A DNA stretch of 35,865 nt from Spirochaetaceae bacterium (GTDB lineage: Bacteria; Spirochaetota; Spirochaetia; B11-G9). Positions 1-35,865 of this stretch are shown here, piece after piece (the first letter of the stretch is position 1; the number at the start of each line of letters is the position of its first letter). The stretch covers positions 1 through 35,865 of the forward strand of contig DAOWEB010000035.1 in the NCBI GenBank assembly GCA_030638735.1, written 5' to 3'. Position numbers and translations under genes: made by a program. The notes beneath the pieces were generated by a model. That model was not told where the DNA came from. It ran no database searches and saw only the letters and a program-made list of their open reading frames with translations.

Positions 1-141
1 ATAAACATCTTTGGCCATTGAAAGCCAAATTTCACCAACACGGCGGATTGTTTTTGCAAAGTTTGACATATAAATAAATGCTTGGCCGTCTATTTTTTTC
101 TGGATCATCTCAATAGCTTTACCGGAAATATTGGAAACAAT
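1..141. repeat. 141-bp terminal direct repeat, left copy (circular assembly overlap)
   Basis: Bases 1-141 are identical to 35725-35865. The repeat lies wholly inside the portal gene, and the reading frame continues exactly across the join. This is the signature of a circular or circularly permuted molecule assembled with a fixed-length overlap, not of a biological terminal repeat placed between genes. The true unit length is therefore about 35,724 bp. Confidence 0.93.
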
Positions 142-1434
142 CTTTTCACCTTCCCCAGGGTTCCCGAGAATATCTTTCATATCAATATCAACTAATTGAA
201 GAAGGGCGGCAAGTGCAGGAGGTATTTGCGGAGGTTTGGTATAACCAATGGGTCCTGCGGGTAATTGATTCCCTGCTGCATCTGTTATTGGATGCACAAG
301 CTGGTAAGGATAATCTTTAATATTATCACTCGCCCAGCGCTCCTCAAGTCCTACAACTTGCTCAGGTGTGAATATAGGCTTTTCAACTGTGGACAATGCG
401 GAAATTTCGGCCAGCTTTGAAGTCAACATATTTTTAATACGCTGAACATCTTTAACAAGCCTTACATGTCCCATACATCGCTCAATTGAATCAACATACC
501 AGCGTTTTCCATAGGCTGGTATAATAGGGATATTCTTTCCTGCAATATATCCGCAATCTTCTAATATTTCGTTTCCAGATAGGATATATTTTCTTACTTT
601 GTGCTTTTTGACTTTCTTCTGCCGAATCTCTTTTGATCCAACGGCGGAAAGTTCTTCCATAAGTTCAGGGTTATCATCAAAATCATCTTGAGAATATCGC
701 TCTTCTTCTCCAGTTATTGTTCTAAAAATCCGGATAGTCTCCCGCTTTTCTTCTACCCTGTAATATTCTGCTACATACACGATATCAGGAGTATACCAGT
801 CATATTCTATTTGTGTGATTTCTTTACCAATAGTAGTCGGAGATTTACCGTATTCTTCTTCAAAATCTTCAGGTGAAATGGCATACATAACAAAGCAGTA
901 CTTTGAATCAGCCTTATCTTGTCGTTTTGCACCTATGTCAAAAAATACCGATGAATCAGCATCATAGATCGGTTCAATTCTGATTCTCTGGTTTTCATTA
1001 TCATCGTCTTCCTCATCTTCGTATTTGTTACCTATCCTAAGAGCTCCGAAACCACCACCAACAGCCTCCTCGAAAGCATTATCATAAGCTTCTTCAGCCC
1101 CAGAATCTCGTTCATCCGCTCTGAATAGACCATCACATACATCAGATAGGTCATTGTCATTGGTACCATCTTTGGAGACAAAATCAACCGAAATTCTATT
1201 ATTACGGTATTCGTTTATAATTCTCATTACTGAAAGGTGTATTTTATTAATTTCGTACTTTGGTTTATTCTCAAACTGTTCTGCGAGAGATCCCTCCCAC
1301 TGCGCTCCAGCTATGGAATAAAATCGGCGATCCTCAAGACATTGTTTCCGCTCAGAATATAGAGCGCTCTGGCATTTATCAAAATTGCGCATTGCCTCAG
1401 AATGTATATCCTGATGTTTTTCAGCCTTTGTCAT
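1..1434 (-). CDS. Portal protein, P22 gp1-like (N-terminal 478 codons; continues at 35724)
   Basis: This is the first part of the dodecameric portal, the ring at one capsid vertex through which DNA is packaged and ejected and to which terminase and tail bind. The frame starts at ATG 1434-1432 after the ribosome site AAAGGTGAG and stays open to base 1. Joined to 35724-35161 it gives 665 residues, against 725 for P22 gp1. P22-portal-like stretches include IPIIPAYGKRWYVDSIER and the following helix VRLVKDVQRIKNMLTSKLAEI. It overlaps the end of the upstream 70-aa gene by 14 nt and lies directly after TerL, as expected for a packaging cluster. The split is an artefact of linearisation, not a truncation. 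Confidence 0.9.
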   Translation of the reverse strand, partial: MTKAEKHQDIHSEAMRNFDKCQSALYSERKQCLEDRRFYSIAGAQWEGSLAEQFENKPKYEINKIHLSVMRIINEYRNNRISVDFVSKDGTNDNDLSDVCDGLFRADERDSGAEEAYDNAFEEAVGGGFGALRIGNKYEDEEDDDNENQRIRIEPIYDADSSVFFDIGAKRQDKADSKYCFVMYAISPEDFEEEYGKSPTTIGKEITQIEYDWYTPDIVYVAEYYRVEEKRETIRIFRTITGEEERYSQDDFDDNPELMEELSAVGSKEIRQKKVKKHKVRKYILSGNEILEDCGYIAGKNIPIIPAYGKRWYVDSIERCMGHVRLVKDVQRIKNMLTSKLAEISALSTVEKPIFTPEQVVGLEERWASDNIKDYPYQLVHPITDAAGNQLPAGPIGYTKPPQIPPALAALLQLVDIDMKDILGNPGEGEKIVSNISGKAIEMIQKKIDGQAFIYMSNFAKTIRRVGEIWLSMAKDVY

Positions 1435-1633
1435 TTTTCTCACCTTTCAGGGATTTAATAGATTCCCCGAGAATGTAATGAAAGTCTTCTATTTCTGAAA
1501 CACCGAACCTTTTTATCAAAGCAAGAGCAAGGCCAGCCCATGACCAGTTTTCATTTCTGCACAACTTATTAAATCGCTGCTGTGCACCCTCTGAAAAGTT
1601 TAATTTATATTCATCATTCATTTTCTTTGGCAT
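1421..1633 (-). CDS. Small hypothetical protein between terminase and portal (70 aa)
   Basis: No family recognised. The chosen start (ATG 1633-1631, MPKKMNDEYKL) lies one base after the TerL stop and has the ribosome site AGGTGG, so translation is probably coupled. A longer frame from 1660 would overlap terL and lacks a better site. The protein is soluble and mixed-charge, with NENWSWAGLALALIKRFGVS near its centre, which could form a helical core. Its stop lies inside the portal gene. The position suggests a packaging or head-assembly accessory, but this is inference from context only. Confidence 0.7.
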   Translation of the reverse strand: MPKKMNDEYKLNFSEGAQQRFNKLCRNENWSWAGLALALIKRFGVSEIEDFHYILGESIKSLKGEKNDKG

Positions 1634-1634
1634 T

Positions 1635-2927
1635 TTACCACCTATTTTGTGTCGGTACATCTATTATTTTAACCGATTTTTTCTTTCTGTCAAGTCTGGA
1701 TCTCTGAATAGCCAAAGAACATGCATAGCGGATACTATCAATACTATGGTTGTCCTTGTCCGGAAACTTACTTATCACTTCCCCTTGTCGGTTCACTTCA
1801 AGGGCATAATTGACAAATTCCTTTGCGGATAATGGGCATCGTACAGGGTCAATAATTATCTCCTCAAGATCTTGAAGCCATTTTACACCATGATCAACGC
1901 TCCCAGGACCTTTCTCTGCACCTGTGATTTTTAGCCCATGATCTTCTCTTAGTTCATCAATGCTCTTAGGTTCTGCTTTGTCCGCCATAGTTAATTCTGT
2001 TTTTTGTTCTTCTGACAACATTTCTGCAAATTCTCTGTTTTTTATCCCGTGTCCTGAAATCTCATCGAATAGGAAAAGCTGATTCCGCTTAGAATCGTAG
2101 TGCATTTGCTCAAAGCAAAGAGGATCCGCTGCATAACCAAAATCAAGCCCCTGATATATGTTATCAAAATAAGACATATCGTTTTCTGTAATTGTTCTGA
2201 TTGTAACATTGTTAAATATTTCTAATCCTGTCCCGACCTCTTCACCTAAATATTCATGTTTATAAGCCATTTCATTAACATTTTTTAAATGCTCTGCCTC
2301 TGCAACAAAACGCTCCCCCAGCCATTCAAGGGGAACTTCTCTATAATCTGAGTAATGAACAGTCCTACCAACTTTTGACGCTTTGCTTTCCATATTTGCC
2401 CATGATCTGGCAGACTTTGGAGGGTTGTAAGAGTAGAAACTTATCTGTTTTTTTGTCGTACCTCTGAAAAGAGACTGTAATATATTTCTTATTTCTCCCA
2501 TACCAGGGAACTGATCAACCTCTTCAAACCAACAAAATTTCACATATCCGGTTCCGAGATTAATAGATTTTATCTTCTGCGGATTATCAGCACCTTTGAA
2601 TATAATAATTTGACCTGTAGGAATATATGTAATCTTATATGGGGAAACATTAAACCTGAAAAGCCCTGCAACACCAAGTTTATTAGCTGCCCATTTGATC
2701 TGACCAAAGACAGAATCACGTATTTCATTTTCATATCTTCGGAAGATTACAGCGTTTGCTTCAGGATCTTTTATAATTCCGAGAATTATCTCTATAGAAA
2801 TGAAAGAGGACTTTGTTGATCCTCTTCCACCTCTAAGCCAATATTCAATAAAATCCTCTGTTGATATCTCGTTATGTAGATCATAAAAATTGGAAGCGAT
2901 GCAGTCAGATAGCTTAATATCTATCAA
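1635..2927 (-). CDS. terL: Terminase large subunit (TerL), PBSX/Terminase_3 type
   Basis: This is the ATPase-nuclease motor that pumps phage DNA into the prohead through the portal and cuts the concatemer. The 430 residues show the two expected domains. The ATPase has Walker A GGRGSTKS (33-40), Walker B with catalytic acids KFCWFEEVD (130-138) and coupling motif FYSYNPP (164-170). The RNase H-fold nuclease has candidate metal ligands D262 (GLDFGYAADP), D316 (TMADKAEP) and D397 (NHSIDSIRYA). The start is TTG at 2927-2925: it follows a perfect AAGGAGGG six bases upstream and gives a 4-base TTGA overlap with the preceding spike gene. Complete, no defects seen. Confidence 0.95.
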   Translation of the reverse strand: MIDIKLSDCIASNFYDLHNEISTEDFIEYWLRGGRGSTKSSFISIEIILGIIKDPEANAVIFRRYENEIRDSVFGQIKWAANKLGVAGLFRFNVSPYKITYIPTGQIIIFKGADNPQKIKSINLGTGYVKFCWFEEVDQFPGMGEIRNILQSLFRGTTKKQISFYSYNPPKSARSWANMESKASKVGRTVHYSDYREVPLEWLGERFVAEAEHLKNVNEMAYKHEYLGEEVGTGLEIFNNVTIRTITENDMSYFDNIYQGLDFGYAADPLCFEQMHYDSKRNQLFLFDEISGHGIKNREFAEMLSEEQKTELTMADKAEPKSIDELREDHGLKITGAEKGPGSVDHGVKWLQDLEEIIIDPVRCPLSAKEFVNYALEVNRQGEVISKFPDKDNHSIDSIRYACSLAIQRSRLDRKKKSVKIIDVPTQNRW

Positions 2928-5212
2928 ACATGCCCTCCTTCACACCATTTCGTGTAATTAGCTTCGAGTGCCATAAGATCAAAGTTAGAACCAGATAGAA
3001 CACTCATATTTATTGAAATTGCAATGAAGTCTGGAGCACCTCCATCTCTTCTTGATAACACTCCTGATACATCTAACAAAAAGGTATAAACCTCAATTTC
3101 TCCTACAACCACGGCTCTTGATTCTGAAACTGACTGTTTTCCTGGTAATAATCCAGGATCTGAAGTATATGCTATATCTCCCTCAGTCACCCAATCATAG
3201 GCTATTGTTATTTCTACAGTTCCCGTCCCTGTTGGCCTCCCTGCAATTATAAATTCTATGGGTGATGATGTATCAAGATCCAATGGTGCAAAGAAATACC
3301 TTCCTATATAACTAGTTGTGGTGATAAATCTATTTTCAATTAAACCAGCTGCAACATTTAGATTGATCCATATAGATTGATTTTGTACCGTTCCCGCAAA
3401 TGCCCTGTCACCTCCAATAGAAAGAGGTAGTTGACCAATAGGACGAGCACTACCAAAATACTCAATCCATCCGTCTGAATTTAATTCAGATCTATTTGTG
3501 TGCAATTTGAATTGTTCAAATATTGGTGCTGTAGTTACTGCAGAATCAATTCTAAGTCTTATCCAATAATAATTAGTACCTAAAGACATTGGATCATTCT
3601 TAACCCATCCATTAGTCGCTAACTGACTATCATATCTAATATGCTGACTTCCGATATTTTCAAAGTATTTGTTGGCATGGGGTAGATATTGTCCACCGGA
3701 TTCTACTTCCATACTTGGAACTTCTGTCCATGCTGCTCCATCCCAATATTCAATTATAATACTCCCTGCCCCTTTCACAGCTGCTGTTAATACACTTACT
3801 TTTATTCCAAAGTGCTCCAAATAGTCAGTCCCATCATTTAAAATACTAGCAAGATATATAGAATTATCTGCTGCTATCCCAGGAAAAGTGAAAGAGGATC
3901 CGCTTGAACTTCTTGCTTCATCACTTACATCTACAAAAGCACCAAGAGTAGTTTCCGTATAAACTATCATTCCATTTGTGTAGGAATCGCCACCACCAAA
4001 GACTGACTCTGTGGGTCTTGTCGGAGTTCCTACATGTAATTCTCCAAAAACATTAAGACCTTCGTCTCCCTCTGTTGTATCTAATAAATATGCAAATATT
4101 TCTGCCCCTGGGATAATAAAAGATTTATTCAATTGTGTGTAACCATTCCCTAGTACAGTTACATTGGGATTAAGAATATTAAAATTGAGATTTACACAAT
4201 TGATTATTGTTGTAGCAAACAGCGACAGGTTAATTCCTGTACCAACATTTTCAATCCGGAAACCATCATTGAAACAATTCTGTATTTTTACAGCATCAAA
4301 CTCTACAATTGTGTCATTTCCATAAACAACTAGCCCATCAGTGCATAACCCTATAAATAATGCTGTGCCTAATGTTTTGGAACCGTCAAAACATTTTATT
4401 GCTGTGTGCATCCCAGGTGTTGCCGCAATCATATTATGAATATTTACAAAAGAATCTGTCCCACTTATACTTATTCCGGTAGTAACTTTAGCTGTCCCCC
4501 TGAAAGTGATTTCATCAAGCGTAGCTGCCCCAGCTACTATATTTATTGCATTTATGGTGATTGTTCCCGCTGGATTATTTATTGCTAAAACTTTAATCTC
4601 AAATAAAGCTGATGCATTGTTTAGAATAAATCCATTTGAACAATCCCTAAGAACACAATCTTGTATAAAAGTACTTCCTAATCCTTCATGCCTGACAATA
4701 TAACTTGTTCCAGTGTTGCCAGAAAATACAATACCTACAAGATGAGAAAAGGTATTTCCTAAAAACATATCTTGTGCAGGATCTTTCGGGGTAAATGTAA
4801 CCGATCTTAGTCCTGTAGATGATATATTACAATATGATTTTAACTGCAAGGCTCCAGCTGTATTGTCTACCTCGTATAATCCAGGCGCTACAGCAATTGT
4901 ATATCTGTTTGTTGATGAATTATCTGTGATAAAAGCAAGAGCCTCTTCAATAGTTGTAAAATCACCACCAGATTTAGCAACAGTGATCAAATTATGTAGC
5001 GGTTTTTTCAGTTCTGCAACTTCACTTGTTAGATCATTTGCCCTTGACTCTATTGCAAAAAGAGCCTGTGAGCTGTCTGTATCATCTTCTGGTATAAGCC
5101 TGTTAATATATTTTATCAATCGCTCAAACTGAACAAGAGTGTCATGGTCATTAATGAAAGAAGATAATTGTTTTCTTGTTAATTTTAATTTATCGTTAAT
5201 TGGAAAAGCCAT
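2924..5212 (-). CDS. Virion-associated beta-helix spike (pectin-lyase-like), 762 aa
   Basis: Probable receptor-binding or surface-polysaccharide-recognising virion protein. The first ~75 residues (MAFPINDKLKLTRKQLSSFI onward, then a coiled stretch) resemble N-terminal adaptor regions of podovirus structural proteins. From about residue 78 (ITVAKSGGDFTTIEEALAFI) begins a right-handed parallel beta-helix of the pectin-lyase fold, running to about 360. Later come beta-sandwich-like segments (IIIEYWDGAAWTEVPSMEV and a C-terminal jelly-roll-like region). No catalytic residues could be assigned. It lies between small and large terminase, an unusual place for a spike, and is the second spike of this genome besides 23591-25543. 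The gene ends inside the terL start; its own start follows the zinc-ribbon gene by one base. Confidence 0.75.
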   Translation of the reverse strand: MAFPINDKLKLTRKQLSSFINDHDTLVQFERLIKYINRLIPEDDTDSSQALFAIESRANDLTSEVAELKKPLHNLITVAKSGGDFTTIEEALAFITDNSSTNRYTIAVAPGLYEVDNTAGALQLKSYCNISSTGLRSVTFTPKDPAQDMFLGNTFSHLVGIVFSGNTGTSYIVRHEGLGSTFIQDCVLRDCSNGFILNNASALFEIKVLAINNPAGTITINAINIVAGAATLDEITFRGTAKVTTGISISGTDSFVNIHNMIAATPGMHTAIKCFDGSKTLGTALFIGLCTDGLVVYGNDTIVEFDAVKIQNCFNDGFRIENVGTGINLSLFATTIINCVNLNFNILNPNVTVLGNGYTQLNKSFIIPGAEIFAYLLDTTEGDEGLNVFGELHVGTPTRPTESVFGGGDSYTNGMIVYTETTLGAFVDVSDEARSSSGSSFTFPGIAADNSIYLASILNDGTDYLEHFGIKVSVLTAAVKGAGSIIIEYWDGAAWTEVPSMEVESGGQYLPHANKYFENIGSQHIRYDSQLATNGWVKNDPMSLGTNYYWIRLRIDSAVTTAPIFEQFKLHTNRSELNSDGWIEYFGSARPIGQLPLSIGGDRAFAGTVQNQSIWINLNVAAGLIENRFITTTSYIGRYFFAPLDLDTSSPIEFIIAGRPTGTGTVEITIAYDWVTEGDIAYTSDPGLLPGKQSVSESRAVVVGEIEVYTFLLDVSGVLSRRDGGAPDFIAISINMSVLSGSNFDLMALEANYTKWCEGGHV

Positions 5213-5213
5213 T

Positions 5214-5384
5214 TTACCCCGCCTTGTTATCTGTAGAATAAAACCCGGAACCCTTCAGTTGAAAAAAACAACCGAACACCTGTTTTATATTATTATCACA
5301 TTTCGGACATTTATCAAGGATAATAGCATCTTTTCGATAATGCTCAAATTCTCCGCATTTAGGGCACTTGTATGTCCGTATCAT
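5214..5384 (-). CDS. FmdB-like zinc-ribbon protein (56 aa)
   Basis: A 56-residue protein with two CPKC knuckles (C7/C10 and C26/C29), as in FmdB-type zinc ribbons (Zn_ribbon_8). The C-terminal FQLKGSGFYSTD segment closely matches the conserved end of that family. The family's role is poorly defined; it is often called regulatory. ATG 5384-5382 overlaps the small-terminase stop (ATGA), so the two are translationally coupled. The next gene starts one base after this stop. In the packaging operon it may be a small DNA- or RNA-binding partner of terminase; that is inference. Confidence 0.8.
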   Translation of the reverse strand: MIRTYKCPKCGEFEHYRKDAIILDKCPKCDNNIKQVFGCFFQLKGSGFYSTDNKAG

Positions 5385-5833
5385 TTCTTTACTTTTATAT
5401 CATCGATAATCGTAACAGAAACATTCCCTGAATGGTCCATTTCGTGCTTATCTCTCCATCTTTCAGGTTGCCTATTTTTCAGCCAGAAAATAGCTGCTAC
5501 GGTATCAGGAGCATAATGTTTTTTGATATTAGTAATGGTTATTTCCCCTTTATAATTGCTAATATGGACATCAGGATGTTTGTATCCTGTGGCTCTTTCA
5601 AATAATCTTCTTTCCACCATACCATCAAGATCCTCTTTGGATGCTTTTATGGACTTAAGAAACTTTGGATATTTCTTTTTCCATGCATTAATAGTAACCT
5701 CTGAAACTCCGAAAAAATCAGCCAAATCTTTATCTATTGCACCAAGTTTACATAATTTACTAGCCTGAATACAAAACTTTTCTTGATATCTTGTAGGTCT
5801 TCCGCCTGCATGTTTCTTTTTTTTCTTTTCCAT
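5381..5833 (-). CDS. terS: Terminase small subunit (TerS), 150 aa
   Basis: The DNA-recognition subunit of the packaging motor. After a Lys-rich start (MEKKKKKHAGGRPTRYQEKF) there is a helix-turn-helix (DKDLADFFGVSEVTINAWKK, about residues 35-54), then an oligomerisation region and the C-terminal NRQPERWRDKHEMDHSG segment typical of small terminases. The start at 5833 is chosen because the upstream part of the open frame (to 5956) is hydrophobic, family-unlike and lacks a ribosome site. No Shine-Dalgarno precedes 5833 either. A good promoter ends seven bases upstream, so the mRNA may be leaderless. First gene of the late operon. Confidence 0.87.
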   Translation of the reverse strand: MEKKKKKHAGGRPTRYQEKFCIQASKLCKLGAIDKDLADFFGVSEVTINAWKKKYPKFLKSIKASKEDLDGMVERRLFERATGYKHPDVHISNYKGEITITNIKKHYAPDTVAAIFWLKNRQPERWRDKHEMDHSGNVSVTIIDDIKVKK

Positions 5834-5840
5834 AATTACA

Positions 5841-5869
5841 AGTATATCACTGAAAATTGATTTTGTAAA
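5841..5869 (-). promoter_or_regulatory. Predicted late promoter for the terminase/virion operon
   Basis: Reading leftward: -35 TTTACA (5869-5864), 17-base spacer, -10 TATACT (5846-5841). Each box matches the sigma-70 consensus at five of six positions. Transcription would start at about 5834-5833, essentially at the terS ATG. Confidence 0.6.
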
Positions 5870-5956
5870 ATAGTAGAAAAACAAGTAATATGCTAAAATG
5901 GGGAAATAAAAGCCAACTTCTTTAGAATCTTTATATTGTGTTGTACATTTGTACAC

Positions 5957-6318
5957 TCATTTTTAATTAAAGCTCAGGAATTAGAGTTTTTTTTAACATT
6001 TTAACATATTAAAGGCTAAGTCTTTATATAGTATATAATTAGCGATGCGAAAAGCGATGCGAAAACGGTGGGAAAACGGGAATTTACTATGGCCCGTTTT
6101 CGCATATTTAACCAAATTCATGTACATATTAAACAATCATTACTATAAATATAATATATAAAAATGGCTGATATGTTAAAACCAATACCCTGAAAAATCG
6201 CTTTTAACATGGTTTTCGCATCGCTTTTCGCATGATAAAAATAAATCATTTAAGGGGTTGATATCTATGTACATATGTTATATGCTGTTATTACTTACAT
6301 AATAAACAAGGAGTAATC
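5957..6318. other. Divergent intergenic control region with iteron-like repeats (candidate replication origin/operator)
   Basis: No gene seen on either strand. Two tandem copies of GCGATGCGAAAA lie at 6042-6053 and 6054-6065. Inverted copies are at 6213-6224 (TTTTCGCATCGC), with partial copies at 6225-6233 and 6097-6105. ATGCGAAAACGG (6057-6068) pairs with CCGTTTTCGCAT (6094-6105). TTTTAACAT occurs at 5991, 5999 and 6202, and inverted at 6173-6181. TGTACA palindromes flank both sides (about 5942, 6121, 6269). The position, immediately before a ribbon-helix-helix gene and a primase-helicase, suits an origin, an autoregulatory operator, or both. Confidence 0.6.
6258..6286 (+). promoter_or_regulatory. 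Predicted early promoter for the RHH/primase-helicase operon
   Basis: -35 TTGATA (6258-6263), 17-base spacer containing the palindrome TGTACA, -10 TATGCT (6281-6286). The leader then carries AAGGAG before the ATG at 6319. The -10 box is only moderate. Confidence 0.45.
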
Positions 6319-6492
6319 ATGTTATCAAGAGTAGTTGTTGAAATTGATTCTGATTTAAAAAAGGAAGCACAAATTAAAGCCCTTCAAAATGATGCAACTT
6401 TAAGAGATATTGTATCAGATGCCCTACGTCTTTATTTAAAAGACGAAGTAGAAGTAAAAACAGAAAACCAGGAAGACATAGAAATCAACTAA
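6319..6492 (+). CDS. Ribbon-helix-helix (CopG/ParD-like) DNA-binding protein, 57 aa
   Basis: ATG at 6319 follows a strong AAGGAG site. The N-terminal strand LSRVVVEID followed by two helices (SDLKKEAQIKALQNDAT and LRDIVSDALRLYLKDE) is the ribbon-helix-helix plan, and the tail is acidic. Such proteins bind short repeated operators as dimers and commonly autoregulate replication or partition operons. The palindromic and iteron-like repeats just upstream are its natural candidate targets. It is the first gene of the rightward early operon, 12 bases before the primase-helicase. The fold is assigned by pattern only; no partner toxin is seen, so a plain antitoxin role is unlikely. Confidence 0.65.
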   Translation: MLSRVVVEIDSDLKKEAQIKALQNDATLRDIVSDALRLYLKDEVEVKTENQEDIEIN

Positions 6493-6504
6493 CGGCGGTT
6501 ATAA

Positions 6505-8973
6505 ATGAATGATGTTTTTGAAGCCGCAAGAAATAAAATAGGAGCTGGTTTAATTCATTCCTTCTTTAATTCTGAAGGCTCATATAGTAGGGCAGGTGAA
6601 TATTATATTTTGTCACCTTTAAGAAGTGATCGTAATGTTGGATCTTTTCATATCAATGAAGAGACTGGACAATATTATGATCATCAAACTGGAGAAGGTG
6701 GGGATTTTATAGATCTGGTTTCTAAAGCCAGAGGGGTAAATTCGAAAGAAGCAGCTGAGCATATTTTAAATGAATCAGGCGGTATATTTATAAATCCTGA
6801 TACTTCTAAGAAAAAGCATAAAAATAAGAAAGATTTAATACCTCCGCAAATTCCTATTCCTGATACTGCTGAAATAAAAGAATCTTTAAAGAAACGAGTA
6901 AAAGATCAATGGTGTCTGGATAACTGGGGTAAGGCTACAAGTATAAGCCGATATTATAATAAAGACGGAGGATGGTGTTTTGTTGTATGTCGTTTTGAAA
7001 TGGAACAAAAAGTAAAAGGCAAGAAGCGCAAGAAAAACGACATATTATTTTATTTGGGAACTGATAATAAATGGCAGACAAAATGGCATGATGATTTAAA
7101 GCCTTTTCCTCCTTATGGTATTGAGAAAATCAAAGATAATAATTTACCTGTTTTAATTGTGGAAGGTGAAAAATGCGCAAGAGTAGAAGTCCCTGGATAT
7201 AATGTTATTTCATGGATCGGTGGAACTTCCAATATGGGAAAAACAAATTGGAACCTGTTAAAAGGTCGGGAAATTATAATATGGCCTGATACCGATTCAG
7301 AACTTGATAAAAATAAAGAGTTCTTCCTTCCCAGAGAATTACAATCAGGGATGAAAGCAGCATATTATATTAAATCTCAATTATCGACTTCAAAAATATT
7401 AGATATCTATAAAAATAAACCTCTTGAAGATGATCCCCACGGATGGGATATTGCTGATTTTGTAGAGGAAGGTGGGGACCCTTTAAAGTTTATTGAAGAG
7501 TTTACTCCTTATAATTCTATATCTGTTCAAATTGATCCTTACCAGGTTTACCGGAAATTCATAGAAAATTATTATGATCATGATAGCTTAGAACAATCAT
7601 CCGGAGGATTCTGGAATTATTATGAGGATGAACACTTCTGGAGAAAAACTACTAAAAATGATATTTTATGTAATTTTCAAAGATGGCTTGAAGATACTGG
7701 CCTGCAGTGGGTAATAGCAAAAAAGCAAAAAGCAACAACATTTATAAATGATACAAAACAATATTTAGATCGTCATTCCCTGGGGTATGTTGGAAATAAT
7801 CCTTTTAAAGATTCTGCAATTTCTCCATATATTCATTTTAACAATGGAGCTATTCATATTACTAAGGATAAAATTGAATGGTTCGAACGGATTAAATATG
7901 GTGAAGATTTCTATAAAAAACTGTATCCAGTCCATTGTCTTGATTTTGATTATGACCATACAAATTATAATAATATTGATCCAGAAAAAGACGCACCCGC
8001 ATTTTATTATTTTATAAAGGAATTAATACCTCATAAATATTTTGAGAGATTAAATAAAAAGGATAAAATAAAATCAATAAAAGATACACTTATTTTTATT
8101 AGCCAGATAATAGCTTATTCACTTTCTCCAGTAAAACCAAATGAATACTTTTTCGGTATTTATGGCAAGCAAAGAACTGGTAAAAGTTTTCTTCTTGATA
8201 TAATTAAATCTATTATAGGAAAGGAATTTTGTGTTGAAAAGCCTATTACAGATATGGAAAACCGTTTTGCCTCTTCTGGATTATGGGGTAAAAAGGTATT
8301 TATTGAGCCTGATTTGAAAACCAGAAAGATGTTACCAGAGGCATTTATTAAAGCATATGCAGGAGAACAGACAATTACAGTAGAAGAGAAAAATATGCCT
8401 GCAGTCGATGGGGTTAATATTAGTATGTCAATGTTCTTTGTATCTAATTATGAATTCCATACAAAAGGGCTTGAAGGATTAGCCCGCCGGATGGTTATGG
8501 TTCCATATAAGAATAATATTAAAAAACATGATACCAGATTACTTGATAAAATTTTAGGTAAATATCCCCATGGTGAAGAATCAGAAGAATTACAAGATAA
8601 AACTTTTGACGAACGTCCGGCAATAGTTGCCCTTACTATGAGGGCATGGGAGAAGTTTTGTGATAATGATTTTATTATGCAAATCCCTGAATGGGCTCAG
8701 AAAGAAAAAGATATCTGGTTAATAGAGTCCAACAGCGTTGTTAAATTTATGGAAGAAAGATATTACAACCAGGCTTATACAATGTCTGTAAAAAGAAAGG
8801 AGATTTATGATCAGTATAAAGAATGGTGCGAGGAAGAAGGGCGCAAACCATTAGGAAAAAAGAATTTTTATGAAGATGTCCGCATGGATGAAAGGATTAC
8901 AGAGACCAGAATCTTAGGTGCTGAGAGTTTCAGAATAGAAATAACCGGAAATGAGGATGATATACCATTTTAA
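6505..8973 (+). CDS. Primase-helicase fusion: TOPRIM-type primase + SF3 (D5-like) helicase, 822 aa
   Basis: Probable replication initiator that unwinds and primes phage DNA. The N-terminus (about 15-95, with YYILSPLRSDRNVGSFHI and YDHQTGEGGDFIDLV) resembles the DNA-binding region of phage primases but lacks the usual zinc cysteines. A TOPRIM-like module follows: VLIVEGEKC (216-224, E220), IIIWPDTDS (257-265, D262/D264) and GWDIADF (313-319). The C-terminal half is an SF3-type ATPase: Walker A YGKQRTGKS (553-561), Walker B KKVFIEPDL (596-604), motif C-like MFFVSNYE (643-650) and LARRMVMVP (659-667). The last residues, NEDDIPF, copy the C-terminal tip of bacterial SSB. No phage polymerase is present, so host Pol III must extend the primers. 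Confidence 0.85.
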   Translation: MNDVFEAARNKIGAGLIHSFFNSEGSYSRAGEYYILSPLRSDRNVGSFHINEETGQYYDHQTGEGGDFIDLVSKARGVNSKEAAEHILNESGGIFINPDTSKKKHKNKKDLIPPQIPIPDTAEIKESLKKRVKDQWCLDNWGKATSISRYYNKDGGWCFVVCRFEMEQKVKGKKRKKNDILFYLGTDNKWQTKWHDDLKPFPPYGIEKIKDNNLPVLIVEGEKCARVEVPGYNVISWIGGTSNMGKTNWNLLKGREIIIWPDTDSELDKNKEFFLPRELQSGMKAAYYIKSQLSTSKILDIYKNKPLEDDPHGWDIADFVEEGGDPLKFIEEFTPYNSISVQIDPYQVYRKFIENYYDHDSLEQSSGGFWNYYEDEHFWRKTTKNDILCNFQRWLEDTGLQWVIAKKQKATTFINDTKQYLDRHSLGYVGNNPFKDSAISPYIHFNNGAIHITKDKIEWFERIKYGEDFYKKLYPVHCLDFDYDHTNYNNIDPEKDAPAFYYFIKELIPHKYFERLNKKDKIKSIKDTLIFISQIIAYSLSPVKPNEYFFGIYGKQRTGKSFLLDIIKSIIGKEFCVEKPITDMENRFASSGLWGKKVFIEPDLKTRKMLPEAFIKAYAGEQTITVEEKNMPAVDGVNISMSMFFVSNYEFHTKGLEGLARRMVMVPYKNNIKKHDTRLLDKILGKYPHGEESEELQDKTFDERPAIVALTMRAWEKFCDNDFIMQIPEWAQKEKDIWLIESNSVVKFMEERYYNQAYTMSVKRKEIYDQYKEWCEEEGRKPLGKKNFYEDVRMDERITETRILGAESFRIEITGNEDDIPF

Positions 8974-8984
8974 AAGGAGGCAAT

Positions 8985-9248
8985 ATGAGCGATAAAATCT
9001 ACATCGGAAAAGGTAAAGTAACAGGCAATTATGGTAATATAAGTATTACCCTTGGGCTTGATGGATTCGGTGAAATCTATAAAAAACATGGATTTGAGAC
9101 TAAACAGAAATCTAAAAAGCTGAAAATTATTATTTCCGAAATGAGACAGGCTGATAATTACGGAAATACACATACTTGCTATGTGGACACATGGAAACCA
9201 GACAGCGCCGGAAACGGTAATCTTGATTCAGGAGGGGAAACATTTTAG
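8985..9248 (+). CDS. Small hypothetical protein of the replication operon (87 aa)
   Basis: Strong ribosome site AAAAGGAGG before ATG 8985, eleven bases after the primase-helicase. Predicted mostly beta (VTGNYGNISITLGLDGFGEI, KKLKIIISEM), then CYVDTWKPD and a flexible Gly/Ser-rich acidic end finishing GGETF. The VDTWKP-type ending occurs in small early proteins of other phages as I remember them, without known function. A single-stranded DNA-binding or replication-accessory role would suit the position and the loose tail, but no motif proves it. Confidence 0.65.
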   Translation: MSDKIYIGKGKVTGNYGNISITLGLDGFGEIYKKHGFETKQKSKKLKIIISEMRQADNYGNTHTCYVDTWKPDSAGNGNLDSGGETF

Positions 9249-9296
9249 CAATAACCCATGTTATAATGGGATAATAAATATTTAAGGAGCAACATT

Positions 9297-9755
9297 ATGT
9301 CAGATGTACAGGAAGAAAAAGGATTACATATTTTTGATGATGATGAAAATGTGGAACCATTAACAGAAACCGAAGAAAATAAGCTTAAAAACATTCAGGA
9401 AGAAAGAGCAATTAAAAAACTTACTGATCTTCGGGCAAGAGTTTTATCTGTAAAGGCAGCAATTGAAGAGGAAAATTTTATCGAAATCTTCATTAAACCA
9501 ATCCGGGGAAATATTGCAGAAATCAAAGAAGCCCTAGAAAATGTAGATAAGCCCCGTGATCTTGCTATGATGCAAGGCCGATTAATTGCATATCGTAAAA
9601 TGTTAAACTTTCCAGAGACTGCCTGCCAACAACTTGAAACCGAAGTTTCAGAAATTAAAAGAGATATGCCCCTCTTTTATATGCATAATGAAACTTTCCA
9701 GGATTGCCAGAAAATACGGTTTGATAAAGATCAGTATAAAATTATTACTGAATAA
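9297..9755 (+). CDS. Hypothetical coiled-coil protein (152 aa)
   Basis: Starts at ATG 9297 with TTTAAGGAGC upstream. An acidic N-terminus (IFDDDENVEPLTETEENKL) is followed by a largely helical body with heptad-like stretches (about 30-75 and 85-130). There are no cysteine knuckles, nucleotide-binding motifs or membrane segments. It is the last gene before a strong rho-independent terminator, which closes the primase-helicase operon. Function unknown; a replication-complex scaffold is one possibility from context. Confidence 0.65.
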   Translation: MSDVQEEKGLHIFDDDENVEPLTETEENKLKNIQEERAIKKLTDLRARVLSVKAAIEEENFIEIFIKPIRGNIAEIKEALENVDKPRDLAMMQGRLIAYRKMLNFPETACQQLETEVSEIKRDMPLFYMHNETFQDCQKIRFDKDQYKIITE

Positions 9756-9762
9756 TTATTTT

Positions 9763-9793
9763 AGCCCTTATCTTAAAAAATAGGGGCTTTTTT
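9763..9793 (+). terminator. Rho-independent terminator of the primase-helicase operon
   Basis: AGCCCTTAT and ATAGGGGCT pair over nine positions (one G-T) around a CTTAAAAA loop, followed by six T. It separates the first early operon from the next promoter, which begins three bases later. Confidence 0.85.
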
Positions 9794-9795
9794 AG

Positions 9796-9832
9796 TTGAC
9801 ATATGTATAGATATAATATACAGTAATAGACA
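9796..9832 (+). promoter_or_regulatory. Promoter with shared operator, copy A
   Basis: -35 TTGACA (9796-9801), 17-base spacer, -10 TACAGT (9819-9824). The half-site TGTATA falls in the spacer and TAGACA (9827-9832) lies just after the -10. The same arrangement, without gaps, recurs at 18326, 20296 and 22090. Confidence 0.65.
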
Positions 9833-9855
9833 AATAAAGAGTAAAGAAGGGAATT

Positions 9856-10632
9856 ATGAAGGCGTATAAAGTATTTAATCCAGATTGGACATGTAGAAGT
9901 TTTCATTACAAAGTAGGTGAAACTTATTCTATAAAAGAAGATCCTCAGTTATGTAGTTTGGGGTTTCATGCCTGTAAAAAAGCTGTAGATTGTTTTGATT
10001 ATTATAAATTTGATCCTAAAAATAAAGTTGCTGAGGTTGAATTATTAGGCAAAATTGAGGGTCTTGACGATGATAAACAGGTAACCAATAAAATCAAAAT
10101 AATTAGAGAAATTCCATGGGGTGAATTATTGGAATTAGTAAACAGCGGCAAAGATAATACTGGTAAAAAGAACAGCGGAGACCGGAACAGCGGATACCTG
10201 AACAGCGGATACCGGAACAGCGGAGACCGGAACAGCGGAGACCGGAACAGCGGAGACCGGAACAGCGGAGACCTGAACAGCGGATACCTGAACAGCGGAG
10301 ACCTGAACAGCGGATACCGGAACAGCGGATACCTGAATTCAAAATCACCAGCCAAAAGTTATGCTTTTAATAAACTTTTGGAAGAATCAGAATTACAAAA
10401 AATATTACATTCAAGAGGATTTAATATTTTAATGAGATTCAGACTTGTTAAATATAGAGTCAGAACTAAAACTGGTAAGTTTGGGGATTATAGGTATATC
10501 TCTTATAAAAAATCATGGAAATATTTATGGTCTACTCTTTTAATTCAGGAAAGAATTGCTGTATCAGAAATTCCTCATTTTGATAAAAATGTATTTTTTG
10601 AAATAACAGGAATAAAAGTTATTGTAAAATGA
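9856..10632 (+). CDS. Phage early protein with NSG(D/Y)(R/L) pentapeptide repeats (DUF7666-like), 258 aa
   Basis: The N-terminal ~95 residues (MKAYKVFNPDWTCRSFHYKV, then CSLGFHACKKAVDCFDYY and NKIKIIREIPWGELLELVN) match a widespread phage family of unknown function that I know as DUF7666-like. Next comes a run of eleven near-identical five-residue repeats (about residues 106-160), likely a repetitive beta-rich rod, then a ~98-residue basic helical/beta C-terminus. In related proteins the N-domain is also followed by N(S/T)G(D/N)W-type repeats. First gene of the unit driven by the promoter at 9796; it overlaps the next gene by ATGA. The repeats are far more GC-rich than their surroundings. Molecular role unknown. 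Confidence 0.75.
   Translation: MKAYKVFNPDWTCRSFHYKVGETYSIKEDPQLCSLGFHACKKAVDCFDYYKFDPKNKVAEVELLGKIEGLDDDKQVTNKIKIIREIPWGELLELVNSGKDNTGKKNSGDRNSGYLNSGYRNSGDRNSGDRNSGDRNSGDLNSGYLNSGDLNSGYRNSGYLNSKSPAKSYAFNKLLEESELQKILHSRGFNILMRFRLVKYRVRTKTGKFGDYRYISYKKSWKYLWSTLLIQERIAVSEIPHFDKNVFFEITGIKVIVK
10171..10335 (+). repeat. Eleven 15-bp in-frame tandem repeats varying at only two bases
   Basis: Units start every 15 bases from 10171. Each is AACAGCGGA(G/T)ACC(G/T)G. The two variable bases change codon 4 between Asp and Tyr and codon 5 between Arg and Leu. All other bases, including silent positions, are invariant. Order of codon pairs: DR, YL, YR, DR, DR, DR, DL, YL, DL, YR, YL. A degenerate unit (about 10141-10170) precedes and AATTCA ends the array. 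Confidence 0.95.
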
Positions 10633-10856
10633 TAACATATCTTCACAGTAAAATTTTAGATATGGATTTAAAGCTTGACAATGAGACAGGTATTACCACT
10701 GTAAAAGACCTGAAACGCTATGGACAAAAGGGTTATGTTAAGTATTCTTCTGAAGAAGTAAATATTTTAAATGAGCTGGGAGGCATAACCCCGGATATCC
10801 ATCTTGTAAAAAATGTCTTTAATGGGGAAATTGTAAGGGAGGTTAAAGGAGAATGA
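10629..10856 (+). CDS. Small hypothetical protein (75 aa)
   Basis: Starts within the stop of the repeat protein (ATGA overlap) and ends with the same overlap to the next gene, so it is translated as part of a coupled string. The sequence (ITYLHSKILDMDLKLDNETG, KRYGQKGYVKYSSEEVNIL) is soluble and mixed alpha/beta, with no cysteines and no recognisable motif. Function unknown. Confidence 0.6.
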   Translation: MITYLHSKILDMDLKLDNETGITTVKDLKRYGQKGYVKYSSEEVNILNELGGITPDIHLVKNVFNGEIVREVKGE

Positions 10857-11041
10857 TTTTTTTATCTGAGTTAGAAATCGAAACTAAAATACCTGAACAT
10901 ATAATATTTAATCATTTTAATAAAAATAATATTCATGTTGGGTCTTGGTATTGTGGTAAAAAGTTTTTAGGTTTTGGGGTTTCTAACAAAGTGGGTAGTA
11001 ATTATTTGAAAGAAACCAGGGAGGCAACAAATGGCAATTAA
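10853..11041 (+). CDS. Small hypothetical protein (62 aa)
   Basis: ATG overlaps the preceding stop (ATGA), with AAGGAGA just upstream. The N-terminus (FLSELEIETKIPEHIIFNHF) looks helical and the rest basic. The last ten bases overlap the next small gene. No family recognised; the tight packing supports it being a real early gene. Confidence 0.55.
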   Translation: MIFLSELEIETKIPEHIIFNHFNKNNIHVGSWYCGKKFLGFGVSNKVGSNYLKETREATNGN

Positions 11042-11195
11042 AACAGTATTAGATTGTGATAATAAAGGGTGTAAAAATACTCTTGAATTATCGGGACCTT
11101 ATCATATTGCAAAAAAACAAATGAAAGAGGCTGGCTGGAAGAATAAAAAAGTTAATGAAGAATGGCAGATTATCTGTAAGGAGTGTAACAAATGA
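11031..11195 (+). CDS. Small four-cysteine zinc-binding protein (54 aa)
   Basis: ATG 11031 follows AGGGAGGC and lies inside the end of the preceding gene. Cysteines at 9, 14, 49 and 52 (CDNKGC and CKEC) suggest one zinc site joining the two ends of a short domain. The stop overlaps the next ATG (ATGA). Similar tiny zinc proteins are common in phage early regions; target unknown. Confidence 0.65.
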   Translation: MAIKTVLDCDNKGCKNTLELSGPYHIAKKQMKEAGWKNKKVNEEWQIICKECNK

Positions 11196-11305
11196 AATTT
11201 AAATTACTATGGAGAATAGGCACAGCATTAAAAGACTGGGCAGAAAAAAACAGTCACCCTATATTTAAAGGGATAGGCTACAGAATAAGAGGACACCGGG
11301 CATAA
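11192..11305 (+). CDS. Very small basic protein (37 aa)
   Basis: ATGAAATTTAAATTAC starts within the stop of the zinc protein, with AAGGAG nine bases upstream, and ends one base into the nuclease gene. The product is short and basic (KFKLLWRIGTALKDWAEK, ending RIRGHRA), possibly one amphipathic helix. It is kept because start, ribosome site and end all fit the coupled gene string. It could instead be a spacer reading frame that keeps ribosomes moving to the nuclease. Confidence 0.45.
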   Translation: MKFKLLWRIGTALKDWAEKNSHPIFKGIGYRIRGHRA

Positions 11306-11679
11306 TGGCATCTAAACATGAAGTAATTGTCCGGAATGTAATAACCTCTTTCTCAGTAGAACGCCGGGGCAGGCTGTACACCATGCAGCAGGGTCTCGCT
11401 ACACCGTGGGGTGAAAGTACTCCAAAATGGTACGGACCATACCCAGGTAAAAGAACAAAGGGTTTTCCTGATATCTTCGGTTTTGAATTTGATAACAGAT
11501 ATGTAAAACCAATTCCGGTTTATTGTGCTATCGAAGTAAAAACAATTGCACATTCCAGATTGTCACCACAGCAAAAGAATTATCTTAATTATTGCAAGAG
11601 CATAGGCGGGCGGGCATATGTAGCTATGGAGGATTCAAGTCCAGAAGGATATAGCCTGACTGAATGGGTCCCAGTGTGA
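11305..11679 (+). CDS. VRR-NUC domain nuclease (124 aa)
   Basis: Single-domain VRR-NUC enzyme of the PD-(D/E)XK superfamily; relatives cut branched DNA such as Holliday junctions and flaps. Visible core: KGFPDIFG (52-59, D56), YCAIEVKT (73-80, E77 and K79), LSPQQKNYLNYCKSIGG (86-102, Q90) and the closing strand AYVAM. A likely job is trimming branched replication or recombination intermediates before packaging, together with the exonuclease at 20535 and the SF2 helicase at 12331. It starts one base inside the preceding stop. Last gene of the coupled string from 9856. Confidence 0.85.
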   Translation: MASKHEVIVRNVITSFSVERRGRLYTMQQGLATPWGESTPKWYGPYPGKRTKGFPDIFGFEFDNRYVKPIPVYCAIEVKTIAHSRLSPQQKNYLNYCKSIGGRAYVAMEDSSPEGYSLTEWVPV

Positions 11680-11693
11680 AATATTTATTTTAC

Positions 11694-11722
11694 TTGACAT
11701 GGTGCTTATCATCATGTAGTAT
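11694..11722 (+). promoter_or_regulatory. Promoter of the free-standing endonuclease gene
   Basis: -35 TTGACA (11694-11699), 17-base spacer, -10 TAGTAT (11717-11722), with six bases from there to the ATG at 11729. An alternative -10, TATAAT at 11720, would start transcription inside the gene. No ribosome site fits between promoter and start codon, which points to a leaderless message. Confidence 0.55.
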
Positions 11723-11728
11723 AATAGT

Positions 11729-12334
11729 ATGAAAAATAAAATAAATGATACAGTAAATTGTACAGTATGCGAAAAACCTGCAATATTAGACAAATATTAT
11801 AAGGTTTCTAAATACAATAATCATGGCCGGGCTTATTGTTCTTCTGAATGCTCAAAAGAATATTGCCGAAAAGTTTCTTCTGAAACAATGGCAAAGACAA
11901 ATAGAAAATATGCTTCAGAAAGAATGATAAAAAATAATCCTATGAAGAATCCAGAAACCAGAGAAAAGGTAAGCACTAAATTAAGAGCTATGGGACATAA
12001 ACCAAAGATTCAAGGCGGTAATGGCAGAGGTCATACAATATATCAACTTGCTCTTTCTATGGCTTTAGGTTGGCCTATGGAGGTAGTAGCTCTTACAGGA
12101 GAACCAAAAGGAAATGGTATTCCAACAGCTTATAAAATAGACATAGGCAATCCGATTTTAAAAATTGCAATAGAGGTTGATGGTAATTCTCATACCGCTT
12201 TAATAAGACAAGCTCAAGATAAACGAAAAGATAATGTTTTAAAAAATTTAGGATGGAAAGTTCTAAGATTCAAAAATAGAGAAGTAGAAAATGATTTACA
12301 TGGATGTGTAAAAAAGGTTCTGGATCTTATATGA
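11729..12334 (+). CDS. Free-standing homing-type endonuclease: zinc finger + NUMOD3 + Vsr/DUF559-like nuclease (201 aa)
   Basis: Residues 11-46 carry a C11-C14/C37-C41 zinc-binding module. NPMKNPETREKVS (70-82) resembles the NUMOD3 DNA-recognition helix of homing endonucleases. The C-terminal domain (about 135-200) reads like a Vsr/DUF559 PD-(D/E)XK nuclease: AYKIDIGNP (D138), KIAIEVDGNSH (E149, D151, H155) and DNVLKNLGWKVLRF. It is likely a selfish gene that cleaves intron-less or marker-less relatives and spreads by repair. It has its own promoter, no ribosome site, and stops inside the helicase start (ATGA). Promoter plus gene look like a unit inserted between the nuclease and the helicase. 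Confidence 0.75.
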   Translation: MKNKINDTVNCTVCEKPAILDKYYKVSKYNNHGRAYCSSECSKEYCRKVSSETMAKTNRKYASERMIKNNPMKNPETREKVSTKLRAMGHKPKIQGGNGRGHTIYQLALSMALGWPMEVVALTGEPKGNGIPTAYKIDIGNPILKIAIEVDGNSHTALIRQAQDKRKDNVLKNLGWKVLRFKNREVENDLHGCVKKVLDLI

Positions 12335-13788
12335 AACTCAGGGACTATCAAGAAGATATAGTAAGAGAAGTTGTTAAGGCATACAAGCAGGGATACAAGG
12401 CTCCATTAGTTGTTGCTCCCACTGGTTCAGGCAAAACAATAATATTTGCTTTTATCGCTACCGGTGCAATCAAAAAAGGTAAAAGAGTTTTAATCCTTAC
12501 TCACCGTCGGGAAATTCTTCAACAAACAATGTCTAAACTGTTTGATTTTGGAGTACAGGCGGGACAGATTGCCTCCGGGCGTCCTATGACAGATGAACTA
12601 ATACAGGTCGCCATGGTTGGAACTATTGTAAGGCGGCTTGACTCTATCATACCCCCGGATTTAATAATAGTGGATGAAAGTCATCATAGTATCTCAAATA
12701 CTTGGAGTAAAACAATAAACCATTTCCCCAATGCTTTAAGACTAGGACTGACCGCAACTCCTGAAAGGCTTGACGGTTCCGGGCTTATTGAAATTTTTGA
12801 TACCATGATTATGGGTCCTCATCTAGTTGATTTGGTAAAATCCGGAAATCTTTCATATCCTAAAATATATTCAGCACCTGCCGAACTATTACCAAAAAAA
12901 GTAAAAATTACCCGTGGTGATTATGACTCCAAAGAGGCAACCAAAGCAATGAAAAAACGGGTTGTTGTTGGGTCAGTTATCCAGCATTATAAACAATATC
13001 TGAACGGATTACCTACAGTCTGCTTTTGCGTATCCATCGAACATTGCCAAATAATGGAGGATGAATTTAAAGCTGCTGGATTCAGATCACAAACTATTCA
13101 CGGTAAAATGAACCGGGCAGACCGTGAAGCAAGTATAAAAGGACTTGAGACCGGAGAAGTCCAGGTACTCTGCAGCTGTGACGTAATATCTGAAGGAGTG
13201 GACGTTCCTGTAATTGCGGGCGCTATACTGCTCCGAAGGACTAAAAGCCTCGGATTATACCTCCAGCAGATAGGGAGGGCATTAAGGCCATACCCTGGTA
13301 AGACACAGGCTATAATTCTGGATCACAGCGGGGTAGTTCAGGACCATGGCCATGTACTTAATATCAGAGACTGGTCGCTTATGGCAAAGAAACGGAATAA
13401 ACGGGATAAAGACGATATGAAACCGCCGGAAGTCTCAGTCTGTCCGAAGTGTTCAGGCGTCTGGCCTGGCCTTCCTAAACTATGCCCCGATTGCGGATAT
13501 AACTTGCAGGAAGATAGAGACCGGGCAGAAGGTAGAAAACCGCCTAAAGAGATAGAAGGGATTTTGCGGGAAGTACTCCCAGAAGATACTCCAGACGGTC
13601 AAATGCAGGCTTTAATTGATCAGGCTTTGAAAATTCAGCAAATGACACCTGGAGATCGTCAAAAAGCTATGATGAGTAATTTATATAAATATGGTAAGAC
13701 TGATAGGAATAAAGGACTGGCAACGGCTCTGGGATATCATAAGAACTGGACAGAGACTGTATATCATCGATTGAGGGGGAGAGGATAA
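12331..13788 (+). CDS. SF2 DEAD/DEAH-type helicase with C-terminal zinc ribbon (485 aa)
   Basis: ATP-driven DNA or RNA unwinding enzyme. Motifs in order: Q-like LRDYQ (3-7), Walker A APTGSGKT (29-36), Ia LTHRRE (56-61), II VDESHH (114-119), III GLTATPERLDG (139-149), IV/V region CSCDVISEGVDVP (281-293) and VI QQIGRALRPYPGK (312-324). C371/C374 and C385/C388 form a zinc ribbon (CPKC, CPDC). This is the plan of RecG/UvsW-like phage helicases that act at forks or recombination intermediates. The start at 12331 overlaps the endonuclease stop (ATGA); a longer frame from 12304 has no support. Confidence 0.88.
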   Translation: MKLRDYQEDIVREVVKAYKQGYKAPLVVAPTGSGKTIIFAFIATGAIKKGKRVLILTHRREILQQTMSKLFDFGVQAGQIASGRPMTDELIQVAMVGTIVRRLDSIIPPDLIIVDESHHSISNTWSKTINHFPNALRLGLTATPERLDGSGLIEIFDTMIMGPHLVDLVKSGNLSYPKIYSAPAELLPKKVKITRGDYDSKEATKAMKKRVVVGSVIQHYKQYLNGLPTVCFCVSIEHCQIMEDEFKAAGFRSQTIHGKMNRADREASIKGLETGEVQVLCSCDVISEGVDVPVIAGAILLRRTKSLGLYLQQIGRALRPYPGKTQAIILDHSGVVQDHGHVLNIRDWSLMAKKRNKRDKDDMKPPEVSVCPKCSGVWPGLPKLCPDCGYNLQEDRDRAEGRKPPKEIEGILREVLPEDTPDGQMQALIDQALKIQQMTPGDRQKAMMSNLYKYGKTDRNKGLATALGYHKNWTETVYHRLRGRG

Positions 13789-14040
13789 ATGGCATATTTT
13801 GCGAATGGATCAGAAGGGGAATGTTTTGAGGCTCAATGTGAAGAATGTAGATATGGTGAAAAACCGTGTCCTATTGCAGGTATCCAATTAAATTATAATT
13901 ATGATGCTTGTAATAATGAAGTAGCAACAAAAATCTTAAATGATCTTGTAAAAAATGATGGAACATGTGAAATGTTTAAATTGTGTAAAAAAGATTTTCA
14001 ACTTACTGAAGGTGAAAAATCTCAGATATCATTATTTTAA
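13789..14040 (+). CDS. Cys-rich small phage protein with C-terminal QISLF (83 aa)
   Basis: ATG 13789 directly follows the helicase stop, with GAGGGGGAGAGG upstream. The N-terminal FANGSEGECFEAQCEEC, then RYGEKPCPI and NYDACNNE, matches a phage family I recognise only as conserved hypothetical. Its cysteines (C12, C17, C20, C27, C41, C60, C67) could bind zinc or an iron-sulfur cluster. After a charged linker (LTEGEKS) the last five residues are QISLF, the pattern of bacterial beta-clamp-binding peptides (QL[SD]LF). A tether to the host sliding clamp is a reasonable hypothesis, untested. Confidence 0.75.
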   Translation: MAYFANGSEGECFEAQCEECRYGEKPCPIAGIQLNYNYDACNNEVATKILNDLVKNDGTCEMFKLCKKDFQLTEGEKSQISLF

Positions 14041-14041
14041 T

Positions 14042-14215
14042 ATGAATCTTATCTATGATATCCGACTTGATACAGTTCTTTGTCCATGTTGTAATGGACC
14101 GGCACACTGGACTAAAAAAGGCTTACAATGTGAATGGGATAAATGCAAATATTTTTATACTATATTTCCAGTAAAAAAAAGCGTTAATATATTTCAATTG
14201 GAATTAGATTTTTAA
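14042..14215 (+). CDS. Small zinc-ribbon protein with C-terminal QLELDF (57 aa)
   Basis: Starts one base after the preceding stop, with no separate ribosome site, so it is probably translated by coupling. C14/C17/C18 and C30/C35 (CPCC, CEWDKC) suggest a zinc ribbon, followed by KYFYTIFPVKKSVNIF. The last six residues QLELDF fit the hexapeptide beta-clamp-binding pattern QLxLx(L/F), as in DinB-type polymerases. It is the final gene of the early rightward operon and stops three bases before the convergent tRNA gene. No terminator was seen between them. Confidence 0.68.
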   Translation: MNLIYDIRLDTVLCPCCNGPAHWTKKGLQCEWDKCKYFYTIFPVKKSVNIFQLELDF

Positions 14216-14217
14216 TA

Positions 14218-14290
14218 TTGCGGGAACGGGACTCGAACCCGTGACATCATGGTTATGAGCCATGTGTTCTGCCAACTGAACTACCCCACA
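14218..14290 (-). tRNA. tRNA-Met (CAU anticodon)
   Basis: A full cloverleaf can be drawn: acceptor TGTGGGG with TCCCGCA (two G-T), D-stem GTTC/GAAC, anticodon stem CATGG/CCATG with loop CTCATAA, T-arm ACGGG-TTCGAGT-CCCGT, discriminator A. It has 73 bases and no encoded CCA. The paired T1-A72 end and the lack of the GGG/CCC anticodon stem argue for an elongator rather than an initiator. If C34 were lysidine-modified it would read AUA instead; the sequence alone cannot decide. Confidence 0.93.
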
Positions 14291-14295
14291 AAAGT

Positions 14296-14324
14296 AATAT
14301 ACCATAAAAAACCCGGCTGATCAA
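14296..14324 (-). promoter_or_regulatory. Predicted tRNA promoter overlapping the upstream terminator
   Basis: Leftward -35 TTGATC (14324-14319) lies in the loop side of the terminator hairpin; 17-base spacer; -10 TATATT (14301-14296). The start would fall at about 14290, the first base of the tRNA. parS sits just upstream of the -35. Confidence 0.55.
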
Positions 14325-14333
14325 ACCGGGTTT
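14309..14333 (-). terminator. Rho-independent terminator after the secreted-protein gene
   Basis: AAACCCGG (14309-14316) pairs with CCGGGTTT (14326-14333); read leftward the stem is followed by a run of six T. It ends transcription of the gene at 14357-14722. Its right arm shares four bases with the parS palindrome. Confidence 0.8.
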
Positions 14334-14344
14334 CACGTGAAACA
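14329..14344. promoter_or_regulatory. parS-like centromere site
   Basis: GGTTTCACGTGAAACA matches the chromosomal parS consensus TGTTTCACGTGAAACA at 15 of 16 positions; only the first base differs. The inner 14 bases (14330-14343) are a perfect palindrome. No parA or parB gene is visible in the genome, so ParB would have to come from the host. Only one copy was found by eye. Confidence 0.72.
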
Positions 14345-14356
14345 AATTTCTTATTA

Positions 14357-14722
14357 CTAAATAATTAAAGTTAACTGTTGATAGTGACTTGCAAAATGCA
14401 AGTATCCTCCCCTCAGTTCGCTGATTATTGTTAATTGTGCAAAATACTTTATATTGTAAGATTTTACTATAGTTTCCATCTCAAGGCCGATGTCTGCCGA
14501 TGCACTAACCGCTTTATTATCAATAACTACCTGTTCACTAAGGTCAACCGAAAGAACGGCTACACCTCCAAAATCCGGCGCCGAAACAGCCTGAATTTCT
14601 ACCATAGTCAAATTAGGAATATTTTCTAGTGAGATAAAAAACCCTTCCAGGCTTTCTGCTGTTACCATTGTCGAAAATGACAAAGCCAATACCAACAGCG
14701 TAATTAATACATATTTCTTCAT
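14357..14722 (-). CDS. Small secreted protein in a moron-like cassette (121 aa)
   Basis: ATG 14722-14720 with AGGAGG eight bases upstream; the open frame extends further up but has no better site. Residues 1-22 (MKKYVLITLLVLALSFSTMV, then TA) form a clear Sec signal peptide with cleavage expected after TA. The mature part is ~99 residues, beta-rich, with alternating hydrophobic strands (GGVAVLSVDLSEQVVIDN, then ASADIGLEMETIVKSYNIKY) and no cysteine, so it is not a lipoprotein. It is bracketed by its own terminator and a probable promoter, separate from the neighbouring operon. This is the usual build of a lysogenic-conversion or superinfection-exclusion gene. Periplasmic or secreted location is inferred; function unknown. 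Confidence 0.7.
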   Translation of the reverse strand: MKKYVLITLLVLALSFSTMVTAESLEGFFISLENIPNLTMVEIQAVSAPDFGGVAVLSVDLSEQVVIDNKAVSASADIGLEMETIVKSYNIKYFAQLTIISELRGGYLHFASHYQQLTLII

Positions 14723-14754
14723 GTCTGAATCCTCCTGTAAAATATCAATAAATA

Positions 14755-14782
14755 AGTATAGCATAAAAAACCCCTTATTAAA
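14755..14782 (-). promoter_or_regulatory. Possible promoter of the secreted-protein gene
   Basis: Leftward -35 TTTAAT (14782-14777), inside the loop of the upstream terminator; 16-base spacer; -10 TATACT (14760-14755). The -35 is weak. The layout copies that of the tRNA promoter at 14296-14324. Confidence 0.4.
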
Positions 14783-14787
14783 AGGGG
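14765..14787 (-). terminator. Terminator of the leftward accessory operon
   Basis: CCCCTT (14771-14776) and AAGGGG (14782-14787) form the stem; read leftward it is followed by six T. It lies just beyond the stop of the 57-aa membrane protein and closes the operon that starts near 18254. Confidence 0.8.
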
Positions 14788-14799
14788 CTGTAATTTTAA

Positions 14800-14973
14800 T
14801 TATCCTTTCCTCCATTCAAACCAAGCTGACACCATCCAGATTACAGTTACAGGCCAGATTAAAGCACCAAGACAAACCATTGCCAGATATCCATAAGTAT
14901 TATCCTTAAATTCTTCCCGGAAACATACAGCCAGGTAAATAGAGACAATTACCATTGGTATTGTGTAGATCAT
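14800..14973 (-). CDS. Small two-helix membrane protein (57 aa)
   Basis: ATG 14973-14971 overlaps the upstream stop (ATGA), with GGAG eight bases before it. Two hydrophobic segments are visible: IYTIPMVIVSIYLAVCF (2-18) and YLAMVCLGALIWPVTVIWMV (29-48), joined by a charged loop EEFKDN and ending WFEWRKG. Last gene of the leftward accessory operon, directly before its terminator. It could be a holin-like or exclusion protein, but the main lysis cassette is elsewhere (18723-20240). Confidence 0.65.
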   Translation of the reverse strand: MIYTIPMVIVSIYLAVCFREEFKDNTYGYLAMVCLGALIWPVTVIWMVSAWFEWRKG

Positions 14974-15227
14974 TTGTTACTCCTTAAATTATCCACCATC
15001 ATTAGATTAAGATTAATTAGGTCGAAATTCTCTGTTTCGATATTTTCATTTTCATAAATAGCCAAATCAAGTTCTGCATTTTCCACAGCGATCATTTTTT
15101 GAAGTCCCTCAAGACATTCACTTGACCAATGAACTTTACCTATATTCTTAGGACTATCCATCTTATCAATAGAATCATCCAGGATTTTATGAAATCGCTT
15201 TCTTTCTGCTTCAGTTATTCTGCTCAT
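14970..15227 (-). CDS. Hypothetical acidic protein (85 aa)
   Basis: Coupled to both neighbours by four-base overlaps. Largely helical and acidic (SRITEAERKRFHKILDDSID; AVENAELDLAIYENENIETE). No cysteines, membrane segments or known motif. Part of the leftward string of small accessory genes. Function unknown. Confidence 0.6.
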   Translation of the reverse strand: MSRITEAERKRFHKILDDSIDKMDSPKNIGKVHWSSECLEGLQKMIAVENAELDLAIYENENIETENFDLINLNLMMVDNLRSNK

Positions 15228-15496
15228 AGATTATCCTTTATTTCTTCCCAGGGTTTATTGTAGGCTTTTTCTATTATTTCAATTCTATGTATATGCTTTG
15301 CAACTATATCATCCATTAAAGTTACATTGATAGATTCTAATATTTTAGCCTGTTCGGAAATTACTTCGTATAAAGCCTCAACAGCCTCTTTGTACTTCTC
15401 TTCTAGTTCTCTTACTAGTTCAGGATCATATATTTTAAATCCTACTGCATGGACTCCATCAGTTGTTATTATTTGTTTTATAGGTTTTATATTCAT
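15224..15496 (-). CDS. Hypothetical helical protein (90 aa)
   Basis: ATG 15496-15494 has GGAGGG eight bases upstream. Short beta start (NIKPIKQIITTDGVHAVGFK), then a long heptad-like helix (PELVRELEEKYKEAVEALYE and on). Overlaps the next gene by four bases. No family recognised. Confidence 0.62.
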   Translation of the reverse strand: MNIKPIKQIITTDGVHAVGFKIYDPELVRELEEKYKEAVEALYEVISEQAKILESINVTLMDDIVAKHIHRIEIIEKAYNKPWEEIKDNL

Positions 15497-15516
15497 TTAA
15501 CCCTCCAGTAAAACGT

Positions 15517-15633
15517 CTAGAACAAAAACTGTATAGTTAATGTTTCCATGTTCGGGATAATATCATTCCATTTTTGGTAATATATTCCTAAACCAAAACA
15601 TAACCATGAAAAGCTTATACTAGGTATATTCAT
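15517..15633 (-). CDS. Possible 38-aa small protein
   Basis: Fills the gap between two operon genes: ATG 15633-15631 with GAGGGGAG nine bases upstream, stop TAG at 15519-15517. The N-terminal half (NIPSISFSWLCFGLGIYY) is hydrophobic and could span the membrane once. The support is the ribosome site and the otherwise tight packing of this operon; it could be a chance frame. Confidence 0.4.
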   Translation of the reverse strand: MNIPSISFSWLCFGLGIYYQKWNDIIPNMETLTIQFLF

Positions 15634-15652
15634 TCTTTACTCCCCTCTTTTG

Positions 15653-16018
15653 TTATGCCTTTGACTCGTGAATGTTGCCAACAATTTCAATAGCATGATT
15701 TATTGTGTGGCATTTTAGATAATCCCTGAACCCGTTATGGCTTTCAATGTCAAAACAACCATCATTAAAACAAACAATACATAACATTGTACCACCGTAA
15801 ACATCAGTCATTATGACTTTATCACCCTCATAAATCTCTTTACCGTTCTTGTCTTTCAGTCCGGTAAAAAACTCTACAATATGGCTATCTTTATTAAGAG
15901 GGACATAATAGCCATTACTCATCTGATGTACTAAAACACCATCTTGAGCCACAAAACAAAGATCCTTTTCCCATTCGTTATTATCATTACACCAAACTCG
16001 AAACTTATTACTTTTCAT
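15653..16018 (-). CDS. YopX-family protein (121 aa)
   Basis: The family hallmarks are clear: KFRVWCNDNNEWEKD at the start, FFTGLKDKNGKEIYEGDKV in the middle (about 50-69) and IEIVGNIHES at the end. YopX proteins are common, small early proteins of phages and prophages, with an SH3-like beta-barrel part and unknown biochemical role. ATG 16018-16016 has GGGAGAG upstream. Part of the leftward accessory operon. Confidence 0.85.
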   Translation of the reverse strand: MKSNKFRVWCNDNNEWEKDLCFVAQDGVLVHQMSNGYYVPLNKDSHIVEFFTGLKDKNGKEIYEGDKVIMTDVYGGTMLCIVCFNDGCFDIESHNGFRDYLKCHTINHAIEIVGNIHESKA

Positions 16019-16041
16019 ATTACTCTCCCTTATTCCGTTCT

Positions 16042-16197
16042 TTAATCATTGCATCGGCATATCTGTATTTTGCCTGTTCCTTCGCAAATAGAACAATCTA
16101 TATATTCACCATATCTAAATATTTGACCAAGATGTATCTGTTTCTCGATATCATCTTTATATTCATCACGACATTGACAATCTATCTCTCTAGGCAT
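16042..16197 (-). CDS. Small Cys-rich zinc-type protein (51 aa)
   Basis: ATG 16197-16195 overlaps the end of the preceding gene by eight bases and has AAGGTGAG upstream. Cysteines C7, C9, C35, C38, C47 and C49 occur in the order CQC, CSIC, CRC; CEGTGKIQICRC resembles half of a DnaJ-type zinc finger (CxGxG...CxC). Function unknown; one of several tiny zinc proteins in this genome. Confidence 0.6.
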   Translation of the reverse strand: MPREIDCQCRDEYKDDIEKQIHLGQIFRYGEYIDCSICEGTGKIQICRCND

Positions 16198-16468
16198 CTA
16201 TTCTCACCTTTAATAATTTTGTAAAAGAGTTATTAAAATCAATAATTGCTTTATAAATAGTATCACCAAAGCCACAAATACCATCTTGTAAATTATCACC
16301 ATACAATACACAGTATTTATTTCCATCTATCGATACTTTAGGTTTAAGCATACTAAATAAAGTATACTCTTCTTTTAAAACTTCAACACCTATTCGTACT
16401 TGATGCTCTAACACTTCATGATGTTGCCTTTGACTTGATTCTACCTGCATAAAATCTTCTTTAGTCAT
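16190..16468 (-). CDS. Conserved phage hypothetical protein (92 aa)
   Basis: N-terminal helix (KEDFMQVESSQRQHHEVLEH), then a compact alpha/beta part, KPKVSIDGNKYCVLYGDNLQ followed by DGICGFGDTIYKAIIDFN. The GDNLQDGI(C/A)GFGDTxYxA signature recurs in small early proteins of other phages as I remember them, with unassigned function. It starts one base before the preceding stop; the ribosome site AAGGAGAG lies in the upstream gene's end. Confidence 0.65.
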   Translation of the reverse strand: MTKEDFMQVESSQRQHHEVLEHQVRIGVEVLKEEYTLFSMLKPKVSIDGNKYCVLYGDNLQDGICGFGDTIYKAIIDFNNSFTKLLKVRIDA

Positions 16469-16777
16469 TTATTCACTCTCCTTAATAATATCTAATAACG
16501 CCCAAACGTCAACATCTCCTAATACATCTATGGCAATCCCTTTTTTATTAACCTTTAGATTATTGCATATATTTTGTATAACCTGTTTTAACATTTTTAT
16601 TTCTTCTTTTTGTTCAGTATACTCAGATTCTTCTGCAATCATTTCCAATACAACATTATAAACCTCAATCATTGCATTATTTAATTTATCTACATCATCT
16701 ATATCAAAATTATGTAGATTTAGCTCTGGTGCATCTTCTAAAATTTTCTCAAGGTTTTTTAATCTTTGTATTTTCAT
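16469..16777 (-). CDS. Hypothetical coiled-coil protein (102 aa)
   Basis: Start ATG 16777-16775 directly follows the upstream stop, with GGAGGAA as ribosome site. Predominantly helical, with heptad-like runs (KIQRLKNLEKILEDAPEL; EESEYTEQKEEIKMLKQVIQ). Acidic, no cysteine pairs. Function unknown. Confidence 0.6.
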   Translation of the reverse strand: MKIQRLKNLEKILEDAPELNLHNFDIDDVDKLNNAMIEVYNVVLEMIAEESEYTEQKEEIKMLKQVIQNICNNLKVNKKGIAIDVLGDVDVWALLDIIKESE

Positions 16778-17137
16778 CTATTCCTCCAATGCTTCTAATA
16801 ATTCATGCCACCTTCTACCCCTACTATCTGCTGATTCTATGACTTTGATATTGTGTTCTATATCAATCAAAAACTTGTTGAATCTTGGATCTGTAAATTG
16901 TTCTCCATATTTTATTATGCTTAAAGTGCTTTCTATTAAAGCTACTAACATTTTAGGGGAGGCTTTGATTAGATTTGCATTTTTTGCTTTTACATCTTCA
17001 ATACAATATTTTCCATTATTATCTAATATCTGTTGCCGTGTTTCTTTTCGCTCTGGAAGAGGTTGATATATACATCCTGTATTCCAAGGCCCCGGTGTAA
17101 TTTCAAAAACTTCATATACTCTTTCAGGTGTTATCAT
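16778..17137 (-). CDS. Ead/Ea22-like phage protein (119 aa)
   Basis: The start at 17137 (MITPERVYEVFEI) is preferred because AAGGAA lies eight bases upstream; an in-frame extension to 17191 would overlap the previous gene by 68 bases. ITPGPWNTG near the N-terminus and NANLIKASPKMLVALIEST later are the two conserved marks of a widespread phage early family (TPGPW ... NAxLIAAAPxLLxAL), often annotated Ead/Ea22-like. Function unknown. Overlaps the preceding gene by 14 bases. Confidence 0.7.
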   Translation of the reverse strand: MITPERVYEVFEITPGPWNTGCIYQPLPERKETRQQILDNNGKYCIEDVKAKNANLIKASPKMLVALIESTLSIIKYGEQFTDPRFNKFLIDIEHNIKVIESADSRGRRWHELLEALEE

Positions 17138-17756
17138 TTGAGTTTTCCTTATTATCTGGAGATTTCCCATATTGCTCAAAATAGGCTTCATTAAATTCTT
17201 CTTTGGGTTTCAGATTATTGCATCCTGTACATTCATAAGGAAAATCATCTAAACAACTGCAACCGATACAGCTATTTCCATCTTTTACAAATGTTCCCAT
17301 CTGTTCACTCTCCTTTAAGGCTTCTGTTACCATATTATATATTGTATTAAGCGTAGGAGTATGCAGGATACATTTCTGTTTTACCTCTTCCAAAGCATCC
17401 CTTAACTTTTTGTTTTTATCTTTATGTTCTTTATCTCTACCCATCCATTCTTCAATTACTACTATATCTAATCTACATTTTTCTTCTAACTTCTTTATTT
17501 CTACCTGATCGGTTACATGTATTTCTTGATACATCTTTGCACTTGTTAAAGAGTCTTTAACTTGTTCAGTGTAATCATCTATATCATTTTTAAGTAGTCT
17601 TATTTCTTTATCAAGGAATCTGTAATCTTCAACAGCCATTAAATAACCAAGTTTCAATTCCATTGTATGAGGTTCAATATATTCGCCATGAGACATAGAT
17701 AAATCATAACCCATATTCCTTGCTCTATTTTCAAACTCTTCTCTTATTTTATCCAT
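17124..17756 (-). CDS. Hypothetical coiled-coil protein with Cys-rich segment (210 aa)
   Basis: ATG 17756-17754 overlaps the upstream stop by one base (TGATG); a GTG one codon earlier is also possible. Residues ~45-125 are charged and helical (DKEIRLLKNDIDDYTEQVKD; KKLEEKCRLDIVVIEE). Near the C-terminus, NSCIGCSCLDDFPYECTGCN carries five cysteines that may bind metal. Conserved-looking but unrecognised; largest gene of the leftward accessory operon. Confidence 0.6.
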   Translation of the reverse strand: MDKIREEFENRARNMGYDLSMSHGEYIEPHTMELKLGYLMAVEDYRFLDKEIRLLKNDIDDYTEQVKDSLTSAKMYQEIHVTDQVEIKKLEEKCRLDIVVIEEWMGRDKEHKDKNKKLRDALEEVKQKCILHTPTLNTIYNMVTEALKESEQMGTFVKDGNSCIGCSCLDDFPYECTGCNNLKPKEEFNEAYFEQYGKSPDNKENSNDNT

Positions 17757-18049
17757 CACTTAACCACTCCAATTATCTTTAATGCTGCCATCCTACTCAC
17801 TTTTATAATCCCCTTCAGCTCACTTATTACAGAATTTTTTTCTTTTAATTCTTCCTCTAATTGTGATATTTTATTCTTCTGGTATTCCAGGGTTTTAACT
17901 ATCTCCCTATCAGCATATCTGTAAATTCTCGGCTTCCAGTATGCTCTGTCAATTAATATCCCAATAACTATACAAAATGATGAAATAACAACACCACTTA
18001 AATATGGCCATAGAGTATGTAGTATTATTGATATTTCATATTCAAGCAT
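17756..18049 (-). CDS. Membrane-anchored coiled-coil protein (97 aa)
   Basis: One strong N-terminal membrane segment (LWPYLSGVVISSFCIVIGIL, about 13-32), then a basic stretch (KPRIYRYADREI) and a coiled coil (KNKISQLEEELKEKNSVISE). It overlaps the HTH gene by eight bases and the next gene by one, so it is translated in tandem with the regulator. Possibly an early membrane-modifying or exclusion protein; it is not in the lysis cassette. Confidence 0.6.
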   Translation of the reverse strand: MLEYEISIILHTLWPYLSGVVISSFCIVIGILIDRAYWKPRIYRYADREIVKTLEYQKNKISQLEEELKEKNSVISELKGIIKVSRMAALKIIGVVK

Positions 18050-18254
18050 CTTTCCTCTTCCTTCCCGGTTTCTTACGGTTATAATTTACAATTGCCTTCA
18101 GGTCTGTTTCTGTAAATACCCGGATAGATCCTACTTTGCCACGTGCAGACCTCCAAGGAATACCATTCCCATCCTCTTCCATCTTTTTAAGCCTGTAAAG
18201 AACTCCCTGTTTAGTCAATCCGGTTGCCCTGCTCACATCTTCAGTTGTTATCAT
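18042..18254 (-). CDS. Winged-HTH/MerR-like DNA-binding regulator (70 aa)
   Basis: First gene of the leftward accessory operon. ITTEDVSRATGLTKQGVLYR is a helix-turn-helix of the excisionase/MerR type (about 2-21). The wing GKVGSIRVFTETDLKAIVNY and a very basic tail KKPGRKRKDA follow, typical of small phage regulators. ATG 18254-18252 has AAGGAG upstream. It lies back to back with the shared-operator promoter at 18326, and its own promoter carries a TTACT-TGG-AGTAA dyad. It is therefore one candidate for the regulator of these operators. Confidence 0.72.
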   Translation of the reverse strand: MITTEDVSRATGLTKQGVLYRLKKMEEDGNGIPWRSARGKVGSIRVFTETDLKAIVNYNRKKPGRKRKDA

Positions 18255-18272
18255 ATGTTTCTCCTTGCAAAT

Positions 18273-18301
18273 AGCTTACTCCAAGTAAAATGATATGTCA
18301 A
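18273..18301 (-). promoter_or_regulatory. Predicted promoter of the leftward accessory operon
   Basis: Leftward -35 TTGACA (18301-18296), 17-base spacer, weak -10 TAAGCT (18278-18273). The perfect dyad TTACT-TGG-AGTAA lies across the spacer and -10 and could be an operator. AGTAAAAT occurs twice nearby (about 18285 and 18303). Confidence 0.45.
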
Positions 18302-18325
18302 GAGTAAAATATATACAAAATTGTG

Positions 18326-18362
18326 TTGACATATGTCTATTACTATTATACAGTAATAGACA
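18326..18362 (+). promoter_or_regulatory. Promoter with shared operator, copy B (perfect dyad)
   Basis: -35 TTGACA (18326-18331), 17-base spacer, -10 TACAGT (18349-18354). TGTCTATTACT (18334-18344) and AGTAATAGACA (18352-18362) are perfect inverted repeats covering the -10, as for a repressor operator. This is the most symmetric of the four copies. Confidence 0.7.
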
Positions 18363-18376
18363 AGGAGACTAATAAA

Positions 18377-18544
18377 ATGAAAGAAAATAAACCAGAATTA
18401 GATTTATCAGTAAGTAAATGTCATGTTTGCGGTGCTCCTATGTGGAAGGATATTCCTAAAAGAATCGAACGATGTACACACTATGCTTGTAGTGTAAAGA
18501 ATATTGACTTTTCTATCAGGGTGAAAGAGGATCTTAAGAAATGA
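18377..18544 (+). CDS. Small zinc-ribbon protein (55 aa)
   Basis: Follows the operator promoter; AAGGAG precedes ATG 18377 at a long 11-base spacing. CHVCGAPMW and CTHYACSV supply four cysteines (C15/C18 and C33/C38) of a zinc ribbon, flanked by charged ends. Overlaps the next gene by ATGA. Function unknown; expression is presumably tied to the regulator of the shared operators. Confidence 0.65.
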   Translation: MKENKPELDLSVSKCHVCGAPMWKDIPKRIERCTHYACSVKNIDFSIRVKEDLKK

Positions 18545-18708
18545 GTCAATACATAGATGATGAATGCAAAAGCTGTGATGAATATAATAGTACTTATGGT
18601 TGTATGTGGCATGATTGCCAGATATATATTGAAAATAAATTAGGCCGGGCAGAAATGGCTGCTGATGATGAACTGGAGAGAAGAAAGGATGAAAGATTAG
18701 GACTGTAA
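18541..18708 (+). CDS. Small Cys-rich acidic protein (55 aa)
   Basis: Coupled by ATGA to the preceding zinc-ribbon gene. C9 and C12 (DECKSCDE) with C21 and C26 (GCMWHDC) could bind one zinc. The second half is an acidic/basic helix (GRAEMAADDELERRKDERLG). Second and last gene of this short rightward unit, which meets the lysis cassette head-on. No family recognised. Confidence 0.6.
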   Translation: MSQYIDDECKSCDEYNSTYGCMWHDCQIYIENKLGRAEMAADDELERRKDERLGL

Positions 18709-18713
18709 GAATA

Positions 18714-18734
18714 AGCCTGGAGTCAATCCAGGCT
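18714..18734. terminator. Hairpin between convergent units (possible bidirectional terminator)
   Basis: AGCCTGGA (18714-18721) and TCCAGGCT (18727-18734) form an eight-base stem with loop GTCAA. T-tracts are poor on both sides, so it may slow rather than stop polymerase. The stop codon of the 138-aa lysis-cassette gene lies in its loop. Confidence 0.5.
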
Positions 18735-19139
18735 GTTAATCCCTATATATGTTAATTCCCCAAGTACGACCGATGACAACCCTATTATTACATATTTCAT
18801 GATTTTAATCTGTAATTGTTGCCGATTCGATAAACTCTGCAAAGTCTGTATTGATAAGCCCATATTCTGCAAGGTCTGATTCTGTTTTTTCGCTTCCTGC
18901 TGTGAGGTTGTCAATGATTCGTTCAAGTTCGATATTGTCCGTTTCGAGTTCCTGATTGTATCCTTTGCTTTTAATAAGTTCGCTTTGGATAACCTCATTT
19001 GTTCTAGTAAGCTCTGTTCGTTGCTTTTGTAACGATTCAATAATAGAGTCAAGCTGACCTTTTCCTGAGAAGATAAACCAAATAAGGCCGATGATAATGA
19101 GAGAAAGAATAATAATAGCAATAGTTTTTTTATATTCAA
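18723..19139 (-). CDS. Spanin-like protein: signal peptide, coiled coil, C-terminal membrane segment (138 aa)
   Basis: Starts at TTG 19139-19137 behind GAGGTG. N-terminal signal sequence (NIKKLLLLLFFLSLSSALFG), a long Gln/Asn-rich coiled coil (about 35-105) and a C-terminal membrane helix (IMKYVIIGLSSVVLGELTYI). There is no cysteine, hence no lipobox, so it is not a classical Rz1 lipoprotein. The build suits a spanin-like protein bridging the envelope at lysis. Most of the gene is read in a second frame by the 113-aa gene at 18805-19146. Both frames look protein-like; this one has the better ribosome site and runs 82 bases further. Confidence 0.55.
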   Translation of the reverse strand: MNIKKLLLLLFFLSLSSALFGLSSQEKVSLTLLLNRYKSNEQSLLEQMRLSKANLLKAKDTIRNSKRTISNLNESLTTSQQEAKKQNQTLQNMGLSIQTLQSLSNRQQLQIKIMKYVIIGLSSVVLGELTYIGINSLD

Positions 19140-19146
19140 TTGTCAC
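18805..19146 (-). CDS. Rz-like (i-spanin-like) protein overlapping another frame (113 aa)
   Basis: Starts at GTG 19146-19144, overlapping the holin stop (GTGA). Signal-anchor helix (TIAIIILSLIIIGLIWFIFS, about 8-27), then a coiled coil (QLDSIIESLQKQRTELTRTN; NQELETDNIELERIIDNLTA) and an acidic end. This is the plan of an inner-membrane Rz spanin, at the expected place after the holin. Almost the whole gene is embedded, in another frame, in the 138-aa gene, as Rz1 is in Rz. Either one frame is a shadow or both are used; codon content does not clearly reject either by eye. Confidence 0.5.
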   Translation of the reverse strand: MTIEYKKTIAIIILSLIIIGLIWFIFSGKGQLDSIIESLQKQRTELTRTNEVIQSELIKSKGYNQELETDNIELERIIDNLTAGSEKTESDLAEYGLINTDFAEFIESATITD

Positions 19147-19379
19147 CTCTTTAAATCCTTAATAAAGACAAGAGCTTTTTCTCCAAAGACAGTTATAAGA
19201 ACTATAAATATCCAAGTATAACCTACTGCTGGCTCTGGGATCATCTCACCCCTGATAAGATAAATAGTCCCAGCTAGCACAATACCTTTCATACCTAACA
19301 ATTTATTAACTGCATTTATTACCCTGGCAGGTAAATATTTGACGGCCTCAACAAATGTCATATCTTTATAATCTGTCAT
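19143..19379 (-). CDS. Putative holin (78 aa)
   Basis: Two hydrophobic segments (GIVLAGTIYLIRG about 32-44; VGYTWIFIVLITVFGEKAL about 52-70) and a basic tail KDLKR, with size and position as in small phage holins: directly after the lysin gene and before the spanin-like genes. ATG 19379-19377 has GGAG upstream. It would make the inner-membrane lesion that times lysis. The first segment is weak, so a one-helix pinholin-like or accessory role is possible. Confidence 0.6.
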   Translation of the reverse strand: MTDYKDMTFVEAVKYLPARVINAVNKLLGMKGIVLAGTIYLIRGEMIPEPAVGYTWIFIVLITVFGEKALVFIKDLKR

Positions 19380-19381
19380 TC

Positions 19382-19837
19382 TTAGACTCCAATGTTGTAG
19401 TAGCGTATTGACATCAAATTACTAAAATGTATCTTAGGCATATACGGATCGTAATGCTCTCTCCTGAAGTGGCCGTTACCGTTCTTAGTCTTAAACTGGA
19501 GTATCATAAACATTCCGTATTTCTTACCCCAGGAGTCACGATCTGTTAAATATCTTGCTCCTGAATATGTTACCTTATCATGACAATCAAAAACTTCCAG
19601 AATATCCTGCAAAACTTTTGTATGGGAATTAATATAGCAGTCTTTACCCATTAACGGAATTTCTTCCCCATTCCGGATAAATGTAGTAGTGGTCAAATGA
19701 TCATAAAGTTTATTGATAGTTTTAGGTATAAAATCATGTCCAGTATATTTTTCGGCTATATCCATAAGGGAGAAGAAAAGACAGCCGTATTTATTTATAT
19801 TTTCATTAAAGGATTTATCTGTTTGTTTGTATTTCAT
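19382..19837 (-). CDS. Putative endolysin, cysteine-peptidase-like (DUF261-like), 151 aa
   Basis: NKYGCLFFSLMDIAEKYTG (16-34) gives a candidate nucleophile C19 on a helix. GKDCYINSHTKVLQDILEVF (64-83) and GHFRREHYDPYMPK (122-135, H123 or H128 with D130) resemble the Cys/His arrangement of C39/papain-like folds. The general pattern (GCxFxSL ... DCYI ... HF ... YDP) recalls DUF261 proteins known from spirochaete plasmids and phages. Placement inside the lysis cassette suggests peptidoglycan cleavage. No signal peptide, so it would need the holin for export. ATG 19837-19835 follows GGAGG. Confidence 0.5.
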   Translation of the reverse strand: MKYKQTDKSFNENINKYGCLFFSLMDIAEKYTGHDFIPKTINKLYDHLTTTTFIRNGEEIPLMGKDCYINSHTKVLQDILEVFDCHDKVTYSGARYLTDRDSWGKKYGMFMILQFKTKNGNGHFRREHYDPYMPKIHFSNLMSIRYYNIGV

Positions 19838-19838
19838 A

Positions 19839-20240
19839 TCAGCCTCCGATATAAGGCAAAAGCCCCAAAATAATCATTGCCAGAACCCCTGCAACAACAA
19901 GCCATTGAGTAATATTAAATTTCTTATTATTTTCCATTGCTTCTATTGCTTTGGTGTTTTGTTTAACATGTTCATCTATCCTGGTAACAGTTTGTTCTAA
20001 ATCACCTATTCTAATACCTGATTTTTCGCTTGATTCTCCGGTTTGTGTCTGACAGTGCCTTACTTGTTTTTGCATATCATCTCTCAATAACTCAAAATTT
20101 GCGTAATGTTCACCTGATTGTTTAGTTAGCCTTTCAATTTCTTTATCATGAGAATCTTTATTTGCTTTCAATTCTACTATCAGGGGCTTGATAGCCTCGT
20201 CAAATAGCTCTTTTATATCTTTCCTGTTTAATTGCTCCAT
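19839..20240 (-). CDS. XhlA-like coiled-coil tail-anchored membrane protein (133 aa)
   Basis: First gene of the lysis cassette. A long charged helix with heptads (KANKDSHDKEIERLTKQSGE; RIGDLEQTVTRIDEHVKQNT) is followed by one C-terminal membrane segment (ITQWLVVAGVLAMIILGLLP, about 110-129). This resembles XhlA-type lysis accessory or holin proteins of phages. ATG 20240-20238 has GGGGGC upstream. It may act with the small holin-like protein three genes later, or as an antiholin. Confidence 0.6.
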   Translation of the reverse strand: MEQLNRKDIKELFDEAIKPLIVELKANKDSHDKEIERLTKQSGEHYANFELLRDDMQKQVRHCQTQTGESSEKSGIRIGDLEQTVTRIDEHVKQNTKAIEAMENNKKFNITQWLVVAGVLAMIILGLLPYIGG

Positions 20241-20258
20241 TTAAGCCCCCAAAATAAT

Positions 20259-20287
20259 AGAATATCACTATTACAGTTTTTTTGCAA
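20259..20287 (-). promoter_or_regulatory. Predicted promoter of the lysis cassette
   Basis: Leftward -35 TTGCAA (20287-20282), 17-base spacer, -10 TATTCT (20264-20259). The dyad TAATAG-N7-CTATTA spans the -10. It lies back to back with the rightward promoter at 20296, so the two may interfere. Confidence 0.5.
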
Positions 20288-20295
20288 TTAATTTA

Positions 20296-20332
20296 TTGAC
20301 AATTGTATAGATATGTTATAATATGATAGACA
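20296..20332 (+). promoter_or_regulatory. Promoter with shared operator, copy C
   Basis: -35 TTGACA (20296-20301), 17-base spacer, -10 TAATAT (20319-20324); an alternative TATAAT at 20317 gives a 15-base spacer. The TGTATA half-site and TAGACAA (20327) fall at the same offsets as in copies A, B and D. Confidence 0.62.
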
Positions 20333-20355
20333 ATAATAACTATATGGAGGGTCTT

Positions 20356-20538
20356 ATGACTGTAATAGAATTAGCCGTTGATAGTGGTAGATCAGATATG
20401 ACTATCAGAAGGTGGATTAGGGCGGAAAGGATACCATTTAAAAGAATAGGTTTACGGGAGATTTTCGTTGAACCTGCAGACTGGGAAAAGTTCTGTTCTG
20501 ATAATAATATCAAGAGGAAGGGGGGGAGAATAAAATGA
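20356..20538 (+). CDS. Excisionase/MerR-type helix-turn-helix protein (60 aa)
   Basis: TVIELAVDSGRSDMTIRRWI is a helix-turn-helix (about 2-21), followed by a wing (RIPFKRIGLREIFVEPADWE) and a basic tail KRKGGRIK, as in small excisionase-like DNA-binding proteins. ATG 20356 is chosen because GGAGGG precedes it by five bases; in-frame ATGs at 20323 and 20344 overlap the promoter. Overlaps the exonuclease gene by four bases. It heads the recombination operon and may autoregulate the shared operators. No integrase is present, so a true Xis role is unlikely. Confidence 0.7.
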   Translation: MTVIELAVDSGRSDMTIRRWIRAERIPFKRIGLREIFVEPADWEKFCSDNNIKRKGGRIK

Positions 20539-21731
20539 ATGACTGGCGGTATATGAAGGATCGAGATTTTAAGGAAGGACGGAACTATCTCGGAGCCAGT
20601 GATGCTCCAACAATTGCGGGAATAAATCCATATCAAACCCCACTTGAATTATGGGAAATATTCACAGGTAGAGAAAAAGGTTTTACCGGTAATGAACTTA
20701 CCAAATGGGGACATATTCAAGAAATCAATATTCTGGCTGAATATGTACAGAAAATAACCGGATCAAGTGAACAAAGAAATGATTTCATTACTTCCCGAGT
20801 CTGGGGAGAAGAAAAGTTTAATAAGTTCCATTCATGGACAGAGGCAGTTTATCCAGAAAATAACCGGATATTGTCCCATGCTGATCTTTTAGACTTATCC
20901 GGAGAGATTCCCGTAATAATTCAGGCTAAGAATTCCGGGGAATTTGCAGCTGCTACCCGTAAAAAAGATGTAAATAAAGGTTATGACCGGGAAGATATGA
21001 CCAGCAATGGTATTCCTTTATCTGTTTACTTCCAGGAACAAATTGAGTTATTGACTTATGGGCTCCCCAGGGCATGGGTAGCGGTTCTTATTGGTGGTAA
21101 TTCTTGGAAACTGTATGGACCAATTGAATATAATAAAAAAACAGTTGAAAAGCTTCTTGCTTTATATATGAGATTCCTCTGGCATGTTGATAAGGATATC
21201 GCTCCAACTCCTGAGACCTGGAGCGATGTTGTAAAATTATTTCCTAATTTCAAGAAGAATACAAAAGCGGTTGTATCTGATGAGGCGGAAATTGAATGCC
21301 GTCAAATGCTTGAAGAACACGGGAAAATAGGTCTGAAGATTAAGGAACTTGAAGGCCAGAAAGATAATATTAAAAATGCCCTGGGATTATTTATCGGCGG
21401 GAATAATTATCTTGAGACCCCGGACGGACGGAACCTTGCTTCTGCTTCTGAGATTAAAGGACGGGAAAGTATATCTGTATCATCACTCAAAAAGTTCCCG
21501 GAACTCTATAAAACTGTGACAGAGGTGGGACTTATAACCACAAGCGATAGTTATAGACAACTTTATATTAAAGGCACGCCAGCGGGTAATATTGTTACTT
21601 ATACCCTTCTTACTACTGATGATGGAGAGAAATGGAAAAAATCCCGTAAAAAATATACTGGAGCTGAAAAGAAAGAGGCATACGCTTTATTAAAGAGCCT
21701 TAAAATTGATTGTAAATGGGAGAAAGTATAA
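20535..21731 (+). CDS. YqaJ-type (lambda-exonuclease family) viral recombinase, 398 aa
   Basis: The family degrades one strand at double-strand ends for recombination. Visible motifs: YLGASDAPTIAGINPYQTPL (18-37), WGHIQEINILAEY (58-70, E63), ILSHADLLDL (112-121, D117), VIIQAKNS (127-134, K132) and YFQEQIELLTYGLPRAWVAV. The motif normally read E-x-K has Gln130 (CAG, 20922-20924) where the metal-binding Glu is expected, so activity is uncertain. The C-terminal ~150 residues (helical, then a beta region) extend beyond the nuclease core. It starts inside the regulator's stop; the Gp3-like gene lies two genes downstream, where many phages keep an annealing protein. Confidence 0.83.
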   Translation: MNDWRYMKDRDFKEGRNYLGASDAPTIAGINPYQTPLELWEIFTGREKGFTGNELTKWGHIQEINILAEYVQKITGSSEQRNDFITSRVWGEEKFNKFHSWTEAVYPENNRILSHADLLDLSGEIPVIIQAKNSGEFAAATRKKDVNKGYDREDMTSNGIPLSVYFQEQIELLTYGLPRAWVAVLIGGNSWKLYGPIEYNKKTVEKLLALYMRFLWHVDKDIAPTPETWSDVVKLFPNFKKNTKAVVSDEAEIECRQMLEEHGKIGLKIKELEGQKDNIKNALGLFIGGNNYLETPDGRNLASASEIKGRESISVSSLKKFPELYKTVTEVGLITTSDSYRQLYIKGTPAGNIVTYTLLTTDDGEKWKKSRKKYTGAEKKEAYALLKSLKIDCKWEKV

Positions 21732-22084
21732 TGGGTGTGGATTTGTATTTATTACCGTTTGATTGTGATGATCCTGATTTAAGCTTTTCTCATACAATAT
21801 TGGATTGTGAAAGAGAAAGAGCTTTGTTTGGTTTAATATCAATTATATCTATAGAAAATGGAATAAAAGTACCTGACGGTTTTACAGGATTCTTGTCAAG
21901 AAAAAGTAATGGTGAATCAGGATATGGGGAAATAAAAGAAGATCCTTATGGGGATCCAGTAAAGTATGTAGATGCTGATAAATTGATTGAGATATGGAAA
22001 TCTGAATATGATAAAAACAAGGCTATATTATCATATTTGAAATGTTTACCGAATAATACTAAAGTAGCTTTATTTTGGCATTAA
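21731..22084 (+). CDS. Conserved phage hypothetical protein (117 aa)
   Basis: ATG 21731 (MGVDLYLLPFDCD) overlaps the exonuclease stop by one base and suits family starts I remember; an in-frame ATG at 21716 is less likely. Landmarks: MGVDLYLLPFD, FSHTILDCERERALFG, GYGEIKEDPYGDPVKYVDAD. This set recurs in phage early regions without known function. No metal or nucleotide-binding motif visible. Last gene before the operator copy at 22090. Confidence 0.7.
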   Translation: MGVDLYLLPFDCDDPDLSFSHTILDCERERALFGLISIISIENGIKVPDGFTGFLSRKSNGESGYGEIKEDPYGDPVKYVDADKLIEIWKSEYDKNKAILSYLKCLPNNTKVALFWH

Positions 22085-22089
22085 GTTAA

Positions 22090-22126
22090 TTGATTATTGT
22101 ATACAAATGATATACAATAATAGACA
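22090..22126 (+). promoter_or_regulatory. Promoter with shared operator, copy D
   Basis: -35 TTGATT (22090-22095), 17-base spacer, -10 TACAAT (22113-22118). TGTATA in the spacer and TAGACAA (22121-22127) fall at the same offsets as in the other copies. The leader AATAAAGAG after the operator is shared with copy A. Confidence 0.62.
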
Positions 22127-22147
22127 AATAAAGAGTGAGGAGAATGT

Positions 22148-22339
22148 ATGAGAACTATTAAATTATGTGCAGGTTTAAGTCTGTCTCATAAATCAGATGG
22201 TATCTGGCTAAATTTTGAAACAAAAACTGGATTATATGCTTCTATTCAGTTAGCCAATACTTTCAAAGTGGGTATTATAAAATCTGCTATATTGGGTTGG
22301 GCTGAAGAACGACTACAGGAGGAAATTGATGGGAATTAA
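22148..22339 (+). CDS. Small hypothetical protein (63 aa)
   Basis: Follows the operator promoter with TGAGGAGAATGT upstream. Short alpha/beta protein (TIKLCAGLSLSHKSDGIWLN; GIIKSAILGWAEERLQEEID). Overlaps the Gp3-like gene by eleven bases, whose ribosome site AGGAGG lies in this coding end, so the two are coupled. Function unknown. Confidence 0.6.
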   Translation: MRTIKLCAGLSLSHKSDGIWLNFETKTGLYASIQLANTFKVGIIKSAILGWAEERLQEEIDGN

Positions 22340-23462
22340 AAAAGGCTTAACACCTAGGCTTGCTGAAGTCGGGAAAATCAAGATAGGAATGAAAGGAGAA
22401 GAAAGGAAAGGTAAAACTAAAATGTATCGTCTACCTGTAAGATTAGATCATTTTATAATTACCACAACAGAACGGGAAAATAAGAACGGAAATTTTATTC
22501 CGAACTGGGAATTAATGGAAAAGTTAGACCCAAAAGAAAATTGGATAGATGGTCAGATTCATGCGAAACCAAAAGAAATCCCTATTATATTTCTATTCGA
22601 TGATATTGATTTGAACTTTCAGACCTCCTTTGCATTCTATCAGGGCGCAAAATGCTTATGCCGTGGGGATGGTGAAACATCAGAAAGGCATTGCCTTAAA
22701 GCTGGTAAACAGAATGTATTTGCTGGAACGGATAACAAAAATAATCCGGTATTTGAAATGATGGACGTAAAAGCCGGGGCTATGGCAAAAGTTGAATGTG
22801 ATCCTGATATATGTCCATTCATGCAACCCAATTCAGATGGGATTACAAAGTGCAAACCATCAGGAATTCTCTCTTGTCTTATACCTGCATCAATGAACAT
22901 AGGTGGAGTATATCGGTTCAGGTCTCATTCATGGAATACCCTATCTAATATTCTTGCTTCCCTGGAACTCATTAAAACAATCACCGGTGGAATATTAGTC
23001 GGTCTGCCCATGAAGTTGCAAATGTTAAAAAAGGCGACTGAAAGCCATGGAAATGTTAATACGGTCAATGTAGTATTTGACGGTGAAACCCATCAAGAAA
23101 TGAGACAGTTAGCACTCATAGAGAACAAAAACCGTATGGAGCACGGAGTCAATATGCTACTCATTGAGGATAACGCCCGAAAAGCAGGTTTTACAAACGA
23201 CATAGATGACCCGGCAGATATTGAAGCAGAATTTTATGTTGAATCTGAAGAGAAAAAAAAGCCTCCTGTAAATATCACAGATAGGGCGGATCTTGTTCTT
23301 GATGGTGTTCAGGATGAATCTTTTGTAGAACCAGAAGAAGAAACAGAACTGGAGCCAACTATTGAAGAGGATGAGCCTGAGCCAGAAAAATCTGATAAGC
23401 CAGAGACCACGGAAGAATCAAATAAAAAACAGCCTCCTGATGATGGATTGGAGATATTCTAA
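22329..23462 (+). CDS. Gp3/recombination-directionality-factor-like protein with acidic tail (377 aa)
   Basis: Conserved stretches IKIGMKGEERKGKTKMYRLP, IPIIFLFDDIDLNFQTSFAF, CLCRGDGETSERHC, KCKPSGILSCLIP and YRFRSHSWNTLSNILASLEL match proteins annotated as recombination directionality factor/Gp3-like or metal-binding. The cysteines likely hold zinc. Family members occur in phages and islands, not always with an integrase; none is seen here. The C-terminal ~70 residues are strongly acidic and end DDGLEIF, like the tails of single-strand binding proteins. With the YqaJ exonuclease upstream, an SSB- or annealase-like role is a fair alternative. ATG 22329 follows AGGAGG. Confidence 0.72.
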   Translation: MGIKKGLTPRLAEVGKIKIGMKGEERKGKTKMYRLPVRLDHFIITTTERENKNGNFIPNWELMEKLDPKENWIDGQIHAKPKEIPIIFLFDDIDLNFQTSFAFYQGAKCLCRGDGETSERHCLKAGKQNVFAGTDNKNNPVFEMMDVKAGAMAKVECDPDICPFMQPNSDGITKCKPSGILSCLIPASMNIGGVYRFRSHSWNTLSNILASLELIKTITGGILVGLPMKLQMLKKATESHGNVNTVNVVFDGETHQEMRQLALIENKNRMEHGVNMLLIEDNARKAGFTNDIDDPADIEAEFYVESEEKKKPPVNITDRADLVLDGVQDESFVEPEEETELEPTIEEDEPEPEKSDKPETTEESNKKQPPDDGLEIF

Positions 23463-23472
23463 ACAATAAAAA

Positions 23473-23495
23473 TGCCCCTGCTATTAACAGGGGCA
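23473..23495 (-). terminator. Terminator at the end of the late operon (distal); may act both ways
   Basis: TGCCCCTG (23473-23480) and CAGGGGCA (23488-23495) form an eight-base stem with loop CTATTAA. Read leftward it is followed by ATTTTTAT. Rightward, after the Gp3-like gene, the T-tract is missing. Confidence 0.75.
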
Positions 23496-23524
23496 AGTAA
23501 ATAAAGGAAGGAGAACCTTATGAA

Positions 23525-23541
23525 AAAGACTGGCGGTCTTT
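23525..23541 (-). terminator. Terminator at the end of the late operon (proximal)
   Basis: AAAGAC/GTCTTT stem with loop TGGCG; read leftward the tract runs GTCTTTTT. It lies 50 bases after the tailspike stop and forms a tandem pair with 23473-23495. On the plus strand the same bases hold a 7-codon frame (ATG at 23520) with a good GGAAGGAG site. Confidence 0.5.
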
Positions 23542-23590
23542 AAATCAGTATACTTTATATTATACCAATTGTAAACTGTTCAATAATAAA

Positions 23591-25543
23591 TTATACATCA
23601 AACCATCCAACAACATCATCAGTAATCGGACTAAGATGCAAAGTAAGAATAAAGGTTGCATCTGTAAGAACTCCAGCAATATCAAATGTATAAATATCAA
23701 GAGTCGTAGCTGGAAGAGTCCCTCTAATAAATGTAAATAGAATAGGATTTGCAGAAATATTATCCGCAAAGGCAGAATACCCATATGATATACTTGAAAT
23801 TCCATGATCAAGTTGATAATGTCCGGTTCCTATTTTAGCTATTGTCCATCCTTTCATAGGTATAGGGACACTGAATACTCCAGACCCTGTAATCCTCACT
23901 GGTATAGAAAGATTATCTGTATTAAACCAAGTTTCAGTAGCATTGATTTCTATGATATTTCCTGTTGCCTGGCTAAAGAAAACATTAGAACTAAGTTTAA
24001 CCCCAAAAGTATCATCTAAGGATACAGCGTAATCTCCACCTCTAACCGTATTCCCTATTATTACACAATTGTCGCTGCGGACAAGAGATATAGCACCTTC
24101 TCCAGCTACTGTGCTTTGAGGTCTAAAATCATTACCAATTATTTTTGTATAAGGCATATCGATTAAATAAACTAAAAACCCTTGTGTTGAATCACCTGTT
24201 ACTAAAGATTGATTATTAGATATAATACATGTATTTTGAGGAGTCGCCACATCTCCTTTAATTAGTATTATATATTGTCCTGTTTCTATGTGATTAAACT
24301 TATTATTAGCTATTGTTAATTTACCATTATTTGTACCAAAATTAGCAAATAATGCCGCCATAGATGCACTTTTATTCGCATTCAATTCCATTACAATATT
24401 ATTTGTAAAGATAGAATTTGCACCATGATCAAATCTGATAGCCTGGGGTATTCTAAAGAATTGATTATTAGTTATTATACTGTACTCTGATTCTTCAGAC
24501 ATAAGAATTCCGCACTGAAAAACAGATGTATTATCAAATGGAAAATCTCGGAATATACAACCATCTATTAAAGCACCTTCCTGTTCTGTCCCACCTGTCA
24601 GGTCTTGTACAAATATTCCAAAGGAAGCATATTTCTCAAATGTACAATTTATAACTCTAGGAAAAGCACAATCTCTTATATCTATCCCGTCTCTTCTGTT
24701 TGCTCCGTCATATATGATTGAATCATCAGAAGTACCTATAAATTTAATATTTTGAATAGTAACCCTTGAACAGCCAGCTCCTATTCTTATAGCATGGTCA
24801 ATATCATCAACTTTTGTCTGTATGATTCCACCTTGTATAATCACACTTTCTTTATTAGTAATTAAAACTTCTGCTAAAACAAATGAATTATCAGATTCAA
24901 ATACAAAAGTCTGGCCAGTGTCTAATAAATTAATACCGATCTGAACTGCAGCCGAATCATCAGTAATACCGTCTCCTTTAGCACCTGTCCATTTTGCGTT
25001 TATTATTCCGCCATAGCTCCATAACCATCTTCCTGGGTCTGCAGGGTTTATAGCTGTAGGTTTTATTATTGAGGCTCCATTGTCTGCCGCTGTAGATGCA
25101 GTATTCCAATAGCGGATGGGACCTCCTCCACCATCTCCTGCGGTGTAATACCCGGCCACTGATATCTGGACGGCTGGATCTGTTGGAATAATTAGCCTTA
25201 AATCTGCTATTGTGTCAGTTTTTAAAACTACTTGTCCGCTAGGGGCATTGAAATAATCCACTGAGTCTAATAGAGAATATACTGTGGCCCCTCTTTTATC
25301 CTGGACAAGAATAGAATAGTTTGTAGATGTGTAAAGCCTGGAAGCGGCTCCATTATATACAGGGTATCCACCTTTTGTTCTGATATTCGAGGCTGGAACT
25401 GTAAGACTTGGATCCCAATAAGCCTGTAGTGGGTTTGATATTGGGTTAAGACCAGCTACACCTATAAAGATATATCCATCTTCAAGTGGATCGCCGTCTA
25501 CATCTGTAAAAACTGGAAATGGATTCTGTACTAAATTTGGCAT
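23591..25543 (-). CDS. Tailspike with P22-type head-binding domain and beta-helix (650 aa)
   Basis: Receptor-binding spike at the end of the late operon, where P22 carries gp9. Residues ~1-100 match the P22 tailspike head-binding domain: NPFPVFTDVDGDPLEDGYIF, YWDPSLTVPASNIRTKGGYP and RLYTSTNYSILVQDKRG. A linker leads to AKWTGAKGDGITDDSAAVQI (about 182-201), the usual start of phage pectate-lyase-type beta-helices. The right-handed helix with repeated N-rich turns (VIIQGG, VTIQNIKFIG, SIITNNQF, IISNNQ, CVIIGNTVRGG) runs to about 560, then a beta-rich trimer end. It probably binds or cleaves surface polysaccharide; no catalytic pair was identified. ATG has GAGGAG upstream. Confidence 0.9.
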   Translation of the reverse strand: MPNLVQNPFPVFTDVDGDPLEDGYIFIGVAGLNPISNPLQAYWDPSLTVPASNIRTKGGYPVYNGAASRLYTSTNYSILVQDKRGATVYSLLDSVDYFNAPSGQVVLKTDTIADLRLIIPTDPAVQISVAGYYTAGDGGGGPIRYWNTASTAADNGASIIKPTAINPADPGRWLWSYGGIINAKWTGAKGDGITDDSAAVQIGINLLDTGQTFVFESDNSFVLAEVLITNKESVIIQGGIIQTKVDDIDHAIRIGAGCSRVTIQNIKFIGTSDDSIIYDGANRRDGIDIRDCAFPRVINCTFEKYASFGIFVQDLTGGTEQEGALIDGCIFRDFPFDNTSVFQCGILMSEESEYSIITNNQFFRIPQAIRFDHGANSIFTNNIVMELNANKSASMAALFANFGTNNGKLTIANNKFNHIETGQYIILIKGDVATPQNTCIISNNQSLVTGDSTQGFLVYLIDMPYTKIIGNDFRPQSTVAGEGAISLVRSDNCVIIGNTVRGGDYAVSLDDTFGVKLSSNVFFSQATGNIIEINATETWFNTDNLSIPVRITGSGVFSVPIPMKGWTIAKIGTGHYQLDHGISSISYGYSAFADNISANPILFTFIRGTLPATTLDIYTFDIAGVLTDATFILTLHLSPITDDVVGWFDV

Positions 25544-25546
25544 CGT

Positions 25547-27538
25547 TTACTCCTCTATCTTTTGTGCAGCCTGAGCGGTCTCAAGCAATCGTTTAAATAA
25601 TACGGCCTCTTCTGCTGATCCTGCAACACTAAGAGGGATTTTCATAAGTATATCACGAACTGGCTTTGATTCATACAATCTTGCAGCTCCGCCAACTCCT
25701 GCACCTGTTCCAACTGCTCCTAGAAATCCTTCAAGACCTCCACCAAAGAATGATGCAAGTCCGGCGGCTCCAACTGGAATAACTGTCTGTATTCCTGTAG
25801 GCGGTGTTACTGCTGCCTGCCCAGCTCTTTTTGTAGCATCCAAAACACGCACAAGCCCTTCGACCTCTTTAAGATCATCGGCTTTAAAAAATACCCCTGT
25901 TTGGCTTCCGAGACGTTTAACAGCATTAGCGAACCTATCAGGAGAAATAGCCTCTCCTCCTGCCTGTTCAACTGCTTTTGCAATAATGGCAGTCCTGGCC
26001 GAAGATCTTCCTGGTTCCGAAAGCTGATTATACAATTTAGAAACATCAGAACGGTTTTTGCTAAACAATAGGCTATTAACTATTTCTGGAGTTGCCTCTC
26101 CACGGTTTAAAACTCTTTTTAAAGCTGGAATATCTAAGTCTCTCATCATTTCAGAAAGATGTTTGTTTGAAATTTCCCATTTATTAAGGTCAGCTTGTCC
26201 GCCAACTTCTCGGATATAATCGGACATATCCTTTTTTACTGCGCCATAAATAGATGATAGAGCTCTTTCACCTGTTGACCTTACGCCAGCAAGCTCAGGA
26301 GCCTTGAAACTTTCCCCGAGCTGCTTTCTTAGCAATTCGACATTTTTCAAATCCTGGTCTTGAATAGCGTCTTTCCAGTCAGCAAGGCGAGCAATTACGG
26401 GATCCATCTCTGCAGTCCCTAGGCTTTCAAGCTTAACTATCTGATCGTCAATTGCTGAAACAGTATTATTTACAGGAACAATATCATCAGAAAGTTTTGT
26501 TATTACATCATCTTTTGCGGTTGCCCATTTTGAAATATTAGCAGATCTTGTTTTCAAGAGATCGTCAACGATATCATCAGAAAGATTTGCAACGTCATCT
26601 GCTCCATATTGCTGAATAAGATCCCGAACAGCTGCCACTCTTTCAGCTTGCTGTTTACTTCTAAGCCTGCCAGTTCCAAAAACAGGGATTTTTTCCGTTA
26701 TACTCTGAACCCATCTTTTCACAAAAGTTTGGGGTGGTGCAACATCTGAGGTTAATAATCTGACCCCGGCTTCCTCTGCCTCCTGTACTGGTGCTGTAGC
26801 TCCTATTCTTGCTCTGGGCTGACCTACAACAGATCCAAGTACGCTACCACCGAGTCCAGCGGCTATTTGCCCTACTGGACCAGCTCCTGCCTCCTCTGCA
26901 AGCCTTTGTGCTCCTCCTGCTCCTATTCCCCCAGTTATCTGTTGGATAGGCTGTGAGGCTAAAGTCTGGCCTATTGCCTGGGTTGCTGTAGGTACTAATT
27001 TTGCTCCGGCTGTCATAGCTGTTCCAAGTCCTACACTCCCCATTGCTCCGGCTGCTCCCTCTGCTGCTGACTCAAATATCTTTTCCGCTGCAGTATCAGG
27101 TTTAGGTACTCCCATCTGGTCAAAAAGTGCTGTTAAGGCTGTTCTTGCATCACCATAATTAGTACCAAATGTTTTATTTATAAAGTTAGTTATCCCTGGG
27201 GAAATAGCTTTTGTAACTTCAACTCCGGCGGCTCCAACCCCTGCACCAACAGGGCCTGCTAAAACACCACCAATACCAGCAGCCGTTGCCGTTGGACCAG
27301 CTCCACGAACTAATCCACCAAGTAATCCACCCACTGTCGTTTTTGGTTTTACTGGAGGCTGCTCTACTTGAGGGGCTGCAAGTCTCTGCTTTGCTGCTTC
27401 TGTAGTCTCAAAAGTATACTCCCCAGGACCTGCAATCTCTCTGATTGATGCAACGTATTCACGTACCTCTGCCCCGTTCGGATCGACTCCCTCTGGAATA
27501 TTAACAATAATATTGTCTCTTGTTTTTATTTTTGGCAT
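25547..27538 (-). CDS. DNA ejection protein, P22 gp16-like (663 aa)
   Basis: Third and largest ejection-protein position (gp7-gp20-gp16 order). The N-terminal ~37 residues (MPKIKTRDNIIVNIPEGVDP and on) resemble the start of other podovirus internal virion proteins. Long Gly/Ala-rich hydrophobic segments (GGLLGGLVRGAGPTATAAGI; GVLAGPVGAGVGAAG; GLGGSVLGSVVGQ; GLASFFGGGLEGFLGAVGTG) could form the membrane channel through which DNA enters the cell. The middle (about 300-520) is helical and charged. No lytic transglycosylase motif seen. Starts directly after the upstream stop, with AGGTGG. Confidence 0.78.
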   Translation of the reverse strand: MPKIKTRDNIIVNIPEGVDPNGAEVREYVASIREIAGPGEYTFETTEAAKQRLAAPQVEQPPVKPKTTVGGLLGGLVRGAGPTATAAGIGGVLAGPVGAGVGAAGVEVTKAISPGITNFINKTFGTNYGDARTALTALFDQMGVPKPDTAAEKIFESAAEGAAGAMGSVGLGTAMTAGAKLVPTATQAIGQTLASQPIQQITGGIGAGGAQRLAEEAGAGPVGQIAAGLGGSVLGSVVGQPRARIGATAPVQEAEEAGVRLLTSDVAPPQTFVKRWVQSITEKIPVFGTGRLRSKQQAERVAAVRDLIQQYGADDVANLSDDIVDDLLKTRSANISKWATAKDDVITKLSDDIVPVNNTVSAIDDQIVKLESLGTAEMDPVIARLADWKDAIQDQDLKNVELLRKQLGESFKAPELAGVRSTGERALSSIYGAVKKDMSDYIREVGGQADLNKWEISNKHLSEMMRDLDIPALKRVLNRGEATPEIVNSLLFSKNRSDVSKLYNQLSEPGRSSARTAIIAKAVEQAGGEAISPDRFANAVKRLGSQTGVFFKADDLKEVEGLVRVLDATKRAGQAAVTPPTGIQTVIPVGAAGLASFFGGGLEGFLGAVGTGAGVGGAARLYESKPVRDILMKIPLSVAGSAEEAVLFKRLLETAQAAQKIEE

Positions 27539-28861
27539 TTAGAAATCCACCTGTATAATAGTTTCGCTTCCTTCTCCTGGAAAAGAAGTATAAGTGTTCG
27601 GATAAGCCACTTTTATCTCTTCTTCTGTCATAGCCTCAATATTTCCGGTTGAATCTGGATTATTAGATCTGGCAAACGTCCTAAGCTCAGAGAGTCTGTC
27701 TACTGTAGGCTGGGAATGTTCTTGTGTTCCAAAAACATTTCCAGGGTTTAGTTTGTAGTTTTTTACAGGGATCATTAAATCAGCTCTATGGCGTTTTTCC
27801 ATCGATCCGTATGAATCCATGTATTTACCTGCTAAACCTACAAAGTTTTCCCTTTGTCCCTCTGTTAAAAATTCACCAGCTCTTAATTTAGGCAGTAAAG
27901 CTTCTAGTCTACCAAACATTCCAGACGTATCCTGTGCCATTGCAAATTCCGACTCTCTAACAACTGAACCCGGATCGAGCATTTTCATAAATGCAAAAAC
28001 AAGAGCAACATCCCCTGCTCCAGTAGGATCTTCCCCCGAAGCCTTAATATTATCGAAAGTTACCAGGGTGTCATTAAAATCACCGACACGGCCTATATAT
28101 TCTTTCCTGAGCTTTTCTTCCATATTAAAAATATCCTGAGGATCTAAAGTCCCGGCTTCCTGTCCGGATGCATACTCAAGGATCATTTTTGCAGTTTGCT
28201 GATTAAATTTTGATGCTGTTTCCATGGCTTTCCGTTTACCTTCAGGAGTAAATTCAAGATCATTTGCCATTTTAAGAAGTGTTCCTTCATGAACTTGTAC
28301 GGCTCTGGCTTCTTCTCCGAGTCCGACTGCTGTATCGATAAGATCCGTTCCACCTGGTAACTGAGAGAGGATAACACCTAACATTGTTTCTATAGACTGA
28401 GCCCCTATATTCCCTGAAGCAATAGTATTTGACATTGTTTGAAGCATTGTTGCTTCTCTATCTTTCCCACTGTTCTTGTAAGCTGTTATCATATCATCCA
28501 TGAGAGTTTTTGCAATTTCAGGATTGCCAGAAACAAGAGCGGAATAAACTTTAGCCTGTTGATCCAGTTCCTGTCGTTGTTGTTCTTCTGTTAATGTATT
28601 GAAAGAGGACATAAGAGCCTTACTTTGCTCTGGACCCTGCAATAATCCTAAATCGGCATAGTTTTGAGCTGATCTATCACCAGATAGAATCTTGTTCATT
28701 ATGCCATTGACTTGAGCCTGCCTTTGTGCTCCTTGAGCTTGTGAAGCTGCGAGGGCTTCGGCTTCTCTTCTCTGGGTTATTATACCACCTATTCCGGCGC
28801 CTATATCCGTTAGACTTATTCCTGGCATATTCTGTGTGAACTGTGTTACTAAATCAGACAT
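27539..28861 (-). CDS. DNA ejection protein, P22 gp20-like (440 aa)
   Basis: Starts MSDLVTQFTQNMPGISLTDI then GAGIGGIITQRREAEALAASQAQGAQ, a glycine-rich then Ala/Gln-rich helix typical of gp20-type internal proteins. The rest is helical (KRKAMETASKFNQQTAKMIL; FVGLAGKYMDSYGSMEKRHR). It leaves the capsid with the DNA and helps form the trans-envelope conduit. ATG overlaps the gp7-like stop (TAATG) and has AGGAGGTGG upstream. Assignment rests on composition and order more than on motifs. Confidence 0.75.
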   Translation of the reverse strand: MSDLVTQFTQNMPGISLTDIGAGIGGIITQRREAEALAASQAQGAQRQAQVNGIMNKILSGDRSAQNYADLGLLQGPEQSKALMSSFNTLTEEQQRQELDQQAKVYSALVSGNPEIAKTLMDDMITAYKNSGKDREATMLQTMSNTIASGNIGAQSIETMLGVILSQLPGGTDLIDTAVGLGEEARAVQVHEGTLLKMANDLEFTPEGKRKAMETASKFNQQTAKMILEYASGQEAGTLDPQDIFNMEEKLRKEYIGRVGDFNDTLVTFDNIKASGEDPTGAGDVALVFAFMKMLDPGSVVRESEFAMAQDTSGMFGRLEALLPKLRAGEFLTEGQRENFVGLAGKYMDSYGSMEKRHRADLMIPVKNYKLNPGNVFGTQEHSQPTVDRLSELRTFARSNNPDSTGNIEAMTEEEIKVAYPNTYTSFPGEGSETIIQVDF

Positions 28862-29538
28862 TAGAATCCACCTCCTGCAATAGAGGTCCCAATATTAACC
28901 CCTAATCCGGCCAAATCAGTAAGAAAACCTCTCTGCAGATTGTATTGTCCTAATATATTTGAGCCTTCTAGTTGACCCTGCTGAGTTAAAAGGTTTCCTA
29001 TATTTGCACCAGTCCCAATCCCTGCCTGACCTACACCAGCAGCAGAAGCCTGTCCCATTCCTGAAATTCCTCCAAGCTGTGAATATCTCTGATCAATCAA
29101 ACCACTTAAAACTTGTGGCCTAAACTGAGCTAAAGCATCCTGAGTCCTACCTCCACGAAGTCCACCTGTTGCAGCAGCGTTCTGTAGGATTGATGTTTCT
29201 CCACTTTGAATCATAGCTTCATATGATGGAGATTCCTGTATTGCCTGTATAGCTTCCTGTTGTGCTTCTGGTCCTAAAGCTCCAGTCAATGCTTGCTGTT
29301 GATCTAATGCTGCAGCCCCCGCATCCGTATAAGGAGATAACATTTCCTGCATCGCATCAAATTGCCGTTGCTGTTCATCAATAGCTAATCCAGTCCCTTC
29401 TATCTGTACATCTGTTGCTTCTTTTGCAGCTGTAACCCCTGTTACATCTTTCCACAAGTCCCCCAGTCCAGTTAATGGATTATATCCACCTTTTTCCCCG
29501 GATTTAAAAGCACCTGCAGCCAATAAAGGTATTAACAT
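28861..29538 (-). CDS. DNA transfer protein, P22 gp7-like (225 aa)
   Basis: First of the three ejection proteins. LSPYTDAGAAALDQQQALTG, SPSYEAMIQSGETSILQNAA and ATGGLRGGRTQDALAQFRPQ are strong marks of the gp7 family. The Gly/Ala/Gln-rich tail (GGISGMGQASAAGVGQAGIG) ends in a hydrophobic glycine run. Packaged in the head and ejected ahead of the DNA. ATG 29538-29536 with GGAGGTGAAG; close coupling to the gp20-like gene. Confidence 0.87.
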   Translation of the reverse strand: MLIPLLAAGAFKSGEKGGYNPLTGLGDLWKDVTGVTAAKEATDVQIEGTGLAIDEQQRQFDAMQEMLSPYTDAGAAALDQQQALTGALGPEAQQEAIQAIQESPSYEAMIQSGETSILQNAAATGGLRGGRTQDALAQFRPQVLSGLIDQRYSQLGGISGMGQASAAGVGQAGIGTGANIGNLLTQQGQLEGSNILGQYNLQRGFLTDLAGLGVNIGTSIAGGGF

Positions 29539-29593
29539 ATCTTCACCTCCATATCTTCAATTATACTCTTAATTCTCAATAAAAATAATTGTA

Positions 29594-29935
29594 TCAATTT
29601 ACAATCTCCCGACCGCTAATTACAATTGTTATGGCAGAGGCGACACTTGCAATTGTAGAGATAATCCCGGCGGTGTCCATGATCTGCCCAACAAGCTCTG
29701 GGAAAGTGTAAGTTTCTCCAGGTGCAATATTTCTTTCTTTGACAATTAAATTAGAATCTCCAACAGAATCACCGATAGGAATAAGATTAACACTTAATTT
29801 TTCTGGAGATCCGCTGGTATTTGTTCCTGTGAATTTGTCAATAACTATTTTAGATCCACTTGGCACGGTATATTGAGAAGTTTGAATATTCTCTGCCTCT
29901 TTAGGTGGTACAAATAATCTTGTATATACTGCCAT
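29594..29935 (-). CDS. Small beta-rich virion-region protein (113 aa)
   Basis: Lies between the gp10-like and gp7-like genes, where P22 has tail needle gp26 and gp14. It has none of the long coiled coil of a needle. The sequence looks like a single beta-sandwich (SGSKIVIDKFTGTNTSGSPE; EKLSVNLIPIG; IAPGETYTFPELVGQIMDTA; ITIVISGREIV). Proteins of this look decorate capsids or tails, so a decoration or tail-tip role is plausible. Ribosome site GAGGAG. Not recognised as a known family. Confidence 0.65.
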   Translation of the reverse strand: MAVYTRLFVPPKEAENIQTSQYTVPSGSKIVIDKFTGTNTSGSPEKLSVNLIPIGDSVGDSNLIVKERNIAPGETYTFPELVGQIMDTAGIISTIASVASAITIVISGREIVN

Positions 29936-29945
29936 AATCTCTCCT

Positions 29946-31349
29946 CTATACTATCAATGGTTCGAGATCTGCTTCTAGTCGTGAAATTGCTATATAAGCA
30001 TTGCTGTCACCTGTGAATCTCTGAATTCGTGTATTCTTCATATGTCCCTGTCTCCACCAGACAAGGCGCTTAAGCCTATCTCCAGCTTTTCCAATCCTTA
30101 TGCTTCGCTCTTGACTCCATGTTCGGCCATCAAGAGAATATGATGTACTTATGACAGGATCACTAAAGCCCTGTGTTCTTCCTGTCAATGCAACCAGTTC
30201 GAGCCTTCTAAACAATGCTCCTCTGCTTTCGTTATATACAATTTTAGTGCCAAATTCCCATTTTACAGTATCCTCAAAGTGAGTAGAAATAGTATTATCC
30301 AAGACCCCTACTTTTGAGCTTTCTGTGTCCCCGACCTGCCATTTATCATAGCAAAATATAACATCTCTGGCTCTGTACTGTGAATAGTTCGCAATCGAAC
30401 TGGACATAATATACCAGACAGACTCCCCTACTGCTCTGGAGGCAGCCATATCATAAACTAAAGTTCTATCTGGGAGTCTTACCCATAAAAAAGCTTGACT
30501 TTTATCATTCAAAGTTTCAAGGACTGAATTAGATAATTCTTCTTCTGAAAACTGAATAAGGATCTCATCTATTTCCCTGGTGCTTATTTTTACTGTTCCA
30601 CCATTTGCTCCGAGATATATTGCGGGAGCTTCATTTCTTCCGCTTCCTAAAAATGCAATCGTGTCTTCATAAATAATAGAACAGAATGTCCCGATAGATC
30701 CTCTCTGAATCTGTGCCCCGTTTATCCTCTGGAAGGGAAAACCCTCCCCTCCTACATTATCGAACACTTCGATTGTGTATCGATTGACTGCATATATTTC
30801 ATTACGAAGCTTTAAAAGTCCGTTTACAGGGTCTGGGTCTATTTCAGACGATCCATACTTTGTAGGAAGAACTTGTGTCGGATCCGTCAATTCTGTAACA
30901 ACAAGGAATTCACCATCCGTTGTCATGAAATACCCATCAACCCATACCACATCAAGAACTGTACCTAGGTCTAGGTCTGTCACCTGGGAGAGCGTTGAAC
31001 CATCATAATAGAAAAGGGATCTGTTAGATGAAATTGCAAGCTGATCAAATGAATAATCCATGCTTACCCGTTTGTTATCATTTCCAACATCTCCGATTTC
31101 TATAACTGTCCCTGCATTAGATATTCTGCAAAATTTACTTCCCATTACTCTATAGTGCTTCCCATTCCAGTTTATAGCTCCTCTGGAAATACCGGGACCG
31201 GTTCCGATCTCAACAATCCCCTCAACTGGACGCAAATATCCGTTTGAAACCCCAGTATTTTGTACTACTGGCATCATATTAAGGGGATATAGAGTTTTAT
31301 AATCGGCATTTTCTCCGGTATAAACACCGCTGATCATAGGGATCTGCAT
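29946..31349 (-). CDS. Packaged-DNA stabilisation protein, P22 gp10-like (467 aa)
   Basis: Tail hub protein that closes the portal vertex after packaging and carries the spikes. Start MQIPMISGVYTGENADYKTL, then LYPLNMMPV and GYLRPVEGIVEIGTGPG, followed by a beta-propeller-like series (AINWNGKHYRVMGSKFCRIS; DQLAISSNRSLFYYDG; VVWVDGYFMTTDGEFLV), match gp10 (472 aa in P22). Complete at 467 residues. It overlaps the upstream gene by one base, following the gp4-like protein and one extra small gene. Confidence 0.9.
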   Translation of the reverse strand: MQIPMISGVYTGENADYKTLYPLNMMPVVQNTGVSNGYLRPVEGIVEIGTGPGISRGAINWNGKHYRVMGSKFCRISNAGTVIEIGDVGNDNKRVSMDYSFDQLAISSNRSLFYYDGSTLSQVTDLDLGTVLDVVWVDGYFMTTDGEFLVVTELTDPTQVLPTKYGSSEIDPDPVNGLLKLRNEIYAVNRYTIEVFDNVGGEGFPFQRINGAQIQRGSIGTFCSIIYEDTIAFLGSGRNEAPAIYLGANGGTVKISTREIDEILIQFSEEELSNSVLETLNDKSQAFLWVRLPDRTLVYDMAASRAVGESVWYIMSSSIANYSQYRARDVIFCYDKWQVGDTESSKVGVLDNTISTHFEDTVKWEFGTKIVYNESRGALFRRLELVALTGRTQGFSDPVISTSYSLDGRTWSQERSIRIGKAGDRLKRLVWWRQGHMKNTRIQRFTGDSNAYIAISRLEADLEPLIV

Positions 31350-31813
31350 TATCCGATCCTATACCATGAGTTTACAGTCTGGTCATATTTTAAAGTGAAA
31401 AAATCATCTGCACCCATTGAAGTAGGAGCGCCATACACTCCGGTTGCTCCATTTCCGTTTACAACAAAAGTGGAAATCTGTTTTGTGCTGTTCACAATTA
31501 CAATCTGTTTATCCCGTACCGTTCCGGATGCTGGGAGAGTTATAGCTCCATCAGCATAAGCAGCCGCAGGGGTCAGTATTAAATGTGTATCCTCGTTGTT
31601 GTCAGTTACCAGAATTGTAAACCCTGTTGCAGAGGGGGCTGAATACTGAGTATTAGGCTCAGGCCGTCCCGCATCAGGAAAAGTAAGATTGTTCTGATAT
31701 AGAGACATCACCGCCGATAGAGTTGTTAGTCTCCAATCGCTGGCCGCTACATCCCAAATAAACGCAAGATCCGACAATTCAGGATCTGTTTTTCTTGTGT
31801 AATTTCGTCCCAT
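31349..31813 (-). CDS. Small structural-type protein between gp4 and gp10 homologues (154 aa)
   Basis: Coupled to both neighbours by one-base overlaps. The N-terminal part (TDPELSDLAFIWDVAASDWR, LTTLSAVMSLYQNN) recalls head-attachment segments of phage fibre proteins. The C-terminal ~90 residues form a compact beta domain (TGFTILVTDNNEDTHLILTP; RDKQIVIVNSTKQISTFVVN). No counterpart in P22 at this place. A short fibre or decoration protein is the most likely reading; not proved. Confidence 0.65.
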   Translation of the reverse strand: MGRNYTRKTDPELSDLAFIWDVAASDWRLTTLSAVMSLYQNNLTFPDAGRPEPNTQYSAPSATGFTILVTDNNEDTHLILTPAAAYADGAITLPASGTVRDKQIVIVNSTKQISTFVVNGNGATGVYGAPTSMGADDFFTLKYDQTVNSWYRIG

Positions 31814-32298
31814 TATACTGGTCCTCCCGATGGGTCAATAGTTTCGTCAACAGGCAATAGAATTTCGCTTTCAGGATCACGAGTCCATCTTCTATCATCT
31901 ATATTTTTATACGCTGCACCCTTTGGCATTGATGGTAATTGCATTTCTGGTGTTTGTGCATATTTTGCAATTAATGTGTTCATTGCGTTTTTTGCTGTTA
32001 TTTTTGTGTCCGGACTAACTGTTTTTCCATAACTTGGAGCAATCCTGATTGCAAGATTTGTTACTACAGCCTCCCATGCAACATCAGGAATATTGGAGTC
32101 AGAGTCAGGGTCTGGCGTGTTTGGTGTCCCTGAAATAGGATAAGATAGAATGATCCCCCTCCCGTTCCAGTTCATTATCATGGCATCGAGTTTCCTTATT
32201 CCTGATTGTAACTGTTCAGGGATAACATCAAAATCATAATCAGCGATCCCTAACTCATCAAGAGCGGAGTGGACAAGCTCACCCTTTGTGAAACTCAT
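31813..32298 (-). CDS. Tail accessory factor / head-completion protein, P22 gp4-like (161 aa)
   Basis: FTKGELVHSALDELGIADYD, then LQSGIRKLDAMIMNWNGRGI and DVAWEAVVTNLAIRIAPSYG, are clear gp4 landmarks (P22 gp4 is 166 aa). The protein binds below the portal ring once DNA is packaged and provides the base for gp10. The C-terminus (GAAYKNIDDRRWTRDPESEI) is flexible. It overlaps the Lys-rich gene by four bases. Confidence 0.9.
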   Translation of the reverse strand: MSFTKGELVHSALDELGIADYDFDVIPEQLQSGIRKLDAMIMNWNGRGIILSYPISGTPNTPDPDSDSNIPDVAWEAVVTNLAIRIAPSYGKTVSPDTKITAKNAMNTLIAKYAQTPEMQLPSMPKGAAYKNIDDRRWTRDPESEILLPVDETIDPSGGPV

Positions 32299-32573
32299 TT
32301 ACCTACTACCTTTTTCATTCTGGAAATGCGGCGCCTGGCTTCACTTTTTGCCCTCTTAAGCCTTGCCCTATTTCCCCGTATTTCCTGAGCTTCTGCCAGA
32401 GTATTAGCATCTTGTTCAGACTGCCATTTTGCTTCACTATTCTGGGAATATGGAGCCATAACTGTTTTTTTTGCTGCACTTTCCTTTTTTGGTGTTGATT
32501 TTTTAGAAGGAGCCTTTTTTTTATTTCCTGAGCCTTTCCCATTTTTAGAGGGATAACTTTTCTTTTTTGCCAT
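32295..32573 (-). CDS. Lys/Arg-rich protein between coat and tail genes (92 aa)
   Basis: Residues 1-40 are an extreme Lys/Ser/Pro run (MAKKKSYPSKNGKGSGNKKK and on), histone H1-tail-like. The remainder (SQNSEAKWQSEQDANTLAEA; RARLKRAKSEARRRISRMKK) resembles a small helical protein found beside coat genes in other podoviruses. It is very basic, so it may bind packaged DNA or neutralise it in the capsid. Coupled to both neighbours. The function is inferred from charge and place. Confidence 0.65.
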   Translation of the reverse strand: MAKKKSYPSKNGKGSGNKKKAPSKKSTPKKESAAKKTVMAPYSQNSEAKWQSEQDANTLAEAQEIRGNRARLKRAKSEARRRISRMKKVVGK

Positions 32574-32878
32574 TATTCAGCCTCCGCAATCTCCAGTAAT
32601 TCCTGAAGATCTGATTTTTTATCTCTTGAATTGTACTCAATTCCGAGATCATCAAGAGCACCCATTATTTCAGATTTTGTGAGTTCATCAGATTCTATCT
32701 CCGCAAAAAGAGCATCATGAAAACTGTCCACATACCCGGCTTTCTCTGCTGCAGCAAGCTCATCTTCATCATTGACAATTACATCATCATATGATTTATT
32801 TTCTGATTTGCTACCCCATTTGATTTTCCCTGGTGAGGTGTACAGTGTTCTCGGAAATCTTGTTTCATCCTTTGTCAT
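32573..32878 (-). CDS. Small head-region protein with HeH/LEM-like C-terminus (101 aa)
   Basis: N-terminal part FPRTLYTSPGKIKWGSKSEN, then acidic DVIVNDEDELAAAEKAGYVD; C-terminal ELTKSEIMGALDDLGIEYNS with KKSDLQELLEIAEA resembles HeH/LEM helix-extension-helix modules found in phage head genes. An exact 18-bp duplication at the front (32861-32896) offers two ATGs. The inner one (32878) is preferred because the first repeat unit supplies AAAGGA seven bases upstream, while the outer one (32896) has none. It follows the coat gene after a stable hairpin. Confidence 0.68.
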   Translation of the reverse strand: MTKDETRFPRTLYTSPGKIKWGSKSENKSYDDVIVNDEDELAAAEKAGYVDSFHDALFAEIESDELTKSEIMGALDDLGIEYNSRDKKSDLQELLEIAEAE

Positions 32879-32906
32879 TGTTTCATCCTTTGTCATAATT
32901 TACAAA

Positions 32907-32924
32907 GGGAGGCCGAAGCCTCCC
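32907..32924 (-). terminator. TTCG-loop hairpin downstream of the coat gene (partial terminator or mRNA stabiliser)
   Basis: Read leftward, GGGAGGC-TTCG-GCCTCCC is a perfect seven-base stem with a stable C(UUCG)G tetraloop, followed by TTTGT. The short T-run suggests attenuation or 3'-end protection of coat mRNA rather than full termination. Confidence 0.6.
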
Positions 32925-32929
32925 GTATT

Positions 32930-34198
32930 TTAAGTCTGACTAAATAGCAAGATTCCTGACATTTCAGGCGCTTTGTTTACCACACCGAAGCGGGTATCAA
33001 GACGATAAAATGTCTTCATAGTGTTGATATCGTACTGTTTGCTCATGCAAACTTCAAGACCAGAATCAGTTTTCCCTCTCATAATAGCAGCACCAGCATT
33101 TTCAGGCATTGCATACTTTCCGGGAAGTATTTCAATTGCATCTTTCTGCCAGAAAGGATTGATTCTTCCTGATGCAATATTGAGCCATGTTACAGCTGCG
33201 GTTGCGCTTTCAGTATTTACAACACAGTTCTGATACTGTACCTCTGCCTCGGATGCACCCTGTGCAGTAATCATAGGAGGTGTAATCTTTAATACTGTAC
33301 CAGAAACAACTTCAACAACACGGAAGGTTTTAAGCTGTCCGGTATCCTCTTTGGTGATCTGGTGAACTGCATTAACATTGGCGACTGTAAAAGCGTCCCC
33401 GGCCACAACATTGGCAGTTGCGGTAACTGTCAAATTCTGGAATCTGTTGTCCACGTTCAACCGCTCAGAGGTAGTTGGGGAAGTACTGATTGCTGCAGGT
33501 ACATGATAATTAGCGGCAGCGGTCACGGTGCTTAGTGTGATTGCTCCACCAGCTGCAGCCGCAATAGCCTTTGCATAATCAAGTTTAAAAGTATCAAATG
33601 AGGCAATTCTACCAACAAAAGCTCTTTCATATGCGGAGAGGGCCTTTGCATTAAGAGTCTGTCGCTCTGCAAGATTTCCGGCCATACCATTATAATCTCT
33701 GGTGGAAAGTGCAAGATATCTGTCCCAGTCGGGAACTCCCTGTTCATTCATTATTGCTTCAACAAGAGCAACATCATCAAATCCAGTTGCGGCTGTTGAA
33801 ATAGGCACAACAAGCGAGCCCTGCATAGATGCAATATTCAGAATTGCAACATTGATATCGGATGCGAGTTTCTGTTTCGCACCATCTCCGAGCCTACCTT
33901 CCTGGAGAGCGTCACGAAGTTCAGTTGCTGTAAGCGCCCATGGTACAGACTTTTCAATATTGATAGAAGCAGGAACGGCAAGCTGTGTTTTGTCGTTAAA
34001 ATTACCAGTCTGATCCTGTCCATCGAATGAATTCATAATATAGGGCTGAGGTCTCCATATGGTATCCTGTGCCCGTTCCATCATTACATCGGATGTATTG
34101 TATTTACTACAATTCCGTGCCATTACTTCAGCATCCTGGAATCCTTCCAAAATCTGCTCGAATGCTACTCGTTCTTCTTTATTAAAATCATTAGCCAT
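32930..34198 (-). CDS. Major capsid (coat) protein, P22 gp5-like (422 aa)
   Basis: HK97-fold shell protein. The N-terminal arm and E-loop region (FEQILEGFQDAEVMARNCSK; AQDTIWRPQPYIMNSFDGQD) and SVPWALTATELRDALQEGRL match P22 coat family landmarks; length is close to P22 gp5 (430 aa). A Thr/Ala-rich stretch (about 210-320) may correspond to the inserted domain of P22-type coats. The C-terminus (YRLDTRFGVVNKAPEMSGIL) is a typical strand. Preceded by scaffold with only one base between, followed by a strong hairpin. Confidence 0.92.
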   Translation of the reverse strand: MANDFNKEERVAFEQILEGFQDAEVMARNCSKYNTSDVMMERAQDTIWRPQPYIMNSFDGQDQTGNFNDKTQLAVPASINIEKSVPWALTATELRDALQEGRLGDGAKQKLASDINVAILNIASMQGSLVVPISTAATGFDDVALVEAIMNEQGVPDWDRYLALSTRDYNGMAGNLAERQTLNAKALSAYERAFVGRIASFDTFKLDYAKAIAAAAGGAITLSTVTAAANYHVPAAISTSPTTSERLNVDNRFQNLTVTATANVVAGDAFTVANVNAVHQITKEDTGQLKTFRVVEVVSGTVLKITPPMITAQGASEAEVQYQNCVVNTESATAAVTWLNIASGRINPFWQKDAIEILPGKYAMPENAGAAIMRGKTDSGLEVCMSKQYDINTMKTFYRLDTRFGVVNKAPEMSGILLFSQT

Positions 34199-34199
34199 T

Positions 34200-35108
34200 T
34201 TATTTATTCCTTATTTTTCGTTTGTAAGCAGAGACCTTTGTATAATCTCCGGTTTTCTCTGCCTCTGTCCGTAGGCGATCTAAAGTTTTATCAACAGTCC
34301 CAGAGATACCCCCAGCTTTTCCACCGGAAACCCTCTGTTCTGGACTTGGTGCTTTTTTCTTTGATGTAACCTTCAATTGCGCCTCCAATTTTGCAACCTT
34401 GAAAGCAAAGTCAACCGGATCTGTAATCAATGCCAGTTCTTTGGCTTTCTTCGGATTTTTACCGAGAGCATAAATCAACAGAGCGGAATCATCCGCACCC
34501 TGAACCATTATTCCCTGCTGGGTCGTGTTGAAAGTATCTGTAACAAATGCCTCTGCATCCTCGAAGTTCTTGAAACTATGGGATTTTTTGGACTCGTTAT
34601 ACTTATCCATTTTCCCGTTCCAAGCTTCTTTTTGTACTTCCTGCTGTTTCAACAAGTTAGCATTCTGCTCATCTACTTTCCGCTTGCGGTCATAGTACCC
34701 AATAAGTTTACTCTCATAAACCTTGTCGTCGAATCCACATTTTTCAAGAGTCGGCTTTTCTCCCAGTTCTACAGGTTTATTCTCTGTATCCTGTTTCAGC
34801 TTCTTCTCAAGTTCACGGTTCCGCTTCTCAAGTTCACGGTTCTTTTTCCGTACTGTTTTGACCCATCCAGGAGCCTCGGCATGTTCATCTTTTTCTGGCG
34901 CCTCATCTCCTATAGTAACAACAACATCATCTTCCTCTAATTCACCATCCGGATCCTCTTCGGTTTCTGACTCTGTATCGTTGTCATTTTCGCCGGAAAT
35001 AATCTCGGCATCTGGTTCCACGTTGTCGGAATCCTCAACAGCGCTTTCTTCCAGATCAACATTCAATACATCTTCTTCAATGATCCTGCTCTCTGCAATT
35101 ACACTCAT
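34200..35108 (-). CDS. Scaffolding protein, P22 gp8-like (302 aa)
   Basis: Directs prohead assembly and exits before packaging. Very acidic first ~95 residues (NVDLEESAVEDSDNVEPDAE), then a charged coiled coil (VRKKNRELEKRNRELEKKLK; ESKLIGYYDRKRKVDEQNAN), a central helical part and a basic C-terminus (TEAEKTGDYTKVSAYKRKIR) suited to bind coat, as in P22 gp8 (303 aa). Position between portal and coat is canonical. The open frame on the opposite strand here is a shadow of this biased composition. Confidence 0.87.
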   Translation of the reverse strand: MSVIAESRIIEEDVLNVDLEESAVEDSDNVEPDAEIISGENDNDTESETEEDPDGELEEDDVVVTIGDEAPEKDEHAEAPGWVKTVRKKNRELEKRNRELEKKLKQDTENKPVELGEKPTLEKCGFDDKVYESKLIGYYDRKRKVDEQNANLLKQQEVQKEAWNGKMDKYNESKKSHSFKNFEDAEAFVTDTFNTTQQGIMVQGADDSALLIYALGKNPKKAKELALITDPVDFAFKVAKLEAQLKVTSKKKAPSPEQRVSGGKAGGISGTVDKTLDRLRTEAEKTGDYTKVSAYKRKIRNK

Positions 35109-35160
35109 AGTATAAACCTTCCTTTACTCAGGCGCAAGTTTTATTTGCACCCGGATTTTA

Positions 35161-35865
35161 TCAGTTTTGGAGCATGTCCAAAACTGCTTTTGCCTGTTCA
35201 ATCTCTATATCAGAATAAACTTCTGCGGTTTTTGCTTGATTCAGCTCTGTTTTAGACATACTCTCAAGAGTACTTACCCTTGCTTTGGCGGCGTTTGCTT
35301 CTGCCTCTTCAGCCATTGCATTAAGAGCTTTATCCTGTGCGTTTGTCTCTTCGGCCTGCGCTGCCATCATTTCCGCTTCTTCTTCAGTCGGTTTGATAAC
35401 TCCCATAGAAACAAGTTTTTTCCTAAAATATTCCCGAACTTCTGCGATCCCATCCCCTTCCATGTTCATCATTGCCATTGCCTGGAGAACCTGAGCCGTT
35501 TCTGGATCGGTTGTCATCTGCATCATTCCTGTTAAAGATTTGACTGTAGCCTCTCTTTGGGTTGTAGAAGATGGTCCAACATCAACTGCAACATCAAAAG
35601 TAGCTTCGGTTATATCGTTCTCATATACATTTTTGCCTTTGTCAGTTATTATAGGTTTTTGTAGTTCTACTGTTCCTGTTTCTCCCATAGTCCCGATGGT
35701 CTTCATCATGCGACCTTTTTCCACATAAACATCTTTGGCCATTGAAAGCCAAATTTCACCAACACGGCGGATTGTTTTTGCAAAGTTTGACATATAAATA
35801 AATGCTTGGCCGTCTATTTTTTTCTGGATCATCTCAATAGCTTTACCGGAAATATTGGAAACAAT
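35161..35865 (-). CDS. Portal protein, P22 gp1-like (C-terminal part; joins 1..1434)
   Basis: Same gene as 1-1434, entering at the right end of the window. 35724-35161 supplies the last 188 codons including TGA; 35725-35865 repeats bases 1-141. This part holds the end of the wing/stem region (FAKTIRRVGEIWLSMAKDVY) and the C-terminal helical barrel, rich in Ala, Glu and Met (EEEAEMMAAQAEETNAQDKA; AEEAEANAAKARVSTLESMS). A weak hairpin (about 35131-35153) lies between it and the scaffold gene. Confidence 0.9.
   Translation of the reverse strand: MVSNISGKAIEMIQKKIDGQAFIYMSNFAKTIRRVGEIWLSMAKDVYVEKGRMMKTIGTMGETGTVELQKPIITDKGKNVYENDITEATFDVAVDVGPSSTTQREATVKSLTGMMQMTTDPETAQVLQAMAMMNMEGDGIAEVREYFRKKLVSMGVIKPTEEEAEMMAAQAEETNAQDKALNAMAEEAEANAAKARVSTLESMSKTELNQAKTAEVYSDIEIEQAKAVLDMLQN
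35725..35865. repeat. 141-bp terminal direct repeat, right copy
   Basis: Identical to bases 1-141; removing one copy gives the circular unit. See the left copy for its meaning. Confidence 0.93.

Follow-up and report, generated by a model that had tools for sequence, protein, structure and literature searches.

The C-terminal peptide of bacterial SSB proteins (SSB-Ct, DDDIPF in E. coli) is acidic-hydrophobic and is carried on a flexible and variable linker. The T7 gp4, a phage primase-helicase with a DnaB/RecA-type helicase, works with a polymerase of its own phage. Its acidic tail, which ends in a Phe, binds a replisome partner at a basic patch and is the nearest precedent for the tip described here. 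A pocket for the SSB-Ct has been described in DnaG and other partners, and the pockets of ExoI, RecO and PriA are alike in character (PMC5872125). The SSB of phage HK620 ends in NDYPPF, and the loss of its last six residues abolished Sak4 binding to SSB-covered DNA (PMC5928155); here a phage SSB-like tip recruits a partner, but the carrier is a genuine SSB and the partner a phage protein. A search confined to the open-access literature returned no description of an SSB-like tip on a phage helicase-primase.

The window analyzed here, a DNA stretch of 35,865 nucleotides, is a contig (G000:C258) binned in a Spirochaetaceae genome of 431 contigs with 6.83% contamination, and its host assignment follows from that binning. 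It encodes phage terminase, portal, capsid, scaffold, connector and DNA-ejection proteins, a DEAD/ResIII helicase and a RecE/YqaJ-like exonuclease. The shared direct repeat at its ends and a portal gene that crosses their join make it probable that the contig represents an entire phage genome, circular or terminally redundant and about 35.7 kb long (Table 1). No match to a DNA polymerase was found in the 17 listed ORFs of at least 200 aa, scanned apart from the N-terminal portal part at the window start, which supports the earlier view of a genome lacking its own polymerase. Like T7 gp4, the window protein is a phage primase-helicase, but its helicase is of the SF3 type, no polymerase was found beside it, and its tip has the SSB form IPF.

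Table 1 Coordinates of the features discussed, in the window unless another locus is named.
Feature	Position	Strand	Remarks
Direct terminal repeat, 141 bp	1-141 and 35725-35865		Portal gene across the join
762-aa protein between the terminase genes	2927-5212	-	No PHROG or significant Pfam match; tail-spike beta-helix-like by eye
Primase-helicase, 822 aa	6505..8973	+	N-terminal half resembling a degenerate DnaG zinc ribbon and a toprim domain; C-terminal half an SF3/D5-type helicase, then a winged helix (Pox_D5) and a disordered tail
Pox_D5-like winged-helix region, residues 741-791	8725..8877	+	Pfam; final Pfam domain ahead of the tail
Last eight residues, 815-822 (GNEDDIPF), including the tip	8947..8970	+	pLDDT below 50
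SSB-type C-terminal tip DDIPF	8956..8970	+	Translation; homologue conservation; identical to host SSB tip
87-aa protein directly downstream of the primase-helicase	8985..9248	+	Ends NLDSGGETF
DUF7666 and pentapeptide-repeat protein, early region	9856-10632		
VapE helicase with tip, split system, L450	1511-2938		
VapE helicase with tip, split system, L495	1498-2913		
VapE helicase with tip, split system, L502	4940-6382		

The domain composition sets the protein apart from both groups of known tip carriers. Pfam matches to DUF5906 at residues 552-653 (42.1 bits against a cut-off of 27.6) and to Pox_D5 (25.6 bits against 21.4) provide the helicase core and winged helix of the D5-like SF3 phage primase-helicases, and an SF3 relationship is likewise seen to the SaPI5 primase-helicase (7ola), by sequence and by fold, and to poxvirus D5, by fold (D5/E5 chains). 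In the N-terminal half, sub-threshold matches to Zn_ribbon_DnaG (20.0 bits, cut-off 24.9) and to DUF6371 (residues 203-263, the toprim-like region) are accompanied by fold matches of the AlphaFold model to DnaG (2au3, 1d0q), the model being built from a shallow alignment of eight sequences, with a mean pLDDT of 70 and weak in the ATPase core. Relatives of the protein are assigned to DNA primase families in PHROGs. The labels of primase and SF3 helicase given in the preliminary description are thus right in outline, the N-terminal half being toprim-like and degenerate DnaG-like. No cysteine is present in residues 31-91 (6595-6777), the DnaG-like zinc-ribbon region, and the zinc site therefore seems to be lost. 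The Pfam matches include neither an SSB family, and hence no OB-fold SSB domain, nor DnaB_C, the RecA/DnaB-type helicase domain of the T7 gp4 family, unlike those of a gp4-like protein at locus L122 discussed below. While the DDIPF end, its acidic-hydrophobic character and the flexible, variable linker are common to the SSB-Ct and the window protein, the tip is here borne by an SF3 helicase-primase, which is neither an SSB nor T7 gp4.

Translation confirms that the protein ends in ITGNEDDIPF, followed by TAA, and the NEDDIPF end follows the SSB-Ct pattern of C-terminal acidic residues and then hydrophobic-Pro-Phe. In the AlphaFold model the helices and strands reach residue 811, with a final strand at 806-811, and the tip, whose burial would have spoken against the earlier proposal, is predicted to be disordered and exposed.

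A single-sequence search with the primase-helicase in viral contigs and genome contigs returned no relatives, which were instead obtained by a search of genomes across the phylum and by alignment-based searches (A2, A3). One full-length relative was found in the genome set (L303 in G514, 42% identity), ending in LQEEIPF, where the SSB of its own host ends in SDDDIPF. Six further ones come from viral contigs, giving eight sequences with the window included; viral locus L354, with the same match values, length and LQEEIPF ending as L303, was counted once. The remaining endings are EEDEIPF (L348), HEDEIPF (L349), TNEDIPF (L353), DDDVIPF (L357), DDDDDIPF (L358) and ITDEDDF (L352), the DEDDF of the last being nearer to the T7 style. 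A terminal Ile-Pro-Phe is accordingly present in seven and a terminal Phe in all eight, although these are not eight independent events, as L357 and L358 are near relatives that form one cluster at 90% and separate into two at 95%. Right-aligned, the mean pairwise identity is 0.75, 0.75 and 1.00 at positions -3, -2 and -1 and 0.04-0.14 at positions -12 to -6, and the tails extend 15 to 30 residues past aligned column 868. The expectation of a conserved tip behind variable sequence is thereby borne out, and the full-length homologues, which might have lacked an acidic-hydrophobic end altogether, keep IPF in all but one case. In 200,000 rounds of shuffling the last 24 residues of each sequence, never more than two of the eight ended in [ILV]PF. 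The tip is missing from L390 (ending GSGHED) and L487 (ending YNEKDD), two homologues that are more distant and match only weakly in the C-half.

The genome into which the phage contig was binned has two SSB genes. The housekeeping SSB, whose flanking ORFs by eye resemble ribosomal proteins S6 and S18, ends in GPENFEDDIPF, and its last six residues, EDDIPF, are identical to those of the primase-helicase; the second SSB ends in SEEDLLEAI and is without a tip. Given this identity, the conservation over a variable linker and the predicted disorder, the earlier reading of the tip as a copy of the SSB C-terminal peptide holds well, and the tip is very probably a selected docking peptide. Co-variation between phage and host SSB tips is suggestive in G281 only (SSB EDDVPF, D5 primase DDDVPF) and is not seen in the f9 genomes, where primases end in NDEIPF, NDEVPF and YDAIPF versus DDQIPF or DDDIPF in the main SSBs. 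A tip on the primase is compatible with the presence of a phage SSB: in the phage of L348 both the SSB and the primase are tipped, so that the primase tip is no simple substitute for a missing SSB tip, and in the record of L354 an SSB ending in ENNIPV lies beside the tipped primase.

The tip is also enriched on phage replicative primases and helicases relative to neighboring phage genes. From 173 loci, 168 with an N-half homologue ending inside the locus were retained (L373, L398, L417, L452 and L463 were dropped), forming 133 clusters at 95%, with 1372 non-overlapping neighboring ORFs of at least 100 aa as the background. A strict tip, defined as an [ILVM]PF end with two or more acidic residues among the final eight, is present in 14 of the 133 primase clusters and in 7 of the 1372 neighboring ORFs (Fisher p = 6e-11, such p-values being only a guide, given the dependence among homologues and the presence of some non-genes among the ORFs), and in 9 of 62 primase clusters at 50% clustering. 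A looser form, acidic plus P[FLI], occurs in 32/133 and 10/1372, respectively. Three SSBs and one VapE helicase (L502) are among the seven strict background ORFs, and the ten loose ones comprise three SSBs, of which L392 and L416 were recognized by eye and L470 through a PF00436 match in its record, along with three SF3 helicases of the VapE type that are 471-480 aa long (L450, L495, L502) and four others (L388, L426, L512, L517). That the tail is due to chance or neutral drift is a most improbable reading: in its favor, most of the distant primase homologues are tipless, with 119 of the 133 clusters lacking the strict form, but the conservation profile, the shuffles and the enrichment strongly disfavor it.

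Each of these three VapE helicases lies directly behind a separate primase ORF without a tip (3/3 of the split systems noticed), so the tip goes with the helicase when the two activities are split. This suggests a job at the fork and weighs against a decoy function, in which the tips would titrate host SSB-binding nucleases and repair helicases off the phage DNA. Such a decoy could exploit the likeness of the ExoI, RecO and PriA pockets (PMC5872125), but a replication enzyme would make a poor sponge, and the idea is very unlikely to be right.

The SSB-type tip is found outside the primase-SF3 family as well, on DnaB-type, AEP and T7 gp4-like phage replication proteins. Across 394 genomes of the class, a survey of DUF5906 proteins gave 75 rows, of which 68 with readable ends were kept, the window being counted once (L169, L179, L182 and L188, with truncated ends, L155, G176:C29 and one G036 row were dropped). 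Seven of the 68 have the strict tip, in three groups: the window, L206 (DDDVPF) and five proteins of one genome family (NDEIPF, NDEVPF, YDAIPF), of which the two scanned (L191, L195) are VapE-type; the 130 background ORFs of this survey gave two tips, namely the window primase read again and the host SSB. The D5 primases L007, L012 and L137 of the same genus are without the tip. Scanning viral contigs for GAY-GAT-ATH-CCN-TTY-TAA gave at least 120 stretches. At least 118 of them form the in-frame end of an open frame, and among the matches listed these frames mostly encode small proteins, many SSB-like by eye. In the 120 listed contigs, 2 of 635 other long ORFs carry the strict tip: the DnaB-type helicase L054 and the AEP primase L058. 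In the DnaB-type family (75 of 77 loci readable; one of the six search peptides lay within the query's own tail linker) the strict tip is present in 27 of 56 distinct C-termini, with others ending in PF plus one or two residues; in the AEP primase family (L608-L687) it is present in 16 of 41, with a PF end in 39, both families having been picked because one member had the tip. With DnaG-like/SF3, VapE SF3, DnaB, AEP primase and T7 gp4-like carriers, at least five kinds of proteins are concerned, and it is conceivable, if somewhat doubtful, that SSB mimicry is a general and repeatedly evolved phage replication device, which draws SSB-reading host factors to the fork enzyme.

The gp4-like carrier, L122, is found among the matches listed in the same scan. 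This T7 gp4-like primase-helicase ends in FENEDDIPF and is followed by a PolA-like polymerase gene. In its family (L212-L291, 77 of 80 loci readable), the SSB-like tail ENEDDIPF is present in five near-identical copies, the next relatives have T7-like acidic tails ending in F (ENEDVLF, ENEETLF, DNEKSDF), and in more distant relatives the terminal residue is not F. Within L212-L291 the tail thus switches between SSB-like and T7-like acidic-Phe forms. Such mixing, the PolA-like gene next to L122 itself and the DEDDF end of L352 would fit a direct tether, in which an acidic tail with a terminal Phe binds a polymerase or other phage replication protein and resembles the SSB-Ct since both bind basic-hydrophobic patches. 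The T7 gp4 tail is the model for it: two basic patches of gp5 are bound by this tail, which needs its acidic character and terminal Phe to do so (PMC12593628, PMC12230644). A tether of this type is nevertheless rather unlikely for the window protein, because the conservation extends beyond acid plus F to IPF, six residues match the host SSB end, and no polymerase was found in the window; DNA_pol_A, the one polymerase family searched there, is also in none of the seven homologues' records, which may be fragments. The window agrees with the proposal that the tip suits a genome without a polymerase, but tips are not restricted to such phages, as L122 with its PolA-like neighbor shows.

Relatives of the 87-aa protein bear the same tip: the one at L349 (8867-9154), behind the tipped primase, ends in DEDDIPF, and that at L101 (7806-8153) in NDDIPF, and the window copy seems, from its sequence, to have lost the tip except for the terminal F. 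With a best PHROG match at E 0.11 and a predicted structure of mean pLDDT 42, in which the fold is not predictable, the protein possibly represents a new small replication-accessory family. Its tipped relatives and the C-terminal, predicted flexible position of the primase tip would suit self-regulation, in which the tip would fold onto a basic surface, either on the helicase-primase or on the 87-aa neighbor, and so gate loading or the binding of DNA, as an SSB tail does with its own OB fold; weak binding of the SSB tail to the DNA-binding site of the same protein has been mentioned (PMC5928155). This nonetheless leaves unexplained the match to the host SSB and the sharing of the tip by unrelated helicase and primase families, and appears quite unlikely.

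It is rather likely, then, that the SSB-Ct mimic acts by putative docking and recruits an SSB-binding factor of the host to the phage helicase. The mimic would sit on a short flexible tail behind the winged-helix domain and dock in the hydrophobic pocket, rimmed by basic residues, through which host genome-maintenance proteins bind SSB. SF3 helicase rings are hexamers, and a ring would display several tips at the fork and could attract the host factor in places without SSB-coated DNA. Pol III chi, which the preliminary description named first among the partners, is unlikely and was rejected for this host: it was found in none of eight genomes (the host's genome, G514 and six genomes from the host's genus or family), with E. 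coli and Caulobacter detected as positive controls, versus seven of the eight for PriA. For the same reason the tip is unlikely to touch the polymerase directly, and the route to the replisome would be indirect. Of the residues that we take to line the PriA pocket, the Gln is kept in an alignment of the host PriA and the Arg is not at the aligned position. The most plausible factor would be PriA or another SSB-binding protein leading to host replisome loading, and its recruitment would serve a phage that has a primase and a helicase and no polymerase. With the T7 gp4 tail and the HK620 SSB tip as precedents, the tip probably works like an SSB-Ct.

To our knowledge, it is mostly an open question how the host replisome is taken over by phages that have a helicase-primase and lack a polymerase, and a tag copying the host SSB signal would give a simple handle on such takeover, down to a single terminal Phe. 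If the mimicry proves true across families, these phage proteins would join SSB itself as a second class of SSB-Ct carriers, and phage-host replication partnerships might become predictable from C-termini.

Follow-up and report, generated by a model that had tools for sequence, protein, structure and literature searches.

Two adjacent genes in the early cluster of a phage-like contig encode small, cysteine-rich proteins whose C-termini, QISLF and QLELDF, fit the two forms of the bacterial clamp-binding motif (CBM). We propose, at a probability of about 0.6, that these proteins are metal-binding domains tethered to the host sliding clamp via their C-terminal CBMs and that they serve phage replication; in this proposal, the metal, the binding and the purpose are what we infer. 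Clamp binding itself is very likely for the first mini-protein and likely for the second, and an adaptor role is mildly favored.

Two small genes in an early phage cluster

The window, i.e., the whole stretch of DNA that was analyzed, comprises all of contig C258 (35.9 kb), which belongs to a metagenome-assembled genome (MAG), and looks like the genome of a tailed phage or a fragment of one. Structural genes occupy its minus strand, and an early cluster on the plus strand runs from a primase-helicase through a helicase to the two mini-protein genes:

6505..8973, plus strand: primase-helicase, D5/DUF5906-like; start of the gene cluster containing the mini-protein genes
12304..13788, plus strand: superfamily 2 helicase (ResIII/DEAD; distant RadD-like score), directly upstream of the first mini-protein gene
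13775..13784, plus strand: Shine-Dalgarno-like sequence GGGGGAGAGG of the first mini-protein gene, 4 nt before the ATG
13789..14040, plus strand: first mini-protein (P0001, 83 aa), MAYF[SA]NG family with relatives in IMG/VR; putative metal-site domain plus tail
13837..13968, plus strand: four invariant cysteines C17, C20, C27 and C60 in an alignment of 34 sequences (probable Zn or Fe-S site)
14023..14037, plus strand: pentameric CBM QISLF, C-terminal, stop at 14038-14040; both motif forms recur in homologues
14042..14215, plus strand: second mini-protein (P0002, 57 aa), zinc-ribbon-like CPCC...CEWDKC plus tail
14195..14212, plus strand: hexameric CBM QLELDF, C-terminal, stop at 14213-14215; these six residues also make up the end of the phage-display binder LQLELDF (PMC11139829)

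A sequence-only reading of this DNA had described both products as cysteine-rich and as ending in clamp-binding peptides. Both termini lie exactly where it had placed them, the full ends being SQISLF for the product of 13789-14040 and FQLELDF for that of 14042-14215, and the cysteines are likewise confirmed: C17-x2-C20-x6-C27...C60 in the first protein, all four invariant across the aligned sequences, and C14-x2-C17...C30-x4-C35 in the second. In each protein it is solely these cysteines that suggest metal binding, with Zn or Fe-S the probable occupant of the Cys4 site in the first. The further suggestion of that reading, a device that recruits or blocks a polymerase, reaches beyond the present data, which do not discriminate between these two roles.

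A strong Shine-Dalgarno sequence precedes the first gene, whose codon use is coding-like. An AlphaFold model of its product, built with 34 sequences, gives a helical domain at moderate confidence (mean pLDDT 73.5) followed by a C-terminal block of low confidence (mean pLDDT 49). A fold search of the PDB and BFVD with this moderate model returned no match, and no family assignment was obtained for the protein in Pfam, PHROGs or NCBIfam, or for its family in PADLOC. A profile search of the PDB gave weak RING-finger/BMI-1 scores only (E 0.06).

The second gene starts 1 nt after the stop of the first (TAA-T-ATG) and has no clear ribosome site; it is probably translated by coupling to the first. 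Its frame is the best of six but neutral, scoring -0.01 per codon against -0.31 to -0.72 in the others; what argues for a real gene is the open frame, the position and the motif only. No homologue of its product was found, and scans of Pfam, PHROGs and NCBIfam gave none. Five loci with DTVLCPCC have only this short cysteine knuckle in common with it, and weak matches in relatives of the host proved on inspection not to be homologues. A single-sequence model is poor throughout (C-terminal mean pLDDT 39). Its terminal QLELDF is the exact hexamer within LQLELDF, which is reported to have been the commonest peptide recovered when phage display was used to select clamp binders (PMC11139829).

Other features of the window were recorded in passing. 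A tRNA-Met (CAT) gene at 14217-14291 on the minus strand sits where two convergent gene blocks meet; its 3' end lies 2 nt from the stop at 14213-14215, which closes the second mini-protein gene. In the protein encoded at 9856-10632, the middle part contains a tandem array of roughly twelve five-residue repeats (NSGDR, NSGYL, NSGYR). At 18723-19146, on the minus strand and adjoining a possible lysis region, two overlapping open reading frames (ORFs) in different frames, each hydrophobic at its start, look like an embedded spanin pair.

A recurrent tail in the MAYF[SA]NG family

Relatives of the first mini-protein were gathered stepwise: a seed search yielded 4, an alignment search 51 IMG/VR loci and 2 in genomes, and a second alignment search two more. 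The resulting MAYF[SA]NG family is present on 53 IMG/VR contigs, and all of its members begin with MAYF[SA]N. While the clamp-binding motif is already well known, the family is undescribed as far as the family libraries and papers searched go. PHROG 6074 (function unassigned) matches the N-terminal half of several distant relatives, with E down to 1e-6; the mini-protein of the window gave no match to it in a profile test, and a profile match over most of the protein was not found. By tblastn, no clear relative turned up in cultured phages or plasmids: LittleE gp181 (E 0.4) has the N-terminal and cysteine pattern in common but no CBM, and a match to Ruminococcus phage gp46 was judged to be chance. 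Within the class of the MAG's host, none of 97 other genomes encodes a family member.

The tail after the last cysteine varies in length and sequence between members, and CBMs recur within it. They include NQINLFKQ, NQLNMF, DQLKLEL, DQLELEL, NQLDLFN, NQLDLF, NQLSIPF, NQGDLFEG, NQLSLF, GQRDLFEGGE, GQMKMF, GQTKMF and GQLKMGF, so that both the pentameric and the hexameric form are represented (QLSLF, QLDLF, QLKLEL, QLSIPF, QLKMGF). The form even switches between close relatives (QLKLEL in L027, QLELEL in L029, QLDLFN in L030, QLDLF in L031), and a CBM is also kept in relatives of about 35% identity, behind tails of differing length. Some eight more tails are near matches, e.g., NLKLNF with Asn for Gln (L021), EQELF (L019) and QRKLW (L034); matches of the 'QCSMF' type around the last invariant cysteine (L049, L050) were dropped as part of the metal site. 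This is the pattern to be expected if the tail were under selection for function rather than for exact sequence.

A CBM occurs in 18 of 50 family tails, compared with a mean of 1.09 and a maximum of 6 when each tail was shuffled 5000 times. With a stricter pattern the count was 15 observed against 0.35 shuffled, and in a reduced set of 46 representatives 15 against 0.95. Because these first patterns had been devised after sight of some of the tails, we repeated the comparison with a consensus published in a 2024 review (PMC11139829), Q-phi-x-[LM]-[FL] or Q-phi-x-[LM]-x-[FL], in which we also allowed Met as phi. The background was 563 other ORFs of at least 50 aa from the relatives' loci. Within the last 16 residues, the consensus was present in 10/50 members and 5/563 neighboring proteins (Fisher p=1.2e-8), and exactly at the end in 6/50 and 1/563, respectively; the excess is smaller than with the first patterns but still significant. 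Of the background ORFs, two carry a canonical CBM in the last six residues and one has it exactly at the terminus, and two adjacent genes that both end in a CBM are therefore far from expectation.

The 50 members are not independent by kinship. In a domain-only phylogeny that excludes the tail and is itself poorly resolved, the CBM label requires at least 11 changes, 3 of them forced by well-supported branches, and the motif is found in both deep clades (4/16 and 14/32 rows). The expectation that homologues of the first protein would keep the Gln and the terminal positions thus held in part: the CBM is far above chance, but it is missing in about half of the family. Because of this absence, the tail is best regarded as a recurrent module rather than a fixed feature, and clamp binding is not the core function of the family.

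Several further proteins at these loci bear on the range of the motif. The member at L045:229-384 is only 51 aa long; most of the helical domain is gone, and MAYFSNGSEG, the cysteine cluster and the end DPNQLSLF are retained, making it a possible minimal natural unit. Two genes downstream of it lies an 84-aa protein with the C-terminus QLNLFA. Near the L037 member, which itself ends in QLSIPF, a 70-aa zinc-ribbon-like protein, which scores weakly against Zn_ribbon_TFIIS (E 0.012), ends in QLELFKKVK; near the L032 member, a 95-aa winged-helix-like protein ends in QLKLL. Such CBM-bearing small neighbors are few and were noticed, not predicted. Two of them could form further candidate pairs with the adjacent family member, namely the QLSIPF member with the 70-aa QLELF protein and the QLSLF member with the 84-aa QLNLFA protein. 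Methyltransferase-like proteins near CBM-less members also have CBM-like ends (L038:1280-1726 and L050:1790-2425; NQSNLFEVIN, GQKVLF).

Host clamp, replication genes and known clamp-binding proteins

By assumption, the host of the phage is the MAG in which the window was binned, at a contamination of 6.8%. Its DnaN is 29% identical to that of E. coli. When compared over a reference list of pocket residues (PMC11139829), R152, T172, G174, R176, L177, P242, R246, V247, N320, Y323, M362, P363 and M364 are kept, L155M and V360I are conservative changes, and H175R, V344N and R365Q are other changes. The DnaE of the same MAG contains an internal QTSLF. Given this mostly conserved pocket and the DnaE motif, the presumed host clamp should accept CBM peptides.

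No DNA polymerase was found in the window. Among the relatives' contigs, most of which are fragments, DNA polymerase A occurs on 1 of 49 (L059, where the family member lacks a CBM), Pol III alpha on 0 of 49 and Pol B on 0 of 24. Polymerase-less genomes are common in 40-kb phages, and their occurrence says little alone; the missing polymerase is nonetheless consistent with use of the host clamp. Genes neighboring the family encode replication initiation, helicase-loader and primase/helicase proteins, RecT, ERF and YqaJ exonuclease, along with HNH nucleases, methylases and dNTP hydrolases. One relative's contig (L043) has a full phage-encoded DnaN at 719-1873, with all three domains recognized in Pfam, three genes upstream of its family member and in the same gene run; the tail of that member, CDLELWEQ, is a degenerate CBM. 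The phage DnaN is followed by a 282-aa cysteine-rich protein beginning MATDFVQMDLLAWAG, a start that is itself CBM-like. In the window, a Gp3-like (recombination directionality factor-like) protein at 22326-23462 has the C-terminus DGLEIF. Its only IMG/VR match (L109) ends in KKALF and is encoded downstream of a phage-encoded DnaN; a Gln-less clamp contact by this protein is possible.

The consensus of bacterial CBM proteins such as Pol II, Pol IV, Pol III alpha and Hda (Q-phi-x-[LM]-[FL] or Q-phi-x-[LM]-x-[FL]; PMC11139829) fits the termini of both mini-proteins, although none of these proteins is a free-standing phage Cys4 mini-protein and no domain is shared. The T4 proteins gp33 and gp55 offer a parallel as two small phage proteins, each held to a sliding clamp by a linker-borne motif (PMC7892883), as the pair in the window would be. 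They differ in binding the trimeric clamp of the phage itself together with RNA polymerase, and in lacking a Cys4 domain. SocB of Caulobacter is a small protein whose CBM enters the DnaN pocket and blocks elongation (PMC9690074); compared by description, it differs from the mini-proteins as the toxin of a toxin-antitoxin pair that inhibits elongation. Twort Gp168, a small early phage protein, binds DnaN and stops host replication (PMC11139829) but sits in the DNA channel rather than the peptide pocket. Finally, the small zinc protein YabA of Bacillus subtilis contacts DnaN as well as a partner, and is stated to have no pentapeptide motif (PMC4705661). Its zinc site is a C-terminal HCCC and it forms a tetramer via an N-terminal helix bundle; the mini-proteins gave no NCBIfam or Pfam match to the YabA family, and their cysteine pattern and order differ. 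In the literature searched, in which subscription journals are thinly covered, the phage proteins found act on DnaN by other routes only (Twort Gp168) or on a clamp that the phage itself encodes (T4 gp33 and gp55).

A proposed tethering model and its alternatives

We propose that the first mini-protein is an early-gene product consisting of a small Cys4 metal-binding domain and a flexible tail, the C-terminal CBM of which would dock in the hydrophobic pocket of host DnaN. The product of the second, coupled gene is a different, zinc-ribbon-like mini-protein that would use the same device with a hexameric motif. The sliding clamp is a dimer with two pockets, so the pair could share one ring and be held together on DNA. 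In this way the metal-binding domains and their cargo (DNA, the neighboring helicase or a phage replication protein) would be brought to clamps on replicating phage DNA, a service to phages that rely on the host polymerase. Since members without the motif still keep the domain, the latter would have a partner of its own, and the CBM would add location. A broader version, in which unrelated cysteine-rich mini-proteins of polymerase-less phages independently gain C-terminal CBMs and, as paired 'clamp riders' on the two pockets of one host clamp, direct DNA synthesis by the host, or some other machine, to phage DNA, is speculative and in our judgment doubtful.

The proteins could instead be clamp poisons, early phage products that stop the host from replicating by occupying the pockets of DnaN. 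Both QLELDF and QISLF match the strongest-binding consensus (PMC11139829), Twort Gp168 is a precedent among small early phage proteins, if via the DNA channel (PMC11139829), SocB blocks elongation through a CBM in the same pocket (PMC9690074), and a clamp of its own, as in L043, would permit a phage to replace that of the host. Yet these phages seem to rely on the polymerase of the host, and blocking all pockets would be self-harm; moreover, a plain competitor would have no need of a domain with four invariant cysteines and MAYF[SA]NG, and many relatives dispense with the motif while retaining that domain. An adaptor is favored over a plain inhibitor for this last reason, and we consider poisoning unlikely.

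Two further readings have less in their favor. The T4 precedent of two small linker-motif proteins on the phage's own clamp (PMC7892883) raises the prospect that the CBMs serve to link the clamp on replicated phage DNA with a non-replicative machine such as RNA polymerase, and both the second mini-protein and that of L037 resemble zinc ribbons, the latter weakly (Zn_ribbon_TFIIS, E 0.012). The genes nevertheless sit in an early module, the searches showed no resemblance in sequence to gp33, to gp55 or to any sigma factor, and Pfam, PHROGs and NCBIfam revealed no sigma-like or beta-flap-binding domain in either mini-protein; we consider such coupling quite improbable. That the hydrophobic C-termini are coincidental and belong to small proteins with no relation to each other, e.g., as exposed tails for degradation or folding, would accord with the half of the family that has no motif, with a second mini-protein that has no relatives and with the ease with which short motifs arise. 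This is very improbable in light of the CBM excess over shuffles and over neighbors, the retained Gln, the use of both spacings and the recurrence across clades; nor would a degradation tail need the Q-x-x-L-F spacing.

Replisome takeover by polymerase-less phages has been worked out in only a few model phages, and a family of very small proteins already equipped with a clamp tag would provide a direct and easily tested handle on it. If clamp tethering is correct, the list of clamp clients would gain a new architecture, a metal domain plus a tail; the family would offer natural clamp ligands; and unannotated genes in dozens of metagenomic phages would be given a function.
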